A DNA stretch of 64,000 nucleotides, taken from positions 62,001 through 126,000 of the forward strand of contig JALSLK010000071.1 of assembly GCA_026988355.1 (NCBI GenBank), written 5' to 3'. Below the pieces are notes generated by a model. The model did no database searches, was not told the DNA's origin, and saw only the letters and a list, made by a program, of their open reading frames with translations. Both the position numbers and the translations under genes were made by a program. Shown piece after piece: positions 1 to 64,000 of the stretch. The stretch is from Flavobacteriaceae bacterium. GTDB taxonomy: Bacteria; Bacteroidota; Bacteroidia; Flavobacteriales; Flavobacteriaceae. The first letter of the stretch is position 1. Every line of letters starts with the position of its first letter.

Positions 1-242
1 TTAATGAAGAAAACTCTGAAAAATCTTTAGTTCATCGTGTTTTGCGAGATGTTGCTTCTGCATTAGGTGATAAAGCTAAAGTAATTAAAATTGATATTGC
101 AAAAAACGAAAAACTTGTAAATGCCTTGCGTATTAAAGGAAGTCCTACTTTTATTATCTACAAAGATAGTGAAATGAAATGGAGACAATCTGGACAACAA
201 GATGCCAATACTCTTATTAATTTAGTAGAACAGTTTGTTTAG
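1..242 (+). CDS. Thioredoxin-fold protein, C-terminal part (cut by window start)
   Basis: The window opens inside this gene: codons are in frame from base 3 to the TAA at 240-242 and give 79 residues. These look like the second half of a thioredoxin domain: a helix and strand, then the segment GSPTFIIYKD, where the proline is the conserved cis-proline next to the active site, and a last strand and helix. The CxxC region lies before the window, so redox activity cannot be judged. It converges with the deacetylase gene, with 18 bases between the stops and no clear terminator. The fold is fairly sure; the role (cytosolic thioredoxin or a relative) is not. Confidence 0.75.
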   Translation, partial: NEENSEKSLVHRVLRDVASALGDKAKVIKIDIAKNEKLVNALRIKGSPTFIIYKDSEMKWRQSGQQDANTLINLVEQFV

Positions 243-260
243 TTTTACTTGAGGGCAAAA

Positions 261-902
261 TTAATTTATAATACCAAAACTATATTTTTTTTCTACATAG
301 TATGCCAAGACTTTTGGCAATACATATTCTAGCTTTTTAAATGCTTTTACACTATCATGAAATACAATAATACTTCCATTACTTGTGTTTTTTAATACAT
401 TTTCCAAACATTTTTCTTTGGTTATTTTTGTATCAAAATCCGCACTTAAAACAGACCACATTATTATTTTGTATTGTTTTTTAAGTAGTTTTTTTGCTTG
501 CTTCTTCGTAATTTTTCCATAAGGTGGTCTATATAGCTTTATACCCTTACTTTCGATATGATTATTTATTACTTTTTGGCACTGTTCTATGTTTGCAACA
601 TACTCACTTACATTTGTTTTCCAGCCATTTACATGATTTTGTGTATGATTTCCTATTGCATGTTTTTCGGATACTATTTGATGGAATATATCTGGATTAT
701 TTTCAATATTTTTACCTAAACAAAAAAAAGTTGCTTTCGCATTGTATTTTTTTAATATTTCTAAAACAAATTGTGTTATTTCTGGTGTTGGTCCATCGTC
801 AAAAGTAAGATAAATTTCTCGTTTATTTTTTTCGTTATACCAGATATATTTTTTAAAATAGGAAGCTATAATTTTTGGGGTTTTCACAAAATACGTCTTC
901 AT
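261..902 (-). CDS. Polysaccharide deacetylase family protein (NodB domain)
   Basis: A metal-dependent carbohydrate esterase of 213 residues, consisting of the NodB domain alone. The five family motifs are visible: TFDDGP (33-38, catalytic base and metal Asp), HTQNH (86-90, metal histidines), RPPYG (125-129), WSVLSADFD (149-157) and IVFHDS (179-184, catalytic His). The family removes N- or O-acetyl groups from glycans such as chitooligosaccharide or peptidoglycan; the substrate here is unknown. There is no clear signal peptide, so a cytosolic or membrane-associated location is possible. It lies 19 bases downstream of the DUF2723 gene on the same strand, probably in one transcript, which suggests work on a glycan. 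Confidence 0.88.
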   Translation of the reverse strand: MKTYFVKTPKIIASYFKKYIWYNEKNKREIYLTFDDGPTPEITQFVLEILKKYNAKATFFCLGKNIENNPDIFHQIVSEKHAIGNHTQNHVNGWKTNVSEYVANIEQCQKVINNHIESKGIKLYRPPYGKITKKQAKKLLKKQYKIIMWSVLSADFDTKITKEKCLENVLKNTSNGSIIVFHDSVKAFKKLEYVLPKVLAYYVEKKYSFGIIN

Positions 903-921
903 ATCTATTCCTTTTTATTTT

Positions 922-3900
922 CTAATCCATTGCTTTTTCTAACATCTTAAATGCCTCTTCGTACCCTTTTCTCAATTCTTTATAGTAAACGGTATCTTTC
1001 TTTTCACTTTCGTTCATTACATATTGATAAAATTCTATGGTTGGTTTAATATTATTAAACTGTGCCATGATATTATTTTGCCCTGAAATTGTCATACTAA
1101 ACGCTTTAATCTTTTCGGTATATGCACTAATTAGCTTATTAGATAATATTTGTGCTTTTTTTGGCTTTCCTATTTCATAATAACTCTCAATAGCAGTTAA
1201 CGCGAGTCCTTCTTGCGCATACGCCTCGAACGGAATCGTTTCTAGCGCATAATCTATTTGCTCTTCTGCATATTTTTTATCGTATTTTGCTGCCGAATCT
1301 ATAATATTGCCGTACATCAATAAATCGGTTTCAATGCCATCGTAATACATTACTTTTTCATCGCCTTCTAATGAGGCATAATACCTTACATTTTCTTGAA
1401 ATATATGTATTAATTCATTTGCTACTTTTTGTGCTTTTTTTGTTTTTCCAATCTTATAGTAATTTTCTATAAGACCTAATGCTAAACTATAATGTTTATA
1501 CATTTTTATAGGTAATTTTTCTACCGATAAATCTAATATTTCTTCTGCTTTAGCAAAATTATTTTCTTTTATAAAAGTTTCTGCCAATCGTGTTAACATA
1601 TTTCGAAATGAAATACTATTTCTTCTTGTTTCAACATCAATATATAAAGAGGAGTCGTTAGAATTTTTCCAATCTATTTTTTTGATATTGGCATACATAA
1701 CATCGGAATTAATTCTTCCTAAATCTAGCATATTTTTTTTATTGGATGCTGTTTTTATTGGCACTAATTTATAAGACATTCCGTCTACTTGCAAATAATC
1801 TTTTAACCATAGATATTCTTCATCTGCAAATGCTCCTCCTGTAAAATAAATTGGTCTTTCCCAATTGTTATTTGCTAAAATATCCAACATTAAAATTCTA
1901 TTTTTTGTCAATGCTGTTTCATCGATATCAATATCGATATATGGCACTATCAAATCTGCATCTTTCTGAGCTACAATACCGTTTTTTAATACTGCTTCTT
2001 TATCTACTTGTAGTCTTATTTTATTTGTGGGATATGTTTTTAACGGATGTCCATTATTGCCTAAATCTTCATAGGTTTGCTTGTTATTTGTTGCAATCCA
2101 ACTCATAAAAAATTTAATATCTACTCTACTTTCTTTTTCTTTTTTATTTTCTAAACTATCCAATTCTGTTGGTAATTTTGTGTCTTTTACTGCTCGTTCC
2201 GAAACATCTTTTGGTATGTGATACGCTACATCTAATGCTCCTGTTCGATACTGTTTATGTGTTAATTGCGATGGTATTGGCGCGGCATTATATGTTGCTC
2301 TTTTTTGTTGATCTATATACCAATCGGTTGCAAACAGACTCGTATTTATTAATTTTATATCGGTTCGATAATTTTCTACTTCTTGCATATACCAAAGTGG
2401 AAATGTATCGTTATCTCCTATGGTAAACATGATGGCATTTTCTTGACAAGAGTCTAAGTATGCTTTTGCATTTAGATGTGCTGTATATCGATTTGAGCGA
2501 TCGTGATCGTCCCAATTTTGATTTGCCATCAATAATGGAACTGCAAATAAACACAATACACTTACGATTAATGCTGTTAATTTTGGTTTCATAAAACGTC
2601 TTAGCATTTCAAAAATTGCTAGTACTCCAAAACCTATCCATATCGCAAATATATAAAAAGACCCTACGACTGCATAGTCTCGTTCTCTTGGTTCAAATGG
2701 TTTGGGATTTGTATAAAAAATTACTGCTAACCCTGTAAATAGGAAAAACAATAATAACATATAAAAGTTTTTTTGATCTTTTTGTAATTGAAATAATAAT
2801 CCTATCAGTCCTAAAATAAATGGCAAAAAATAATAGGTATTCCTTCCTTTATTTTCTAAAACATCTGTTGGTAGTTTTTTTTGTGACCCTAAACGATAAC
2901 TATCAATTATGTCTATTCCGCTCAACCAGTTTCCATGATTATCTAATTGTCCTTGAATATCGTCTTGTCTTCCTGTAAAATTCCACATAAAATACCTTCC
3001 ATACATATATCCAAACTGATACTCAAACATAAATTTGATGTTGGTAAAAAAGTTTGGTTTCTGTACATTCAAAAAATCTTGATTTTCTTTTAAATAAGAC
3101 ATATATTCTTCTCTACTCAATTCATTTGCATCGTATTTTTCGATAAATCTATCGTAATTTTGTTTTATCTGATCGTAGTATTTTTTATAAAAATCATCTA
3201 TTTTATATTTTGGTTTTAATTTGAATTTTGGCATCGACCGTGTTATTGCAATATAATTTTCTATTACTCCTGCCGATTGATCTACCATTCTAGGTATAAA
3301 TCCTTTATGTGCATTGCCATAATTTGGAATTGATTTTCTATAATCTTTTTCATTTACTACTACATATCTTCCTATTTTTTTATCTTTTTCATATTTTGGA
3401 GATCCATCTACAAACGGTTCTTCTTTAACATATTCTCTTTGATATGCTGATGTATAAAAATCATCATAAAAGACATTTGCATCTCCATATTGTTCTCTAT
3501 TATAATATGCTAATAATTCTCTTGCACTTGACGGATTATTTTCATTTATCGTTGTATTTGCATTTGCTCTAATTGGCAACATTAACCAGGATGAAAACCC
3601 AATCATAATAAATAATATACATAAAATTAAAAGGTTTACAGTTGGCAACTTATGTTCTCTAGTATATTTTAATCCATAATAAAATCCTGCAATTAAAATT
3701 ATACCTGCTATGATACTTCCTGAGTTAAATGGTAATCCTATTGTATTTACAAAAAATAATTCCATCACACTAAAATATTTTAGTGTAAATGGAAACAGAA
3801 ATTTAAACACAAATACCAATACTAAAATTGCAATTACATTTGCTATTAAGAAATTTTTTATGGTACTAGTTTTGTATTTCTTAAAATAATAAATAAAGAC

Positions 3901-4515
3901 TATGGATGGTATTACCAATAAGGATAATATATGTACTCCAAACGAAAGTCCAACTACAAAGCTAATTAACAGCAACCATTTATTTCCTCGGGGTTTATCC
4001 ATTTCTCTTTCCCAACGAATTCCTAACCATAACAGTAATGCCATTAAAAATGATGACATAGCATATACTTCTGCTTCTACTGCACTAAACCAAAAACTAT
4101 CTGAAAATGTATATGCCAAAGCTCCTACTACACCGCTTCCTAATATCGCTAATGCCTGTGCATCGTTTAATGTACTGTCTGAATCGGCTTTAAAAAATAC
4201 TTTTTTTGCCAATGCTGTTATCGTCCAAAATAAAAATAAAATAGTAAATGCGCTTGCTAAACCTGACATGAAATTAACCATTTTTGCTATCTGTGTTACA
4301 TCTGTGGTAAACATTGCAAAAAATGCTCCTAACATTTGAAATAATGGAGCTCCTGGCGGATGTCCTACTTCTAATTTTACTGCTGTCGATATATATTCTC
4401 CACAATCCCAATAACTTACTGTTGGTTCTAAGGTAAGCGTATAGGTAATTAATGCTACTGCAAAAACCAGCCAGCCTATTATTATATTGTATTTTTTATA
4501 ATTAAATGAGAACAT
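922..4515 (-). CDS. DUF2723 membrane protein (glycosyltransferase family 117-like)
   Basis: A 1197-residue integral membrane protein with a DUF2723 N-terminal half resembling protein O-mannosyltransferases. Residues 1-30 form the first membrane helix, followed by the acidic motif DCGE (37-40) and GHPPGAPLF in the first large loop, the region expected to hold the catalytic acid in this fold. About a dozen hydrophobic segments follow in the first 700 residues. The rest is soluble and ends in two similar helical, TPR-like units (each containing a YYxIGKxKKAQ core). Family knowledge suggests transfer of a lipid-linked sugar to extracytoplasmic targets, not proven for this branch. The start has an A-rich leader. 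It heads an operon with the deacetylase. Confidence 0.82.
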   Translation of the reverse strand: MFSFNYKKYNIIIGWLVFAVALITYTLTLEPTVSYWDCGEYISTAVKLEVGHPPGAPLFQMLGAFFAMFTTDVTQIAKMVNFMSGLASAFTILFLFWTITALAKKVFFKADSDSTLNDAQALAILGSGVVGALAYTFSDSFWFSAVEAEVYAMSSFLMALLLWLGIRWEREMDKPRGNKWLLLISFVVGLSFGVHILSLLVIPSIVFIYYFKKYKTSTIKNFLIANVIAILVLVFVFKFLFPFTLKYFSVMELFFVNTIGLPFNSGSIIAGIILIAGFYYGLKYTREHKLPTVNLLILCILFIMIGFSSWLMLPIRANANTTINENNPSSARELLAYYNREQYGDANVFYDDFYTSAYQREYVKEEPFVDGSPKYEKDKKIGRYVVVNEKDYRKSIPNYGNAHKGFIPRMVDQSAGVIENYIAITRSMPKFKLKPKYKIDDFYKKYYDQIKQNYDRFIEKYDANELSREEYMSYLKENQDFLNVQKPNFFTNIKFMFEYQFGYMYGRYFMWNFTGRQDDIQGQLDNHGNWLSGIDIIDSYRLGSQKKLPTDVLENKGRNTYYFLPFILGLIGLLFQLQKDQKNFYMLLLFFLFTGLAVIFYTNPKPFEPRERDYAVVGSFYIFAIWIGFGVLAIFEMLRRFMKPKLTALIVSVLCLFAVPLLMANQNWDDHDRSNRYTAHLNAKAYLDSCQENAIMFTIGDNDTFPLWYMQEVENYRTDIKLINTSLFATDWYIDQQKRATYNAAPIPSQLTHKQYRTGALDVAYHIPKDVSERAVKDTKLPTELDSLENKKEKESRVDIKFFMSWIATNNKQTYEDLGNNGHPLKTYPTNKIRLQVDKEAVLKNGIVAQKDADLIVPYIDIDIDETALTKNRILMLDILANNNWERPIYFTGGAFADEEYLWLKDYLQVDGMSYKLVPIKTASNKKNMLDLGRINSDVMYANIKKIDWKNSNDSSLYIDVETRRNSISFRNMLTRLAETFIKENNFAKAEEILDLSVEKLPIKMYKHYSLALGLIENYYKIGKTKKAQKVANELIHIFQENVRYYASLEGDEKVMYYDGIETDLLMYGNIIDSAAKYDKKYAEEQIDYALETIPFEAYAQEGLALTAIESYYEIGKPKKAQILSNKLISAYTEKIKAFSMTISGQNNIMAQFNNIKPTIEFYQYVMNESEKKDTVYYKELRKGYEEAFKMLEKAMD

Positions 4516-4662
4516 ATTTCTTTCTTTTTTAATTCTTAGTTAAGATGCGAATTTACTAAATTATATTAGATTTTGTATTGTAATATAAAGGAATCGATTA
4601 TAATTTTTTGTTAAATAAGATTCCTTATCTTATACTATTCCATTTATGATTTTTTCTTTTAT

Positions 4663-4927
4663 TAACCTGAGTTCAACTAAGACTTCTATTTACAGAAAAT
4701 GAAGCAATGGTAAGATTTGAAGCATAATTTTTAAGGTATAATCTGTTATTTCTTAAAATTATTCAAAACAGATTGCCTTTTATTTGTTTTCCTTTCGGGT
4801 TTGATTATTTTTCTCATCATCTCGCTAAATTTCTTTGAATTATCTAGATAATCTTTCTAAAATTCATCTTCGCCTATGAAAAAAATAATCTAAAATGTAA
4901 ACGAATTATTAGTCAAACTCAGGTTAT
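4663..4927. repeat. 265-bp inverted-repeat element, non-coding (decayed IS or MITE-like)
   Basis: The left end (4661-4680) and right end (4909-4928) are inverted copies that match at 17 of 20 positions, with the core AACCTGAGTT on the left and AACTCAGGTT on the right. The interior has no open frame of useful length. A stretch at 35789-35853 looks like a diverged copy of the left end, including a shared 14-base run CTTCAAATCTTACC. This structure fits a small mobile or formerly mobile element, but no target duplication was recognised. Confidence 0.5.
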
Positions 4928-4952
4928 TAAATGTTTTTTTTATGAAAAATAC

Positions 4953-4982
4953 TTGCAGTATACAAAGTTTATATTAAATTTG
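4953..4982 (+). promoter_or_regulatory. Promoter of tRNA-Gln
   Basis: TTG at 4953-4955, a 19-base spacer, and the box TAAATTTG at 4975-4982 match the Bacteroidota primary-sigma consensus (TTTG near -33, TAnnTTTG near -7). Transcription would start about 20-25 bases before the tRNA. Confidence 0.7.
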
Positions 4983-5013
4983 CGTCCTCTTACATTCTAA
5001 GTAAGATTGGAAT

Positions 5014-5084
5014 TGGCCTATGGTGTAATGGTAACACATCGGTTTTTGGTGCCGTCGTTCAAGGTTCGAGTCCTTGTAGGCCAA
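5014..5084 (+). tRNA. tRNA-Gln (anticodon TTG)
   Basis: A full cloverleaf is visible: acceptor stem TGGCCTA (5014-5020) pairs perfectly with TAGGCCA (5077-5083), discriminator base A at 5084; D stem GTGT with ACAC; anticodon loop TTTTGGT (5044-5050) with anticodon TTG at 5046-5048; T stem CAAGG/CCTTG around loop TTCGAGT (5065-5071). CCA is not encoded. The outermost anticodon-stem position (5039 with 5055) is a T-T mismatch and the innermost a T-G wobble. Confidence 0.93.
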
Positions 5085-5289
5085 CAGAAAACTCCTTTAA
5101 ATCTTTGATTTTTAGGGGTTTTTATTTGATGTTGCTTATTATAAATTGAAAGAGGTTTTCTGTATCATTTCCCTAAAGTGGCAACATTAAACAAATAATT
5201 ACAATATTTTTTATAGTCCTCTTCTGTTTTAATGCGTTGAAAGACATCCTATATTTGCCCATTATTTAATCCCTTTTCAATTATAGCAG

Positions 5290-5356
5290 CTCAACATCAA
5301 AATACGCTATAAATTATTTATATTACTTCGTTTTCATCTTCGATAAAACTCGTAGC
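5290..5356 (-). repeat. Truncated copy of the ATACCAA-ended repeat
   Basis: Bases 5290-5320 are identical over 31 positions to the reverse complement of the right end of the 156-bp element at 59759-59914. Similarity then fades through about 5356. The terminal ATACCAA is replaced here (ATAGCAG at 5283-5289), so this is a fragment. The rest of the 291-base gap between tRNA-Gln and the hydroxylase gene shows nothing recognisable. Confidence 0.65.
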
Positions 5357-5375
5357 AATTAAATCTCTTTTCTCT

Positions 5376-7115
5376 TTAATTATTTTTTAACAATTCTAAG
5401 CCATCATTAACCAAATTTGTATACGGATTATCTACTTGATTTAAATAATCTAAAATTTCAATTTTAAGTTTACTTTTTGTGTTTTTTAGCAGTTCGTAAA
5501 TTTCTAGAGCTAACAACCATTCCTTTTTATTTGTTTTAAATTGACTAAAAACTCCTTCTAACTTAACCAAATCAAAAACATTATTTTCTCGCATTTCTCT
5601 AACAATTTGATACATTTTATGTATTTCTTTTTCTTCTTTTGAATACTTAATTTTATGTGTTTTCTCTTTTGGTGGTTCGTACATTAAGCCATAGTTATCT
5701 GGATCCGCAATTCCTGCATAGGCAGAAACAATATTTTCTCCAACCGCCATATCGTAAATTCCCCATTCTGGTTGAAACAGTATTTCGTCGCCATATTTTA
5801 CGGTACAATTTTTAAATGAAATCAGTATTATTTTTCCTTGTAGGTTTCTTGTTCCTGTAATTATTTCGCCTGTTACGGTAATTCCTCTTTTAAAGTTTAG
5901 TGTGGTTTGCTTCCCTTCATAAATTCCATAAGCTTCTAAATCGGTTGGCGACATGTCTTCTATGGCAATATTTATTCCTTTTAATTTTCCTACTGGCGAT
6001 CCAAACCCATCTGCATGGTATGTTTTTCCATGACCTATTAGTTGTTTGTTTTTATACGCTAAAGCGGAAGGTCCTGTAGTTTGAAAATAGATTGCATGGT
6101 AATTTTCATCGTCTATTACTCTTGTGAAATTTCCAGAAATCTGAATTCCTGTACTCAATTCTATCGTTCCTAAATCTCTGGAACTTATCAATTTTTCTAC
6201 ACCTTTTAAACCTCCATTTCTAACTGCCATCGTATCTGCAAATTCTTCTAACACAAAACTCAAATGTGCAAAATTTGGCGTTACATATAGTTGTGGTTGT
6301 GGTTTGGTAATATCAAATGTATTATCTGCTGCTACAATAGAATAAGGTATTTTTTTTACTCTATTGCTTAAACACCATTCGCTTTCTCCTATGGAGGATA
6401 ATAAACCTGCTCCGTAAATTTTAGGGTTGTTTATGTCGCCAATTAAGCCATATTCAACTGTCCACCAATGTAAATTTCTTATTCTTGCCATTTCACTTGG
6501 TTCTCCCATATTAGCATTTATAATTTCTATTATTTCTTCGGCTTCCTTAATATCTTTTTCTGCTGTGTTTGGGTTTTCTTTTATAATAGATAAATGTCTA
6601 ATTGCTTCAAATAATTCATAATCTTTTGCAGAAGATATTGCTTTCGACCCTATTTCTCCAAAACGTCTTAGGTATTCTGCATATTCTGGATTTGCAATAA
6701 TTGGCGCATGTCCTGCTGCTTCATGTATAATATCTGGTGCTGGTGTGTATTCGATATGTGCTACTGTTCTAATATCTGCTGCAATTACTAAGGTATTATA
6801 TGCTTGAAATTCCATAAATGCATTTGGTGGAATAAATCCATCTACTGCTACAGCATGCCATCCTATTTCTTTTAATATTCTGTTCATACCTTCCATTCTT
6901 GGAATTACATCTACAGATATTCCTGTTTTTTTAAGTCCTGCTAAATACGATTTGTGTGCTACTTTTCCTAAATATTTGGTGCTTTTTCGTAATACATAGC
7001 GCCATACCGCTTGATTTTTAGCTGTATATTCATTATATGGTTGTTCTATTGTAAAAACACGCAAATGTTTTGGCAACTTGTCTAAAAAAGAATTTTTAGA
7101 AAAATTTGAATTCAT
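5376..7115 (-). CDS. Aromatic amino acid hydroxylase (phenylalanine 4-monooxygenase type), long form
   Basis: An iron- and pterin-dependent hydroxylase that would convert phenylalanine to tyrosine or act on another aromatic amino acid. The catalytic domain covers roughly the first 320 residues: HEAAGH (131-136 from the start used here) supplies the two iron histidines of the family HExxGH motif, and WWTVEYGL holds the glutamate ligand. The start at 7115 (MNSNFSK) is preferred over a frame extension to 7145. The protein is 579 residues, about twice the usual bacterial enzyme; the C-terminal 250 residues (after about 330) have no family I recognise. It diverges from the M48 protease gene. Confidence 0.87.
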   Translation of the reverse strand: MNSNFSKNSFLDKLPKHLRVFTIEQPYNEYTAKNQAVWRYVLRKSTKYLGKVAHKSYLAGLKKTGISVDVIPRMEGMNRILKEIGWHAVAVDGFIPPNAFMEFQAYNTLVIAADIRTVAHIEYTPAPDIIHEAAGHAPIIANPEYAEYLRRFGEIGSKAISSAKDYELFEAIRHLSIIKENPNTAEKDIKEAEEIIEIINANMGEPSEMARIRNLHWWTVEYGLIGDINNPKIYGAGLLSSIGESEWCLSNRVKKIPYSIVAADNTFDITKPQPQLYVTPNFAHLSFVLEEFADTMAVRNGGLKGVEKLISSRDLGTIELSTGIQISGNFTRVIDDENYHAIYFQTTGPSALAYKNKQLIGHGKTYHADGFGSPVGKLKGINIAIEDMSPTDLEAYGIYEGKQTTLNFKRGITVTGEIITGTRNLQGKIILISFKNCTVKYGDEILFQPEWGIYDMAVGENIVSAYAGIADPDNYGLMYEPPKEKTHKIKYSKEEKEIHKMYQIVREMRENNVFDLVKLEGVFSQFKTNKKEWLLALEIYELLKNTKSKLKIEILDYLNQVDNPYTNLVNDGLELLKNN

Positions 7116-7208
7116 ATTTAATACTTTTATGGAGTAAAAATACATTTTTTAAAAGAACTTGATATGAGAATTATCAGCATTTCTATTAATTAATTCTAAT
7201 TTTTATAA

Positions 7209-7216
7209 ATAATTTG
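7209..7216 (+). promoter_or_regulatory. Likely -7 box of the M48 protease gene
   Basis: TAATTTG (7210-7216) is one base short of the TAnnTTTG consensus and lies 34 bases before the ATG at 7251, in the divergent spacer with the hydroxylase gene. No good -33 element is visible. Confidence 0.35.
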
Positions 7217-7250
7217 TATTTTTACGTTTTAACCATTTAAACTAAAAACG

Positions 7251-8024
7251 ATGAGAAGAGGTGGCGGATTAAAATTACGTTTGCTTATTGGTGCTGGAAT
7301 TATTTTATTTTCTCTTTTTAAATATTGGGGAAGTGCAAAAACAAATCCTTATACTGGAAGAAAACAACACATAAATATTACTACGGATCAAGAAATAAGA
7401 ATGGGTTTACAAAGTGCTCCTCAAATGGCGCAACAACATGGCGGACTCTATCCTGACCAAGCTGCACAAGATTTAGTGGATAAAGTTGGTAGAAAATTAG
7501 TGAATAACAGTATTGCTAGAGAAACTGGCTACCGCTTCGATTTTCATTTATTACGTGATCCACAAGCTATTAATGCTTTTGCTTTACCTGGCGGACAAGT
7601 TTTTATTACGTATGCTCTATTCTCCAAACTTCAAAATGAGGATCAATTGGCTGGTGTTTTAGGTCATGAAGTTGGTCATGTTGTTGGTAGGCATTCTGCT
7701 GATCGAATGGCAAAACAAGGCTTAACTCAAGGTATTTTATCTGGCGTATCTGTTGGTGGCGGTGCTAATGCAGGTCAAATGGCTGCACAAATTGCCAATT
7801 TAGTTAATATGAAATACGGCAGAGAAGACGAATTGGAATCGGATGATCTAGGTGTTAAATTTATGCTTGATGCTGGTTACGAACCTGAGCAAATGATTGG
7901 TGTTATGCGAATTTTAAAAGCTGCTAGTGGCGGTAGACGTACTCCTGAATTTCAATCTACTCATCCTGATCCTGAGAATAGAATTGCTAAGATTAAGGCC
8001 GCTATTCGTAAGTATAGGAAGTGA
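7251..8024 (+). CDS. M48 family metalloprotease
   Basis: A 257-residue zinc protease. A hydrophobic segment at residues 9-24 acts as signal anchor or signal peptide, so the catalytic domain should lie in the periplasm. HEVGH (139-143) provides the two zinc histidines and catalytic Glu; the third ligand lies in REDELESDDLG (191-201). STHPDPENRI near the C-terminus is also typical of this family. Relatives (BepA, LoiP, YcaL types) handle quality control of outer-membrane proteins; that role is inferred here. It is a single gene, divergent from the hydroxylase and convergent with the ABC-thioredoxin fusion. Confidence 0.9.
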   Translation: MRRGGGLKLRLLIGAGIILFSLFKYWGSAKTNPYTGRKQHINITTDQEIRMGLQSAPQMAQQHGGLYPDQAAQDLVDKVGRKLVNNSIARETGYRFDFHLLRDPQAINAFALPGGQVFITYALFSKLQNEDQLAGVLGHEVGHVVGRHSADRMAKQGLTQGILSGVSVGGGANAGQMAAQIANLVNMKYGREDELESDDLGVKFMLDAGYEPEQMIGVMRILKAASGGRRTPEFQSTHPDPENRIAKIKAAIRKYRK

Positions 8025-8053
8025 TTTAAAAACCTTTTACTGCAAACATACTT

Positions 8054-10252
8054 TTACTTAATATACTTTTCAAAAAGTTCTTCAAAGTTTTTATTAGATG
8101 GTCTTGTAAAATTAACATCAATCAGTTTTCCTTTTTTATCTATTAATATAAACCTTGGAATAGAACTAATATCATAATTAGATGCAAATTTTCTTGCATC
8201 TTTTAAATGTAAATGCAAAACGGACTTTCCTTTATCTTTTACTTCTGGCAACCATGTATTATATAGTTTATCTGAACTAACTGAAATAAAAACCACTTCT
8301 TCTTTTTTATACTTTAGAGCTTGTTTTTCAAAATAAGGGGATTCATATAAACAAGGGGCACACCAAGTTGCCCAAACATCAATGAATACAACCTTACCTT
8401 TAAAATCTATTAATTGGTGCTCTTTTTTATTTTTATCTAATGCGATAAAATTGGGTGCAATCATTCCTTTTGACAATCTATTTATATTAAAATGCTTTTT
8501 TAAAAGTAACTCTCTATAAGATTTCTTACTAATTGAATTAATGTATCTTTTATTTAATGAGTCTCTTAACTCCTTATTACCTGCTTCTTTTATACTTTTA
8601 TTAAGCTGTTGAAACATCAATCTATCTTTAAACATGCCTTTTTCTAAATTAGAGATAGCATCAAAACATTTTTCATCTTTACTAAGTTCTCTTTTATCTT
8701 TCTTAATTAACTCATCCATTGTATACTCAAAATATTTATTATCTGAAAGCATACTAATATCTGTTGCTATTAAACTGGTATTTAACTCCTTAATTTTGTC
8801 TGCTACAACATATTTTATATCTGGATATAGCGATTTTCTTATTTTTTTATATCTATTCCAATAATTAATATATTTTAAATTTATTCTTTTATTTTCTCTA
8901 TTAATAAAATCTTCTCTAGGTATAATATTATCTATTGTTCTATTACTTTTAAGTTTCATTAATTCTATTTGCCATTTTTCATAAATCATTTTCATATAAA
9001 AGTTAGCATCTTTTATGTCAATATTATTACTTAAATAAGAATCTATCTTATCATATCTAAAACGTCTAAGTGAGTTTTTTTTATTTTCGGCAATTCTATT
9101 TCCCGTTATTTTTAATTCCTCTTTTTTTCCAAACAATTTATATGTAATAAATAAGCTATCCTTACCACCAAAAAATACAGCGGTTTTTTGATATGATTCA
9201 AAATTAATTTGATAATAATCTGGAATTATTTTTTTTTTAATCTCATGGTGAAATTTACCGTCCACAACATCAATTTTAGCAATAGTGTCTAAGGTACCTA
9301 TCTCGTGAATTGAAATAGTTATAATGTTTTTATCTGTCTCAACTATACCGTTAATTATAGTTTTATTGTGCTTTTTTTGGTGTTTAGGCTTAATAACTAT
9401 AGTAATTAAAAGACCTGTAATTAAGAGTACTACAATGAGTTTTATTAATTTTATTTTAGGATTTACAAATGCTGTTAAAAATGTTTTAAAACGATACCAA
9501 TTAAAACCAATATATAATAATCCAATAGCAATTAGTATACTTAAAATATCTGTATATGTAAAAAAATTGCCTAATTCACTTCCTCTTGGATAATCTGAAA
9601 TTTGATTTAACATTGTATATGGATACCAAAATAAATACGCTTTATATTTACTAAGAAGAACTGGTAAAAGCATCATTAAAAAACCTATTAAAATTGGCCA
9701 AATAAAACTTTTTATTTTTACTGAGATTACGTATTGAATAGCTGATATTGATAAACTTAGAATAAAAATTTTAATTCCAATTTTTAAAAATATTCCAAAT
9801 TGAAATTCTTTTACTAAGTAAGGCGAAACGTCAATAATATAAGGAGAAATTGCACTTAACAAAACTCCTAGCAATATAAAAGTCGAAATTGCAATAAGAT
9901 TAGAAATCAAAAGCAATAAAAATTTTGAAAAATAAATTGCTTTTTTTGATGTTGGTTGTGTTTCCATCAAATTCCATCCTTTATTTTTATGGTCTATCTG
10001 TGTAATCTTACTTGCGACAAGTATTATTAATAGCGGAAAGAAAAAACCTAAAAAAGGAGATAATACATTGGATAAATCTTTAGAATATAAATTTTCAGGT
10101 ATGCCAATTTTATCTACCTCAGCATTCATATACATTCTAGATATTAAGTACATTATAGGTATAAAAGCGCCAATAATAATACTTAATACAATAATGCCTG
10201 ATTTCTTTTTCTTTATAAATTCAACCTTTAAGGTTTTAAAAAAATATTTCAT
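8054..10252 (-). CDS. ABC-2 type permease fused to a periplasmic TlpA-like thioredoxin domain
   Basis: A 732-residue fusion. Residues 1-290 form an ABC-2 permease resembling lantibiotic-immunity permeases (MutE/EpiE type), with hydrophobic segments near 18-37, 66-82, 110-134, 154-176, 182-200, 233-250 and a seventh at 268-287. Six is usual; the extra one would put the C-terminus in the periplasm. Residues about 298-390 resemble DUF4369, which precedes many Bacteroidota TlpA proteins; a helical linker follows to about 585. Then comes a thioredoxin fold with active site WCAPC (Cys631, Cys634) and cis-proline 699 (SSIPRF). It lies 7 bases downstream of its ATPase gene. The domains are clear; the joint role is unknown, with redox-linked export or peptide immunity as possibilities. 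Confidence 0.87.
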   Translation of the reverse strand: MKYFFKTLKVEFIKKKKSGIIVLSIIIGAFIPIMYLISRMYMNAEVDKIGIPENLYSKDLSNVLSPFLGFFFPLLIILVASKITQIDHKNKGWNLMETQPTSKKAIYFSKFLLLLISNLIAISTFILLGVLLSAISPYIIDVSPYLVKEFQFGIFLKIGIKIFILSLSISAIQYVISVKIKSFIWPILIGFLMMLLPVLLSKYKAYLFWYPYTMLNQISDYPRGSELGNFFTYTDILSILIAIGLLYIGFNWYRFKTFLTAFVNPKIKLIKLIVVLLITGLLITIVIKPKHQKKHNKTIINGIVETDKNIITISIHEIGTLDTIAKIDVVDGKFHHEIKKKIIPDYYQINFESYQKTAVFFGGKDSLFITYKLFGKKEELKITGNRIAENKKNSLRRFRYDKIDSYLSNNIDIKDANFYMKMIYEKWQIELMKLKSNRTIDNIIPREDFINRENKRINLKYINYWNRYKKIRKSLYPDIKYVVADKIKELNTSLIATDISMLSDNKYFEYTMDELIKKDKRELSKDEKCFDAISNLEKGMFKDRLMFQQLNKSIKEAGNKELRDSLNKRYINSISKKSYRELLLKKHFNINRLSKGMIAPNFIALDKNKKEHQLIDFKGKVVFIDVWATWCAPCLYESPYFEKQALKYKKEEVVFISVSSDKLYNTWLPEVKDKGKSVLHLHLKDARKFASNYDISSIPRFILIDKKGKLIDVNFTRPSNKNFEELFEKYIK

Positions 10253-10259
10253 ACTTTTA

Positions 10260-11156
10260 TTATTTAGTCAAGTTTAAAAACCATTCTTCTAGATTATCTT
10301 CTACGCTCAATTCGTATATAGGAATATCATGTTGCACTAAGAATTTGGCTAATAAAGGTATTTCGTCTTCACTATCTAAATTAACAACAAATTTATTTTC
10401 CTTAATCCATTCAATCGAATTATATTTGTCTTTTAATAATTCCTTTTTAGCTGTACTATTTTTTGTTGTAATATTTAATTTATACTTACTTTCTCTATCA
10501 GATAATTCTTGAATTGTTCCTTCAAATTGAATTTCTCCCTTATTAATTATACCGATATGTGTACACATTTTTTCAATCTCATCTAATAAATGACTCGATA
10601 TAAATATTGTTGTTCCTTTCTCTTGATTTAATTTTACTAATAACTCTCTAATATCATTAATTCCTGAAGGGTCCAAACCATTTACTGGCTCATCTAGAAG
10701 TAACAATTCTGGATCTCCAAGCAATGTCATTGCTATCGCAAGACGCTGCTTCATACCAAGTGAATATCTTTTCACTTTTTGATTCCCATTTTTACGCAAT
10801 CCAACAATTTCTAGAACTTCAAGTATTTTAGTTTCTGGAATATTTTTTAATGTTGTTACACAACGAAGGTTATCAATTCCACTTAAATGAAGATACAAAG
10901 CAGGAGATTCTACTAAGGCTCCAATTTTACTAAACACATTTGGTATTTGTTTTTTTAAAGGCTTTTCAAAAAGCGAAATACCTTCTTTATTGTAAGGTAT
11001 AATTCCTGTAATTAATTGCATTACTGTAGATTTACCTGCGCCATTGGGACCTATAAATCCATATATTGAGCCTTTCGGCACATTAATAGATAAATTTTTT
11101 AGTACATCCGTTTTAGCAGAATATCCAAACGATACATTATCGAGTTTAATTAGCAT
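10260..11156 (-). CDS. ABC transporter ATP-binding protein (bacitracin/lantibiotic-resistance type)
   Basis: The 298-residue ATPase partner of the fused permease. Walker A GPNGAGKS is at 36-43, signature YSLGMKQRL at 131-139, Walker B with Asp155-Glu156, and a switch histidine in ISSHLLDE. The C-terminal 80 residues form the small extra domain common in BcrA-like ATPases. It is the first gene of a two-gene unit; the stop is followed after 7 bases by the permease-thioredoxin start, so the two are surely co-expressed. It should sit at the inner face of the cytoplasmic membrane as a dimer. No two-component system or precursor peptide lies alongside, so the substrate cannot be named. Confidence 0.93.
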   Translation of the reverse strand: MLIKLDNVSFGYSAKTDVLKNLSINVPKGSIYGFIGPNGAGKSTVMQLITGIIPYNKEGISLFEKPLKKQIPNVFSKIGALVESPALYLHLSGIDNLRCVTTLKNIPETKILEVLEIVGLRKNGNQKVKRYSLGMKQRLAIAMTLLGDPELLLLDEPVNGLDPSGINDIRELLVKLNQEKGTTIFISSHLLDEIEKMCTHIGIINKGEIQFEGTIQELSDRESKYKLNITTKNSTAKKELLKDKYNSIEWIKENKFVVNLDSEDEIPLLAKFLVQHDIPIYELSVEDNLEEWFLNLTK

Positions 11157-11252
11157 TTTTAGTAGTTTAAAATGCTAAAATAGGATAAAAAATATTAAAT
11201 CGTATTAAATTATTTTCTAAAAAGCAATCCGATATATACTCTATCTTAAACT

Positions 11253-13139
11253 CTAATACGCTCTAGATTTATTCCCTTCATAATAATTCACAAATGCTTT
11301 ATTGACAAATTTTGCTCCTCCAATAGTTGGATATTCTCCTGTAAAATACCAATCTCCTTTATGGTTTGGTATTGCTTTATGCAAATTATCTATGCCTTGA
11401 TAAATAATTTCTACTTTGGCTTTTATTACTGTATCTGTTAATAACTCTGCTATTTTATTGGAAATTTCCTCTGCTGTAAATGGTTGGTATATTTCTTTCA
11501 CAAAATTTTCTGTTTTATCGGTTTGTGATTTACACTTTTGATATACAGTTTCTATAATTTGTTCTTTATTTGTTTCTTTTAATAAAGAAATTGCTGCTTT
11601 AAATGCTATAAAATCGCCTAATCTAGCCATGTCTATTCCATAACAATCTGGATATCTAATTTGTGGCGCAGAGGATACTATTACTATTTTTTTAGGGTTT
11701 AGTCGATCTAATATTCTTAAAATACTTTGTTTTAATGTAGTTCCTCTTACTATACTATCGTCTATTATCACTAAATTATCTGTTGGTTTCACTACACCAT
11801 ACGTAACGTCATAAACGTGTGCTACTAAATCGTCTCTGCTATCGTCGCTTGCTATAAATGTTCGTAATTTTGCATCTTTAATTGCTATTTTTTCAATTCT
11901 TGGTCTCTCTGCCAATAATTTGGTTAAATCTTCTGCCGAAATATTTTTATCTCCATTTAATATGACGTCGGTTTTTCTTTTATTTAGATAAGACTCTGCT
12001 TCTTCTACCATTCCAAAAAAGGAGGTTTCTGCTGTATTTGGTATGTATGAAAAAACGGTATTTGTTATGTCGTTATTTATAGATTTTAATATTCTTGGAA
12101 ATATTAATTTTCCCAATTTTTTACGTTCTTGATAGATATCTGCATCACTTCCTCTAGAAAAATAAATTCGCTCAAAAGAACATGCTTTTTTTTCTAATAC
12201 TTCATTTACTTTTTCGACACTTACATTTCCATTCTTTTTGATTATTAGTGCATGTGCTGGTTCTAATTCTTTAACTGCTTCTATATCTACATTAAAAACG
12301 GTTTGTATTACTGGTCTTTCACTAGCTACTACAATTACTTCATTGTCTTTATAATAAAATGCTGGTCTTATTCCTGCTGGATCTCTAAGTACAAATGCAT
12401 CGCCATGTCCTAATAATCCTGTCATTGCATAACCTCCATCCCAATTTTTAGATGCTCTTTGTAAGATTCTTTTTATATTTAATTCTTGCTCTATAATTGG
12501 TGATGCCTCTTTTTTTGTTATCCCTTTTTCTTTGCATTTTTGATAAATATCTTGTACTTCGTCATCTAAAAAATGACCGATTTTTTCCATAATAGTAACC
12601 GTATCCGTATTTTCTTTTGGATGTTGTCCCAACTCTATTAATTCTTCTAATAATTCGGCAGAATTGGTCATGTTAAAATTACCTGCCATGATTAGATTTT
12701 TATGTCGCCAATTACTTTGTCTTAAAAATGGATGTACATTTTCTATGCTATTTCTTCCAAATGTTCCATAACGTACATGTCCTAAAAATACATTACCTAC
12801 GTATGGCATATTTTGAACTTGCCATTCTACATCATCTTTTTTATCTGGATTTTCTTTTAAAATTCCGTTAATACGATTGTTTATTTGTTTAAATATATCT
12901 TGAATTGGTTTTTGTTGATTGGATCGTACTCTACTAATATAACGTGTTCCTGGCTTTACATCTAATTTTACACTTGCAAAACCTGCTCCATCTTGACCTC
13001 TATTGTGTTGTTTTTCTAACAACAAATACATTTTTTGTATGCCATAAAAAGATGTTCCATACTTTTTTTTGTAGAATTCTAGTGGTTTTAGCAATCTAAC
13101 CATTGCTATTCCACATTCGTGTTTTAATGAATCACTCAT
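11253..13139 (-). CDS. Amidophosphoribosyltransferase, long form (PurF-like)
   Basis: A 628-residue class II glutamine amidotransferase joined to a phosphoribosyltransferase domain. Cys9 in KHECGIA is the expected nucleophile once the first eight residues are removed or displaced, and GHVRYGTFG (120-128) is the glutaminase loop. VIIDDSIVRGTT (457-468) is the PRPP-binding motif. PurF makes phosphoribosylamine from PRPP and glutamine, the first purine step. Ordinary PurF is about 470-510 residues; this version has extra segments and may be the second, longer paralogue found in Bacteroidota rather than the housekeeping enzyme. It lies 35 bases downstream of a PfkB kinase gene, with a -7 box close to its own start. 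Confidence 0.85.
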   Translation of the reverse strand: MSDSLKHECGIAMVRLLKPLEFYKKKYGTSFYGIQKMYLLLEKQHNRGQDGAGFASVKLDVKPGTRYISRVRSNQQKPIQDIFKQINNRINGILKENPDKKDDVEWQVQNMPYVGNVFLGHVRYGTFGRNSIENVHPFLRQSNWRHKNLIMAGNFNMTNSAELLEELIELGQHPKENTDTVTIMEKIGHFLDDEVQDIYQKCKEKGITKKEASPIIEQELNIKRILQRASKNWDGGYAMTGLLGHGDAFVLRDPAGIRPAFYYKDNEVIVVASERPVIQTVFNVDIEAVKELEPAHALIIKKNGNVSVEKVNEVLEKKACSFERIYFSRGSDADIYQERKKLGKLIFPRILKSINNDITNTVFSYIPNTAETSFFGMVEEAESYLNKRKTDVILNGDKNISAEDLTKLLAERPRIEKIAIKDAKLRTFIASDDSRDDLVAHVYDVTYGVVKPTDNLVIIDDSIVRGTTLKQSILRILDRLNPKKIVIVSSAPQIRYPDCYGIDMARLGDFIAFKAAISLLKETNKEQIIETVYQKCKSQTDKTENFVKEIYQPFTAEEISNKIAELLTDTVIKAKVEIIYQGIDNLHKAIPNHKGDWYFTGEYPTIGGAKFVNKAFVNYYEGNKSRAY

Positions 13140-13148
13140 AGTACTTTA

Positions 13149-13156
13149 CAAATATA
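13149..13156 (-). promoter_or_regulatory. -7 box next to the start of the PurF-like gene
   Basis: On the minus strand this reads TATATTTG, a perfect TAnnTTTG. Only 9 bases separate it from the ATG at 13139, so a transcript from it would have a leader of a few bases. No clear -33 element was found; read-through from the kinase gene is also likely. Confidence 0.4.
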
Positions 13157-13174
13157 GATGAAATTATTTTGCCT

Positions 13175-14101
13175 TTAATCTAGCTCAATGTCAAACTGTG
13201 TTAAATTTTTAAATTGTTGTAATCTATTTTTTATTTCTTTCTGCGTCAAGTTTTCCATACGCTCAGTTCCAAAACGCTCCACACAGAATGAGGCTAAATT
13301 AGAACCATAAATTACGGCATTTTTCATGTTCTCAAACGAAATATTACCTGTCTTTGCCAAATAACCTGTAAATCCTCCTGCAAAGGTATCTCCTGCTCCT
13401 GTTGGATCAAATACTGCTGCTAATGGCAATGCTGGCGCGTAAAACATTTGTCCTTCGCTAAATAGTAAAGCACCGTGTTCTCCCTTTTTTATTACCACAT
13501 ATTTTGGTCCCATTTTGTGAATTACTTTCGCTGCATTTACTAGGGAATATTCGCCACTTAATTGTCTTGCTTCTTCGTCATTAATGGTTATTACATCAAT
13601 TTTTTTTATTACTGCTTTTAAATCCTCTAAAGCTATATTCATCCAAAAATCCATTGTATCTAAAACGATTAACTTTGGTCTTTTTGTCATTTGTTTAATA
13701 ACACTCATTTGCACTGCTGGATGTAAATTTCCTAACATTACAATGCTACTATCTTTAAATTCTTCTGGAACTACTGGTTTAAAATGCTCTAATACATTTA
13801 ATTCTGTAATTAAAGTATCTCTAGAATTCATATCGTTATGATATTTTCCTGACCAAAAAAATGTTTTTCCTTCTTTTATAATTTCTATTCCAGAGGTATC
13901 GATATTTTTAGCATTTAATAGGTCTAAATACTCTTGTGGAAAATCGCCTCCTACTACAGATACTATTCCAGATTTTATTCCAAAAGTAGAAGCTGACAAT
14001 CCAATATACGTTCCTGCTCCTCCTAATATTTTATCTGTTTTCCCGAAAGGGGTTTCTATTGCATCAAATGCTACTGTTCCAACTATTAATAACTTGCTCA
14101 T
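13175..14101 (-). CDS. PfkB family carbohydrate/nucleoside kinase
   Basis: A 308-residue ribokinase-fold kinase. The N-terminal glycine motif GGAGTYIG (27-34) and the signature DPTGAGDTF (232-240) with catalytic Asp238 are intact, so it should phosphorylate a sugar or nucleoside with ATP in the cytosol. The substrate cannot be read from sequence; adenosine- and ribokinase-like specificities are both possible. Its position directly upstream of the PurF-like gene suggests a link to ribose-phosphate or purine metabolism (inference). It diverges from sufE, and the two share an abutting pair of -7 boxes at 14142-14157. Confidence 0.88.
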   Translation of the reverse strand: MSKLLIVGTVAFDAIETPFGKTDKILGGAGTYIGLSASTFGIKSGIVSVVGGDFPQEYLDLLNAKNIDTSGIEIIKEGKTFFWSGKYHNDMNSRDTLITELNVLEHFKPVVPEEFKDSSIVMLGNLHPAVQMSVIKQMTKRPKLIVLDTMDFWMNIALEDLKAVIKKIDVITINDEEARQLSGEYSLVNAAKVIHKMGPKYVVIKKGEHGALLFSEGQMFYAPALPLAAVFDPTGAGDTFAGGFTGYLAKTGNISFENMKNAVIYGSNLASFCVERFGTERMENLTQKEIKNRLQQFKNLTQFDIELD

Positions 14102-14117
14102 TTTTTATCCTTTTGTC

Positions 14118-14157
14118 TTTGGTCTTTAATCTTTAGTCTTGTACTTTTGCAAAAATA
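14118..14157. promoter_or_regulatory. Back-to-back promoters of sufE (+) and the PfkB gene (-)
   Basis: For the plus strand, TTTG (14118-14121), 20 bases, then TACTTTTG (14142-14149) make a consensus promoter 18 bases before sufE. Immediately next, CAAAAATA (14150-14157) reads TATTTTTG on the minus strand, a -7 box for the kinase gene with a leader of about 45 bases. The two boxes touch without overlap, so polymerases would compete. Confidence 0.55.
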
Positions 14158-14167
14158 AGTTTTCTAA

Positions 14168-14578
14168 ATGACTATAAAAGAATTACAAGAAGAAATTATT
14201 GACGAATTTTCTATGTTTGACGACTGGATGGAACGCTACGAATACATCATTGAACTCGGGAAATCTCTACCTATTATTGACAAACAATATAAAACGGAGG
14301 ATAATTTAATTGTTGGTTGCCAGTCTAAAGTTTGGCTCCATGCCGAAATAAAAGACGATAAAGTAATCTATACTAGCGATAGTGATGCTATTTTAACCAA
14401 AGGTATTATTGCTTTGCTATTGCGTGTTTTTTCTAACCAATCTAGTAAAACTATTTTAAATACGGATACTGATTTTATTGATGAAATTGGTTTAAAAGAG
14501 CACCTTTCTCCTACTCGTGCTAATGGTTTGGTGTCGATGATTAAAAAGATTAAATTATATGCTTTGGCTTTTTCTTAG
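14168..14578 (+). CDS. sufE: SufE family cysteine desulfuration protein
   Basis: A 136-residue SufE. It accepts persulfide sulfur from a SufS-type desulfurase on the conserved Cys51 in LIVGCQSKVWL and passes it on for Fe-S cluster assembly in the cytosol. Length and the SufE core (helical N-terminus, Cys loop, LPLL-like helix ending in SPTRANGL) are complete. The suf operon itself is not in the window; this gene stands alone between the divergent PfkB gene and a 500-base spacer. Confidence 0.92.
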   Translation: MTIKELQEEIIDEFSMFDDWMERYEYIIELGKSLPIIDKQYKTEDNLIVGCQSKVWLHAEIKDDKVIYTSDSDAILTKGIIALLLRVFSNQSSKTILNTDTDFIDEIGLKEHLSPTRANGLVSMIKKIKLYALAFS

Positions 14579-15078
14579 TAATCTGTATTCTGCGATATAA
14601 CACACGCAACAAATACATCTTTCGTATTCCTCTTTATCTTATATTAACTATCTGTTGATTCTCTTCTGCTTTTTTCCTTTACTGTATCGCATAAATAATC
14701 GAAAGTTTTCTTTCTTCCTACAATTTTATCTTTTTATTTTGTTCCTATTGGTAGGTGATAGTGCATATTTTTTCATTGCATAAATGTATTTAGAATACAA
14801 GTATACGACAAAATTATCGTACAAATTACTACAAAGGTTAAAATATATCTTTTTACATTATTCCTTTTTTATTGCATTACATTAAAATCTATATTCTATG
14901 ATAAAATATAAGATTTAATCTTATATTTGCTCTCTAAAATAAACGTAAAAGGGGAAATTTTACTTTTTTTAGCGCATAACATCATTCCTATTTTAACATT
15001 TTAATGTTTAAAATACTAGGGTATATTTGCTATAAAAATACTTATTCACTCCTTACATATTGCTTAAACCCTATTTAA
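14579..15078. other. Intergenic region, 500 bases
   Basis: Very AT-rich, with no coding frame I can support. It contains a 21-base near-perfect palindrome at 14907-14927 (ATATAAGA/TCTTATAT arms) overlapping a TATATTTG box at 14922-14929, and a second TATATTTG box at 15022-15029 that best fits the downstream surface-protein gene. Confidence 0.5.
15022..15029 (+). promoter_or_regulatory. -7 box for the repeat-built surface protein gene
   Basis: TATATTTG is a perfect TAnnTTTG box 49 bases before the ATG at 15079. No convincing TTG is visible near -33. An identical box at 14922-14929 is an alternative or second promoter. Confidence 0.45.
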
Positions 15079-16488
15079 ATGAAAAAAATATTTATTATCG
15101 CAATACTATTAAGTGCTTCCATTCAAGCGCAAGTTGGTATTGGCACAACAACACCTAACACCTCTGCAGAACTAGATATTCATTCTACCACAAGAGGTCT
15201 TTTAATTCCTAAACTTACAACTGTACAACGAAATGCAATAGTTTCGCCTGCAACTGGTTTACAAATTTACAATACAAACTCCTTATGTGTTGAGCAATAC
15301 AATGGTACAACTTGGGATTGTGTTGGTACAGAAGCTGCTAAAAAAACAGAGCCGTGGTTTGGTAGCGACAATAATCAGGCTGCTACATCAAATACAGAAA
15401 ATATGTATGTTATGGGCAATGTTGGTATTGGCATCAATCCGCCTGTTGGTGTTTTACACATTAAAACAATAGATGCTGGCGAGAACACTCCTAACGATGC
15501 CGCTTCTCTAATTATTGGTAATGTTACTGGACAACATACTGAATTTGACAACAATGAAATAAGTGCGATGGTTGGTAATCAAAATAAAGGGGAATTCTTT
15601 TTAGCCGCAGGTACAATATGGTTTTCTACTTGGGATACTACCGATTTAATTTCTAAAAAAAGAATGCAAATTATTGAAAATGGTAATGTTGGTATTGGTA
15701 CAAATGCACCTAACTCTTCTCTAGATCTCTTTCATAGAGTTCAACTAGATAGAGGCTTAGGCGCTTCGACTAATGGTGCTGATTTTTGGACGAGTAATAA
15801 TGGTGTTTATGTATCGGAAGATGATTTATATATTAATTCTAATGCTGATGGCGATGGTAACGGTAATATTTATTTTGGTTCGGATACAGAAACTAGCAAT
15901 GCGCAAAACCATCTAACAATAAAAAATAATGGCTCTATTGGTATTGGTACAAAAAATCCTGTTGGGATTCTACATATTAGAAACGCTAGAGATGCTGGTG
16001 CGAATACTGCTGGTGATGGTGCTGCTTTGGTTATTGGAGATGTAAATAACATTCACTTAGAAATTGACAATAATGAAATTGTAGCAATGGACGGTAATAA
16101 TGATAATGGTTCTTTATATTTTAAAGGTACACAAATGGTTTTTAGTACTTGGAATACAGCTTCAACTTCATCTACTAGAAAGGTTACTTTAATTAACAAT
16201 GGCAACTTAGGCGTTGGCGAAGCTTCTCCTACAGAAAAACTCCATGTAAAAGGTAAAATAAGAGTTACTAATCTAAGTGGTTTTAATGCTACGGATAAAA
16301 TTGTTACTGTCGATGCTAATGGCGTTTTGCATAAATCAAATTCTACAAGTGCTAGAACTGCGAATCTTATCGCTAAAGTAGAAAAACAAGATAAAGTAAT
16401 TCAAAATCTTTTACAAGAAAATAAAGAGATTAAAAATGAATTAAAACTAATAAAGCAACTAATTAAAGATAAATTATTCAAAAAATAA
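15079..16488 (+). CDS. Secreted repeat protein with C-terminal coiled coil (tail-fibre-like surface protein)
   Basis: A 469-residue protein with a signal peptide (cleavage after SIQA, residue 17-18). It carries several copies of a short motif, GIGT-x-x-P followed by a LxI strand, as in fibre-like trimeric surface proteins of Bacteroidota. Two larger units of about 90 residues (starting GIGINPPVGVLHIK and GIGTKNPVGILHIR) are clear tandem relatives, each with FDNNE/IDNNE and FSTW landmarks. The last 45 residues are a predicted coiled coil. There is no T9SS tail and no S74 chaperone motif. The function is unknown; a surface filament or adhesin is inferred. A strong terminator follows. Confidence 0.72.
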   Translation: MKKIFIIAILLSASIQAQVGIGTTTPNTSAELDIHSTTRGLLIPKLTTVQRNAIVSPATGLQIYNTNSLCVEQYNGTTWDCVGTEAAKKTEPWFGSDNNQAATSNTENMYVMGNVGIGINPPVGVLHIKTIDAGENTPNDAASLIIGNVTGQHTEFDNNEISAMVGNQNKGEFFLAAGTIWFSTWDTTDLISKKRMQIIENGNVGIGTNAPNSSLDLFHRVQLDRGLGASTNGADFWTSNNGVYVSEDDLYINSNADGDGNGNIYFGSDTETSNAQNHLTIKNNGSIGIGTKNPVGILHIRNARDAGANTAGDGAALVIGDVNNIHLEIDNNEIVAMDGNNDNGSLYFKGTQMVFSTWNTASTSSTRKVTLINNGNLGVGEASPTEKLHVKGKIRVTNLSGFNATDKIVTVDANGVLHKSNSTSARTANLIAKVEKQDKVIQNLLQENKEIKNELKLIKQLIKDKLFKK

Positions 16489-16510
16489 AGGAATATAAGG
16501 TTTTTGTACT

Positions 16511-16547
16511 AAAAAATCCTTCAAATTAAATTTGAAGGATTTTTTTT
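16511..16547. terminator. Bidirectional Rho-independent terminator
   Basis: A 16-bp stem (AAAAAATCCTTCAAAT with its complement) around a 3-base loop, flanked by A and T runs on either side. It serves the surface-protein gene on the plus strand and ahcY on the minus strand. Confidence 0.85.
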
Positions 16548-16591
16548 ATGCAATAAAATCATTTTAATAAAACAACTTTTCGTATCCTATT

Positions 16592-17908
16592 TTAATATCT
16601 ATAATGTTCTGGCTTATATGGTCCTTCTACTGCTACTGCTATATAATCTGCTTGATCTTTACGAAGTTCTGTTAATTCTACACCTATTTTTTCTAAATGT
16701 AATCGTGCTACTTTTTCATCTAAATGTTTTGGTAACATATATACTTTATTTTCGTATTTATCGGAATCTTTCCACAATTCTAATTGTGCTAATGTTTGGT
16801 TTGTAAAGGAGTTACTCATTACAAAACTTGGATGACCTGTTGCACATCCTAAGTTTACCAAACGCCCTTCTGCCAATAATATAATTTCTTTATCTCCAAT
16901 CGTATATTTATCTACTTGTGGTTTAATTTCTACTTTTGTATTTCCATAGTTATCATTTAACCAAGCTACATCTATTTCGTTATCAAAATGACCTATATTA
17001 CAAACTATTGTTTTGTCTTTCATTGCTTTAAAATGACGTCCTTGTACAATATCTTTGTTTCCTGTTGTTGTAATAATAATATCTGCTGTTCCAATTACAT
17101 TTTCTAATTTCTTTACTTCAAAACCATCCATTGCTGCCTGTAACGCACAAATTGGATCGATTTCGGTTACCGTTACGATAGAACCTGTTCCTGCAAAAGA
17201 TGCTGCAGTTCCTTTACCAACATCTCCATATCCGCAAACGATTACTCGTTTTCCTGCTAACATAACATCTGTTGCTCTTCGTATTGCATCTACTGCGGAT
17301 TCTCTACATCCGTATTTGTTATCGAATTTTGATTTTGTAACCGAATCATTTACGTTTATTGCTGGCATTGGTAAGGTTCCATTTTCTACTCTTTCGTATA
17401 AACGATGTACTCCTGTGGTTGTTTCTTCGGATAAACCTTTGATTCCTGCTGCCAATTCTGGATATTTATCTAAAACCATATTGGTTAAATCTCCTCCATC
17501 ATCTAAAATTAAGTTTAATGGTTTTTTATCTTCTCCAAAAAATAATGTTTGTTCTATACACCAGTCAAATTCTTCTTCATTCATACCTTTCCAAGCATAA
17601 ACCGAGATTCCTGCTGCTGCAATCGCTGCTGCTGCTTGATCTTGTGTAGAAAATATATTACAAGAACTCCACGTTACTTCAGCTCCTAATGCGATTAAAG
17701 TTTCTATTAAAACTGCCGTTTGAATGGTCATATGTAGACATCCTGCAATACGTGCTCCTTTTAATGGTTGTTCGTCTTTATACTCTTCTCTTAAACTCAT
17801 TAAACCTGGCATTTCTGCTTCTGCTAATGCAATTTCTTTTCTTCCCCAATCTGCAAGATTAATGTCTTTTACTTTAAATTTTGTGTATGTGCTTGTATTT
17901 GTACTCAT
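16592..17908 (-). CDS. ahcY: Adenosylhomocysteinase
   Basis: A 438-residue NAD-dependent hydrolase that splits S-adenosylhomocysteine into homocysteine and adenosine, completing the activated-methyl cycle in the cytosol. The full family length is present. The NAD-binding GYGDVGKG is at 226-233, the substrate region [13 protein letters not shown] (185-197) carries the catalytic Lys, and the C-terminus ends in the typical KPEHYRY. No SAH riboswitch fold is visible in the short leader; a TAGCTTTG box at 17968-17975 on the minus strand is the probable -7 element. Confidence 0.97.
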
Positions 17909-17960
17909 AATTTTGTTTTCTTTGTATATTTGTGGTAGTAAAACTTACTTTACTATTTAC

Positions 17961-17976
17961 GTAGCTGCAAAGCTAC
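17961..17976 (-). promoter_or_regulatory. Palindrome overlapping the ahcY -7 box
   Basis: GTAGCT-GCAA-AGCTAC is a perfect 6-bp inverted repeat with a 4-base centre. On the minus strand TAGCTTTG (17968-17975) is a TAnnTTTG box 60 bases before the ahcY ATG. The symmetry may be a regulator site or chance. Confidence 0.4.
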
Positions 17977-17996
17977 AAAATAAGTCTGATATATAA

Positions 17997-18614
17997 ATGC
18001 CTATTTACAAAACCATTACACCAAATAAAAATACAACCGTTTTAGTTTGGAAAATTGAAGAAGATTTGTCTTTTTTACAAGACATTTATCTCAATTCTAA
18101 TAGCAAAAATCGCATTGCTAAAATGAAATCTGAAATTCATAAAAAAGGGTTTTTAAGTGTACGGCACTTACTTGCTGCTTTAGATTATTCGGATAAAGAT
18201 TTATTCTATACCGAAGATGGTAAACCACATTTAAAAGATGGCAAACGAATTTCTATTACACACTCGTTTCATTTTTCGGCAATTATTGTAAGTAATCAAG
18301 TTATTGGAATTGACATTGAAAAAAATAGAGAAAAAATTATTCGGATTGCTGATAAATTTGTTGGTAAAGAAAATGAATTCTTAACGGAAACTAATTTAGT
18401 AGCACAACTAACTATAATTTGGGGAGCTAAAGAGAGTTTGTTTAAAATTCATCCTGATGGTGGTCTTTTATTTAAACACCATTTACCCATTGAAAAATTT
18501 GAATTAAGCGATACTAAAACAAGAGGTTGGATTAAAAAAGATAATTTTTACGAAGTATTTACCATTCATTTTGAACAGTTTGATGGTTTTACTTTAGTTT
18601 ATGCTTTAAATTGA
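17997..18614 (+). CDS. 4'-phosphopantetheinyl transferase superfamily protein
   Basis: A 205-residue Sfp/AcpT-type transferase that loads the phosphopantetheine arm of CoA onto a carrier-protein serine. The two signature blocks are present: GIDIE (104-108, metal ligands) and WGAKESLFK (142-150). A single transferase of this size could serve fatty-acid ACP or a secondary carrier; no carrier or synthase gene is nearby. It opens a plus-strand run with a GNAT, a GGGPS and tsaB (gaps of 12, -11 and 10 bases), so it is probably part of an operon. Confidence 0.9.
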   Translation: MPIYKTITPNKNTTVLVWKIEEDLSFLQDIYLNSNSKNRIAKMKSEIHKKGFLSVRHLLAALDYSDKDLFYTEDGKPHLKDGKRISITHSFHFSAIIVSNQVIGIDIEKNREKIIRIADKFVGKENEFLTETNLVAQLTIIWGAKESLFKIHPDGGLLFKHHLPIEKFELSDTKTRGWIKKDNFYEVFTIHFEQFDGFTLVYALN

Positions 18615-18626
18615 AAGATTAAAATT

Positions 18627-19133
18627 ATGAAATTAAAACTTCAAAAATTAAAATTATCCGATACCAATCGTTTCGCAGAACTTGCAAATAATAAAAGACT
18701 TTGGCTAAATATGCGAGATACTTTTCCGCATCCATATACGATAGGTAATGCTATTAGCTTTATTAATTTTTCAAAAAAAGATAATGACAACCATATTTTT
18801 GGTATTTTTTACAATAACGAACTTGTTGGTGCTGTTGGTTTACACGGACAAGAAGATATTAACAGACATTCTGTAGAATTAGGTTATTGGATTGGCGAAC
18901 CGCACTGGAATAAAGGTATTGCTACAAAAGCAGTTGCTTTAATTGTTGATTTTGGCTTTAAAAATTTAGATATAAATCGAATTTTTGCTAGTACTATAGA
19001 ATCAAATTTGGCGTCCTCTAGAGTTTTAGAAAAAAATAATTTTATCTTTGAAGGCGTTTCTAGAAAATCGGCATTTAAAAATAATGTATTTTTAGACGAA
19101 TATAATTTTTCCCTTTTAAAAGATGCATACTAA
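18627..19133 (+). CDS. GNAT family N-acetyltransferase (RimJ/RimL-like)
   Basis: A 168-residue acetyl-CoA-dependent acetyltransferase. The core shows LGYWIGEPHWNKGIATKA, the RimJ/L form of the acetyl-CoA loop, and later SNLASSRVLEKNNF, the usual helix with the SxxVLEKxGF-type motif. Substrates of this subgroup include ribosomal-protein N-termini, but relatives are diverse. Its last 11 bases overlap the start of the GGGPS gene, which argues for translational coupling. Confidence 0.85.
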   Translation: MKLKLQKLKLSDTNRFAELANNKRLWLNMRDTFPHPYTIGNAISFINFSKKDNDNHIFGIFYNNELVGAVGLHGQEDINRHSVELGYWIGEPHWNKGIATKAVALIVDFGFKNLDINRIFASTIESNLASSRVLEKNNFIFEGVSRKSAFKNNVFLDEYNFSLLKDAY

Positions 19134-19851
19134 AGTTTTAGATTACATAACCAAAGCCAAACAGAAAAACGAGAAATTACTCGCTATTCTGTTAGATCCT
19201 GATAAAATTGAACTCGACAAACTTGCTTTGGTTGTTAAAAAAATAACAAATGCTAATGTCCATCTAATTTTTGTTGGTGGTAGTCTATTATTTAAAAATG
19301 TACTGGATGCTTTTGTTAAAATTATAAAAGATAACACAAATTTACCTGTACTATTATTTCCAAGTAACGCGATACAAATTACAGATAATGCAGATGCTAT
19401 TTTATTTCTACAATTAATTTCTGGTAGAAATTCCGAATATTTAATTGGCAACCAAGTTATTGCTGCTCCTTTATTAAAACAAACAAATTTAGAAGTAATT
19501 TCTACAGGTTATTTACTTATTGAAAGTGGCAGAGAAACTACCGCCTCTTATATTAGTAATACCAAACCAATTCCTGCACATAAACCAGAAATTGCTATGG
19601 CTACTGCTATGGCTGGAGAGTATATTGGCAACAAATTGATTTATATGGATGGTGGTAGTGGTGCTTTGCATACGATTCCAATCGATTTTATTAAAAAGGT
19701 TTCTACCCATATTTCAATTCCTTTAATTATTGGTGGCGGTCTTAAAACTAAAAAAGAGATTCGTACTGTTTTTAATGCTGGTGCAACTGTTGTTGTAATT
19801 GGTACTGCTTTTGAAAATGATGAGAATTTGTTGATTCAATTGGATTTGTAA
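19123..19851 (+). CDS. Geranylgeranylglyceryl/heptaprenylglyceryl phosphate synthase (PcrB/GGGPS family)
   Basis: A 242-residue TIM-barrel prenyltransferase that joins a polyprenyl diphosphate to sn-glycerol-1-phosphate, forming the ether bond known from archaeal lipids. The first strand has LAILLDPDK, then GGSLL, LQLISGRN, STGYLLIESGRETTA, a YMDGGSG phosphate-binding loop and a IIGGGLKTKKEI loop. Members of this family in Bacteroidota have been shown to have GGGPS activity (family knowledge); the final product in these bacteria is unclear. The gene is tightly packed between a GNAT and tsaB. Confidence 0.92.
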   Translation: MHTKVLDYITKAKQKNEKLLAILLDPDKIELDKLALVVKKITNANVHLIFVGGSLLFKNVLDAFVKIIKDNTNLPVLLFPSNAIQITDNADAILFLQLISGRNSEYLIGNQVIAAPLLKQTNLEVISTGYLLIESGRETTASYISNTKPIPAHKPEIAMATAMAGEYIGNKLIYMDGGSGALHTIPIDFIKKVSTHISIPLIIGGGLKTKKEIRTVFNAGATVVVIGTAFENDENLLIQLDL

Positions 19852-19861
19852 CTAAAAAAAT

Positions 19862-20548
19862 ATGACAAAAGGCAATTCTATATATATTCTTAATATCGAA
19901 ACTGCAACTAAAAATTGTTCGGTTAGTATTTCTAAAAATGGCAAATTGGTCGTTTTAAAAGAAATCTGCGAAGCTAACTTTTCGCATGCAGAAAAACTTC
20001 ATCATTTTATTACGGACACTCTTCGCGATGCAAAACTAGATTTTAAAGACCTAAACGCTATTGCTGTTAGTAAAGGTCCTGGTTCTTACACTGGTTTACG
20101 CATTGGTGTTTCTTCTGCTAAAGGGCTCTGTTTTGCCTTAGACATTCCTTTAATTTCTATTTTAACTTTAGCATCTTTAGCACATGCTACCAAAGTTAAA
20201 AGCGGTTATATTATTCCGCTATTAGATGCTCGTAGGCAAGAGGTATATACTGCTGTTTTTGACTCCAATTATACTATTATTAAAAAGACCTATAATCACA
20301 TTTTAGAAGACAACTCTTTCTCCGAATATTTAGAATTTGAAAAGGTTACTTTTTTAGGTGATGGTGCTAATAAAACAAGTGATATTGTTAAGCATTCTAA
20401 TGCTACTTTTTTAGAAGGATATTTTCCGTCTGCCAAAGAAATGGTTTTTTTATCTTATCAAAAATTTTTAAAGAGTACCTTTGAAGATGTTGCCTATTTT
20501 GAACCTTTTTATTTAAAAGATTTTTATGTAACTACCTCTAAAAAGTAA
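19862..20548 (+). CDS. tsaB: tRNA threonylcarbamoyladenosine biosynthesis protein TsaB
   Basis: A 228-residue inactive-paralogue partner of TsaD needed for t6A at position 37 of ANN-decoding tRNAs. It belongs to the ASKHA fold: NIETATKNCSVSI near the N-terminus and SKGPGSYTGLRIG (about 75-87), the best-known TsaB motif, are intact. A 10-base gap after the GGGPS gene and a terminator at 20580-20607 mark it as the last gene of the run. Confidence 0.95.
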   Translation: MTKGNSIYILNIETATKNCSVSISKNGKLVVLKEICEANFSHAEKLHHFITDTLRDAKLDFKDLNAIAVSKGPGSYTGLRIGVSSAKGLCFALDIPLISILTLASLAHATKVKSGYIIPLLDARRQEVYTAVFDSNYTIIKKTYNHILEDNSFSEYLEFEKVTFLGDGANKTSDIVKHSNATFLEGYFPSAKEMVFLSYQKFLKSTFEDVAYFEPFYLKDFYVTTSKK

Positions 20549-20579
20549 GAAACAACACTTTTTCTACTTACTTTTAACT

Positions 20580-20607
20580 AAAAAATACCTAATTGTAGGT
20601 ATTTTTT
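20580..20607 (+). terminator. Rho-independent terminator after tsaB
   Basis: A 12-bp stem (AAAAAATACCTA paired with TAGGTATTTTTT) around the loop ATTG, ending in a T run. The remaining 230 bases to the lipoprotein gene show no gene and no clear promoter. Confidence 0.85.
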
Positions 20608-20838
20608 GCACTTTTAAGCCTTTTTTATGGAAAACCATTAGGTTATATTGTTATATCCTAATATATTAGCGTCAAATTAAATTCAAAACACTATAAATAT
20701 GATTTTTTAAGTACCTATTCTTAAAAAATTTCTAACAACATATATTGAAGTAACTTGAGTTTGTAATGGATTGTTTGTATTAAAATACAGATTGTCTAAG
20801 GGGCGTTATTATTAAAACTGAAAAAAAATACTTTTATT

Positions 20839-21387
20839 ATGAAAACAGCAATTAAAAAACTCTTTGTTTTATCCTTATTATTTATAACTTTTTCTTCTTG
20901 TACGGAAGATAATACAACGACACAACAAGATTCTGTACTAAACTTAGAATTTTCTAAAAACGATTTTAATTTTGATATTGATATCGACACCTCATTATTA
21001 ATGAAATACAATAATCTTAATGACTTCAATAAAGACATTCGTTCTAAAATTAACTTCTTAATTAACGACGTAAGAGATGAAATAAAGAACGATGCTGCTC
21101 TTGCTAATGTCTCTTTTACGCTTGTTGCATCTAATGGAGAGGTTCGAATAGAAGATATCCATACACAAAGTAAAAATAATCTAAAAATTAACGGAATGGG
21201 AAATGGAGCTTGTCCAAAAGGCTCTACGTATTTAGGAAGATGTAAACACAATGGCAAAGAACGAGATTGCTTAGCAAATTTAATTGCTACTCATTTAAGT
21301 GCTGCTTTAACTTCTGTTGGAGATTGCTCTCAAGTTAGAGTTAGCGTTGGTCTTTTTTCAACGAGTGTTTGTAGCAGTCCTTGCTAA
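20839..21387 (+). CDS. Lipoprotein with cysteine-rich C-terminus, unknown function
   Basis: A 182-residue protein not matched to a family. A lipoprotein signal peptide ends in TFSSC (Cys21). The residues just after, TEDN, resemble the acidic export signal that sends Flavobacteriia lipoproteins to the outer face of the outer membrane (inference). The middle is acidic and helical. The last 60 residues hold six cysteines (GACPKG, GRCKH, RDCLA, GDCSQ, SVCSS, final C), enough for three disulfides in an exposed domain. Promoter and partners are not evident; the next gene is convergent. Confidence 0.7.
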   Translation: MKTAIKKLFVLSLLFITFSSCTEDNTTTQQDSVLNLEFSKNDFNFDIDIDTSLLMKYNNLNDFNKDIRSKINFLINDVRDEIKNDAALANVSFTLVASNGEVRIEDIHTQSKNNLKINGMGNGACPKGSTYLGRCKHNGKERDCLANLIATHLSAALTSVGDCSQVRVSVGLFSTSVCSSPC

Positions 21388-21418
21388 CCCAAATTTCTTT
21401 TACATACATCTATAAATA

Positions 21419-22018
21419 TCACATTATACTAATTATATCTTCGATTGGTAGTCTTGATTTTGGATTATACATTGGCTGATTTTTATCCTCTGTATTTCGA
21501 TAACCAATTGCTACTGCAAAAATTGGCTTGTATTTGATTTGATTTAATATGTTTTTGTATTTATCTATTTCTATACCTTCCATTGGTGTAGAGTCAATTT
21601 GCATGCTTGCACATGCACTCAAAAAGATCCCTAAAGATAAATACGTTTGTTGCTTAAACCATGATTTTATTTCTTGCATTCCTTTTGGCTTTACAAAATT
21701 ATTGTAATAACCTATTGCCCCTTCTGGTAAATAATGTTTTATATTTTCTTCAAAAAAGGCAATATCATCTATTGCGCTAAAAACTACTAAATGACTTGCG
21801 TCTAATATTTTCTGCTTATTGAAATACGATGCTTCTGCTAATGCTGTTTTTACTGTTTTGTTTTCTATAAATGTAAACTTCCATGGTTGACTGTTAATTG
21901 AAGATGGACTTAGATGCACAATAGCCTTTAACTCTTCTACACTTTCTTTGGACACTTTCTTTGTGTAATCGTAACTTTTTGTTGTATATCGACTTTGTAT
22001 TATTTTTGTAAATTTCAT
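21419..22018 (-). CDS. Nitroreductase family protein (NfsB-like)
   Basis: A 199-residue FMN-dependent NAD(P)H oxidoreductase. The N-terminus RYTTKSYDYTKKV is the FMN phosphate-binding segment, LSPSSINSQPWKF is the hallmark helix, and AVAIGYRN near the end is the usual last FMN contact. Such enzymes reduce nitro compounds and quinones; the physiological substrate is unknown. It is divergent from an HxlR regulator, which commonly controls just this kind of enzyme in response to electrophiles. Confidence 0.9.
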   Translation of the reverse strand: MKFTKIIQSRYTTKSYDYTKKVSKESVEELKAIVHLSPSSINSQPWKFTFIENKTVKTALAEASYFNKQKILDASHLVVFSAIDDIAFFEENIKHYLPEGAIGYYNNFVKPKGMQEIKSWFKQQTYLSLGIFLSACASMQIDSTPMEGIEIDKYKNILNQIKYKPIFAVAIGYRNTEDKNQPMYNPKSRLPIEDIISIM

Positions 22019-22028
22019 AATTGTTATT

Positions 22029-22083
22029 TTAAGTATACTTTTTATAGTTGCAATATTAAGTATAGTTTTTTATATTTGCAATA
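22029..22083. promoter_or_regulatory. Tandem 27/28-bp direct repeat over the hxlR promoter
   Basis: Two units, 22029-22055 and 22056-22083, are identical except for a C/G change, a G/T change and one extra T. Each begins TTAAGTATA and ends TTGCAATA. TTG in unit 1 (22048-22050) and TATATTTG in unit 2 (22071-22078) are spaced 20 bases and form a consensus promoter for the regulator gene. The paired sites are good candidates for HxlR binding controlling both divergent genes. Confidence 0.6.
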
Positions 22084-22118
22084 ACGGTCAAAATAGTTCG
22101 TTTAAAATTTAACATATT

Positions 22119-22481
22119 ATGTATAAAATAGAAAATAAAATATATCCTTGCAATACGAGTTTGGCGATGAAATTTATTGGTGGTAAATGGAAGTCTGTAA
22201 TTTTAATTCATCTAATTGACAAACCTAAACGTTATAACGAACTTAAAAAGGAAATTACTATTATTACGGAAAGAACCTTAAGTTTACAATTAAAGCAATT
22301 GGAAAAAGATGGTCTAATTAATCGAAAAGTACATACAAAAAAACCTCCTCTAAAAGTGGTGTACACCTTAACCTATTTTGGAAAAAAGGTAATACCTGTA
22401 CTTTTAGAGATTTCTAAATTGGGTAGTGCTATTGCTAAAACACATAAAGATGTTAATGTGATTGAAATGTCGGCTTGTTAA
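22119..22481 (+). CDS. HxlR family transcriptional regulator
   Basis: A 120-residue winged-helix regulator. CNTSLAMKFIGGKWKSVIL is the family N-terminus with the conserved Cys11 often used for redox or electrophile sensing; RYNELKKEI...ERTLSLQLKQLEKDGLI is the recognition helix and wing approach. A second Cys sits at the very end. Location opposite a nitroreductase gene, sharing a 100-base spacer with a duplicated site, points to local control of that enzyme. Confidence 0.92.
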   Translation: MYKIENKIYPCNTSLAMKFIGGKWKSVILIHLIDKPKRYNELKKEITIITERTLSLQLKQLEKDGLINRKVHTKKPPLKVVYTLTYFGKKVIPVLLEISKLGSAIAKTHKDVNVIEMSAC

Positions 22482-22525
22482 TTTTAGGAAAAAATAAGAT
22501 CTCTTTTTAGTATAAAATATTTTTC

Positions 22526-22591
22526 AACTAAATTATTAGTTAAAACTAATAATTTAGTTTACATTTGTGTTATAAAACTAAAAACTTAGTT
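22526..22591 (+). promoter_or_regulatory. BlaI-type operator/promoter region
   Basis: A 34-base palindrome (22526-22559; arms AACTAAATTATTAGTT and its complement around AA) is followed by a second dyad (22576-22591, AACTA...TTAGTT). Between them lies TACATTTG (22560-22567), a perfect -7 box. Both dyads share ACTAA/TTAGT half-sites, so a dimeric BlaI repressor binding here would block polymerase at its own operon. Confidence 0.65.
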
Positions 22592-22596
22592 ACATA

Positions 22597-22977
22597 ATGA
22601 GCAAACAATTAACAAAAGCAGAAGAACAAATCATGCAAGTTTTATGGCAATTAAAACTTAGCACTGTAAAAGAAATAATTGAAATTTTACCAAAACCAAA
22701 ACCAGCATATAATACGGTTTCAACCATTGTACGAATCTTAGAAACTAAAAAATTTGTTGCACACGAACAACATGGAAAAGGTTATAAATATTATCCGATT
22801 GTAAAAAAAGAGACCTATAGTAACCAAAGTTTACACAAATTAGTAAATGGCTATTTTAATGGTTCGTTTAAAAGTATGGTTTCCTTTTTTGTAGAAAAAA
22901 ATGATGTGGATTTGGAAGATTTAGAAATGATTTTGAAAGAAGTAGAAAAGGAACAAAGACTAAAGATTAAAGATTAA
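22597..22977 (+). CDS. BlaI/MecI/CopY family transcriptional repressor
   Basis: A 126-residue winged-helix repressor. LTKAEEQIMQVLWQL and AYNTVSTIVRILETKKFV are the family recognition-helix blocks, followed by the wing GKGYKYYPIV and a C-terminal dimer helix pair. In the classical system BlaR1 signalling leads to repressor cleavage. The gene is 4 bases upstream of a BlaR1-like gene and has matching dyads in its promoter, so it probably represses the three-gene operon. No beta-lactamase gene is present. Confidence 0.93.
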   Translation: MSKQLTKAEEQIMQVLWQLKLSTVKEIIEILPKPKPAYNTVSTIVRILETKKFVAHEQHGKGYKYYPIVKKETYSNQSLHKLVNGYFNGSFKSMVSFFVEKNDVDLEDLEMILKEVEKEQRLKIKD

Positions 22978-22981
22978 AGAT

Positions 22982-24883
22982 ATGATACATTATGTTATAC
23001 AAGTACTTCTTTTTCAAATGCTATTTTTAACAGTTTATGACTTGTTTTTAAAGAATGAAACTTTTTTTCAATGGAACAGAGCTTATTTAATAATCACATC
23101 AATTTTAGCGTATGCAATTCCATTTATTAAATCAAAACATATCACAACTTATGTACAGCAGAATTTTACTGTTTTACCAGAAATTGTTTTAAATTCCGAA
23201 GTATTTTTTTTAACGGAAGTAAGTCTAAGTCAAGAAAAAACAAATTGGTTTACTCTTGAGAATTTCTATTATTTTGGAATTGTTATTGCTTCGCTTCTAT
23301 TTTTATATAAAATTACACGTATCCTTAATAAGATTTATAAAAATACCATCATTAAACAAAAGGAGTACAATTTGGTTATTTTACCTATGCAAAAAACGGC
23401 TTTTTCATTTTTTAATTATTTGTTTTTGGGTAAATCTATCTTCGAAACGGAACACCAACATATTATTAAACACGAATTAATACACATAAAAGAAAAACAT
23501 AGTATTGATTTAATGTATTTTGAATTACAAAAAATAGCATTTTGGTTTAATCCATTCTCTTATTTATTTCAGCATCGAATCTCTACTTTACACGAATTTA
23601 TTGCAGATTCTGAAACGATAAAACAAGAAGATAAAAAATCCTTTTTTGAAGGTTTATTAGAACAGACATTTCAGGTAGAAAAATTTGCCTTTGTAAATCA
23701 ATATAAAAAAAAATCACTACTAAAAAAACGCATTATTATGGCTACAAAAAGCAAATCTAAAGAAATTTTTAAATTAAAATATTTATTATTAATTCCTTTA
23801 TTAACTAGTATGCTCATATACACTTCATGCGAAACTGAAACTCATGTTGAAAAACAATCTTTTGAATATAAAGAACTAGATAAAAAACCATTTTTAGTAA
23901 ACTCTAAAAAAACCACTAATAAAGAACAAAGTTTGGAATTAATAAAAAGTTTTTTTAAGATTTCATACGACAATGTTATTGATACGGATGAGAATGGCTA
24001 TTATCCCTTAAAATTTATTCTTAATAAAAATGGCGACATTACGAATATTGATTATGCAGGTATTCCAGAAAAATATCTTTCTAATGCGAAAGAAATAATA
24101 AGACAATTACCAGAAATGAATTCAGGAAAAATAAATGACAAAGCTGTGAATACTAAAATGATGATTATGTTAACTAAAAGAGCTAAAAAAACACGAGAAA
24201 TTTATGAAACAGAAGAAGTTCCGTTTTCTGTTATTGATCAAGTTCCGATTTATCCAGGTTGTGAAAATATGAAAAACTTAAAAGCTAAAAAGTGCATGGC
24301 AGATAAAATCACAGAATTAGTTAGTACAAATTTTAATACAAATTTAGCTAATAACTTAAATTTATCTTCTGGAAAAAAGCGAATATCTGTACAATTTAAA
24401 ATTGATAAAAATGGTAATGTAACCGAAGTAAAATCACGTGCTCCACATCCAAAACTAAAAGAAGAAGCTATTCGTGTTATTAAACTAATTCCTAAAATGA
24501 AAGCTGGAGAACAAAATGGAAAACCTATAAAAGTACGATATAATTTACCTATTGTTTTTAATGTTAAAGACAATAACTATACATATCTTGAAGGTATTAT
24601 TGATGATAAATTTGGATATTTAAGTTACTCTAAAAAAAGTTTAGCAACAGGTGTAATCGAAGCGTTAGATTATAATCGCAACAAAAAATATAAAGTGATA
24701 AGTTTTCAGTTAAAAATAGAAAATGAAAAAACAATAGCTATTACTGGTAATAGGTTAAATGCAATATCTAAGCAAAAAATAAACCAATTAAAACCTGGAA
24801 ATCGTATTAAAATTTTAAACATAAAAGCAGAAACTAAAAATACTTATGTAGAAGATATAGTAATTAAAATAAATAATTTATGA
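22982..24883 (+). CDS. BlaR1-like M56 membrane protease with TonB-type C-terminal domains
   Basis: A 633-residue sensor/protease. Membrane segments occur near residues 5-22, 36-50, 96-112 and again at about 264-280. The zinc motif HELIH (164-168) and the later HEFIADSE match M56 peptidases. After the last membrane segment, the periplasmic part holds a TonB C-terminal-like region (about 325-390), a clearer one (about 430-525, with RISVQFKIDKNGNVTEVK and RYNLPIVFNV), and a 100-residue tail of unknown type. This M56-TonB architecture is common in Bacteroidota; what it senses is unknown. Its stop overlaps the next start (ATGA). Confidence 0.88.
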   Translation: MIHYVIQVLLFQMLFLTVYDLFLKNETFFQWNRAYLIITSILAYAIPFIKSKHITTYVQQNFTVLPEIVLNSEVFFLTEVSLSQEKTNWFTLENFYYFGIVIASLLFLYKITRILNKIYKNTIIKQKEYNLVILPMQKTAFSFFNYLFLGKSIFETEHQHIIKHELIHIKEKHSIDLMYFELQKIAFWFNPFSYLFQHRISTLHEFIADSETIKQEDKKSFFEGLLEQTFQVEKFAFVNQYKKKSLLKKRIIMATKSKSKEIFKLKYLLLIPLLTSMLIYTSCETETHVEKQSFEYKELDKKPFLVNSKKTTNKEQSLELIKSFFKISYDNVIDTDENGYYPLKFILNKNGDITNIDYAGIPEKYLSNAKEIIRQLPEMNSGKINDKAVNTKMMIMLTKRAKKTREIYETEEVPFSVIDQVPIYPGCENMKNLKAKKCMADKITELVSTNFNTNLANNLNLSSGKKRISVQFKIDKNGNVTEVKSRAPHPKLKEEAIRVIKLIPKMKAGEQNGKPIKVRYNLPIVFNVKDNNYTYLEGIIDDKFGYLSYSKKSLATGVIEALDYNRNKKYKVISFQLKIENEKTIAITGNRLNAISKQKINQLKPGNRIKILNIKAETKNTYVEDIVIKINNL

Positions 24884-26142
24884 AAAAAATAATGCTTTTA
24901 TTAATTTTAACAAGTAGTTTTATTACTGCACAAATCAACGTAGATAATTTATTATTTCAAGGTAATTATACCTCAGCCCTAACAGAATTAAATAATGTAA
25001 ACCCACAAACTTTTGAAATTCTCAATAAAAAAGGATTAATCTATCAACAAATCGGAAACTACTCCAAAGCTATTGTAAATTACGAAATGGCTTTAAAGCA
25101 AAAAACGACACAAAAAATTAAAGAAAATTTAGGCAAATGCTATCAAAGAAATAACAACTCTGAAAAAGCCATTTTATTGTTTGAAGAAGTTTTAAAAGAA
25201 AATCCGAATAATCTTTTATTAAAATATCATATAGCAAAATTATATAAGTCCAAACGATTTTTTGATAAAGCCAAAATAGCATTTAAAGATTTAATTTATT
25301 TGGATGATTCAAATCCAAACTACTATTATTATTTAGGTAGTACTTATCTAATTTTAAAAGAAAAAGATACTGCTAAAAACTATTTTTTAGATGCTTTAAA
25401 AAAAGATAGTATTCATTTTAAGAGCATTTATAATTTAGTTAAAATCTACCGTAAAAAACAAAATAAATATCTTAAAAATTTACCAAAACGTTACAAAGGA
25501 AAATTTAAAAAGCAAAATGATTCTTCTTATTTTTATCTTAATAAAGGGTTATATCATTATCCTAAAAGTAATGCTTTAAATCAATTAGCTGCTAAGTATT
25601 CGTTTTCCGATAAAAACTATCAAAAAACCATTGATTATTTATTGACATTCAAATCTCTAAATTCCGAAAGCAAACAAACTTTAGCTATTTGTTATTATTA
25701 CACTAAAGATTATGAAAAATCTAAGGACTATTTGTATGCGCTTATAAATAATAGAAAAGCTACAAGTAAGACCTTTTTTTATCTCGCATTAGTTTATAAA
25801 GATCTAAAAGACTTTGAAAAAGCGGAAATGTATATGCAATCTTCTATTAAAATGGAGCAGCCTCAATTAACGGAATTTTATTTTCAGTTGGGTTTAATTC
25901 ATCAAGAATATAACAAATTACAAGATGCTATTACTGATTTTAAAATGGCTTTAGATGAAGATAAATTCAATCACAAAGCGCATTATCAATTAGCGCTTAC
26001 TTGCGATAGTTTTTATAAAGATCATACTATTGCCTTAAAATATTACGAAAGTTATTTAAAAAAATTTCATTTTAGAGATAAAGAAACCAGTTTATTTGTA
26101 AAACAGCGTATTGCTGAATTAAATAGAATGATTCACAAGTAA
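24880..26142 (+). CDS. Tetratricopeptide repeat protein, exported
   Basis: A 420-residue protein with a signal peptide (about 1-17, ending ITAQ) and TPR units over nearly its whole length, for example YQQIGNYSKAIVNYEMALK, YLGSTYLILKEKDTAKNYF and YFQLGLIHQEYNKLQDAIT. TPRs bind protein partners; no catalytic motif is seen. The 4-base overlap with the BlaR1-like gene shows translational coupling, so it likely belongs to the same signalling unit in the periplasm. The partner is unknown. Confidence 0.85.
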   Translation: MKKIMLLLILTSSFITAQINVDNLLFQGNYTSALTELNNVNPQTFEILNKKGLIYQQIGNYSKAIVNYEMALKQKTTQKIKENLGKCYQRNNNSEKAILLFEEVLKENPNNLLLKYHIAKLYKSKRFFDKAKIAFKDLIYLDDSNPNYYYYLGSTYLILKEKDTAKNYFLDALKKDSIHFKSIYNLVKIYRKKQNKYLKNLPKRYKGKFKKQNDSSYFYLNKGLYHYPKSNALNQLAAKYSFSDKNYQKTIDYLLTFKSLNSESKQTLAICYYYTKDYEKSKDYLYALINNRKATSKTFFYLALVYKDLKDFEKAEMYMQSSIKMEQPQLTEFYFQLGLIHQEYNKLQDAITDFKMALDEDKFNHKAHYQLALTCDSFYKDHTIALKYYESYLKKFHFRDKETSLFVKQRIAELNRMIHK

Positions 26143-26161
26143 TATAGAACTTTATTAATAT

Positions 26162-27643
26162 CTAAGCCAATGCTAATTTATCTACAATTTTACGATTATC
26201 GGATAGCCTTGGTATTTTATTTTGTCCTCCTAATTTACCTATTGATTTCATGTAATTTTGAAATCCATTTTGTACTACTTTTGTTATGACAAGTGTTTGC
26301 AATATTTTACCATCTATTAAATCTTTATAATACGAATTTTGATTTACCAATTCTTCATCTATTTGCTTTGCAAAGGCTTTTAAATCTTTTGGTTCGTTTT
26401 CAAATTCGATAAACCATTCGTGATATGGCAACCCTTTTTGTGGTGTTATTTGTGGCGCTACGGTAAATTCGTTAATTCTAATATCGGTACCTTTTACGGC
26501 TACTTGTAATGCGGTTTCTACTTCTTTTGCGATTACGTGCTCTCCAAAAGCAGAGATAAAATGTTTTATTCTTCCAGATACTATTACTCGATATGGTTTT
26601 ATGGATGTAAATTGAACTGTATCTCCTATATTGTACGCCCAAAGTCCTGCATTTGTTGATAGTATTAACACATAATTTACACCTATTTTTACGTCTTTTA
26701 ATGCTATTCTGGTTGGATTTTTTTCAAAAAATGCATCTGCTGGTATAAATTCGTAAAAAATACCTCCATCTAAAAGTAGTAACATTCCTTTTTCATTCTG
26801 CTCATCTTGAAATGCAAAAAACCCTTCACTTGCTGGAAATAATTCGATGGTATTTACTTTTCTTCCAATTAAATTTTCCATTTTTTGACGATATGGTTCG
26901 TAATTAACGCCTCCATAAACGAAAAGATTAAAATTTGGAAATAAATCGCCTACTTTTTTTCCTGATTTTTCTATCAATTTTTCAAAATACATTTGTACCC
27001 AAGATGGTATTCCACTAATAAGTGTCATGTCTTTATCTATTGTTTCGCTAACTATTGCTGTTACTTTGGTTTCCCAATCTTCTATACAATTTGCTTCCCA
27101 ACTTGGCATTCTGTTTTTTTGAAGGTATTTTGGCACAAAATGGGCTACTATTCCGCTTAAACGACCTGTTTTTATATTTTTATATGTATCTATTATTGGA
27201 CTTCCTTGTAAAAATATCATTTTACCTTTTACAAAACTTGCGTCTCCTGTTTTATGTATGTAGTTTAGTAATGCCGTTTTTGCTGCATTAATATGATATG
27301 GCATGGATTCTTTCGTTATCGGAATATACTTTGCTCCAGATGTTGTTCCTGATGTTTTTGCAAAATAAATTGGCTTCCCTTTCCAAAGTACGCCCTCTTT
27401 TCCTTCTAATATTTGCTCTACATACGGTTTTAATGCTTCGTAATCTCGTATTGGTACATTTCGCTTATAATCTTCGTAATTTTTTATTTCACTAAATTTA
27501 TGGTCTATACCAAAAGCGGTGTTTTTTGCTTCTGTTATTAAGTGTTTAAATACTTTTTCTTGCGTTTGAATTGGATTTTTACTCCATCGCTCCATTCTTT
27601 TTACTATTCTTTTAGCATATATTTTTGCAAAGTAAGATTTCAT
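26162..27643 (-). CDS. GH3 auxin-responsive promoter family protein
   Basis: A 493-residue acyl-adenylating enzyme of the ANL superfamily, related to plant GH3 acyl-acid amido synthetases. The ATP-binding motif AKTSGTTSGAKYIP (110-123) is intact, VYGGVNYEP and ELFPASEGFFAFQ follow, and the C-terminal domain has SGRIKHFISAFGEHV. Plant GH3 enzymes join amino acids to acyl acids; bacterial substrates are not known. It lies 54 bases downstream of an M23 peptidase gene on the same strand and converges with the TPR gene. Confidence 0.93.
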   Translation of the reverse strand: MKSYFAKIYAKRIVKRMERWSKNPIQTQEKVFKHLITEAKNTAFGIDHKFSEIKNYEDYKRNVPIRDYEALKPYVEQILEGKEGVLWKGKPIYFAKTSGTTSGAKYIPITKESMPYHINAAKTALLNYIHKTGDASFVKGKMIFLQGSPIIDTYKNIKTGRLSGIVAHFVPKYLQKNRMPSWEANCIEDWETKVTAIVSETIDKDMTLISGIPSWVQMYFEKLIEKSGKKVGDLFPNFNLFVYGGVNYEPYRQKMENLIGRKVNTIELFPASEGFFAFQDEQNEKGMLLLLDGGIFYEFIPADAFFEKNPTRIALKDVKIGVNYVLILSTNAGLWAYNIGDTVQFTSIKPYRVIVSGRIKHFISAFGEHVIAKEVETALQVAVKGTDIRINEFTVAPQITPQKGLPYHEWFIEFENEPKDLKAFAKQIDEELVNQNSYYKDLIDGKILQTLVITKVVQNGFQNYMKSIGKLGGQNKIPRLSDNRKIVDKLALA

Positions 27644-27697
27644 TTACGATTGTTATTTTAAATTATCACGACTTTATCTTAATTTTTGATTTTTTTA

Positions 27698-28558
27698 TTA
27701 AAAGTTAATATATTTTACTGGATCTACTGGATATCCATCTTTCCACAATTCAAAATGCAAATGTGGTCCTGTTGTTAATGTTCCTGTTGATCCTGAATTA
27801 GCAATTACTTCTCCTGATATTACCAAGTCTCCTTGTTCTTTAAATAAGGATGCATTATGTTTATATGCAGATATAAACCCTTGTGTATGTTTTATTAAAA
27901 TTACGTATCCTGTCTTTGCGGTAAAACCTGAAAAAAGTATTGTTCCGTCTGCAATTGCTTTTATAGGTGTATCTTTTACTAATACAATATCTACTGCAAA
28001 ATGCTTATTTTTTGCACTATATGCATCTGATATGGTTCCTGTCGCTGGAGCAAAAAATACCATATCTGTTTTATTGGTTTCTCTTTGAAAGAGACTGTAT
28101 CTGTCTTTTTCTTCTACATCTTCTCTAAATGCTGAATCTATTGTTGATGCATCTAAATTTACATCTTTTAAGGATATTTTTTTTACTACTGCACTTGCGT
28201 CTATTTTTTCTTTTTTAATATCTCCTATTAGCAACGATTTTACACTTTTAACATAAGCTTCATTTTCTTGCATTTTTCTTTCTAAAGAATCGAGTTTATA
28301 CACTAATTTACTTGCTCTTTTTTTTAACTTTGAAGAGGAGTAGCCTGGTATATATTCTTTTATTGGTGTAAATGCTATTAATAATGAGGTTAGTATTATT
28401 AATGAAATTGCCGAAACTCCTCCAATAACAAATACATTTAAGCGATTTAACTTAAAAGAGAGTAATTCTTCTAGCGATTCATCATTCATAACTACCAAAC
28501 GATAGTTATATGTTAATTTTTGACGAAATTTTCTTTTTTGTTTTGTTTTTTTTACCAA
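27698..28558 (-). CDS. M23 family metallopeptidase (membrane-anchored, LytM type)
   Basis: A 286-residue bitopic protein: cytosolic tail 1-40, one membrane helix about 42-65, a coiled coil 77-115, and a C-terminal LytM domain (about 165-286). Zinc residues are complete: His186 and Asp190 in KHFAVDIV, His266 and His268 in GPHLHFEL. It may therefore be an active peptidoglycan endopeptidase rather than a degenerate activator. The layout matches flavobacterial M23 proteins thought to work in cell-wall remodelling or division. GH3 follows. Confidence 0.92.
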   Translation of the reverse strand: MVKKTKQKRKFRQKLTYNYRLVVMNDESLEELLSFKLNRLNVFVIGGVSAISLIILTSLLIAFTPIKEYIPGYSSSKLKKRASKLVYKLDSLERKMQENEAYVKSVKSLLIGDIKKEKIDASAVVKKISLKDVNLDASTIDSAFREDVEEKDRYSLFQRETNKTDMVFFAPATGTISDAYSAKNKHFAVDIVLVKDTPIKAIADGTILFSGFTAKTGYVILIKHTQGFISAYKHNASLFKEQGDLVISGEVIANSGSTGTLTTGPHLHFELWKDGYPVDPVKYINF

Positions 28559-28667
28559 TGTTGTAAGCTCTTATATACCACAAAATGTATCGTTATTATA
28601 ACGATACATTTGTTTTAACGATTAAAGTTAAAATTTCTTTTACAAAGATACAATTATTGCTTCTATT

Positions 28668-30251
28668 TTACATTTTTGTAATAACAAATTCTGATCTTCT
28701 ATTTATTTCGTGTTCTTTTTTAGTACACTTATGTCTATTTGCATTATCACAATGATTTAGCAATCGTGTTTCTCCATATCCCTTTCCTGAAATTCGATCT
28801 GCCGATATTTCTCCTTGATCTATAATATATCTAATTGTAGACTGCGCTCTTGCATCTGACAGTTTTAAATTATATGCATCTCCTCCTCTTGAATCTGTAT
28901 GTGCTCCTAGTTCGATTACCATTTTTGGATACCTCCGCATTGTTGCTACTACTAAATTTAATTGCGCCGCTGCATCTGGTCTTATATTTGACTTATCGTA
29001 GTCAAAATTAATGTTATCTATGTTTAACATCTTTTTCCCTCTCTTCATTACGATAAATGCATCCGATAATCCTATTCTTATTTTTGAAAGTCCATTATGT
29101 CTTGTTGTTGTAACAAACTCTTTTGATTTTTTTGCATAATGTTTCTTTACTGCTGTTACTTGATACGTTGTACTACAAGTCAATTTTTTAAATCTAAATT
29201 TTCCATCAACTCCTGTTGTCGTTTTTGAGACCTCTTTATTAAACGTATTAATAAGTATTACTTCTGCATTTGGTATTGGTTTGCCTGACGATAAGTCAAA
29301 AATTTCTCCTTCTAAATCTTGATAACAATCAAATATTAAGGGTCTTGTTTCTGTAAAGGAATAAATATCATCTTTTCCTTTTCCTCTAACTCGATTTGAT
29401 GAAAAATATCCTCGTTTTCTTTTTGCATTAAATATATATGAAAAATCATCTGCAATACTGTTTACTGGTGGTGCTAAATGTAATCTATTTGACACTTTTC
29501 CGTCTTCATATATTTTTACTGCATAAATATCTGCTCTTCCGTAAGAATCGTCTTGTCTTGTTGATGAAAAATACAATATATTTCCTTCTATATGTGGAAA
29601 TGCCTCTTTGTCTTTGGAGTTTATTATATCTCCCATATTTCTTGGTTGACTATAATTTTCATTTCCTAACACATCTACAACAAATATATCTGTATCTCCT
29701 AATGTTCCTGGCATATTTGATGTAAAATATAATTTTGTATTGTCTTTATTTAATGTTGGATGACCTACATCGTATTTTTTACTATTAAATGGCATTCCTT
29801 TAATGTTTTTCCATTTTCCTGATGCGGTAATATCTGCCTTAAATATTGCAATAGTTGCTTTTCTATCTCTATTTTTATGTTTTGTATTTCTTTTTCCATA
29901 TACACTTCTAGTAAAGTAAGCCGATTTTCCATCTTTTGTAAATGCTACATTAGATTCGAATGATTTTGTGCTTAGACTTTCTATTTTTGTTGGATTTATT
30001 ATTTCTCCGTTTTTTGTAATGGTTCCTTGGTATAAATCTAACAATGCTTTTTTTTCATTTTGAGCACAATAAACTATTTTAGTATCTCCAAAAAATGTTG
30101 TTCCAAAACTTGAATACTCATTATTTATTCCAACGTTTTTAACTAGAAATCTTTCGTTTGACTCTTTTTTTAAAGTGTCCTTTTTCTTTTCTTCTTGTGC
30201 ATTAGTAAATGCTACACTTACCAATAACAATAGTAATATTATTCTTTTCAT
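28668..30251 (-). CDS. PD40/OmpA family outer-membrane protein (copy 2)
   Basis: A 527-residue exported protein: signal peptide 1-18, PD40 beta-propeller repeats (KLYFTSNMPGTLGDTDIFVV, ILYFSSTRQDDSYGRADIYA, RGYFSSNRVRGKGKDDIYSF), a carboxypeptidase-regulatory-like beta sandwich (about 310-390), and an OmpA domain (about 405-527, with HTDSRGGDAYNLKLSDARA and INRRSEFVI). The C-terminal domain should bind peptidoglycan, with the propeller facing partners at the outer membrane. The order recalls PorE of the T9SS, but without a TPR region, so that role is only possible. It lies 9 bases after its paralogue. Confidence 0.88.
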   Translation of the reverse strand: MKRIILLLLLVSVAFTNAQEEKKKDTLKKESNERFLVKNVGINNEYSSFGTTFFGDTKIVYCAQNEKKALLDLYQGTITKNGEIINPTKIESLSTKSFESNVAFTKDGKSAYFTRSVYGKRNTKHKNRDRKATIAIFKADITASGKWKNIKGMPFNSKKYDVGHPTLNKDNTKLYFTSNMPGTLGDTDIFVVDVLGNENYSQPRNMGDIINSKDKEAFPHIEGNILYFSSTRQDDSYGRADIYAVKIYEDGKVSNRLHLAPPVNSIADDFSYIFNAKRKRGYFSSNRVRGKGKDDIYSFTETRPLIFDCYQDLEGEIFDLSSGKPIPNAEVILINTFNKEVSKTTTGVDGKFRFKKLTCSTTYQVTAVKKHYAKKSKEFVTTTRHNGLSKIRIGLSDAFIVMKRGKKMLNIDNINFDYDKSNIRPDAAAQLNLVVATMRRYPKMVIELGAHTDSRGGDAYNLKLSDARAQSTIRYIIDQGEISADRISGKGYGETRLLNHCDNANRHKCTKKEHEINRRSEFVITKM

Positions 30252-30260
30252 CTTTTCTCT

Positions 30261-31802
30261 TTATTTTTTTTCTATTAGTACAAAAGTAGTTCGTCTATTT
30301 AATAAGTATTCTTCCTCAGTACATTCGACTCCTTTTTTACATCTATTTAGAGGTTTTGTTTCTCCAAATGCCTCTCCTGAAAATCGTTTTCTAAAAATTC
30401 CTTTAAATCCTATATATTCTTTTAATACTTCAATTCTTGCTTCTGAAAGTTCTTTATTAAAATCTGTAGGTGCTCTACTATCTGTATGTGATTCAAAATG
30501 AATTACTAGTTTTGGATTTTTCTTCATTCGTAAAATTGCTTTGTCCAATTGGTATCGATATCTTCTCAATAGGTTTGTCTTATTATATTCAAAATCTACT
30601 CTACCAATATATTCTCTTCTTTTTTTACCTTCTGCTTCTGGCTTTTTTATTGTTAAAAATATATTTTTTCTTGCGATAATACCATCTTGTGTATTGGTAA
30701 CCATCAATCGCTCTGATGTTTTATATTTTTGTCTTGTTCCTATTAATTTATAGGTTCTTCCACATTTTACATCAAATACAAACCTTCCGCTCTCATTGGT
30801 TTTAAAAGTTGCTATTATTTTTTCGGTTTCGTCTTTAAGATTAACAACTGCATGCGAAATAACTTTTTGTGATGCATTTAAGTATACGGTTCCTAATAGC
30901 TTTTGATTACATCCTTTTTTCTTTTTTATTTTTGCTACTTTTTTTACTTTCTCTTTCTTTTTTTCTTTAAAAGAATAGATATCGTCACTTCCTTTTCCTC
31001 CTACTCTATTTGAAGAGAAAAACCCACTTTTCTTTGCGCTATTATAGATGTATGCAAAATCATCATCTTCGCTATTAATTGGTTTCTGTAATTGTCTTAA
31101 CTGCTCTATATTATTAATATCGACTGCATAAATATCTAATCCTCCTAATCCTCCATGCCCATTAGAAGAAAAATATAAGGTATTATCATTAGATATAAAC
31201 GGATATAGTTCGCTTCCTCTTGTATTAACACTTTTTCCTAGATTTCTTGGTTCTGAGTATTTCCCATCTCCTAATATATCTACTACAAAAATATCTGATT
31301 TACCTCTAGTTCCTTTCATATTAGAACTAAAGTATAATTTTGTATTATCTGGACTTAATGCTGGATGTGCAAAATCGTATTTTTTGTTTCCGAAATTTAA
31401 TTCTGTAATATTTCCCCAGCCATTTCCGTTTCTAGTTGCTTTAAAAATAGCCAATTTTGCTTTTTTATCTCTACTGGATTTTATGGTATTTTCTTTTCCA
31501 TAAAGACTTTTTGTAAAATACATTGTTTGTAAATCTTTTGTAAAAGTAGCAACACTTTCTTGTGTTTTTGCTTCTAAAAATGTTGTCTTATTCGTTACAT
31601 CATCTCCATTTATTACGCCACTATATAAATGTAATTTCCCTCCTATTGTAGAAGAAAATACAATTTTATCACTTCCATAAAATGTTGCGCCTAAATTTGA
31701 ATGACCATCATTAATAGATACATTTTTAAGTTCCCATCTAGATTCTTGCGAAAAATTATTTGTGACACTTAATATTAGTACAATTAGTAATATTCTTTTC
31801 AT
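30261..31802 (-). CDS. PD40/OmpA family outer-membrane protein (copy 1)
   Basis: A 513-residue paralogue of the next gene with the same order: signal peptide 1-19, PD40 propeller (KLYFSSNMKGTRGKSDIFVV, TLYFSSNGHGGLGGLDIYAV, SGFFSSNRVGGKGSDDIYSF), a lysine-rich linker, a regulatory-like domain, and OmpA (about 395-513, HTDSRAPTDFNKELSEARI, LNRRTTFVL). The lysine-rich insert (about 285-300) and a less typical OmpA loop are differences from copy 2. The tandem arrangement shows a local duplication; the pair is probably co-transcribed and might form one envelope complex. Confidence 0.88.
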   Translation of the reverse strand: MKRILLIVLILSVTNNFSQESRWELKNVSINDGHSNLGATFYGSDKIVFSSTIGGKLHLYSGVINGDDVTNKTTFLEAKTQESVATFTKDLQTMYFTKSLYGKENTIKSSRDKKAKLAIFKATRNGNGWGNITELNFGNKKYDFAHPALSPDNTKLYFSSNMKGTRGKSDIFVVDILGDGKYSEPRNLGKSVNTRGSELYPFISNDNTLYFSSNGHGGLGGLDIYAVDINNIEQLRQLQKPINSEDDDFAYIYNSAKKSGFFSSNRVGGKGSDDIYSFKEKKKEKVKKVAKIKKKKGCNQKLLGTVYLNASQKVISHAVVNLKDETEKIIATFKTNESGRFVFDVKCGRTYKLIGTRQKYKTSERLMVTNTQDGIIARKNIFLTIKKPEAEGKKRREYIGRVDFEYNKTNLLRRYRYQLDKAILRMKKNPKLVIHFESHTDSRAPTDFNKELSEARIEVLKEYIGFKGIFRKRFSGEAFGETKPLNRCKKGVECTEEEYLLNRRTTFVLIEKK

Positions 31803-31912
31803 GTTCCCTTAGTTTTAGTTGTTGTTTCTTTGTTAAGTTTTTAGTTGTTTCTTTTCAATTTGCAAAAGTAATGCCAAACTTTAATATGACCTAATCTTAA
31901 ATCCTTTTAAAA

Positions 31913-32497
31913 TTATTTATAAAAATTCATTTCATCCATATATTCCCATACTTTACACGGAAAAAATGGTTTTATATTCTTCTTGTTTTTTATCGCATTT
32001 CGAATAAATGTTGATGAAATTTCCATTATTGGAGCGTTCACTTTATTTACCTTATCGTGGTTTATTAATTTGGCTTCCTTTTTATTTGAATATATTCTTG
32101 GATATACATAGATATTATAATTATTGAGTATCTCTTCGTAATTTTTCCATTTATGAAAATATTGTAAATTATCTTCTCCCATGATTAAATTAAATTGATA
32201 ATCTGGATATTTTTCATTTAAATAAATCAAGGTATTTACCGTATAATTTGGTTGAGGCATTCCAAACTCTATATTTGATGCTTTTAGCTTTGGATAATCT
32301 TCTACTGCTATTTGTACCATTTGGTATCGGTGATTATCTGCCAATAATGTCTTCTTTTCTTTAAACGGATTATGTGGTGTTACCACTAACCATAATTCTT
32401 CTAAAGTTGTATGTTCTACTATATGGTTTGCAATAGCTAAATGTCCAATATGGATTGGATTAAAAGTTCCAAAATATAAACCTACTTCTTTGCTCAT
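31913..32497 (-). CDS. nadD: Nicotinate-nucleotide adenylyltransferase
   Basis: A 194-residue enzyme that adenylates nicotinate mononucleotide in NAD synthesis, in the cytosol. GLYFGTFNPIHIGHLAIA (7-24) contains the nucleotidyltransferase HxGH motif, and EISSTFIRNAI is the C-terminal ISSTxIR motif. It is the last gene of the run EamA-carbonic anhydrase-YicC-Gmk-NadD; YicC-Gmk-NadD is a common order in Bacteroidota. A TAATTTTG box (32505-32512, minus strand) sits 7 bases before its ATG. Confidence 0.95.
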   Translation of the reverse strand: MSKEVGLYFGTFNPIHIGHLAIANHIVEHTTLEELWLVVTPHNPFKEKKTLLADNHRYQMVQIAVEDYPKLKASNIEFGMPQPNYTVNTLIYLNEKYPDYQFNLIMGEDNLQYFHKWKNYEEILNNYNIYVYPRIYSNKKEAKLINHDKVNKVNAPIMEISSTFIRNAIKNKKNIKPFFPCKVWEYMDEMNFYK

Positions 32498-32504
32498 GAA
32501 CTAA

Positions 32505-32512
32505 CAAAATTA
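32505..32512 (-). promoter_or_regulatory. -7 box abutting the nadD start
   Basis: On the minus strand it reads TAATTTTG, matching TAnnTTTG, and only 7 bases separate it from the ATG at 32497. If used, the mRNA would be leaderless or nearly so. Confidence 0.35.
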
Positions 32513-32585
32513 CATTATTTTTTTTTAGATTATTCTTTATTTTGCAATAAGCTGTTTTTAAGACACTTATCGCATAATCGAGTCT

Positions 32586-33158
32586 TTATTTTATTATAAA
32601 TTGTTTTACTAAATTATATGCTTCTTCTTTTGCTTTTTTTAAATCATCATTTATTAATATATAATCAAACTCTTTTGCATATTTTATTTCTTTTTTAGCT
32701 TTTGCTACTCGTTCTATTATTTTTTCTTCGCTATCTGTTTTTCTATTTCGTAATCTTTTTTCCATTTCTTTAAGCGATGGTGGCTTTACAAATATAGCTA
32801 AGGTTTTTTTTGAAAACTGTTTTTTTATATTTAATCCTCCTATTACATCGATATCAAAAATAACATTCTTCCCTTCTTTTCGCAATCGTTTTACTTCTTT
32901 TTTAAGTGTTCCGTAGAAATTGTCTTTATATACTTCTTCCGATTCTATAAATTTATTTTTCTCTATTCGTTTTTTAAATTTTTTTGCAGATATAAAATAA
33001 TAGTCTTTTCCATCTATTTCTTCTCCTCTTTTTGAACGTGAAGTAGCAGATATTGAAAATGCCAAATTCAATTCTTTTTGTTTTAACAAATAATGCACTA
33101 TAGTCGTTTTACCTGATCCACTTGGTGCTGAAAACACGATTAATTTACCTTTCTTCAT
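32586..33158 (-). CDS. gmk: Guanylate kinase
   Basis: A 190-residue enzyme that phosphorylates GMP to GDP with ATP. The P-loop SAPSGSGKTT (9-18) and the GMP-binding region TSRSKRGEEIDGKDYYF are intact, and the total length is normal. The gene lies between yicC (gap 133 bases) and nadD (gap 88 bases) on the same strand. Confidence 0.96.
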   Translation of the reverse strand: MKKGKLIVFSAPSGSGKTTIVHYLLKQKELNLAFSISATSRSKRGEEIDGKDYYFISAKKFKKRIEKNKFIESEEVYKDNFYGTLKKEVKRLRKEGKNVIFDIDVIGGLNIKKQFSKKTLAIFVKPPSLKEMEKRLRNRKTDSEEKIIERVAKAKKEIKYAKEFDYILINDDLKKAKEEAYNLVKQFIIK

Positions 33159-33291
33159 TTTTATTTTACCTCAAAGCATAAAATTTTCTGAGGGTTCTTT
33201 ATTTAATTTTTCTATCTGATACAGTACACATCTCTTCTTAAATTTTGCACATCTTATATCTTACGTCTTAACTTCTTTTTCTTTTCTCTTT

Positions 33292-34149
33292 TTAAAGTAC
33301 ATTTAGTAATTGTTCTTTAATTTTTTCTAATTCATCTTTCATTAACACTACATTTTGTTGCATTGGTGCATAATTTGCTTTAGAACCTGTGGTATTTATT
33401 TCTCTTCCTATCTCTTGACAAATAAATCCTAATTTTTTACCATTAGATTCGTTTGTGCTTAGTTCTTTTAAAAAATAAACCAAGTGATTATCTAAGCGAA
33501 TGCGTTCTTCTGTAATATCTAATTTTTCTAAATAAAAAACCAATTCTTGTTCAAAGCGATTTTTATCTACGTCTAATTTTAAATCGGTAATTGATTTTAG
33601 TATACGCGCTCTAACTAACGGAATTCTTGCCTCTTCAAATATTACATTGTTGGTACATAATCTTTGTAATGTATGTATTCTTTTTTCAAAATCTGTTTTT
33701 AATATAGCTCCCTCATCTTTTCTAAAAATATCAATTTTATTTAATGTTTCCTCTATTTTTAGTTCAATTTCTCTCCACTCATCTTCTTCTAAATCTTCTT
33801 TTACCGAATCTAATACATTTGGTAATTTCATTGCTATTTCTAAGGCTTTTTTATTTGAAATTTTTATTATTTCTTGCAACTGTTTAATGTAATTTACAGT
33901 ACTATTTTTATTAATTACTGTAGCATTTTCTTCGCTTGTATTATCTACATATAAATTAAAATCTACCTTTCCTCGCTTTAATTTTGATGCTAATTTTTTA
34001 CGTATTATTAATTCTTTTTCTCTAAATGGATTATTAATTCGTACATTTAAATCTAGATTTTTAGAATTTAGAGATCTAATTTCTATTGTTATTTTTTTTG
34101 TATTGATGGTAAATTCTGTCTTACCGTAACCTGTCATCGATTTTATCAT
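33292..34149 (-). CDS. YicC/YloC family endoribonuclease
   Basis: A 285-residue protein starting MIKSMTGYGKTEF, the invariant family N-terminus; an extension to 34179 would overlap the upstream gene and is rejected. Family members (YicC, YloC) are RNA-cleaving or RNase-adaptor proteins, often linked to gmk. The C-terminal block GREINTTGSKAN is typical and complete. The start is one base after the carbonic anhydrase stop, so the genes are coupled. Confidence 0.93.
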   Translation of the reverse strand: MIKSMTGYGKTEFTINTKKITIEIRSLNSKNLDLNVRINNPFREKELIIRKKLASKLKRGKVDFNLYVDNTSEENATVINKNSTVNYIKQLQEIIKISNKKALEIAMKLPNVLDSVKEDLEEDEWREIELKIEETLNKIDIFRKDEGAILKTDFEKRIHTLQRLCTNNVIFEEARIPLVRARILKSITDLKLDVDKNRFEQELVFYLEKLDITEERIRLDNHLVYFLKELSTNESNGKKLGFICQEIGREINTTGSKANYAPMQQNVVLMKDELEKIKEQLLNVL

Positions 34150-34150
34150 C

Positions 34151-34741
34151 TTATAAACTTTTATACTTGTGAAATTCAACTTTACCTGTTGAAATTTTAT
34201 AATATCCTGTAATAATTTTTACATTTTTCTCTTTTACTTTTTCTGCTATTATCATAGAGTTTTCTAGAATATCTGCTGCGGAATGTAATGCATTCTTTTT
34301 TGTAATTTCTTCTGTAGTAAGTTTATTATTTTCCGAAAGTACAAAGCGAATTTGCTTTAATAGAAAATTTAAATTTTTATCTTTATCATTAGCTGTTTCT
34401 GGATGTGTTTTTGCATATTTCACTGCTCCACAATTTTGATGTGATAATACCAAAATTAATCTCACATTTAACTGTGAAATTGCATATTCCATTGTTGCTA
34501 AAGTAGATTTACTTGTAATATTTCCTGCATTTTTTATGACAAACAGATCGCCTAATTTGGTATCAAAAATAGTATTTATGCCTACTCTAGAATCGGAACA
34601 AGTAAGTATTACCGCAAACGGTTTTTGCGAACTCACCAAATTGGTATTATTAGAGATTCCAACTTGATGGTTTATTTGTGTTGATGTCACAAACCTCTTA
34701 TTACCTTTTTGTAACTTTTTAAATGCTTCTTTGCAGTTCAT
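34151..34741 (-). CDS. Beta-class carbonic anhydrase
   Basis: A 196-residue zinc enzyme that interconverts CO2 and bicarbonate. CSDSRV provides the first zinc Cys and catalytic Asp-Arg pair, and LVLSHQNCGAVK the His and second Cys. The start MNCKEAFKKL at 34741 is preferred because it lies one base after the upstream EamA stop (TAAAATG), giving coupling; the longer frame from 34762 would overlap. No signal peptide is seen, so it is cytosolic. It follows a DMT transporter and precedes yicC. Confidence 0.92.
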   Translation of the reverse strand: MNCKEAFKKLQKGNKRFVTSTQINHQVGISNNTNLVSSQKPFAVILTCSDSRVGINTIFDTKLGDLFVIKNAGNITSKSTLATMEYAISQLNVRLILVLSHQNCGAVKYAKTHPETANDKDKNLNFLLKQIRFVLSENNKLTTEEITKKNALHSAADILENSMIIAEKVKEKNVKIITGYYKISTGKVEFHKYKSL

Positions 34742-34742
34742 T

Positions 34743-35636
34743 TTATTGTGTTTTAGCCTCATTATTTTTAGAGGAAACTAAATATACGCCTACAAAGATA
34801 AGTAATGTTGCGATAATTTTAACACTATTTAGGCTATCACTTTTTACTACTAGTGCATAAATAGTTGCAATAACTGGTTGTAGGTATATAAATATACTTA
34901 CCGTTGTTGGTTTTAGTTTTTTGATTGCCAGCAAATTAAATAAATAGGTAATAAATGTTGTAAGCACAATAATAAATAGTATTCTTAAATAAATTAATCT
35001 TGGCATTTCATTAAATTTTACCTCTTTTAGCTCCTCAAAACCGAAAGGAATAACCATAATTAATCCAAAGAGATATAACCATTTTGCAAATACTAATGGA
35101 TGGTACTTCTTCGTTAAACTTTTAACTAATATTAGATATAATGCATACGATGCTGCATTTATAAATACTAGAAAATTCCCTATTAGTTCATCATTTCCTC
35201 CTCCAATTTTTTTACCATAAACAATTAAAAATACAGCTCCTATTAATCCTATAAAAATTCCTATTATTTTTTTAGCGGTTGCCTTTTCGTTTAAAAATAT
35301 ACTTGCAAAAGTCAATACTAATATCGGAGTAGTTACCATCATTACTGCACCACTTATTGGTGTAGTTAAACTTAATCCCTTAAAAAAAGTAAGCATATTG
35401 AGTGCTACTCCAAAAATTGCTGCTACAAAAATATGCAAATAATCTTTTGGTGTAATTTTTTCTCTCTTTATAAAAAAACCTGCTATCCAAAACAATATTG
35501 TTGCTCCTACAACTCGCAATAATATAAAACCAAATGGTTTTATATATGCTGGCATTACTTCTTTTGCAACTGTAAAACTAACTCCGTAGATTATTGCTGT
35601 TATCGTTGCTAATAATAGGGCAAAATTTCTATTCAT
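34743..35636 (-). CDS. EamA/DMT family transporter
   Basis: A 297-residue membrane protein with ten predicted helices in two EamA halves (about 10-140 and 155-290), each five helices. The start MNRNFALLLAT at 35636 gives the usual family length; the frame extends to 35711 but without need. Such proteins export metabolites or amino acids across the inner membrane; the substrate is unknown. It leads the five-gene minus-strand run through carbonic anhydrase to nadD. Confidence 0.9.
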   Translation of the reverse strand: MNRNFALLLATITAIIYGVSFTVAKEVMPAYIKPFGFILLRVVGATILFWIAGFFIKREKITPKDYLHIFVAAIFGVALNMLTFFKGLSLTTPISGAVMMVTTPILVLTFASIFLNEKATAKKIIGIFIGLIGAVFLIVYGKKIGGGNDELIGNFLVFINAASYALYLILVKSLTKKYHPLVFAKWLYLFGLIMVIPFGFEELKEVKFNEMPRLIYLRILFIIVLTTFITYLFNLLAIKKLKPTTVSIFIYLQPVIATIYALVVKSDSLNSVKIIATLLIFVGVYLVSSKNNEAKTQ

Positions 35637-35939
35637 ATTGAATATCGTATTAAAATACAAAAGCAATGAGTAACTAGTTAGTTTGGAGAAATTTGGAAAA
35701 AATGCATCCAATCCGAAAGAAATCCAAATAAAAGGCTATCTTTTCGTCTAAATTTATTAAAACATCTCGTATTTCGTCTAAATTTAAACTTCAAATCTTA
35801 CCTTTTATTTGAATTCTATAAAATATTTTTTATATCGAACTGAAGTGAGGTTACTAGGCATTTAATTTTTCAAAATTTGGACAATCTAAACTCTCTTCTC
35901 TTTGTTAGGATTGACTTCTTTTTTTGATTTCATTTTTGC
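35637..35939. other. Intergenic region, 303 bases, with repeat remnants
   Basis: No gene is supported. The phrase TTCGTCTAAATTTA occurs twice (about 35748 and 35775). Bases 35789-35853 resemble the left end of the inverted-repeat element at 4663-4927 in reverse orientation, sharing CTTCAAATCTTACC and ending in GAACT...AGGTTA. This looks like a decayed copy. Confidence 0.4.
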
Positions 35940-36548
35940 TTACTTTGCTTCTGCGTAACGTCTTTCTACTTCATTCCAGTTAATTACATTAAAAAATGCT
36001 TGTACATAATCTGGTCTTCTGTTTTGATAATTTAAGTAGTATGCATGTTCCCAAACATCTAATCCTAATATTGGAGTTCCTCCACATTCTGAATTTGGCA
36101 TTAATGGGTTATCTTGATTTGGCGTTGAGCACACTTCTACTTTTCCTCCTTTATGCACACATAACCATGCCCATCCTGATCCAAATCTTGTTCCTGCTGC
36201 TTTTGCAAATACTGTTTTAAATTCGTCAAACGATCCATAAGCTGCTTCTATTGCTTCTTTTAATTCGCCCGATAATCTTCCTTTTCCTTCTGGATTCATC
36301 ACCGTCCAAAATAATGAGTGGTTATAAAAACCTCCTCCATTATTACGTACTGCTGCATTACTCATATCTAAATTTGCTAGGATATCTTCTATGGATTTTC
36401 CTTCTAAATCTGTTCCTACTATTGCATTGTTTAAGTTGTTTGTATATCCATTATGATGCTTTGTATGGTGAATTTCCATAGTTCTTGCATCAATATTTGG
36501 TTCTAATGCATCGTATGCGTATCCTAATTCTGGTAATTTAAATGCCAT
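35940..36548 (-). CDS. Superoxide dismutase (Fe/Mn family)
   Basis: A 202-residue cytosolic enzyme turning superoxide into peroxide and oxygen. The start [10 protein letters not shown] at 36548 is the family N-terminus. Metal ligands are in HHTKHHNGY (first His), NHSLFWTVM (second His) and [11 protein letters not shown] (Asp and His). Fe versus Mn cannot be decided from sequence. A TACCTTTG box on the minus strand (36575-36582) is a likely -7 element with a leader of about 20 bases. It is a single gene. Confidence 0.95.
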
Positions 36549-36574
36549 AATTTCTTTTTTATAATTAATAATCA

Positions 36575-36582
36575 CAAAGGTA
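36575..36582 (-). promoter_or_regulatory. -7 box of the superoxide dismutase gene
   Basis: TACCTTTG on the minus strand matches TAnnTTTG, 26 bases before the ATG at 36548. No clear -33 TTG was found. Confidence 0.45.
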
Positions 36583-36686
36583 AGTACATTTCGCTTTATT
36601 TAGAATGATTTTTAATAAATTTTATTTATAATTATATTTATATTCGTTATTTGTTTGGCAAAACAAATGGATATTCTATGTCTTTT

Positions 36687-37214
36687 CTATTTACTTCGCT
36701 CTCCTACAAAATAATCTTGTTTGTTATGAAATAGTATATTAAAGGTAGTTAAACTTCCATATATTCTTGTAATGTATTGTTGTAAATCTATTTTTTCTTG
36801 ATCGTCTAATTTTTTACTTGCATTTATTTTTTGTTCCATTACTCGTATTCTATCTCTTACCATTACAATTTTGTGAAAAAAAGTTTCTATTGGAATTTCT
36901 TTCGATTGTACATTAGTAGCAGGTTCTAATATTAGTTTTCCTCCTTTCCATTTTTCTGCCATACCTCTTGCTGGTGTAATATCGCTCCATTTTTGTAGTA
37001 AATTTTTTATGGATTTTTCTACTTCGTACAGACTTACTGTATCAATATCGTCATTTTCTAATGCTTCTACTATTTCAAAATCACAATCGATATCTATGGT
37101 TTCTAATCCCTTTTCAAAAAAGGTTACCCAATAATGTTGTGCTGTTAAATTGGTCACTACGCCTAATCCGTATTTTGTATGTTTTATTCTTGATCCTATT
37201 CCTAGTAATTTCAT
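36687..37214 (-). CDS. Conserved hypothetical protein, 175 residues
   Basis: No family function is recognised. The N-terminus (GIGSRIKHTKYGLGVVTNL, 5-23) looks like a small beta-barrel of the kind found at the end of UvrD-type helicases or in Tudor/KOW-like folds, followed by an acidic stretch and a helical C-terminal half (about 110-170). No signal peptide or membrane segment is present, so it should be cytosolic. It stands between the superoxide dismutase and SDR genes on the same strand, with over 100 bases on either side. Good length and codon structure support a real gene. Confidence 0.7.
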   Translation of the reverse strand: MKLLGIGSRIKHTKYGLGVVTNLTAQHYWVTFFEKGLETIDIDCDFEIVEALENDDIDTVSLYEVEKSIKNLLQKWSDITPARGMAEKWKGGKLILEPATNVQSKEIPIETFFHKIVMVRDRIRVMEQKINASKKLDDQEKIDLQQYITRIYGSLTTFNILFHNKQDYFVGERSK

Positions 37215-37317
37215 ATTGACAAAATGGTTTTTTTTATTTTTCGTTTATGTGTTTATTTAGATTTTATAAATAGAAAATAATTTTCTTTTATCGCTTTTCA
37301 ATAATTTATCTTTTTAC

Positions 37318-38037
37318 TTAAAAAAACTTATTTACCAAACGTGTTGGTACTATTTTTAAAAGTATTGCTACCAACTGCCATCTTTTGGTAATATATGCTT
37401 TTTTCTTCTTCTTTTTTATAGCGGTATAGATTTGTTTACACGCTTTATCTAACGGTGCTTTCCAAAATGTATCGCCTGTAGCCATAACTGTATCTACATA
37501 TCCTGGCAAAATATTGGTTACTGAAATATCGTTTTTGCTTCGTTGCGCTTTCATCCAAAGAGATTCTAAATAACTACTCTGAAATGCTTTGGATGCAAAA
37601 TATGCTGGCACATGTCTATTTCCTCGTATGGATGCTATAGATGTAATACCTACCAAATGTCCATATCCTTGTTTGTTAAAATAGGTATATGCCAATTGTA
37701 ACAATCTTGTTGTTCCCATAACATTGGTTTTTAAAGTTGGCAAATCTACTTCCCATTCTAGTTTGTAATTTGCTGCTCCAACTCCAGAACTCAAGACGAT
37801 TAAATCTATTGTATTAAACGTATTTTTTATTTCTTTAAAAAATAAATTGGAGGATTCTATGTCTGTGATATCGTGTTGTTTTATATGGTATCTTTCTGGC
37901 TTTGTTGCCTTTATTTCTTGTAGTTTTTCTATTCTTCGTCCTGTTATTAGTACGTGATAATTATTTGCTACTAAAATTTCGGCCAATTCTTTTCCGATAC
38001 CAGATGTTGCTCCAAATATTATTGCATTTTTACTCAT
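37318..38037 (-). CDS. SDR family NAD(P)-dependent oxidoreductase
   Basis: A 239-residue Rossmann-fold dehydrogenase. The cofactor motif GATSGIGKE (9-17) is intact, and TGRRIEK after the second strand suggests NADP. The catalytic Ser-Tyr-Lys set appears as GITSIAS and YFASKAF. The C-terminal 35 residues are basic and hydrophobic, which may attach the protein to the membrane. The substrate is unknown. It is divergent from a small membrane-protein gene, with 31 bases between the starts. Confidence 0.92.
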   Translation of the reverse strand: MSKNAIIFGATSGIGKELAEILVANNYHVLITGRRIEKLQEIKATKPERYHIKQHDITDIESSNLFFKEIKNTFNTIDLIVLSSGVGAANYKLEWEVDLPTLKTNVMGTTRLLQLAYTYFNKQGYGHLVGITSIASIRGNRHVPAYFASKAFQSSYLESLWMKAQRSKNDISVTNILPGYVDTVMATGDTFWKAPLDKACKQIYTAIKKKKKKAYITKRWQLVAILLKIVPTRLVNKFF

Positions 38038-38051
38038 TTCGACTATATTTG
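38022..38051 (+). promoter_or_regulatory. Promoter of the 63-residue membrane protein gene
   Basis: TTG (38022-38024), a 19-base spacer and TATATTTG (38044-38051) match the Bacteroidota consensus fully. The promoter overlaps the start of the divergent SDR gene and leaves a leader of about 10 bases before the ATG at 38069. Confidence 0.6.
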
Positions 38052-38068
38052 CCGTAAATATACAACTT

Positions 38069-38260
38069 ATGAAATTTACAAATGGTCAATTGTTTTTTGC
38101 TGGTTTTTTTGTGATTGCTTTTGTTATTGCCATGATTTGGAGTTACACTAAGGACAAAAAACATCAAAAGACCTACTATAAAAATGTTGGCATCATTGGT
38201 ATTATTATTATTGTAGTAATTGCTATTTTTACTACGCTCACTTTTTGGATTCATGAGTAA
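38069..38260 (+). CDS. Small membrane protein, 63 residues
   Basis: Two hydrophobic segments (about 7-24 and 40-59) are separated by a basic loop (YTKDKKHQKTYYKN), giving a hairpin with the charged turn likely in the cytosol. No family is recognised. The case for a real gene is the consensus promoter directly before it, the sensible membrane topology, and its place opposite the SDR gene. Its TAA stop ends on the first base of the 62-bp repeat element, so the insertion lies exactly at the end of the gene. Confidence 0.72.
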   Translation: MKFTNGQLFFAGFFVIAFVIAMIWSYTKDKKHQKTYYKNVGIIGIIIIVVIAIFTTLTFWIHE

Positions 38261-38321
38261 TACCAATTCAATTTCAAAATGCACTAAATAGATGTGAACT
38301 ATTTTTATGTTGAGTTGGTAT
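38260..38321 (+). repeat. 62-bp copy of the ATACCAA-ended element
   Basis: It starts ATACCAATTCAA and ends TTGAGTTGGTAT, which are inverted copies. The left two thirds match the left end of the 156-bp element at 59759-59914 (for example GAACTATTTTTATGTT), and the right end matches its right end, so this is a short, internally deleted version. It has no coding capacity. Confidence 0.7.
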
Positions 38322-38415
38322 AATAGAATGTTATGATGTAAGAATACAAGGTGATAGTAATATCATGTGGTAATGATTTTGAAACTTACAACCTGAGTAT
38401 TCTTTTTTATAACAC

Positions 38416-39357
38416 TCAACCTTGTAAAAAAGCAAACAGCTCCATCAATAGAGCTATTCCGATATGAATCAAGATTCCTCCATAAATATTTTTTGTTTTT
38501 AAAGCGATAACACCTAATAAAAAACCGCCAAAAAAGGAACTAATTGCTTCCCCTAATGGCTTTCCGAAATGCAATACACAATAGGTTACTGCCATTGGTA
38601 ATACTACATCTTTTCCTAAATATTTTACTAAAGCGAATATAAAATAGCCTCTAAATATTAATTCGACAATAAAAAAACTAAAGGCATACGACAATTCATA
38701 AATTCCAACCACTACTCCTTTTGGATAATGAAAATACTTAATTATTAAACTACCTCCTGCTTTTTGGTAATGTGGATATTCTTTTAAAAAATCGGCTTGA
38801 AAAGATGCTGCATATATTAGTGGAGCCATTAACAATAACATCATCCAATACGGTTTTAGTTTTACTTTTCGTAAATCTTGTAATCCGTAAAAATGGGTTA
38901 ATTCCTTTTTTAAAAAGACTTTATAAATAATATAAAATGGCAATACCGTTACAAATAAAGCGATTAAACTATTTACTATTTTTCGAACGTAACGATAAGA
39001 ATATTGATTCGATATCCACTCTGCAAAATATACTTGATGGTAAAACCCTCTATCTAATGCCAAAACTGCAAACCCAAGCAAACTAAGTAGCCAAAATTTC
39101 TTATTGCTTGCGAATTGTCTGTTTTCGGTAAATATATAGACAAATACCAGTACCAAATAATATGGTATGCCTTGAAAAAAGAAAAATAATACAGTATGCC
39201 AAGGCGTTTTATAAAACGAATCTATATGAGAATCTTCGATATCGTACTTAAAATTAAAATACAACAAGATACTAACCAAAATAATGGTAGAGACATATAA
39301 TTTTAAATTAAAATGCTCTTTTAAATAGTCTTTAAGTAAATTATATACGTATTTCAT
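38416..39357 (-). CDS. CPBP family membrane protein (intramembrane protease-like)
   Basis: A 313-residue protein with about eight membrane helices and the CPBP/Rce1-type domain at about 220-313. The expected EExxxR motif reads VELIFR (231-236): the second Glu and the Arg are kept but the first Glu is Val. The two later catalytic histidines are His263 (VLHFGKP) and His298 (ILIHIG). It could be active through the remaining residues or work as a non-proteolytic member. It lies downstream of the ferredoxin gene (52-base gap) on the same strand. Confidence 0.85.
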   Translation of the reverse strand: MKYVYNLLKDYLKEHFNLKLYVSTIILVSILLYFNFKYDIEDSHIDSFYKTPWHTVLFFFFQGIPYYLVLVFVYIFTENRQFASNKKFWLLSLLGFAVLALDRGFYHQVYFAEWISNQYSYRYVRKIVNSLIALFVTVLPFYIIYKVFLKKELTHFYGLQDLRKVKLKPYWMMLLLMAPLIYAASFQADFLKEYPHYQKAGGSLIIKYFHYPKGVVVGIYELSYAFSFFIVELIFRGYFIFALVKYLGKDVVLPMAVTYCVLHFGKPLGEAISSFFGGFLLGVIALKTKNIYGGILIHIGIALLMELFAFLQG

Positions 39358-39409
39358 ATTATGCTTGACTTTAAAATAAATATCTCTTTTCTCTTTCTTC
39401 TTTTTCCAA

Positions 39410-39640
39410 CTACACTTGCTTTACCGATATTATATTTACTGGACATGCTGCTTTTGCTTTTATATTTGCTTCGTATATGGAATCGTCTGGCGATTTTAAG
39501 GTATGGAATCCTTTTTTATCTACGGATTGCAGCAATACAGACTTTCCATCTTTTTTAGAAATTCGATATTGCTCTGGTGCCATTTCTACACAGTAATTAC
39601 AGCCTATGCATTTTTTTCTTTGTAAGGTTATTATTACCAC
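39410..39640 (-). CDS. Ferredoxin, single [4Fe-4S] cluster
   Basis: A 76-residue iron-sulfur electron carrier. Cluster ligands are Cys11, Cys14, Cys17 (KKCIGCNYCVEM) and Cys66 followed by Pro (AACPVNI), so one cluster only; the second canonical motif is absent. The acidic region between fits a small soluble electron donor. It lies 87 bases downstream of the U32 protein gene, a partner that needs reduced iron-sulfur chemistry in tRNA hydroxylation, so it may supply its electrons (inference). Confidence 0.9.
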   Translation of the reverse strand: MVIITLQRKKCIGCNYCVEMAPEQYRISKKDGKSVLLQSVDKKGFHTLKSPDDSIYEANIKAKAACPVNIISVKQV

Positions 39641-39727
39641 TTTTTTTTGTTTATTTCATGTAAAGGGAGCAATCATTTTTTGCAAAGGATGCTAAGTACT
39701 ACTTTTTTTCACCCTTAACTTATTCGC

Positions 39728-40984
39728 TTAACTTTCTGCTAATTCTGTTTTTACTATTTTGTATAATTTATCGGATTCTCTGATTCTAAAATCGAGTTTA
39801 ATAGTTACATTATCTCCTTTTACTGCTTGTTCTTTTTTCTCATCGTTTACCAACATATCTTTTAGTTCAAATTCTTTTGCTCCTGTTGTTGGTCCTGTAA
39901 TTAATACTGTATCGCCTATTTTCATATCGTAAGCGTCAATACGAAATTCACCTATTTTCGCTTTTGGGAAATAATGTACGCCTTTTCCTAAAAACACCTT
40001 TTTTTGTGTGGCATGTGAGCCCGATTCGTTACTCCATTCTCCTAATTTTTGTCCTAAATAATAACCATTCCAAAAACCTCTGTTATAAACCTTACCTAAT
40101 TCTTGCATCCAAGTAATAACTTTATCTTTATCAAAAGTTCCTTCTGCAATAGCATCAATAGCATTGCGATAAGAACGAACTACTTGTGCTACATATTCTG
40201 GCGCTCTTCCTCGTCCTTCTATTTTTAACACTTTGATTCCTGCATCTGCTACTTGATCTAATATATCTATAGTACACAAATCTTTTGGCGACATAATATA
40301 CTCGTTGTCTAGTTCCATTTCAAAGCCTGTTTCTTGGTCGATTACCGTATATTTTTTTCGGCAATTTTGCTTACATGCTCCTCTATTTGCAGAGGAGTTA
40401 TGTGAATGTAAACTCATGTAACATTTTCCAGATACAGCCATACACAAAGCACCATGTCCAAAGATTTCAATTTCTACTAATCTTCCTGATGGTCCTTTTA
40501 TATTTTGCTTTATTACTTGCTCGGTAATGTGCTTTACTTGTCTCAAACTCAACTCTCTACTCAATACTACTGTATCTGCAAACATGGCATAAAACTTTAA
40601 TGTCTCTACATTGGTAATATTTATTTGTGTAGAAATATGTACTTCCATACCTGCTTCTCTAGCCACTTGTATTACAGCTTGATCCATTGCAATTACTGCA
40701 GATATATTTGCTTTTTTAGCTTCTTTTATCAATGTTTTTACGATAGATAAATCGTGATCGTAAATAATGGTATTTAGTGTAAGGTATGTGCGTACGCCTT
40801 TTTCGGAACAGCGTTTTGCTATTTCTTCTAAATCATCTAAGGTAAAATTAATAGATGCCCTCGCTCGCATATTTAATTGTTCTACACCAAAATAAATAGA
40901 GTCTGCACCATTGTCTAATGCTGCTTGCATGGAATCGAAACTTCCCGCTGGTGCCATTAATTCTATGGTATTTTTTGTTGTCAT
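39728..40984 (-). CDS. Peptidase U32 family protein (TrhP-like tRNA hydroxylation)
   Basis: A 418-residue TIM-barrel protein starting MTTKNTIELMAPAGSF. The family cysteine cluster is present: Cys181 (GALCMAV), Cys188 (GKCYMS), Cys204 and Cys208 (GACKQNC), expected to bind an Fe-S cluster. A C-terminal beta domain (about 330-418) resembles that of TrhP (YegQ), which with iron and prephenate helps form 5-hydroxyuridine at tRNA position 34. Older annotation calls this family collagenase-like protease. The ATG at 40984 is used because the extension before it begins with TTG. Confidence 0.9.
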   Translation of the reverse strand: MTTKNTIELMAPAGSFDSMQAALDNGADSIYFGVEQLNMRARASINFTLDDLEEIAKRCSEKGVRTYLTLNTIIYDHDLSIVKTLIKEAKKANISAVIAMDQAVIQVAREAGMEVHISTQINITNVETLKFYAMFADTVVLSRELSLRQVKHITEQVIKQNIKGPSGRLVEIEIFGHGALCMAVSGKCYMSLHSHNSSANRGACKQNCRKKYTVIDQETGFEMELDNEYIMSPKDLCTIDILDQVADAGIKVLKIEGRGRAPEYVAQVVRSYRNAIDAIAEGTFDKDKVITWMQELGKVYNRGFWNGYYLGQKLGEWSNESGSHATQKKVFLGKGVHYFPKAKIGEFRIDAYDMKIGDTVLITGPTTGAKEFELKDMLVNDEKKEQAVKGDNVTIKLDFRIRESDKLYKIVKTELAES

Positions 40985-41134
40985 TTTTTTAATTTTCAAA
41001 GGACAAAAGTAAGGATTTTATTTAGAATCAATTTTATAAATAAATTAGTTATTTATGCTATTCAAATTGTATTTCATGATAATTTTTACGTTATTTGTTT
41101 ACGCATCCTTTTTGCTGGGCTTAAAATCAAATTT

Positions 41135-42913
41135 ATGAAAATTAGTATTACCTTTCTTTTAGTTATTTCTTTCTCTCTAATTTTAAAAGCACAGAACATC
41201 TACTATGTTTCAACATCTGGAAATGATTTGAATAATGGAACTTCTATTTCAACAGCATGGAGAACCATTACGTATGCAGCTTCTAACTCAAGTCCTGTAT
41301 CATCCGGAGATACTGTATATATAAAATCTGGGAATTATGGAAGTGAAAATATCGTTTTTGAAACAGATGGCACACTCGAAAATCCAATTACTTTTGAAGG
41401 ATATCAATCCATTCCTGGAGATAACCCAAACTTAAATTGGGATTATGTTACCAATCGTAATTTCAATGCAGATATAATGCCTTTATTAGAAGGAATGGAT
41501 AGAACTACTGGAATTGGAATGACTCTACATAATAGAAAATATATAATTCTTAGTAATTTTCAAATTAAAAATTATGAACATGGTCTTTACGCTTATAGTG
41601 GTAATAATATTAAAATAAAGAATATAATTGCTATGGATTTTGGAGACCAAACTGCTGCTTATAACGGTAAAGGAATTAAATTTGGATCACTTGCCGACAA
41701 TAACCAAATAGATAATTGTATTGTTTATAATGCTTGTGCCGAAGGTTTAACCGTTGTTGGAAATAATAATGCTATAAAAAATTGTAAAGTCTATTGTGAT
41801 GATAATTCTAATGGACACGAAGCTGCAATGGATTACTATATTCATGTTGGAGGTAATAATAATATTGTAGAAGGTTGCTATGTAGAACGTGTTGGGAATT
41901 TAGAACATGTTGGGCATGGAATTGATTTAAAAACAAATTGCGAAAATAACCTAATTAAAAACTGTGTTTCTAAGGGTATGTCGTATAGTGCTTATGAATT
42001 ACGACATCGAAGTGTAAGAAACAATATATTAGAAAATTGCGTAGCAATTGGCGGTGGTGGTTTTACGATAAGAGATGGAGCTAGTTATAATACGCTAAAA
42101 AATTGTATCGCAATTGATGCTAGAGCTGCTGTTTCTTTTTTTGATACTGCCGAAGACGAAGGAGCACAATATGCAGGAGCATATAATGTTTTTGAAAATT
42201 GTATATTTAGAAATACTACCAATCAAAATAATAATGCAATTATCGCATTTCACAGTTATAGTGTAGCTTCAATAGCCGAGAATAATACATTTAAAAATTG
42301 TGTTATAGATGGTGGAAACTACTTATTTACTTCTAGACGAGAAAATGACAATAATAAAATGGTAAATTGTATTGTCCAAAATGTTGCTAATTATTATTAT
42401 GGTGAATATCCACTAAATTTTTCTTTTGAATATAGTAACTTTTGGAACAATGGTTTTACAATTCCAACAGGAACAAATATTACCTCTTTTGATCCTCTTT
42501 TTGTTGATTTACCTAACAACGATTATCATTTAACATCTATATCATCTTGTATTGATGCAGGAACTTCTATAGATAGTCCATTTACCGACTTTGATGGCAA
42601 TCCTAGAAATGTAGGTAATAGTGTAGACATTGGAGCATACGAATATAACCCTTCTTTAAATGTAACTAAAAATACATATAATAATTCAATCTTACTTTAT
42701 CCTAATCCTACAACAGATTCTATTATTTTAAAAAGTACGACAGTCAATTTATCCAAAATTAAAATCTATGATATTCTTGGAAAAGAAATCTCAAATTTAA
42801 CACAAAAAGAGATTATTAATCAAACATCTGTTAAGATTAATGTTTCAAATTTAAGTAGTGGAATTTATTTATTAATAACAAAAACTACACATACTATTTT
42901 TTATAAAAAATAA
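41135..42913 (+). CDS. Secreted right-handed beta-helix protein with T9SS type A sorting domain
   Basis: A 592-residue exported protein: signal peptide 1-19 (ending LKAQ); IYYVSTSGNDLNNGTSISTAW, the usual start of pectate-lyase-like helices; a parallel beta-helix over about 60-440 with repeating NNxIxNC rungs; a choice-of-anchor-type segment CIDAGTSIDSPFTDFDGNP (about 470-490); and a C-terminal T9SS signal (LYPNPTTDSIILKS, IKIYDILGKEI, LSSGIYLLI). It may be a polysaccharide lyase or carbohydrate-binding protein delivered to the cell surface; no catalytic site can be assigned. Codon use leans to GGA/ACA more than its neighbours. Confidence 0.88.
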   Translation: MKISITFLLVISFSLILKAQNIYYVSTSGNDLNNGTSISTAWRTITYAASNSSPVSSGDTVYIKSGNYGSENIVFETDGTLENPITFEGYQSIPGDNPNLNWDYVTNRNFNADIMPLLEGMDRTTGIGMTLHNRKYIILSNFQIKNYEHGLYAYSGNNIKIKNIIAMDFGDQTAAYNGKGIKFGSLADNNQIDNCIVYNACAEGLTVVGNNNAIKNCKVYCDDNSNGHEAAMDYYIHVGGNNNIVEGCYVERVGNLEHVGHGIDLKTNCENNLIKNCVSKGMSYSAYELRHRSVRNNILENCVAIGGGGFTIRDGASYNTLKNCIAIDARAAVSFFDTAEDEGAQYAGAYNVFENCIFRNTTNQNNNAIIAFHSYSVASIAENNTFKNCVIDGGNYLFTSRRENDNNKMVNCIVQNVANYYYGEYPLNFSFEYSNFWNNGFTIPTGTNITSFDPLFVDLPNNDYHLTSISSCIDAGTSIDSPFTDFDGNPRNVGNSVDIGAYEYNPSLNVTKNTYNNSILLYPNPTTDSIILKSTTVNLSKIKIYDILGKEISNLTQKEIINQTSVKINVSNLSSGIYLLITKTTHTIFYKK

Positions 42914-42924
42914 ATAATTCGCAC

Positions 42925-43722
42925 ATGCAATTTACAGGAGTTTTAACCAAAATGATTACGGAGCATACGTCTCCAATTCAATATTATTTAGAATTAGATG
43001 CTGATTTTATTAATATCAATCAATTATTAGATAAAGAAATAGAAATATCCTTCGAAAAATACCAATGTTTAACTTGTGGTAAAAATAAAAAAATATACCG
43101 CCAAGGAAATTGTTACGACTGCTTTTATAAATCTGCTCAGGTTGGCGATTGGATTATGAAGCCCGAACTTAGTACAGCACATTTAGGTATCGAAGATCGT
43201 GATTTAGCTTACGAACAAAAAGTACAATTACAGCCACATATTGTATATTTAGCATTGAGTAGTAATGTGAAAGTTGGTGTAACACGCAAACCACAAGTAC
43301 CAACTCGTTGGATTGATCAAGGAGCAACCAAAGCTATTGCTATGGTAGAAGTGCCAAATCGCTATTTAGCTGGAATTACCGAAGTTGCTCTAAAAGAACA
43401 TGTAGCTGATAAAACTAGTTGGCAAAAAATGCTCAAAAATGATGTTTTAGATGCAGACTTAATTCTCGAAAAAGAAAAATTATTTCAATATTTACCCGAA
43501 GAAACCAAACCGTATTATCTAAAAAATAATGAAGATGTCTATGAAATGGATTTCCCTGTTTTGCAATATCCAACAAAAATTAAAAGTTTGCGTTTAGATA
43601 AAACACCAACTATTAAAGGAAAACTAAAAGGCATTAAAGGACAATATCTTATTTTTGAAGATGGTAGCGTTTTCAATGTAAGGAATAATGAAGGTAATGT
43701 GGTTTCGATACAATTTTATTAG
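42925..43722 (+). CDS. DUF2797 domain protein with CxxC zinc-binding motif
   Basis: A 265-residue protein of DUF2797. A probable zinc site is formed by Cys48, Cys51, Cys63 and Cys66 (CLTC, then CYDC). The central block HIVYLALSSNVKVGVTR resembles a GIY-YIG nuclease-like fold strand pair (resemblance only). There is no signal peptide, so it is cytosolic. It begins 11 bases after the beta-helix gene stop, but the functions do not look related. The molecular role is unknown. Confidence 0.85.
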   Translation: MQFTGVLTKMITEHTSPIQYYLELDADFININQLLDKEIEISFEKYQCLTCGKNKKIYRQGNCYDCFYKSAQVGDWIMKPELSTAHLGIEDRDLAYEQKVQLQPHIVYLALSSNVKVGVTRKPQVPTRWIDQGATKAIAMVEVPNRYLAGITEVALKEHVADKTSWQKMLKNDVLDADLILEKEKLFQYLPEETKPYYLKNNEDVYEMDFPVLQYPTKIKSLRLDKTPTIKGKLKGIKGQYLIFEDGSVFNVRNNEGNVVSIQFY

Positions 43723-43831
43723 TTTTTTATGCAGAATTTACCAATAATAACATTGCTATTGAAAAAGAAAACATTAATCGAAGGTAAGGTTTAACGATTT
43801 AATAAATCTTGCCAAAAAGTTTTACAAACCA

Positions 43832-44467
43832 ATGAAAGTAATCTCTGTAAATATAGGAAAAAAAGAAAAAATACAATGGAAAAATAAAACTGTTGAAACA
43901 GGTATTTATAAAAAACCAGTAGACACTAATATATTCTTAGGAATAGAAGAGGTCAATAACGACCATGTCGTCGATAGAAAACACCACGGAGGAAAAGATA
44001 TGGCTGTCTATGCATATACCAAAAATCATTATGCCTATTTTCAAAAACTACATCCAGATTTGGAATTCCAAAATGGTATTTTCGGCGAAAATTTAACGGT
44101 AAGTAATCTCTTAGAAACCGAAGTGTGTATTGGCGATGTTTTTCAAGTTGGCGAAGCCGTTGTACAAGTTGCACAACCACGTTTTCCATGTTTTAAATTA
44201 GGAATTGTTTTTGGAACACAAAAAATAGTAAAAGAATATTTACATACTACATATTGTGGATTCTACTTTAGAGTACTTCAAAAAGGAAGTGTAAAAAAAG
44301 GCGATACTATCCTATTAATCGAAAAAGCCAAAAATAGCATGACTGTCGCAGATGTATATTCGTTATACACGACAAACAAAAAAAATAAAAAAATGATACA
44401 CGCTGCTTTAGCTTTAGAATTTTTAGCAGATAAATGTAAAAATCATTTTAGACGTAAATTATTATGA
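43832..44467 (+). CDS. MOSC domain-containing protein (YiiM-like)
   Basis: A 211-residue MOSC protein. DRKHHGGKDMAVYAY (48-62) and GIFGENLTV (82-90) are the family landmarks, and Cys120 (QPRFPCFKLG) is the conserved reactive cysteine. YiiM-type proteins bind the molybdenum cofactor and reduce N-hydroxylated compounds; the MOSC family in general moves sulfur or handles Moco. A helical 3-alpha C-terminus (about 165-211) completes the YiiM-like form. No molybdenum genes are nearby. Confidence 0.9.
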   Translation: MKVISVNIGKKEKIQWKNKTVETGIYKKPVDTNIFLGIEEVNNDHVVDRKHHGGKDMAVYAYTKNHYAYFQKLHPDLEFQNGIFGENLTVSNLLETEVCIGDVFQVGEAVVQVAQPRFPCFKLGIVFGTQKIVKEYLHTTYCGFYFRVLQKGSVKKGDTILLIEKAKNSMTVADVYSLYTTNKKNKKMIHAALALEFLADKCKNHFRRKLL

Positions 44468-44535
44468 TAAGTAAATAAAAAGAAAACTTCTCAAAAAATC
44501 TAGTACTTCAATAAAATAATAAAATTCATTACTAA

Positions 44536-45660
44536 ATGTTCCAATTAAAAATAATAAAAAACATATTTTTTTTCGTAATAATAGCACTACTTATAAATTG
44601 TAAAGCTACCAACATACAGGTCGCATCCAAAACGTCAAAAATTAATAAACTTCGTTTTATTGGAGAACAAGTACTTCCTGCAAATAAAATTTTTAATGGC
44701 ACCGAAGTTGGCGGATTATCTAGTATTGATTATGCAAATGACGCTTATTATTTAATTTCGGATGATAAAAATAAACCCATTCGTTTTTATAAAATGGATT
44801 TGTCTTTTGATGCAACAAAATTTTCTACAATTAAAATTACCGATGTTATCGAAATAAAAAACGATAGTAAAGGTTTAGATCCTGAGAGTTTACGATTTGA
44901 TGAAAAATTAGCACATTTTATTTGGACTAGCGAAGGCAATATTCGTAAAGGAATTAGTCCTGCAATTTTTGAAATAATGCCAAATGGTACTTCAATAAAA
45001 ACTTATGAAACACCTAGAAATTTACAAATAAGTACTACTCCAAAAACCAAAGGACCACGAAGAAATGGTTCTTTAGAATGTTTATCGATGAGCGAAAATT
45101 TAGATTATTTTTGGGTTGGTATGGAACTGCCTTTGTTGCAAGATGGCGAAGAACCACAATTAAAACAAGGAAATTATCCAGTACGAATTAGCAAAATAAA
45201 TAAAAAAACAGCAGATCTTGCATTTCAGTTTGCATACCAATTAGAGGCAATTCCGAAAGATTCTAAACCTTCTCATAAATTTATGGTTAATGGTTTGCCA
45301 GAGATATTAGAAATAGGTGAAAATCAATTTTTATTTATAGAACGTGCTTATGCTTCTGGACATAAAGATGGCGGAAATACCGTAAAAATATATCTTGTAG
45401 ATGCTAATAAAGCAACAAATATATCAAATATAGAGTCGTTAAAAAATACAGATTACATTCCAGCAACAAAAAAATTAATTTTCGATTTTGAAACCATACG
45501 ATCGCAATTAACAAATGGCATTGTAGATAATATAGAAGGTATTACATTCGGAAAAAAATTAGCAAATGGAAATCGTACTTTAGTAGTAGTTTCGGACAAT
45601 AATTTTAATAAATTTAACACACAATTAAATCAGTTTATTATTTTTGAAGTGTTATTTTAA
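44536..45660 (+). CDS. Esterase-like activity of phytase family lipoprotein
   Basis: A 374-residue lipoprotein: signal peptide ending LLINC (Cys22) and then a beta-propeller-like domain of the 'esterase-like activity of phytase' family (GTEVGGLSSIDY, DPESLRF, NGSLECLSMS, NIEGITFG). Relatives hydrolyse phosphate or carboxyl esters outside the cytoplasm; the substrate here is unknown. It is a single gene between MOSC and DUF2339 genes. Confidence 0.85.
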   Translation: MFQLKIIKNIFFFVIIALLINCKATNIQVASKTSKINKLRFIGEQVLPANKIFNGTEVGGLSSIDYANDAYYLISDDKNKPIRFYKMDLSFDATKFSTIKITDVIEIKNDSKGLDPESLRFDEKLAHFIWTSEGNIRKGISPAIFEIMPNGTSIKTYETPRNLQISTTPKTKGPRRNGSLECLSMSENLDYFWVGMELPLLQDGEEPQLKQGNYPVRISKINKKTADLAFQFAYQLEAIPKDSKPSHKFMVNGLPEILEIGENQFLFIERAYASGHKDGGNTVKIYLVDANKATNISNIESLKNTDYIPATKKLIFDFETIRSQLTNGIVDNIEGITFGKKLANGNRTLVVVSDNNFNKFNTQLNQFIIFEVLF

Positions 45661-45726
45661 TAGATTCGATTATAAACTAATTTACAACACTTGTAAAATA
45701 AATAAGCTTCTTTACAGTATTTAGTT

Positions 45727-45734
45727 TAAATTTG
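45727..45734 (+). promoter_or_regulatory. -7 box of the DUF2339-DUF3999 operon
   Basis: TAAATTTG is a perfect TAnnTTTG box, 22 bases before the ATG at 45757. No well-spaced TTG lies upstream. Confidence 0.45.
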
Positions 45735-45756
45735 TGAATCACTAATTGTCCTTACA

Positions 45757-48126
45757 ATGAATCAAGATAAAATAAATCGATTATTAGATAAATTAGATTT
45801 ACTTTTAAAAAAACAAGATTTTTTTACGAGAGAAATAAATGAAATTAAACAAGAAATTACTAGTTTAAACTTAAGTAAAAAATTTACGAATACTTCTCTT
45901 GATAAAGAGATTATAGTTAAAGAAACTAAGACTATAATTTCGCAAGAAAGTCCTAAAATTAAAAAAACTGATTTTGAAATTACGCAAGAAATAGAAAAAC
46001 GAAAAGCAAAAAACAAAAACTTTAAAAAAACACAGAAACCAAAAGGGAAATCGGATTTAGAGAAATTTATTGGAGAAAATCTAATTAATAAAATTGGTAT
46101 TTTAATAACCGTTATTGGTGTTGGTATTGGTGCAAAGTACTCTATCGAAAATAATTTAATTAGCCCACTTACAAGAATAATTTTAGGGTACTTGATTGGT
46201 TTAGGGCTTTTAGGTTTTGGCATGAAATTGAAAGCAAAATACGAAAGTTTTTCTGCTGTTTTGGTAAGTGGCGCTATGGCAATTATGTATTTTATTACTT
46301 TTGCTGCGTATAGTTTTTATGGTATTTTACCTGTTTCTCTTACCTTTATACTAATGCTTTTGTTTACGGTATTTACGGTTTTTGCTGCTTTAAATTACAA
46401 CAAACAAGTTATTGCAATTATTGGTTTGGTTGGCGCTTATGGCGTTCCTTTTTTATTGAGTAGCGGTTCTGGCAGAATAGATATATTATTTAGTTATATG
46501 GCAATAATTAATATTGGTATACTAGGAGTTTCTGTTAAAAAATACTGGAAACCGCTTTACTATGTTTCTTTTGCATTTACTTGGTTCATCTTTACAGTTT
46601 GGTTCTTTGATAAATATCAGGTAGAAAGTCACTTTAATTTTGCATTACTATTTGCAACCATTTTCTTTTTCATTTTTTACGCAACCATTTTAGCGTATAA
46701 ATTAGTTAATAAAGAAAAATTTATAAAATCGGATGTTGTACTTATGCTGTCCAATTCGTTTGTTTATTTCGGAATTGGCTATGCTATATTAGATTCTAAT
46801 AGTTCTAGTAGAAGTTATTTAGGTTTATTTGCTTTAGTAAATGCAATCATCCATTTTGGCGTAACTGTTGCTATTTATAAACAAAAATTAGCGGATAAAA
46901 ATTTATTTTACCTCGTTGCTGGTTTAGTTCTAGTTTTTGTAACCATAGCAGTTCCAATTCAGCTAGACGGAAATTGGGTTACTTTATTTTGGGCTGGAGA
47001 AGCGGCATTATTATTTTGGATTGGTAGAACTAAAAAGGTGTCTTTTTATGAAAAATTAGCCTATCCTTTAATGCTATTTTCTTTTATTAGTTTAATACAA
47101 GATTGGGATACTTTACAAAAAGTAAACAATTTCTACTCGGACTCTTATATAAGTAGCACACCTATATTTAATTTGAATTTTTTATCCACCTTGCTATTTG
47201 TACTTATTTTTAGTTTTATACTATATACCCACAGAAATAAAAAATACAAGAAACCCGAGTTTAAAAATAAAATTTATACTATTGTCCTTTATGTATTACC
47301 AATTGCTTTGTTATTAGTAATCTATAATATGTTTAGAAACGAAATTGACCTCTATTTTTCGAATCTTATCTATAAAACTGCTATTATTACAGATACCAAT
47401 AATAGTTATAATTCTAAAACATACAATTACGATTTATCGAAATTTAATATGATTTGGCAAGTAAATTATACATTACTTTTCTTATCGATACTTGCTTTTA
47501 TCAATTATAAAAAAATTAAAAGTCAAATTTTTGGCTATGGTATTTTGGCTGTAATGGTAGTTTCTATTTTTGGGTTTTTATCTACTAGTTTACTCCAACT
47601 TAGTGTATTGAGAAGTAATTTTATTCAACAAAGCTCCGAGTATTTTACTATTGGTAATGAGGCAATTGCAATTCGGTACATTTCTTTTGTATTTGTTGCT
47701 CTAGCATTATGGAGTTGTTATCATTTTATTATCAAAAAATTCGCAGATAAAAAAGTAAAAGAAATATTTGATATTGCCTTACACATTCCAATTTTATGGA
47801 TTGCTAGTAGCGAACTTATACATTGGTTGGATTTCGCTGGTTCTGCTAATAATTATAAATTAGGTTTGAGTATTCTTTGGGGAATTTACGCTCTATTACT
47901 CATTATTTTAGGTATATGGAAAAATAACAAAATTTTACGAATTGGTGCAATTGTTCTTTTTGGTATAACTTTAGTAAAATTATTTCTCTATGATATTAGA
48001 CATTTAAATACAATTTCGAAAACCATCGTTTTTGTTTCTTTAGGAATTTTACTATTATTTATTTCTTTTTTATATAACAAGTACAAACACAAAATTAGTG
48101 ATGAACACGAAGAAAAACACGTATAG
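45757..48126 (+). CDS. DUF2339 polytopic membrane protein
   Basis: A 789-residue protein with an N-terminal coiled coil (1-35), a charged linker (about 45-100) and then some 20 or more hydrophobic segments to the C-terminus. The DUF2339 core begins at KFIGENLINKIGILITVIGVGIGAKY. The function is unknown for the whole family. The DUF3999 gene starts inside its last 26 bases in another frame, so the two are translated together and probably form one inner-membrane/periplasm unit. Confidence 0.88.
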   Translation: MNQDKINRLLDKLDLLLKKQDFFTREINEIKQEITSLNLSKKFTNTSLDKEIIVKETKTIISQESPKIKKTDFEITQEIEKRKAKNKNFKKTQKPKGKSDLEKFIGENLINKIGILITVIGVGIGAKYSIENNLISPLTRIILGYLIGLGLLGFGMKLKAKYESFSAVLVSGAMAIMYFITFAAYSFYGILPVSLTFILMLLFTVFTVFAALNYNKQVIAIIGLVGAYGVPFLLSSGSGRIDILFSYMAIINIGILGVSVKKYWKPLYYVSFAFTWFIFTVWFFDKYQVESHFNFALLFATIFFFIFYATILAYKLVNKEKFIKSDVVLMLSNSFVYFGIGYAILDSNSSSRSYLGLFALVNAIIHFGVTVAIYKQKLADKNLFYLVAGLVLVFVTIAVPIQLDGNWVTLFWAGEAALLFWIGRTKKVSFYEKLAYPLMLFSFISLIQDWDTLQKVNNFYSDSYISSTPIFNLNFLSTLLFVLIFSFILYTHRNKKYKKPEFKNKIYTIVLYVLPIALLLVIYNMFRNEIDLYFSNLIYKTAIITDTNNSYNSKTYNYDLSKFNMIWQVNYTLLFLSILAFINYKKIKSQIFGYGILAVMVVSIFGFLSTSLLQLSVLRSNFIQQSSEYFTIGNEAIAIRYISFVFVALALWSCYHFIIKKFADKKVKEIFDIALHIPILWIASSELIHWLDFAGSANNYKLGLSILWGIYALLLIILGIWKNNKILRIGAIVLFGITLVKLFLYDIRHLNTISKTIVFVSLGILLLFISFLYNKYKHKISDEHEEKHV

Positions 48127-49348
48127 ATTTTTAGCCTTTTTATTAATAGTTACATCTACTTCTTTTAGTTACGGACAAATAGAACAATACAATTATAAAA
48201 GAGCCATAGATGGTATTTCTAACGAATGGCATACTATTGAATTGCCAAATTCTGTTTTTAATAAAGTATCTAAAAATTTATCGGATATTAGAATATTTGG
48301 CATTACAAAAAATAACGATACTATCGAGGCTCCTTATGTTTTAAAAGTAAGCAGTGATAAAATTAGCAAAAATAAAATTGTTTTTAAGTCTATTAATAAT
48401 GTACATAACGGTAATGGTTATTATTATACTTTCGAGATTCCATCCGCTAAGCAGATAAACCAATTAAATTTAGATTTTGATACGACTAATTTTGATTGGA
48501 AATTAAAATTTGAAGCAAGTCAGAATCTAAAAGAATGGTTTACTATAAAAGACAATTATAGAGTGGTTTCTATTGAGAATGAAATTATTAATTACCAGTT
48601 TACCAAATTAATTTTTCCAAATTCTAAGTACAAATACTATAGGTTATTAGTAAAAAGTAAAAAAAATCCAAAACTCAAAATTGCACATTTGGATTTTAAT
48701 ACAATTCAAAAAGGAAGACTTAGAGATTATACGATTGCAAATATTTCTCAAAATAACAATAAAAAATCCAAACAAACTACGGTTACAATCGAATTGGATT
48801 CGATTGTACCTATAAGCTATTTAAAGGTTAATATCGATAGTAAAATTGATTATTATAGATCGTATAAATTAGACTATTTAAGTAGTCGTTTTAAAACCGA
48901 AAAAGGGTGGAAAGAAAATTACAATTCGATTACTAATGGTGTTCTAAATTCTATAGATAATAATGAAATTAACTTTGGAGCGATAACGACAAAAAAATTA
49001 AGACTGGTAATTAATAATCAAGATAATAAGGCCTTAGCGGTTTCTTCTATTGATTGTAAAGGTTATATTTATAAACTTCTAGTTCGCTTTGACGAAGATG
49101 CCAATTATTTTTTAACTTATGGTAATATAAATGCAGCTAAACCGAATTACGATATCCTTCGTTTTCCAGATAAAATCCCTACAGATGCGAGTTTAATTAG
49201 TTTAGGTAAAGAAAACGTAATTGCAAAACAAGATGTTGCTAAAACGGAAGCATTATTTACCAATAAAGCTTGGCTTTGGGCTGTTATGCTTGTTATTATG
49301 GTGTTACTTACTTGGTTTTCTTTAAAAATGATGCGTAATACAAAATAA
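48101..49348 (+). CDS. DUF3999 family protein
   Basis: A 415-residue protein: signal peptide (about 1-25, ending SYGQ), beta-rich periplasmic domain, and one membrane helix near the C-terminus (WLWAVMLVIMVLLTWFSL) with a short basic tail. ATG at 48101 is the natural start; it overlaps the DUF2339 gene by 26 bases. DUF3999 genes typically travel with DUF2339, and a shared envelope role is inferred. It converges with the TonB-type receptor gene. Confidence 0.87.
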   Translation: MNTKKNTYRFLAFLLIVTSTSFSYGQIEQYNYKRAIDGISNEWHTIELPNSVFNKVSKNLSDIRIFGITKNNDTIEAPYVLKVSSDKISKNKIVFKSINNVHNGNGYYYTFEIPSAKQINQLNLDFDTTNFDWKLKFEASQNLKEWFTIKDNYRVVSIENEIINYQFTKLIFPNSKYKYYRLLVKSKKNPKLKIAHLDFNTIQKGRLRDYTIANISQNNNKKSKQTTVTIELDSIVPISYLKVNIDSKIDYYRSYKLDYLSSRFKTEKGWKENYNSITNGVLNSIDNNEINFGAITTKKLRLVINNQDNKALAVSSIDCKGYIYKLLVRFDEDANYFLTYGNINAAKPNYDILRFPDKIPTDASLISLGKENVIAKQDVAKTEALFTNKAWLWAVMLVIMVLLTWFSLKMMRNTK

Positions 49349-49360
49349 GGATTTTTAATT

Positions 49361-52036
49361 CTACAACTTATAAACAACTTTAAACAGCACCACTCTAGGT
49401 AAAATATATGTTTTGCTATCACTAATAATAAAATCTGTTTGGCTATTATTCTGTTTATACAAAGCATTAAACAAATTAGAAGCTGTTAATTCAAAACCCC
49501 AAGCACTATCTTCTTTTTGATAAAAAATGCTAGCATTAGCGTCTAAATAGGTGTTATCTATACTGTTGTCTGTTTTGTTTTTGTAAGTGTTATATTCAAA
49601 ATCTGCTTCAAAAATAAAATCTTTATAATCGTAATCTAAATAGGAGAAAAGACGCTCATTTGTGTATTCTGTTGTGTTGCGATTTTGATAGGTTGTAAAA
49701 TCTTTTTTGTAACCAATTTCTATATTTGGAAATTTCTTAAACAACGTTTTAATGCTTGGCTCTACATAAAAGGTACTACTTTTATTCTGACTTTGGTTAT
49801 TATTTACTAACTGATAATAATCATTATACCGATAACCTGTTTTTATTTTCGTTTTTATTTTATGTATCGTCTTTGAAAAAATTATGTTTGTAGACCAATT
49901 TATCTCTGGTTCGTAAAACATTATTTGTGTACTAAATTGATTAATTCCATCTAATGCTGTTACATTTTTTAATGTTTGTGTTTTTTTGTTGTAAAAAGTG
50001 TGTATTGAAAAGTTGTGACCTCTATATAAATTAAATTTATAATAGCTTAAACTCAAACTGTGATATAAACTATTTGATAAATGCCTATTTCCTCTAAAAA
50101 CACGGTTAAAATTTGACAAAATATATCGGTTCGTTAACGATTTTACACTTGGAAAATTTGCGTTTAATTTATACTTAAAATTTAACTTTTCTGAACTCCT
50201 AAAAGTTATTTTTGCAGTGAATTGTGGTAGAAATACATTTTTAGAAAAATATTTTTTTACAGTGTTTTGTTGCTGCGTATTCCAAAGATAATTATGATAA
50301 TAAATAGCAGGTTTAAAAAAGACTTTACCAACTTTAAATTTATATTCTAAGCCTAAGTAAACATCTAAAAAATGGTATTTAAAATCGTTTCCAAATTGTG
50401 CGGTATTAAAGTTGTTTATATTTCCGTTATCTAAAAGTTGATAATCTTCATTTATAAAATGATTACTTGATTTGTTTACACCAAAACTAGTATAAATATG
50501 GTGAAACCGATGTAAAACCCAATAATTTTTTAGTAAAGCATTTACATTTTGAGAAACAATGTTTTTATCTTGACGTATTCTGTAAAAATCTTGTGCGGTA
50601 ATGGGAACTAAATTTTCTAATAATTCTTGGTTGGTATTCCAAGACAAGGTAGGTTTGTCTTTCTTATAGGTATAATTTGCATTTAAGGTTAAGGTATGCG
50701 TATCAGACAAATCGTTATTTAAACTTACATTTTGTGAAAATGTAAAAGCTTCTAGATTAGCAATATGTTCTATGTTTATATCTTTATTTGGACTTATTGT
50801 ACCAATATTACCGATGCTTTTATTTTTAGACGTATTAAAAGAAGAATTAAACGCATAGTCCGTTTTGCTATTTGGGTCGTAATCTAGCGTAAGTTTACCA
50901 ATAGCATACACATTTTTATTTGTTTTTGCATTGTTTCGTTGTTCTGTAAAAGGCATTCCGTAAAGGTATTGATTATTAGTAAAGGTTTGCGTATCGGTTT
51001 CTGCTTTTGCACTAATTACATATAGACTTAAATCTGTTGCTTTAGTAACACTTTGTCTAATATTAAATGCACCAAATAGCGTTTTATCGGCTTTAAAATC
51101 TTGATTGGTTAAATATTTTGCAAAATCAGATCGATACAATTTAAAATAACTACTAGCGTCTTTAAACATTTGACTCATTCCTCCTTCAAACTCCATATAA
51201 TCTCTAATAGTAAAAGATTTCTTACCAGTATTAGTAATATCACCAATAAAATTAACACTAGTTTTTGGACTGTAATAAAACAATTTTGGATGTACTACAT
51301 ATTTATTAGTAATACCAGCACCTAATTCTATATCACCAAAAACAAACTTCTTTTTATCTTCTTTTAATTTGATGTTTAAGGCTACTTTATCATCGTCTTG
51401 TAAGCCTTTTAGCATAGCAACACTATTGTAATTTTCTAATACTTGTACTTTATCAATTGCATCTGCTGGAATATTGTTTACGCCTAGTTTGGTATTTCCT
51501 CCAAAAAAAGGTTTGTCTTCTACTAATAAGGTAGTTACTTTTTTACCATTGGCAAGTACATTACCTTTTCTATCAACTTCTATACCAGGCAATTTTTTTA
51601 ATATATCTTTTAGTTTACGCTCATTACCTGTAACAAAACTATCTGTATTATAAGTAATAGTGTCTTGTTTTACAGTTACTGGTATGGTATAGGTTATATT
51701 TACTTCATTAAGTTGATTTTTATCTTCTTTTAAAGTAAAATTATAAATAGTGTCTTTTGCAAATTGAAAATTTACTTTATTTGGCATATAACCTAAATAA
51801 CTTGCTGTAACCTCGTAGTTTTTTCCTTTTTGAATTTTAAGTTTGTATCTACCTTGCTCGTCTGTAATGGCATAGGCAATATTCACTTCTTTATCTTTAG
51901 GTACTGCAAATACATTGGCATAACTTAGCGTTTGAATACTGTCTTTTACCGTGCCTTTTACTTGGATGGTTTGGGATTGTAAAGGAAAAAAGTCTATTAC
52001 GAATAATAGAATAATTACATATTTTAACCTATTCAT
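49361..52036 (-). CDS. TonB-dependent receptor-like outer-membrane protein (GLPGLI partner)
   Basis: An 891-residue outer-membrane protein: signal peptide 1-21, a carboxypeptidase-regulatory-like domain (about 22-110, KGTVKDSIQTLSYANVF), a plug-like region (about 125-225, LKDILKKLPGIEVDRKGNVL and VEDKPFFGG) and a beta barrel to the end (final VVLFKVVYKL with a hydrophobic C-terminus). It lies 33 bases downstream of the GLPGLI gene; this gene pair is common in Bacteroidota. The cargo is unknown. No clear TonB box was identified. Confidence 0.88.
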   Translation of the reverse strand: MNRLKYVIILLFVIDFFPLQSQTIQVKGTVKDSIQTLSYANVFAVPKDKEVNIAYAITDEQGRYKLKIQKGKNYEVTASYLGYMPNKVNFQFAKDTIYNFTLKEDKNQLNEVNITYTIPVTVKQDTITYNTDSFVTGNERKLKDILKKLPGIEVDRKGNVLANGKKVTTLLVEDKPFFGGNTKLGVNNIPADAIDKVQVLENYNSVAMLKGLQDDDKVALNIKLKEDKKKFVFGDIELGAGITNKYVVHPKLFYYSPKTSVNFIGDITNTGKKSFTIRDYMEFEGGMSQMFKDASSYFKLYRSDFAKYLTNQDFKADKTLFGAFNIRQSVTKATDLSLYVISAKAETDTQTFTNNQYLYGMPFTEQRNNAKTNKNVYAIGKLTLDYDPNSKTDYAFNSSFNTSKNKSIGNIGTISPNKDINIEHIANLEAFTFSQNVSLNNDLSDTHTLTLNANYTYKKDKPTLSWNTNQELLENLVPITAQDFYRIRQDKNIVSQNVNALLKNYWVLHRFHHIYTSFGVNKSSNHFINEDYQLLDNGNINNFNTAQFGNDFKYHFLDVYLGLEYKFKVGKVFFKPAIYYHNYLWNTQQQNTVKKYFSKNVFLPQFTAKITFRSSEKLNFKYKLNANFPSVKSLTNRYILSNFNRVFRGNRHLSNSLYHSLSLSYYKFNLYRGHNFSIHTFYNKKTQTLKNVTALDGINQFSTQIMFYEPEINWSTNIIFSKTIHKIKTKIKTGYRYNDYYQLVNNNQSQNKSSTFYVEPSIKTLFKKFPNIEIGYKKDFTTYQNRNTTEYTNERLFSYLDYDYKDFIFEADFEYNTYKNKTDNSIDNTYLDANASIFYQKEDSAWGFELTASNLFNALYKQNNSQTDFIISDSKTYILPRVVLFKVVYKL

Positions 52037-52069
52037 TGAAAACTGATAGTATTATTTATAAAATGAATT

Positions 52070-52792
52070 TTATCTCTTATTTCTTTCTTTACGGAACTGA
52101 TCAAATTTTTCTAGTAATAATAATTCGTAATCTTTAAACGTAATTCGCTCAGAATTATTTGGAGGATTTTGAAAAGTAATTTTGTCTTTTGGATTTAAAT
52201 CTATAAATTTTGCTGTTAAATATAATTTATTATCTTCTTGCACACTTAAAATTAAACCAGGTAAACCATTATAAAATTTAGGTCCAAAATTTAACGGTAT
52301 TTCTGGTGTGTACCATGCTGTAATTTTTTTTTTTCTAACTCCACTTCTATGCTTACGCATAATCGTTGCTGTTGCTTTTAGACAAGTGTATTTTCCAATT
52401 TTTTTAGTTTCATTAGTTAATTTCCAATTTATTTTTTCATATTCAATTAAGAAGTCACTTCCCAATAACCTATTTTCTCTTTCATGCAAATTTTCATTAG
52501 TAGTTAAATTGTAATAGTAAGTACCCGTTCCAGCAAAAACGGCTGTCAAATTGATAGAGTTATTATCTATTTCTAAGCTCTCATTTTTTTTATAATAAGA
52601 TTTTTTTTTTCTTATATACAGAGTAAACTCAACATCGGATGAACTTTGTTCATTAAGAAATTCTTTAGAATTATTCTTTTCTTTTAGTTTCTTTACATAA
52701 TTTGTAGCAGATGCAACATAAGTAATTTTTGAATCTTGTGAGAAAACTAAAAAGTTTACTAGGAACAATAAAGGGATAAATATATTTTTCAT
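52070..52792 (-). CDS. GLPGLI family protein
   Basis: A 240-residue exported protein with a signal peptide (1-18, ending VFSQ) and the name-giving motif NGLPGLILSV (175-184) following WYTPEIPLNFGPKFY. The family is restricted to Bacteroidota, is mostly beta structure and has no known activity. It sits between the small cysteine-rich peptide gene upstream (gap 64 bases) and the receptor gene downstream, all on the minus strand, so the three form a likely operon. Confidence 0.93.
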   Translation of the reverse strand: MKNIFIPLLFLVNFLVFSQDSKITYVASATNYVKKLKEKNNSKEFLNEQSSSDVEFTLYIRKKKSYYKKNESLEIDNNSINLTAVFAGTGTYYYNLTTNENLHERENRLLGSDFLIEYEKINWKLTNETKKIGKYTCLKATATIMRKHRSGVRKKKITAWYTPEIPLNFGPKFYNGLPGLILSVQEDNKLYLTAKFIDLNPKDKITFQNPPNNSERITFKDYELLLLEKFDQFRKERNKR

Positions 52793-52856
52793 ATTTTAAA
52801 TTATTATAAAGTTAGTTTCTATAAACTACTAAAAACTAACTTTATTTTATTTAAGA

Positions 52857-53066
52857 TTAACATCCGTTCATGCTTGTACATTCATCATAGTAAGCAACAG
52901 CATCATCTACTGAAAAATCATGATATGTTATAGTATCCTCTGCTGCACCAAGACAAGCATTATGTACACTATCACACCAAGTAGGTTGTTTTTTTTCAGT
53001 TGAATAATTAAAACTCATAAGCGCAAACATTCCTACCAACGCCACTAAACTAAATATTTTTTTCAT
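52857..53066 (-). CDS. Small secreted four-cysteine peptide, 69 residues
   Basis: The start MKKIFSLVALVGMFALMSF at 53066 gives a clean signal peptide (about 1-22). The mature part of some 47 residues is acidic and has four cysteines: Cys31, Cys38, Cys63 and the C-terminal Cys69. The spacing (Cys-x6-Cys, then Cys-x5-Cys, with a helical stretch between) would suit a disulfide-tied helical hairpin. No family is recognised. It is the first gene of the operon with GLPGLI and the TonB-type receptor, with its own consensus promoter, so it may be their cargo or a modulator (inference). Confidence 0.72.
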   Translation of the reverse strand: MKKIFSLVALVGMFALMSFNYSTEKKQPTWCDSVHNACLGAAEDTITYHDFSVDDAVAYYDECTSMNGC

Positions 53067-53127
53067 AATAAAAAATTTGTGTTTACTTTTTTTTATTTTT
53101 TTCAAAGCAAACTGGTTAACAATATAT

Positions 53128-53158
53128 CAAACATATCTTAAAATAGATTTTACACCAA
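53128..53158 (-). promoter_or_regulatory. Promoter of the peptide-GLPGLI-receptor operon
   Basis: On the minus strand TTG (53156-53158), a 20-base spacer and TATGTTTG (53128-53135) match the consensus. The start site lies about 55 bases before the peptide ATG, and the XRE-side dyads begin only 10 bases upstream. Confidence 0.6.
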
Positions 53159-53167
53159 CCAAAAAAA

Positions 53168-53206
53168 TGGTATTTTTACCAAATATTTAATAATTGTAAA
53201 TTTGGT
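53168..53206 (+). promoter_or_regulatory. Dyads and -7 box of the XRE regulator gene
   Basis: TGGTA-TTTT-TACCA (53168-53181) is a perfect dyad, and ACCAAAT (53178-53184) is repeated inverted as ATTTGGT (53200-53206). TAAATTTG (53197-53204) is a perfect -7 box with only 7 bases to the ATG at 53212. The sites are well placed for autoregulation and for control of the divergent peptide operon. Confidence 0.5.
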
Positions 53207-53211
53207 TTATT

Positions 53212-53610
53212 ATGAGTATTGCAATAAAACTATTAGAATTACGTAAAAGTAAAGGCTTGTCTCAAGAAGAGTTAGCTATAGATTTAAGCATTTCGCAATC
53301 TACTATTTCTAATTACGAAAAAGGCTTGTCTAAACCAGATGTGGATACTTTAAAAAAATATGCCAGTTATTTTCAAGTGGCTTTAAGTGAGTTTTTTACA
53401 GAGGATAATTATACTTTTTATAATCACGATAATAAAAATAAGGGTGATATTAACAATTTAGTCATCAACCAACTCTCAGAACAATTATTAGAGCAGTTTG
53501 AAAAACGTATTACAGATAAAGAAGATATTATTGGTATGCAAAAAGAAACAATTGCAATTTTAAAAGAAAGTATTTTTGGCTTACAGGAAATTATCCGAAA
53601 ATTGGATTAA
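53212..53610 (+). CDS. XRE family helix-turn-helix regulator
   Basis: A 132-residue DNA-binding protein. The HTH (about 5-58) has LRKSKGLSQEELAIDLSIS and QSTISNYEKGLSKPDVDTL, the standard Cro/CI form. The C-terminal part (about 90-132) is a coiled coil, which suggests dimers. It is divergent from the peptide operon with operator-like dyads between, so it probably regulates that operon and itself. Confidence 0.92.
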   Translation: MSIAIKLLELRKSKGLSQEELAIDLSISQSTISNYEKGLSKPDVDTLKKYASYFQVALSEFFTEDNYTFYNHDNKNKGDINNLVINQLSEQLLEQFEKRITDKEDIIGMQKETIAILKESIFGLQEIIRKLD

Positions 53611-53715
53611 TACTTTTGAAATAACATCTTAAAATGTAGTAGACAATTCTTTAAATATTACTAAATTTCTTGAAATTATTGATGTTTTTTTACAAACTTA
53701 GAGCGTAAACTCAAC

Positions 53716-54564
53716 CTATCTAAAACTCCATCCTTTATAATCGCTTCGAGATTCTAAAGAGTTTTCGATACTATTTGGCAATGCTGGGAAAAAATCGATT
53801 CCTGTCCGTTTTTCAATTTCATTAATAGAAACTACGTATTTGTATAATGCTTCTTTTGAATCTTTTTTGCCAGGCATTAAAAAAGCAATGGCTTTTGGGT
53901 TTTTTGTATTAGAATAATCTAAAATAATTTTGTAAAATAAATTTGGTACGGCTACTTTTTCTTGTCCAATAGTTTTTAAATTAGCTTCTAAAACACCACC
54001 TGTTATCACGTATAGTTGTCCGTATTTTTTAGCCCAATACCTTGTTTTTTGTTCTAATCTGTTCCAAATACCTGCATTAAATTCGTGATTTTGTGGCGAA
54101 ATATTTGATGTAAAAAAAGTATCGTTAAATGCATTTTCATTAAATCGCATATCTCCTGCTGGACAAAGATGCCCTTTATCGTAACCAGATTGTTTGTAAT
54201 TTCGGTAATTAGCAGATCTTGTTTTTACTTGTTTATCATATATAAAATATGGTCTTTTACGATCTATTTTTTTTAAATAAGAAGGTTTTAATATGTAGGC
54301 AACCCATTCTGCTTGTTCGTGTTTTTCACTATACGATAATGTGTAATAGGTATGTTTTGCTATTTGATTTGTTGTGGATGTTGGTAAAAAATTAAACTCC
54401 GATTTTGTTGTCACTTCAGATACTCCGTCACTATCTTCCGTAGGCGTTTTATTTGTTGGTAAATTATCCTTTTCTTTTAAACTCTCCGTACTACTATTCT
54501 GTAGGTACAGAAAAGAAGCGATTACTAGTGTAAAAACAGCGTATAATACTTTTCTATTTTTCAT
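53716..54564 (-). CDS. DNA/RNA non-specific endonuclease
   Basis: A 282-residue secreted nuclease of the beta-beta-alpha metal family. An N-terminal hydrophobic segment (7-22) is a signal peptide or anchor; a low-complexity linker follows to about 60. The active-site motif DKGHLCPAGD (129-138) holds the catalytic His132, with Lys in place of the usual Arg, and ISPQNHEFNAGIWNRLE carries the metal-binding Asn. It is the last gene of a tightly packed four-gene operon (2-base gap). Confidence 0.93.
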   Translation of the reverse strand: MKNRKVLYAVFTLVIASFLYLQNSSTESLKEKDNLPTNKTPTEDSDGVSEVTTKSEFNFLPTSTTNQIAKHTYYTLSYSEKHEQAEWVAYILKPSYLKKIDRKRPYFIYDKQVKTRSANYRNYKQSGYDKGHLCPAGDMRFNENAFNDTFFTSNISPQNHEFNAGIWNRLEQKTRYWAKKYGQLYVITGGVLEANLKTIGQEKVAVPNLFYKIILDYSNTKNPKAIAFLMPGKKDSKEALYKYVVSINEIEKRTGIDFFPALPNSIENSLESRSDYKGWSFR

Positions 54565-54566
54565 TT

Positions 54567-55025
54567 TTACTTTATAGGTTCTTTTGTTTGAATACTAATC
54601 TCTTCAAAATCGTCTGTTTTAGCTATATGCTTTAACGTTTCTAAAATTTGTTTTGGCGGAATAGTTAGTTTTCGCTTTGTTAGATCTATCCATGCTAAAT
54701 ATACAGATATTGTTGCTGCTAAATCTCCATTTTCTTTATAAATTAAATGCCTAATTTTAAAACGTTCTCCCTGTTTGGAAGTGGCTTCTAAATATAATTT
54801 TACGGAAATATCTTCGCCAAGTCTAATTTCTCTTCGGAATTGTGTGTTTTCTGAAAATAGAATTGGACCTACATTATTTTCTTCCATCACGGCAACACCA
54901 AAACCATTTTCCTTTAAAAATCGCAATCGTGCTTCGGCAGCATAATCATTATATGCTGTATGTCGCATGTGTTTGTTAGCATCAAAATCAGACCATTTGG
55001 TATGGAATTTTATAGTATATGTCAT
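54567..55025 (-). CDS. Acyl-CoA thioesterase, 4HBT family
   Basis: A 152-residue hotdog-fold thioesterase. KWSDFDANKHMRHTAYNDY (10-28) matches the 4-hydroxybenzoyl-CoA thioesterase motif, with Asp13 as expected catalytic acid. It cleaves acyl-CoA thioesters in the cytosol; chain preference is unknown. Two bases separate it from the genes on each side, so expression is coupled with the aminotransferase-GNAT-nuclease unit. Confidence 0.9.
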   Translation of the reverse strand: MTYTIKFHTKWSDFDANKHMRHTAYNDYAAEARLRFLKENGFGVAVMEENNVGPILFSENTQFRREIRLGEDISVKLYLEATSKQGERFKIRHLIYKENGDLAATISVYLAWIDLTKRKLTIPPKQILETLKHIAKTDDFEEISIQTKEPIK

Positions 55026-55027
55026 TT

Positions 55028-55537
55028 TTAAATTTTTATTTCAAATAAAGCTACATCATCTATTTTGTAATGTGCTGGTAAGGTTTGTGTGTTCTTTAAT
55101 TCGTGTAGTCCTAAATAAGTAAAACCACATTTTGTATAATGTGTAATTAATTTTTTATTTTCTCCAACCGTATCCAAACGCACGTATTTTTTATTGTTTT
55201 CTTTTGCAAAAATTAAAGACCAATCTACTATTTTTTTAACCAAATTTTTTCCTCTAAAGTTTGGATTTGTTGTAATTCTATGTATATAAAGTGATGGGTC
55301 TTTATCTCTTTCTTCCCAAATTAACGCATCGTTAAATGTTGTTGCCCAAACACATACAATTTTACCATTTAATAAAAGTTTCCATTGGTGTTTGTTTTGA
55401 ATTTCATTTTCAATTAAACTTCGTTCAAATTTTGGCCAAACAACTTTGTATTTCGAAGTTTGATATTCTCTAGCTATTTGATACAATCGAAATATTTCAT
55501 CGATATCATTTACATCGCTATTTTGTATTTGATACAT
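55028..55537 (-). CDS. GNAT family N-acetyltransferase
   Basis: A 169-residue acetyltransferase starting MYQIQNSDVNDIDEIF at 55537. The ATG overlaps the aminotransferase stop by one base (TAATG), which fixes the start; the frame extends to 55618 but inside the upstream gene. LYIHRITTNPNFRGKNLVKKIVDW is the acetyl-CoA loop. The acceptor is unknown. Confidence 0.87.
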   Translation of the reverse strand: MYQIQNSDVNDIDEIFRLYQIAREYQTSKYKVVWPKFERSLIENEIQNKHQWKLLLNGKIVCVWATTFNDALIWEERDKDPSLYIHRITTNPNFRGKNLVKKIVDWSLIFAKENNKKYVRLDTVGENKKLITHYTKCGFTYLGLHELKNTQTLPAHYKIDDVALFEIKI

Positions 55538-56727
55538 TATACGTTTAATAAATTCGCAATTCGTTTTATTGCTTCTACAAGTAGATCTTGTGATGTAGCA
55601 TACGATAAACGAATACAATTTGGTGCTCCAAAAGCATCTCCTGTAACTGTTGCTACATTCGCTTTTTCTAATAATAATAAGGAGAAATCGGAAGCATTCT
55701 TTATTTCATTTCCTGCAATAGTTTTACCAAAATAATAAGAAATATTCGGAAAAACATAAAAAGCTCCTTCTGGTTCATTTAGCTTAAACCCTTTAATTTT
55801 TGATAGTAAATTTAGAACTAAATCACGTCTGGTTTTAAATTCATCTACCATAAATTTAATTTTTGAAACTGGAGCATCTAAAGCTGCAATTGTAGCTCTT
55901 TGTGCAATACAATTTGCTCCAGAAGTTATTTGTCCTTGCATTTTATTACACGCTTTTGCGATCCACTCTGGCGCACCAATATAACCTATTCGCCATCCTG
56001 TCATGGCAAATGATTTTGAAACGCCGTTTACCGTAATGGTGCGTTCGTACATATCTTTAAATCGCGCAAAACTAAAATTTGTTCCTTCGAATAAAATATG
56101 CTCGTAAATTTCGTCGGAAATTATATAAATATTTGGATGTTTTACTAAGACATCTGCTAAAGCACGATATTCTTCTTTACTATAAACAGATCCACTTGGA
56201 TTATTTGGAGAATTAAAAAATATTAATTTTGTTTTTGGTGTTATTGCACCTTCTAATTGCTGTGGTGTAATTTTAAAATCATTTTCTATACTAGTTGGTA
56301 TTTCTACCGAAATTCCTTCTGCTAAATTAACCATTGCTTCATAACTTACCCAAAATGGTGCTGGTAACAAAACCTCATCTCCTGGATTTAGTAAAACCAT
56401 GGCTACATTTGCTAATGCTTGTTTAGCTCCTGTAGAAACTACAATTTGGTTTTCGTTATACTTTAGTTTATTATCTCTTTCAAATTTTCGACTAACTGCC
56501 TCACGCAATTCTAAATAACCATTTACAGGCGTATAAGAATTGTAATTTTCATGTATTGCTTTTATAGCGGCTTCCTTTACAAAATCTGGCGTATTAAAAT
56601 CTGGTTCGCCCAAGCTCAAACTAATAATGTCTTTTCCTTGAGTTTTTAACTCTCTAGCTAATGCTGCCATTGCCAAAGTTTGAGAAACTGGTAATCTATT
56701 TATTCGGTCTGAAAGTTGATTTTTCAT
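55537..56727 (-). CDS. Pyridoxal phosphate-dependent aminotransferase (class I, aspartate type)
   Basis: A 396-residue transaminase of the AspC-like Ib group. Landmarks are SLGEPDFNTPDFV (substrate clamp), FNSPNNPSGSVY, ISDEIYEHILF, and NGVSKSFAMTGWRIGY with the PLP lysine in SKSFAM; the C-terminal Arg that binds the carboxylate is in IRLSYA. Likely aspartate/2-oxoglutarate transfer, with broader aromatic activity possible. It is the first gene of a four-gene operon. Confidence 0.94.
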   Translation of the reverse strand: MKNQLSDRINRLPVSQTLAMAALARELKTQGKDIISLSLGEPDFNTPDFVKEAAIKAIHENYNSYTPVNGYLELREAVSRKFERDNKLKYNENQIVVSTGAKQALANVAMVLLNPGDEVLLPAPFWVSYEAMVNLAEGISVEIPTSIENDFKITPQQLEGAITPKTKLIFFNSPNNPSGSVYSKEEYRALADVLVKHPNIYIISDEIYEHILFEGTNFSFARFKDMYERTITVNGVSKSFAMTGWRIGYIGAPEWIAKACNKMQGQITSGANCIAQRATIAALDAPVSKIKFMVDEFKTRRDLVLNLLSKIKGFKLNEPEGAFYVFPNISYYFGKTIAGNEIKNASDFSLLLLEKANVATVTGDAFGAPNCIRLSYATSQDLLVEAIKRIANLLNV

Positions 56728-56783
56728 AAGTTAAATTTAAGAGGCTAAAATAACAAAATTCAATACACTCTTTATAAATTTAG

Positions 56784-56812
56784 TTGTTTAAAATTTAAAA
56801 AAGTTATATTTG
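56784..56812 (+). promoter_or_regulatory. Promoter of the 972-residue T9SS cargo gene
   Basis: TTG (56784-56786), an 18-base spacer and TATATTTG (56805-56812) match the Bacteroidota consensus; the ATG follows at 56832. Confidence 0.65.
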
Positions 56813-56831
56813 CATAAAAAACCCTAATATA

Positions 56832-59750
56832 ATGAAAAATATTATTACGACGGTATTCGTCTTATTCTCATTTTTTTTGTTTAGTCAAACTGGTCCTGGA
56901 GGTGTTGGAAACACAAATGGAACATCAACATTAAAAGTGTGGTATAATCCAAATAACACAAATACAGTTACTGTTTCTAGTGGAAAAATAACAGGTTTAA
57001 CTAATGCAGCTGGAGTGTCGGTTTTAGATTTAACAGCAACAACATCTATTGCTCCAACCCTTAATATAGGAACTCAAAATGGATACGATGAAATGGATTT
57101 TTCAGGAAGTAAATTACTAGAGTCCAATACTGGTTTAAATACATCTAATTTTGTTACTAATGCTGCCACTTCATTTATAGTAAGTAATGCAAATAATATA
57201 CATGCCTCAATGCCATATAGAACAAACCTTTCAGGAGGTTCAAATCGGTTTTTATGCCATTTGCCTTGGAGTAATGGCAGAATTTATTTTGATTTGGGAA
57301 ATACTGGTGCTGGTAGAATTTATAAAGCAGGATTAACAGGAATTACCAGTTACAATATTTGGGCTTATGAGGGAAATCCTTCTACAAAAAACTTGTACCA
57401 AAATAGTGCGCAAAAGCATGTTGTAAATTCTGGCGCAGCTACATTTACAGCAAGTTCTAGTACTACTTTTCAAATAGGAAAAAATTACCAAGGTCAAATG
57501 ACTGAAGTAATCGTTTTTAAAGAAAAAATTGGACAAACCAAACGTAGAATAATTGATAATTATTTAGCTGCTAAATATGACCTTACTTTAGAGGTAGGAG
57601 ATTATTATACACAAGACGACGCTACAAATGGAAATTTTGATCACAATGTCGCTGGTATTGGACAGGTTTCAATAACGGACAACCATACCGATTCTCAAGG
57701 AACTGGTATTATTAGAATAAATACTCCTTCCGCTTTATCGAACGATGATTATTTATTTTGGGGAGAAGAAACAAAAAATGCTACTTACGATTTTACCACT
57801 ATCACTTCCGATTACTCTGAGCGATTAAATAGTAAATGGCGAGTAAGTAAACAAAATAATTTAGGCACAGTATCTGTTTCTGTAAATGAATCTAACATTA
57901 TATTTCATAGTATTTATGGTTGTAACGATTTAAAATTAATTGTAAGCAATGATGCTACCTTTGCTACAAAGACATCTTATAGTATGATTTTATCTGGAGG
58001 TGTTTATACTGCAAATTTGGTTTCTTTTACCGACGGAGATTATTTTACTTTTGAATATATCGATAAAATTGTTGTTGATAATACTGGATATTATAATGGC
58101 TCTGGTTTTGCTAATGTTCCAAACACATCAGATGGCTGTTATAAATTTTTAGTAAAAAGTACTGCAAATGGTTTATTACCATTAACACAAGGTGGAAATG
58201 TACGAGAAATTGAAGTAGAAACTAATGGTGTTTTAGCAATCAATAACGGATTGAGATTATCTGTTTCTGATGGCATTCAATTGGATGGCAATATTCGATT
58301 ATTTGGAACTTCGCAACTTATACAAACACATACTGGAACTAGTAAAGTTACTGGATCTGGTAAATTATATATCGACAAAAAAAGCGAATTAACCAATGTT
58401 TATCAGTCTGGATTTTGGACTTCTCCTGTCGCAACAGGAACCAATACTTTTACTATTGATGCTGCTATGAAAGATGGAACGATACCAACTAACGCTGGTT
58501 CTATACCTCCAAATATTAATTTTATAAGTGGTTATGATGGTGCTACAACAACTCCAATAAGTATAAGTAAATATTGGTTAGCGAAATTAGTAGATGATAC
58601 GGTTTGGAACAGACATGGAGACGAAACAACAACTCATAATATTGCCGAAGGGTACAATATGAAAAGTTCTGGAGCAAATAAACAAAATTATACATTTGTA
58701 GGAAAACCAAATGATGGAAATTATTCTATTCCTGTAAGTCTTGGAAAATCGACGCTATTAGGAAATCCATATCCTTCTTCATTGGATGCAGATGTATTTT
58801 TACTTAATAATACTGGAATAATAAATACTTTATATTTTTGGGATGGTACAAATGACACTTCCAATTCGCATGTTAGAAATTCGTATGCTGGAGGTTATGC
58901 AACACGTGCTATCGGACTAGGAACTGCTTATAATAGTGGTGCAATTCCTGCAAGATATATACAAGTCGCACAAGGTTTTTTTATCGATGCGATTGTTAAT
59001 GGAACAATTAACTTTAAAAATTCACAACGCGTTTTTAATAATTCCTCTCCTTCTTTTAGTAGAGAAGAACCGTTTCCTATTCTTAGGATTGGATTTGATT
59101 TTAATATCGATTCCAACAATAGTTTTCATAGACAATTAGCTGTTGGCTTTAGAGGACTTACTCCTAATTATGAAGCTGGTTACGATGCCATAATGTACGA
59201 CATGCGCGCAACGGATATTTCATTAAAAGTAATTAATAACGATAACGAATTTGTAATTACTGGAATAGAAGATTATATAGATACCATTACGATTCCTATG
59301 CACGTAGTATTAGACCAGCAACGTGATATTACTTTTAGTATCGATGCATTCGAAAATTTTACTCCAAATGAAATCTATTTGAAAGATACCAATACTAATA
59401 TGTATTATAACTTAATTAATAATGTTACGCTTAACTTACCTGCTGGAGATTATACCAATCGGTTTGAAATTACTTTTAGACAACAAAATACTGCTGCAAT
59501 TAACGATTATGTTAAAGAAAGTGCCCTTGTAATTATAGATAATTTAGATTCTATGACAATTAATTCTAAAGGAAACACAATAATTACAAATGTAAAAATA
59601 TTTAATTTAATTGGGCAAAAATTAACCGATGTCAATGTAAAAAATACACAAGTTACCATACCTTTAAAATTAACTAAAGGAGAAATTTTTATTACTAAAA
59701 TTACCTTGATGAATGGACAAACAATAGTCAAAAAATTACTTAAAAAATAA
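56832..59750 (+). CDS. Large secreted protein with T9SS C-terminal sorting signal
   Basis: A 972-residue exported protein: signal peptide 1-19 (ending FLFSQ), an N-terminal concanavalin-like region (about 25-245, VWYNPNNTNTVTV... with QIGKNYQGQMTEVIVF), an unrecognised beta-rich middle, and a C-terminal part (about 770-905, YDAIMYDMRATDIS, IEDYIDTITIPMHV) followed by a sorting-type domain (IKIF-like VKIFNLIGQKLTDVNVKN and final KKLLKK). The end looks like the ChiA/type C kind rather than standard type A (inference). It should be moved across the outer membrane by T9SS; adhesion is a plausible role. Confidence 0.82.
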   Translation: MKNIITTVFVLFSFFLFSQTGPGGVGNTNGTSTLKVWYNPNNTNTVTVSSGKITGLTNAAGVSVLDLTATTSIAPTLNIGTQNGYDEMDFSGSKLLESNTGLNTSNFVTNAATSFIVSNANNIHASMPYRTNLSGGSNRFLCHLPWSNGRIYFDLGNTGAGRIYKAGLTGITSYNIWAYEGNPSTKNLYQNSAQKHVVNSGAATFTASSSTTFQIGKNYQGQMTEVIVFKEKIGQTKRRIIDNYLAAKYDLTLEVGDYYTQDDATNGNFDHNVAGIGQVSITDNHTDSQGTGIIRINTPSALSNDDYLFWGEETKNATYDFTTITSDYSERLNSKWRVSKQNNLGTVSVSVNESNIIFHSIYGCNDLKLIVSNDATFATKTSYSMILSGGVYTANLVSFTDGDYFTFEYIDKIVVDNTGYYNGSGFANVPNTSDGCYKFLVKSTANGLLPLTQGGNVREIEVETNGVLAINNGLRLSVSDGIQLDGNIRLFGTSQLIQTHTGTSKVTGSGKLYIDKKSELTNVYQSGFWTSPVATGTNTFTIDAAMKDGTIPTNAGSIPPNINFISGYDGATTTPISISKYWLAKLVDDTVWNRHGDETTTHNIAEGYNMKSSGANKQNYTFVGKPNDGNYSIPVSLGKSTLLGNPYPSSLDADVFLLNNTGIINTLYFWDGTNDTSNSHVRNSYAGGYATRAIGLGTAYNSGAIPARYIQVAQGFFIDAIVNGTINFKNSQRVFNNSSPSFSREEPFPILRIGFDFNIDSNNSFHRQLAVGFRGLTPNYEAGYDAIMYDMRATDISLKVINNDNEFVITGIEDYIDTITIPMHVVLDQQRDITFSIDAFENFTPNEIYLKDTNTNMYYNLINNVTLNLPAGDYTNRFEITFRQQNTAAINDYVKESALVIIDNLDSMTINSKGNTIITNVKIFNLIGQKLTDVNVKNTQVTIPLKLTKGEIFITKITLMNGQTIVKKLLKK

Positions 59751-59758
59751 ACGTACTT

Positions 59759-59914
59759 ATACCAACCTAAGTTTGCAAAATGCGCTAAATAAATTTGAAC
59801 TATTTTTATGTTTTACAATCTTGAAATTTCAAGCATAGCTATAGTTTAATTTAAAGTGCAGTAAGACGTGAAAAGATAAATAATTTATAGCGTATTTTGA
59901 TGTTGAGTTGGTAT
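59759..59914 (+). repeat. 156-bp ATACCAA-ended inverted-repeat element
   Basis: It begins ATACCAACCTAA and ends TTGAGTTGGTAT, imperfect inverted copies. It has no coding frame. Its right end matches 5290-5320 over 31 bases (inverted) and both ends match the 62-bp element at 38260-38321, so the window holds three members of one family. It lies between the T9SS cargo gene and a terminator. Confidence 0.7.
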
Positions 59915-59916
59915 TC

Positions 59917-59968
59917 CAAATAAAAAATCCTAATGAAGTTTATATGCTTTATTAGGATTTTTTATTTG
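59917..59968. terminator. Bidirectional Rho-independent terminator
   Basis: A perfect 18-bp stem (CAAATAAAAAATCCTAAT and its complement) around a 16-base loop, with A and T runs on both sides. It serves the T9SS cargo gene and the convergent desaturase gene. Confidence 0.88.
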
Positions 59969-59982
59969 ACAATTTATACTAT

Positions 59983-61077
59983 CTATGCTAAAGCTGGTTT
60001 TTGACCTAAAATTTTAAGCTGATTATAATGCTCTTTAATTGCTTTCCACATCGTTTTATATTCATTATAAGGTAATTTGAATTCCAATGCTGTTTCTTTA
60101 ACAATTTTTGCAATTTTTCTGTAATGAATATGACTTATTTCTGTAAATAAATGGTGTTCTACTTGATGATTTAATCCTCCTGTATAAAATTCGACCAACC
60201 AATTTTTAGGTGCAAAATTAGAAGTTGTATACAGTTGATGAATTGCCCAGGTATTTTTCATATTTCCAGATTTGTCTGGCACAGGCATTTCTGTATTTGG
60301 CATAACATGCGCTAACTGAAATACAACACTTAAAATGATTCCTGCAGTATAATGCATTATCATAAACCCTGCTAAAACTTGCCACCAAGCATAACCTAAC
60401 ACTAGAGGTAATACAATCCAAACAGAATAGTATAATATTTTACCGATAATTAATTTGGTCCATTGTGTTGCTGGATTAGGAAAATCTCCATAAGAAAGTT
60501 TTCTTTTTAAATATTTATACGTTTGTTTAAAATCTGTTGTAATTGCCCAATTTACAGTTAACAATCCATAAAGAAAAAAGGAATAATATTTTTGATATTT
60601 ATGCATTTTTAACCATTTAGAATGTTTGGAAAATCGAATAATTCTACCTGCATCAATATCCTCATCGTGTCCTACAATATTCGTATAGGTATGGTGTAGT
60701 ACATTATGTTGTACTTTCCAATTATAATCGTTTCCTGCAAGGATGTAAATGCTGCTTCCCATTAGCTTATTAACCCATTTTTTACTAGAAAAAGATCCGT
60801 GATTTGCATCGTGCATGACATTCATTCCTACTCCTGCCATTCCGATACCAATAATAACCATTAATAATGCTTGTATCCAACCTGATAAATCTAAAGTGAA
60901 GATTAAAACTAAAGGTGCGATAAATAAGGCAAACATAACCATAGCCTTTATATATAATCTTATATTTCCTGTTTTTTTTATGTTATTCTCTTTAAAATAG
61001 CCGTTTACTTTCTTACTTAGCGTTCTAAAAAACTTAGTTTTATCAATGTTTGAAAAGCGTATCGTGTTAGTTTGCAT
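59983..61077 (-). CDS. Fatty acid desaturase (acyl-lipid/acyl-CoA, membrane di-iron)
   Basis: A 364-residue membrane enzyme introducing double bonds into acyl chains. All three histidine boxes are present: HDANH (89-93), HNVLHH (124-129) and HQVEHH (304-309; the QxxHH form seen in front-end-type enzymes). Hydrophobic pairs lie near 45-85 and 165-180, 215-255. There is no cytochrome b5 domain. It is a single gene closed by the terminator at 59917-59968. Role: membrane fluidity or polyunsaturated lipid synthesis. Confidence 0.93.
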   Translation of the reverse strand: MQTNTIRFSNIDKTKFFRTLSKKVNGYFKENNIKKTGNIRLYIKAMVMFALFIAPLVLIFTLDLSGWIQALLMVIIGIGMAGVGMNVMHDANHGSFSSKKWVNKLMGSSIYILAGNDYNWKVQHNVLHHTYTNIVGHDEDIDAGRIIRFSKHSKWLKMHKYQKYYSFFLYGLLTVNWAITTDFKQTYKYLKRKLSYGDFPNPATQWTKLIIGKILYYSVWIVLPLVLGYAWWQVLAGFMIMHYTAGIILSVVFQLAHVMPNTEMPVPDKSGNMKNTWAIHQLYTTSNFAPKNWLVEFYTGGLNHQVEHHLFTEISHIHYRKIAKIVKETALEFKLPYNEYKTMWKAIKEHYNQLKILGQKPALA

Positions 61078-61182
61078 AATTTTTATTTATAATTACAAGT
61101 AACGAAATTATATCTTTTTTATTACTTAAAGCTAATAATTATCATTTTTTGTGTTTTTTTTTACATTTAATTAAGATTAGTT

Positions 61183-61190
61183 TAAATTTG
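61183..61190 (+). promoter_or_regulatory. -7 box that decides the rsmG start
   Basis: TAAATTTG is a perfect TAnnTTTG box. An ATG at 61192 follows one base later and would precede the transcription start, so the ATG at 61201 (METINKYF) is preferred, with a leader of only a few bases. Confidence 0.45.
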
Positions 61191-61200
61191 TATGCACATT

Positions 61201-61830
61201 ATGGAAACAATAAATAAATATTTTCCTAATTTATCTGAAGAACAGGTTGCGCAATTTGAGCAATTAGAATCTTTATATAAATTGTGGAATGCGCAAATAA
61301 ATGTAATTTCTCGTAAAGATATTGAAGCACTTTATACAAGACACGTTTTACATTCTCTAGCAATTGCTAAAGTACTCGAATTTCGCCCTAAATCTAAAAT
61401 TTTAGATGTTGGTACTGGCGGCGGTTTCCCTGGTATACCTCTCGCTATTTTATTTCCAAAAAGTAATTTTTTATTGGTAGATTCTATTGGTAAAAAAATA
61501 AAAGTAGTACGAGAAATTAGTACTGCTCTCGGATTAAAAAATGTAAAAACACAACATATTAGAGCAGAAAAAATACAAGGTCAATTTGATTTTGTGGTTA
61601 GTAGAGCTGTTACCAAAATGGATGTTTTTGTAAAATGGATTAAGAAAAAAGTAGCGACAAAACACAAGCACGAATTAAGAAATGGTATTTTATATTTAAA
61701 AGGTGGTAATTTAACCGAAGAGTTAGTGCCTTTTCCAAAGGCAAGTTTATATCCTATTTCGGAGTACTTTTCGGAGACATTTTTTGAAACCAAAAAAGTA
61801 GTTCATATACCAATAAAAAACAGATTGTAA
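61201..61830 (+). CDS. rsmG: 16S rRNA (guanine527-N7)-methyltransferase
   Basis: A 209-residue SAM-dependent enzyme methylating G527 of 16S rRNA. ILDVGTGGGFPGIPLAILFP is the RsmG form of the SAM-binding motif, and VVSRAVTKMD the following catalytic-domain motif. Length is normal. The start at 61201 is preferred over 61192 because of the promoter box directly before. It opens a plus-strand trio with an MmcQ-like and an HU/SPOR protein. Confidence 0.94.
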   Translation: METINKYFPNLSEEQVAQFEQLESLYKLWNAQINVISRKDIEALYTRHVLHSLAIAKVLEFRPKSKILDVGTGGGFPGIPLAILFPKSNFLLVDSIGKKIKVVREISTALGLKNVKTQHIRAEKIQGQFDFVVSRAVTKMDVFVKWIKKKVATKHKHELRNGILYLKGGNLTEELVPFPKASLYPISEYFSETFFETKKVVHIPIKNRL

Positions 61831-61851
61831 AATTATTTATCTTCAATTATT

Positions 61852-62211
61852 ATGGATATTGAAATGTACAGAGCGTATTGTTTGTCTAAAAAAGGCGTGA
61901 CAGAATCTATTCCTTTCTCTAAATTACCAAATGTTTTGGTTTTTAAAGTTCAAGGAAAAATATTTACTGCTACCGATATTACAACATTCTCTGGTTTTAG
62001 TATTAAATGCATTCCTGAAACAATTGATGCTCTAAGAGCAACCTATATGGCTGTACAAAATCCTTCTTATTTTAGTAAGAAACATTGGTGTAATGTTATT
62101 ATGGATAATTCGATATCCGATAATTTACTTTTTAAATGGTTAGATACTTCTTATCGTTTGGTTGTTGCTAATCTTTCAAAAAAAATACAAGTAGAATTAA
62201 AAAAAATGTAG
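61852..62211 (+). CDS. MmcQ/YjbR family DNA-binding protein
   Basis: A 119-residue protein of the CyaY-like MmcQ/YjbR fold. Typical elements are the N-terminal helix MYRAYCLSKKGVTESIPF, a central beta sheet (VLVFKVQGKIFTATDI), NPSYFSKKHWCNVIM, and the final SYRLVVANLSKKIQ. The family was predicted to bind DNA; its cell role is not established. It begins 21 bases after rsmG. Confidence 0.9.
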   Translation: MDIEMYRAYCLSKKGVTESIPFSKLPNVLVFKVQGKIFTATDITTFSGFSIKCIPETIDALRATYMAVQNPSYFSKKHWCNVIMDNSISDNLLFKWLDTSYRLVVANLSKKIQVELKKM

Positions 62212-62255
62212 CAAAGGAGTTCTTTCCTTAAAAATTTCATTATTTTTGCTTCTAT

Positions 62256-63242
62256 ATGACATTAGAAGCATACATAAAAGAACTTTTATATCGCTACAAT
62301 TGCGTAATTGTCCCTGATTTTGGAGGGTTTGTTATGAATGATAAATCTGCGAGAATTAATGGAAGCACTTTTTCGCCTCCATATAAACAAATAACGTTCA
62401 ATTCGTTATTACAAAATAATGATGGTTTATTAGCAAATCATATTGCTTCCATAGATAAATTACCTTACGAATCTGCTATAAATTTTATAAATTTTGAAGT
62501 AGAAAATTGGATTGAAAAGTTAATGACTGAAGAATTAATTTTAAATGGCATTGGAACATTTGTAATGGAAAATGACACCATTCAATTTGAACCTGACACA
62601 CAAATTAATTACCTTACTTCTTCTTTTGGATTACATTCTTATATCTCTAATACCATTAATCGTGTTCAAGAAAACGAACAAAATGCAGCGGAGAAAGAAA
62701 AACAAACAGCACTTGCAAACCAAAGAGCAATTTACAAAGAACAAGTAGATGCGCTCGAAAACAAAGTGCATACTTTAATCGCTCCATCCAAACGCAATAA
62801 GACTTCAAACTTCTTAAAATATGCTGCAATTGTTGTTTTGAGTTCTTCTATTATTGGATTATTAGGAACTAAAATATACCAAGATAACTTAGAAAAAAAC
62901 CAAGTTATTGCACTACAAAAAGAGCAAAAATTACGCGAAATTCAAATACAAGAAGCTACTTTTGTATTGGACAGTCCATTACCTACGATAATGTTAAATA
63001 CTACTGTTGCTGTAGATAAATATTTTATTGTTGCTGGTGCATTTCGCAATAAAGCAAACGCTAATAAAAAAGTAAAACAACTTACTAAAAAAGGTTTTGA
63101 TGCAAAAATTATTGGCAAAAATAAATGGAACTTAACACAAGTTGCTTTTAACAGTTACACATCGCTTTCTGAGGCAAATAAAAATCTGAGTATTATTCAA
63201 AATAATATTGCAAAAGATGCTTGGTTACTTATTAAAGAATAG
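62256..63242 (+). CDS. HU-CCDC81 and SPOR domain-containing protein
   Basis: A 328-residue bitopic protein: an N-terminal HU-like CCDC81 domain (about 1-120, LYRYNCVIVPDFGGFVMND), a coiled-coil stretch (135-175), one membrane helix (about 186-207) and a periplasmic SPOR domain (about 253-328, YFIVAGAFRNKANANKKV). SPOR domains bind denuded septal glycan, so the protein should sit at the division site with the HU-like domain in the cytosol, perhaps linking to the nucleoid (inference). This architecture is typical of Bacteroidota. Confidence 0.93.
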   Translation: MTLEAYIKELLYRYNCVIVPDFGGFVMNDKSARINGSTFSPPYKQITFNSLLQNNDGLLANHIASIDKLPYESAINFINFEVENWIEKLMTEELILNGIGTFVMENDTIQFEPDTQINYLTSSFGLHSYISNTINRVQENEQNAAEKEKQTALANQRAIYKEQVDALENKVHTLIAPSKRNKTSNFLKYAAIVVLSSSIIGLLGTKIYQDNLEKNQVIALQKEQKLREIQIQEATFVLDSPLPTIMLNTTVAVDKYFIVAGAFRNKANANKKVKQLTKKGFDAKIIGKNKWNLTQVAFNSYTSLSEANKNLSIIQNNIAKDAWLLIKE

Positions 63243-63251
63243 TTTAGAATT

Positions 63252-63809
63252 CTAAATTAAATCGTCTGTAAAGTGTCCTTTATGTTTTCCTTTTGAGAAT
63301 TTATTATTATTAAAATCTGTTGATTTTCCTTTTGGTATTGATAGACTTTTCCATTCGTTACTCTTTATTATTTTTCCTAAAAAAACAAGTTGTCCTATAT
63401 GATACGCATAATGTGCAAGTTGTCTATTAATAGCTTCTAATATAGTATGGCTTTGGTTTCTAATATAGATGTTCGTATTAAAATTACTCGTATTAATCGA
63501 ATCTAATGCTTTAAACAAACATTTCCATCCGTCATTCCATTTTTCTAATAATTCTACTTTTGTACCTATTACATCTTCAAACTCTAAATCTCTTTTACGC
63601 CATTCTTTTTCTCCATCCGAAATTAAAAAATCCGTCCATCTGGATTTCATATTTCCCCACAAATGATTTACAATAATTGCTATGGAATTACTCTCGGTAT
63701 GATATTGCCAAAACAATTCCTTTTCTTCTAATTGGACAAACGTTTTTTCTCCCAATACCTTATAATACTCGAATTGTTTTGTAATGCTATATAAATAATT
63801 TTCTTGCAT
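63252..63809 (-). CDS. DUF1572 (DinB-like) family protein
   Basis: A 185-residue four-helix-bundle protein of the DinB/YfiT type. The family metal histidines are expected in IVNHLWGNMKSRW and AHYAYHIGQLV. Relatives include thiol-dependent transferases (bacillithiol, mycothiol), but DUF1572 has no assigned reaction. It converges with the HU/SPOR gene and lies just downstream of the partial thioredoxin-type gene. Confidence 0.88.
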   Translation of the reverse strand: MQENYLYSITKQFEYYKVLGEKTFVQLEEKELFWQYHTESNSIAIIVNHLWGNMKSRWTDFLISDGEKEWRKRDLEFEDVIGTKVELLEKWNDGWKCLFKALDSINTSNFNTNIYIRNQSHTILEAINRQLAHYAYHIGQLVFLGKIIKSNEWKSLSIPKGKSTDFNNNKFSKGKHKGHFTDDLI

Positions 63810-63819
63810 ATTATATGGC

Positions 63820-63844
63820 TAACTATTTATCTTATAAATAGTTA
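63820..63844. terminator. Stem-loop between two minus-strand genes
   Basis: A perfect 11-bp inverted repeat (TAACTATTTAT / ATAAATAGTTA) around a 3-base loop CTT. Its right arm contains the stop codon of the partial gene (63842-63844). On the plus strand it is followed by T's; on the minus strand it lacks a T run, so termination there would be weak. Confidence 0.45.
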
Positions 63845-64000
63845 TTTTTTAAAATTTTCAATTCCTTTTTTTAACCAATTCAAATATTTTTCGATATCTG
63901 AATCGTAGGATGCATAGTGTATTAAGTTATCTTCATTATGATCTATAAGTACATAATATGGTTGTGCATTGGCTTTGTATTTTTTCATCTGAAAATCGCT
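63842..64000 (-). CDS. Thioredoxin-type protein, C-terminal end (cut by window end)
   Basis: Read on the minus strand from base 64000 in frame to the TAA at 63844-63842, this gives 52 residues. They contain MKKYKANAQPYYVLIDHNED and then ISTART-like D...YLNWLKKGIENFKK, which is the usual end of Bacteroidota thioredoxin-family proteins of the DsbD/cytochrome c biogenesis kind (NAQPYYVLxD, then a final helix). The active-site part and any membrane domain are outside the window. Family assignment rests on this tail only. Confidence 0.65.
   Translation of the reverse strand, partial: SDFQMKKYKANAQPYYVLIDHNEDNLIHYASYDSDIEKYLNWLKKGIENFKK

Follow-up and report, generated by a model that had tools for sequence, protein, structure and literature searches.

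CcmAB and CcmG, an ABC transporter and a TlpA-type thioredoxin, serve one cytochrome c maturation pathway. In the lantibiotic immunity transporter LanFEG, the ATPase LanF carries Glu in place of the Q-loop Gln. NosD of the NosFY(D) system is encoded apart from the permease, resides in the periplasm and does not belong to the thioredoxins. The permeases of LanFEG and of the related CprABC are six-helix proteins (PMC5786555, available portion), and the permease domain of the fusion described here has six helices too. The CuZ site of NosZ depends on NosFY together with NosD, and in subunit II of cytochrome oxidase the Cu-binding cysteines are reduced by TlpA (PMC7558416, available portion). In Campylobacter the FetBCD ABC transporter and the periplasmic thioredoxins FetE and FetF take part in one process, and the authors of the FetABCDEF study predict that reducing power is relayed from FetBCD by way of FetE/FetF (PMC10783030, available portion). 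As the authors of the FetE study consider that FetE and FetF may be oxidases in vivo (PMC10783030, same portion), finding a CxxC domain next to a pump does not by itself imply a reductase.

The gene pair analysed here lies in the window, that is, the whole stretch of 64,000 nucleotides under analysis, and its features are collected in Table 1. The fusion gene is a single ATG-to-stop frame. An original prediction, made from this DNA alone, had described an uninterrupted permease-thioredoxin frame with its own ATPase; the frame was found as described, with fused homologues in 67 sampled genomes, and the ATPase gene lies 7 bases upstream on the same strand and directly upstream of the fusion in all 11 loci compared, including the window. 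In the window fusion two Pfam families scored above cut-off, ABC2_membrane_4 (residues 8-194, 1.2e-14) and Redoxin (residues 596-714, 2.8e-15), and the helical stretch at 402-592 could be aligned across 11/11 fusions. That a permease and an exported TlpA-type reductase share one chain with a partner ATPase is, in our view, nearly certain, and the two-gene product is best read as a type V (ABC-2) ABC exporter to which a periplasmic reductase is tethered. For the substrate of the pump and the coupling of transport with redox chemistry we infer candidates, which are discussed below.

Table 1. Positions in the window of the fusion gene, its parts and the partner ATPase gene.
Feature	Position	Strand	Basis
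Fusion gene, ABC-2 permease with TlpA-type disulfide reductase (periplasmic side predicted), 732 aa	8054..10252	-	Frame; Pfam; homologous fusions
Permease domain (residues 1-262) of type V / ABC-2 fold with six transmembrane helices	9467..10252	-	ABC2_membrane_4; AlphaFold model
Seventh transmembrane helix, residues 269-287, predicted to run from cytoplasm to periplasm	9392..9448	-	Hydropathy, charge, model, alignments
DUF4369-like beta domain (residues 298-386; sequence match weak)	9095..9361	-	Pfam and modelled strands
Helical stretch (residues 402-592), without Pfam match in the window protein	8477..9049	-	Model; alignment
Thioredoxin-fold domain, TlpA/ResA type, residues 596-732	8057..8467	-	Redoxin; 4ka0 structural match
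Active-site motif Cys631-Ala-Pro-Cys634	8351..8362	-	Both Cys and Pro633 kept in 35 different complete fusions
Pro699, cis-proline position	8156..8158	-	Kept in 11/11 and 29/29 complete fusions
Cognate ABC ATPase, 298 aa	10260..11156	-	Frame; Pfam; motif reading

The AlphaFold model of the permease domain (pLDDT 87.4) contains an N-terminal interfacial helix (residues 2-18) followed by six helices, and the window permease thus has the six-helix ABC-2 fold with interfacial helix that marks type V; ABC2_membrane_4 was found in 10 of the 11 fusions at E<=1. NosY was the top structural match of the model (Z 18.8, rmsd 3.0, 228 residues), and Foldseek returned NosY at E 0.0035 and CcmB at E 0.068. 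As ABCG2, ABCA4 and PmtD, which export drugs, lipids and peptides, score close behind, 1.4 to 2.4 Z below (NosY, ABCG2 and PmtD all fall at Z 16-19), the permease fold does not single out NosY. Structures of LanE/LanG or BcrB were absent among the listed permease fold matches, which was not counted against those kinships. Judged by family kinship, the pump would transport outwards.

Seven hydrophobic segments were located in the window protein (19-37, 63-81, 112-130, 154-172, 178-196, 230-248 and 269-287). A crude hydropathy count gave seven in 7/11 fusions including the window and 5, 6, 6 and 8 in the rest, the last segment (helix 7) being present in all 11. The seventh segment had been noted as additional to an ordinary permease, and this was borne out by the 21 unfused permeases aligned, which terminate at about residue 257-260, just past helix 6. 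Among the best 45 of 104 unfused reductases (two rows being one gene), 44 begin with a hydrophobic segment and 35 carry a lipobox-like motif. As unfused permeases end after helix 6 and unfused reductases start with a signal, helix 7 occupies the position of the export signal. Over the 11 sequences, Lys+Arg density was 0.25 at the N-terminus, 0.15 in loop 2-3 and 0.26 in loop 6-7, as compared with 0.08 in loop 1-2, 0.04 in loop 3-4 and 0.08 in loop 5-6; the pattern is noisy, the 30 residues past helix 7 having a density of 0.14, on a par with cytoplasmic loop 2-3, the flanks of helix 7 contrasting weakly (36 Lys+Arg on the inner and 26 on the outer side) and loop 4-5 having no Lys or Arg. Together with the signal-bearing unfused relatives, this noisy charge pattern favours a periplasmic active site, and helix 7 most likely carries the redox domain outwards, as originally proposed. 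A cytoplasmic active site is disfavoured by the charge pattern, noisy as it is.

The thioredoxin-fold domain superposes on 4ka0 with Z 21.0 (1.6 Å, 141 residues); FetE also matches the reductase domain (Z 18.0), and CcmG is among the fold matches. The thioredoxin fold, CxxC and cis-Pro that mark the TlpA/ResA type are all present, and Cys631, Cys634 and Pro699 are as read in the original prediction. Cys631, Cys634 and Pro633 are kept in 11/11 and 29/29 complete fusions, amounting to 35 different proteins, as is Asp625 (11/11 and 29/29), which we take to be the position of thioredoxin's buried acid. The reductase domain is the slowest-evolving part of the fusion (median dN 0.027, dN/dS 0.065), the other three parts showing dN of 0.055-0.064 and dN/dS of 0.082-0.090 over the 23 of 406 pairs with whole-gene dS of 0.1-1. 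The C-terminal domain is predicted to reduce disulfides. The preceding beta domain had been assigned to DUF4369, the N-terminal domain of a Bacteroidota subtype of these reductases, which proved weaker than claimed: eight strands are modelled at 298-384, and residues 300-386 of the window protein match at E 0.12 and 13.3 bits, below the Pfam cut-off of 25 bits, with 4/11 fusions matching at E<=1 (best 1.4e-5).

The ATPase retains Walker A, signature, Walker B and H-loop (ABC_tran 4.1e-26), and Glu83 replaces the usual Q-loop Gln. This position was acidic in 32/32 ATPases, with Glu in 4/11 (including the window) and Asp in 7/11 of the fused set and Glu in 21/21 of the unfused. The best NCBIfam match was the lantibiotic-protection model TIGR03740 (galliderm_ABC; 5.6e-69), which at 232.2 bits lies below its cut-off of 309.75. 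Against the model of GldA, from the GldA/GldF gliding ABC transporter, the window ATPase scored 173.2 bits, below the cut-off of 402.6; three other places in its own genome outscored it, the best at 378.7 bits (partial), and none exceeded the cut-off. The fusion had no match among PADLOC models at E<=0.01, and the PADLOC matches of the ATPase look like general ATPase similarity. The lantibiotic-immunity link of the original prediction is reduced to distant kinship: the window permease scored 22.0 bits with MutG (TIGR03733), far below the cut-off of 117.2, MutE and MutG were matched by 3/11 and 2/11 fusions at E<=0.01, there is one permease gene, and the neighbours examined included no lantibiotic gene.

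The fused-type permease in frames of at least 730 aa was detected in 67 sampled genomes, which belong to two families, 63 of them in a family other than that of the window; 35 of the proteins were read whole, all with CxPC intact, and the remaining 32 were counted by frame length. A sequencing or assembly artefact joining two genes is ruled out for practical purposes, its likelihood being negligible, by this same kind of long frame in 67 sampled genomes, 63 of another family and 35 read whole. G1240 carries a fused-type permease whose frame stops at 408 aa and was excluded from the intact count, a 618-aa frame in G505 turned out to be a 258-aa unfused permease, and the permease matches in G079 and G767 reach the contig end and were left unclassed. 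The same-genus genomes G224 and G381 gave no match.

Fused permeases, fused ATPases and fused reductase halves each formed one group, apart from the sampled unfused relatives. The trees were midpoint-rooted and drew on 21 of 38 permease matches that are unfused or cut off and on the best 45 of 104 unfused reductases; they include L098, which has a long branch and odd composition. As each of the three trees groups the fused members together, one fusion event fits, and a single origin is favoured, though not proven. Repeated independent fusions are unsupported by the trees, each of which gives one group. The original prediction had named two outcomes as telling against it, homologues encoded as separate genes and a cytosolic CxxC. 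No split version was seen among the homologues examined (21 of 38 unfused or cut-off matches, taken with their surroundings), and the charge pattern favours the periplasm. The unfused permeases adjoin an ATPase in 21/21 loci, and none of these loci has ATPase, permease and reductase as directly adjacent separate genes. On the opposite strand, unfused locus L161 has a reductase-like gene at a distance of three genes, and L158 encodes a WCxxC protein at a distance of two.

Clustering of frames of at least 45 aa (stretches of 14-19 kb, 26 kb for the window and less than 5 kb upstream at L155) showed that only the ATPase and the fusion recur across all 11 loci. As one family supplies 7 of these loci, 5 of them syntenic, the independent contexts number fewer than 11. 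Within 1.5 kb, 352 short frames of 18-60 aa were counted, the widest groups of which cover 5/11 loci and centre on the syntenic L151-L154. The survey for precursor-peptide neighbours suggested earlier came out negative: the neighbours examined across the 11 loci yielded no lantibiotic, biosynthetic or precursor-peptide gene. None of the 12 neighbouring genes scanned in the window is of lantibiotic type, and one has no match; at the other loci direct neighbours were identified in most cases, the scan leaving aside L149:10835-11140. For the neighbour at L098:8034-8573 Pfam gave no match. The direct neighbours that could be identified comprise no nosD, nosL or nosZ and no metal-site or haem-pathway gene, and no neighbour examined was indicative of the pump substrate. 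In one large clade the pair is located between gldB and gldC, which were not found near it in the window, L097, L098, L148, L150 and L155. Some unfused pumps adjoin LytTR/histidine-kinase genes.

To bring these features together, we tentatively propose that the pump handles a substrate or client which is reduced by the tethered domain. Most simply, the gene of an exported, probably lipoprotein-type, reductase would have become attached once, on the downstream side of the permease gene in a two-gene pump of a common kind. With a single permease gene and the kinship of the family, the pump would be homodimeric and would thus hold two reductase domains in the periplasm. On the outer side of the inner membrane, ATP binding and hydrolysis would move or extract the substrate, for which an envelope-active peptide, a lipid-like compound and a client protein are candidates, and the tethered reductase would open disulfides of this substrate or client during its handling, the fusion keeping the redox step at the pump mouth. 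A DsbD-type protein would recharge the reductase from the cytoplasm; such a membrane protein was present in 11/11 fusion genomes and in 10/14 control genomes, and as these genes are common in controls its presence is weak evidence. A bolder version, which we consider improbable, is that the permease, set in motion by ATP, gates the tethered thioredoxin domains or drives them against a client or an exported molecule at the membrane surface. If true, this would be an ATP-powered extracytoplasmic reductase tying periplasmic disulfide chemistry to ATP hydrolysis, a class of which no described member was found.

Against the proposed joint handling it may be said that the reductase could function without the pump, and that NosY, the closest solved permease, is part of an enzyme-maturing complex, although ABCG2, ABCA and PmtD score nearly as high. 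In a passive tether, a general envelope reductase would be anchored with its dose coupled to the pump, the two activities falling on different molecules. The unfused relatives, signal-bearing and mostly lipoprotein-like, do without a pump domain, and the 21 unfused pumps do without a directly adjacent reductase gene. A mere tether might, however, break up, whereas the trees fit one origin, the fused form persists in 67 sampled genomes and no split version was seen in the 21 of 38 matches fetched with surroundings; we hold this explanation to be unlikely. We give much the same standing to a maturation machine of NosFY/Ccm type, in which permease motion would position the reductase on an envelope protein or a metal or cofactor site and export would be unnecessary. 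It draws on NosY as the top structural match, on CcmB in the same list, on the location between gldB and gldC in one large clade, and on the roles of NosFY/NosD at CuZ and of TlpA at Cu-binding cysteines (PMC7558416, available portion). However, ABCG2, ABCA4 and PmtD follow NosY closely, the direct neighbours identified include no metal-site gene, and gldB/gldC are not near the pair in the window and the five other loci listed above.

More doubtful is a LanFEG/BcrAB-type self-protection or resistance pump whose reductase disarms disulfide-bonded attacking peptides; as a special case of the substrate-reducing pump proposed above, its likelihood overlaps with that of the latter. The ATPase match to TIGR03740, even though below cut-off, the acidic Q-loop reminiscent of LanF and the LytTR/histidine-kinase genes beside some unfused pumps point this way, but the permease gene is single, neither a lantibiotic gene nor a precursor turned up in the neighbourhoods examined, and the MutE and MutG matches are few, with MutG far below cut-off in the window protein. 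Moreover, disulfide reductases do not cleave thioethers, the bonds that close lanthionine rings. Less likely still is a reductant exporter, in which an exported small thiol or other reductant would recharge the pump's own thioredoxin and provide a DsbD-independent electron route to the periplasm. CydDC is a thiol exporter, but the present permease is not of CydDC type and its sequence holds no pointer to a thiol substrate. The relay predicted from FetBCD by way of FetE/FetF (PMC10783030, available portion) lends the idea some ground, while a DsbD-type protein already exists in all 11 fusion genomes searched.

As originally supposed, no described system of this form was found in the literature, in narrow searches demanding several exact phrases together, which returned no paper whatever and therefore carry little weight. 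The unfused two-gene ABC-2 pumps of Bacteroidota (L156-L176) share the ATPase family, the permease up to about residue 258 and the adjacent ATPase, but lack the seventh helix and the reductase and form a separate tree group. The unfused TlpA/ResA reductases of Bacteroidota, mostly lipoprotein-like, share much of the C-terminal half, WCxPC and an export signal, but have no permease and likewise group separately. LanFEG and the related CprABC resemble the pair in ATPase kinship and the acidic Q-loop position; LanFEG, however, has one ATPase serving the products of two distinct permease genes, LanE and LanG, whereas here the permease gene is single, no second permease is shared by the 11 loci, a reductase is added and the neighbours examined show no lantibiotic operon. 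NosFY(D) is alike in permease fold, NosY being the best solved match, and differs in that no nos gene was identified beside the fusion pair. The Fet system has separate genes, two permeases and an iron-uptake cluster, and CcmAB with CcmG, although CcmG and CcmB are among the fold matches, consists of separate proteins. An ABC exporter and a periplasmic thioredoxin share a pathway in Ccm, and likewise in Fet (PMC10783030, available portion); with the parts separate, it is hard to test there whether pump and redox step meet the same molecule. Here a single polypeptide unites them, by what looks like one joining event, and 35/35 proteins read whole retain the active site, so the question of coupling becomes testable through single-gene mutants, and the pair offers a defined two-gene system for probing whether transport and redox chemistry are coupled.

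The permease and thioredoxin were predicted to share one uninterrupted frame, and this was borne out by a single 732-aa frame with Pfam matches well over the cut-offs to an ABC-2 permease (residues 8-194) and a redoxin/thioredoxin-fold domain (residues 596-714). A DUF4369 match at residues 300-386 fell under the cut-off. In genome counts resting on a loose first-pass search, which some carriers may escape, the full fusion was present in 3 of 249 whole genomes of the window's family. By permease profile it was found in 3/397 genomes of this family, where six others matched (five with an unfused permease; one, G079, ending at a contig edge), in 9/296 genomes order-wide (unfused permease alone in 5 more) and in 1/395 class-wide, the window's own. 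The 25 other class matches comprised 24 frames of unfused size (or, in G505, demonstrated unfused) and one (G767) ending at a contig edge. A second family of the order, perhaps Weeksellaceae and chiefly Chryseobacterium, encoded a fused-kind permease in 64/296 genomes, 63 of them with frames of 730-783 aa, besides 36 unfused matches, and both kinds occurred in 15 genomes. In the remaining one (G1240, locus L184) the frame stops at 408 aa, ahead of the thioredoxin domain, possibly through decay or a sequencing fault. Long fused frames thus recur in 67 sampled genomes (the window's own, G002, G033, G980 and 63 of the second family), which rules out a sequencing error joining two genes, and by sequence comparison the fusion is real and conserved.

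Positions of the genes and frames discussed in the text
Feature	Location	Strand	Remarks
Fusion gene	8054-10252	-	single 732-aa frame
ABC ATPase gene	10260-11156	-	298 aa; upstream of fusion, same direction, 7 bases apart
Short frame ahead of unfused ATPase	L165 5248-5442		
Short frame ahead of unfused ATPase	L166 5237-5518		
Short frame ahead of unfused ATPase	L167 8251-8463		
Short frame ahead of unfused ATPase	L168 8193-8558		
Short frame ahead of unfused ATPase	L176 5090-5407		
M13 peptidase gene	L150 5665-7761		directly upstream of pair
M13 peptidase gene	L155 1785-3860		directly upstream of pair
Separate thioredoxin-domain frame	L097 5973-8549		G002; 858 aa, C-terminal domain, directly upstream of pair
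Best DsbD-type match of own genome	G000:C71:126604-127239		~600 bases past window's right end
Three tandem TlpA-like matches	G000:C89:38866-41373		own genome

All 21 aligned unfused permeases, drawn from 38 unfused or cut-off matches in the first-family, class and order samples, end right past helix 6 (about fusion residue 257-260), and an ATPase adjoins each. Of 104 rows of unfused proteins related to the C-terminal half, the best 45 were used (334-495 aa, one gene appearing twice); 44 carry an N-terminal hydrophobic segment and 35 a lipobox-like motif, and several align to the fusion from about residue 250-285 on. Since the permeases stop where these segment-bearing reductases begin to align, helix 7 occupies the place of the reductase export signal. 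In trees the fused permeases (support 100/100), their ATPases (100/99) and the fused reductase halves (100/98) each formed one group, for which a single fusion event with joint descent of the parts would be the simplest account. Five unfused pairs (L156, L163, L165, L170 and L176) have LytTR response-regulator and/or histidine-kinase genes as neighbours, frames of similar length, identified by length alone, adjoin the pumps of L166-L169, and a short frame of 64-121 aa stands directly ahead of the ATPase in five unfused loci (Table).

The original prediction also held that an extra seventh helix carries the redox domain to the periplasm. Its extra character agrees with the unfused permeases, and both the charges and the signal-bearing unfused relatives favour a predicted topology with a cytoplasmic N-terminus and periplasmic C-terminal half. 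Across 11 fusion sequences, Lys+Arg density was high at the N-terminus (0.25) and in loops 2-3 (0.15) and 6-7 (0.26), and low in loops 1-2 (0.08), 3-4 (0.04) and 5-6 (0.08). Contrary to this topology are a five-residue loop 4-5 devoid of Lys and Arg, a density of 0.14 across the 30 residues past helix 7 and a weak contrast in Lys+Arg count within 12 residues of that helix (36 inside vs 26 outside). Hydropathy gave seven segments in 7/11 fusions and 5, 6, 6 and 8 in the other four. The AlphaFold model of the whole fusion (11 sequences, pLDDT 80.7, pTM 0.67) showed six helices followed by a seventh (266-287), then a domain of eight strands (298-384), a helical stretch (402-592) and finally a C-terminal thioredoxin fold, which matched a Bacteroides disulfide oxidoreductase structure (Z 21.0, 1.6 A, 141 residues).

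The active-site pair Cys631/Cys634 and cis-Pro699 were intact at the expected positions. Cys-x-Pro-Cys was kept in all 35 different complete fusion proteins read (sets of 11 and 29, with 5 genomes in both), and Asp625, Trp627, Trp630, Cys631, Pro633, Cys634 and Pro699 were each present in 29/29. The reductase is the slowest-changing part (median dN 0.027, dN/dS 0.065, against 0.055-0.064 and 0.082-0.090 in the other three), both medians being taken over 23/406 pairs with whole-gene dS of 0.1-1 that are not independent, as they share branches. A DsbD-type membrane protein (frames of 669-803 aa) was encoded in all 11 fusion genomes searched; such genes are common, occurring in 10/14 control genomes too. 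In the window's own genome the best such match lies just beyond the window, and tandem TlpA-like matches occur on another contig (Table).

Within the stretches fetched around 11 fusion loci, the ATPase was the only neighbour common to all. Among frames of 18-60 aa within 1.5 kb of the pair, compared as possible precursor peptides, no family occurred in more than 5/11 loci. The window's pair is flanked on one side by an M48 peptidase, an aromatic amino-acid hydroxylase family gene, a TMEM260-like gene and a polysaccharide deacetylase, and on the other by a glutamine amidotransferase, PfkB kinase, SufE, a 469-aa frame without match, S-adenosylhomocysteine hydrolase, a phosphopantetheinyl-transferase-like gene, an acetyltransferase and PcrB. 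Direct neighbours elsewhere are similarly mixed: YaaA and a LuxR-type regulator (L148), M13 peptidase with a hydrolase (L150) or dicarboxylate symporter (L155), esterase (L098), dihydrouridine synthase (L097) and phosphodiesterase (L149). In the second family the pair lies between gldB and gldC in L151-L154, which make up 4/11 fetched loci. The same holds for 25 of the 30 short loci taken as best-scoring from 64, and these 25 include the genomes of L151-L154. In L149 the pair is about 3 kb from gldB-gldC. As gldB and gldC are mutually adjacent without the pair in 11/13 genomes searched (G869 has the pair between them; in G002 they are on separate contigs), in one clade the pair has been inserted into a usually tight gene couple, which hints at a possible envelope, gliding or secretion role.

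We tentatively read the system as a type V exporter driven by ATP. Its permease subunits would hold reductase domains in the periplasm, where a DsbD-type protein would recharge them and they would open disulfides of a molecule or client handled at the membrane's outer face. Sequence comparisons support both the parts and their inheritance as a unit, and we infer side, substrate, direction and coupling with doubt rising in that order. The permease may instead be a passive tether, which appears unlikely. A maturation machine resembling NosFY/Ccm is similarly doubtful. The permease-only model (pLDDT 87.4, pTM 0.84) had its closest structural match in NosY (Z 18.8), with ABCG2 (17.4), ABCA4 (17.2) and PmtD (16.4) next, and Foldseek returned no match to it at E<=0.001 (best E 0.0035). 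TlpA prepares copper sites, and NosZ assembly needs NosFY/NosD (PMC7558416). A resistance pump, a special case of the exporter reading, is rather improbable, and a reductant exporter still more so.

The permease had been called lantibiotic-immunity-type. The pump is kin to LanFEG and yet falls outside it, because it has a single permease, scores under the family cut-offs and shows no lantibiotic cluster among the neighbours examined in the window and the other fused loci. An acidic Q-loop residue is presumably common to LanF and the fused ATPases, which carry Asp in 7/11 and Glu in 4/11 (the window and three others); the Asp forms belong to the second family (L149-L155), and all 21 aligned unfused ATPases have Glu. 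A narrow targeted literature search, covering few subscription papers, found no published description of the fusion, in keeping with the prediction that such a form was undescribed; it is real, conserved and, as far as this search reached, undescribed. The nearest published working parallel found is FetBCD with FetE/FetF, in which an ABC transporter works in iron uptake alongside two thioredoxins of the periplasm, and since its authors consider that FetE/FetF may be oxidases in vivo (PMC10783030), the analogy speaks against a reductase reading of the fusion. The parts of the fusion are familiar ones, and what appears new is the way they are combined.
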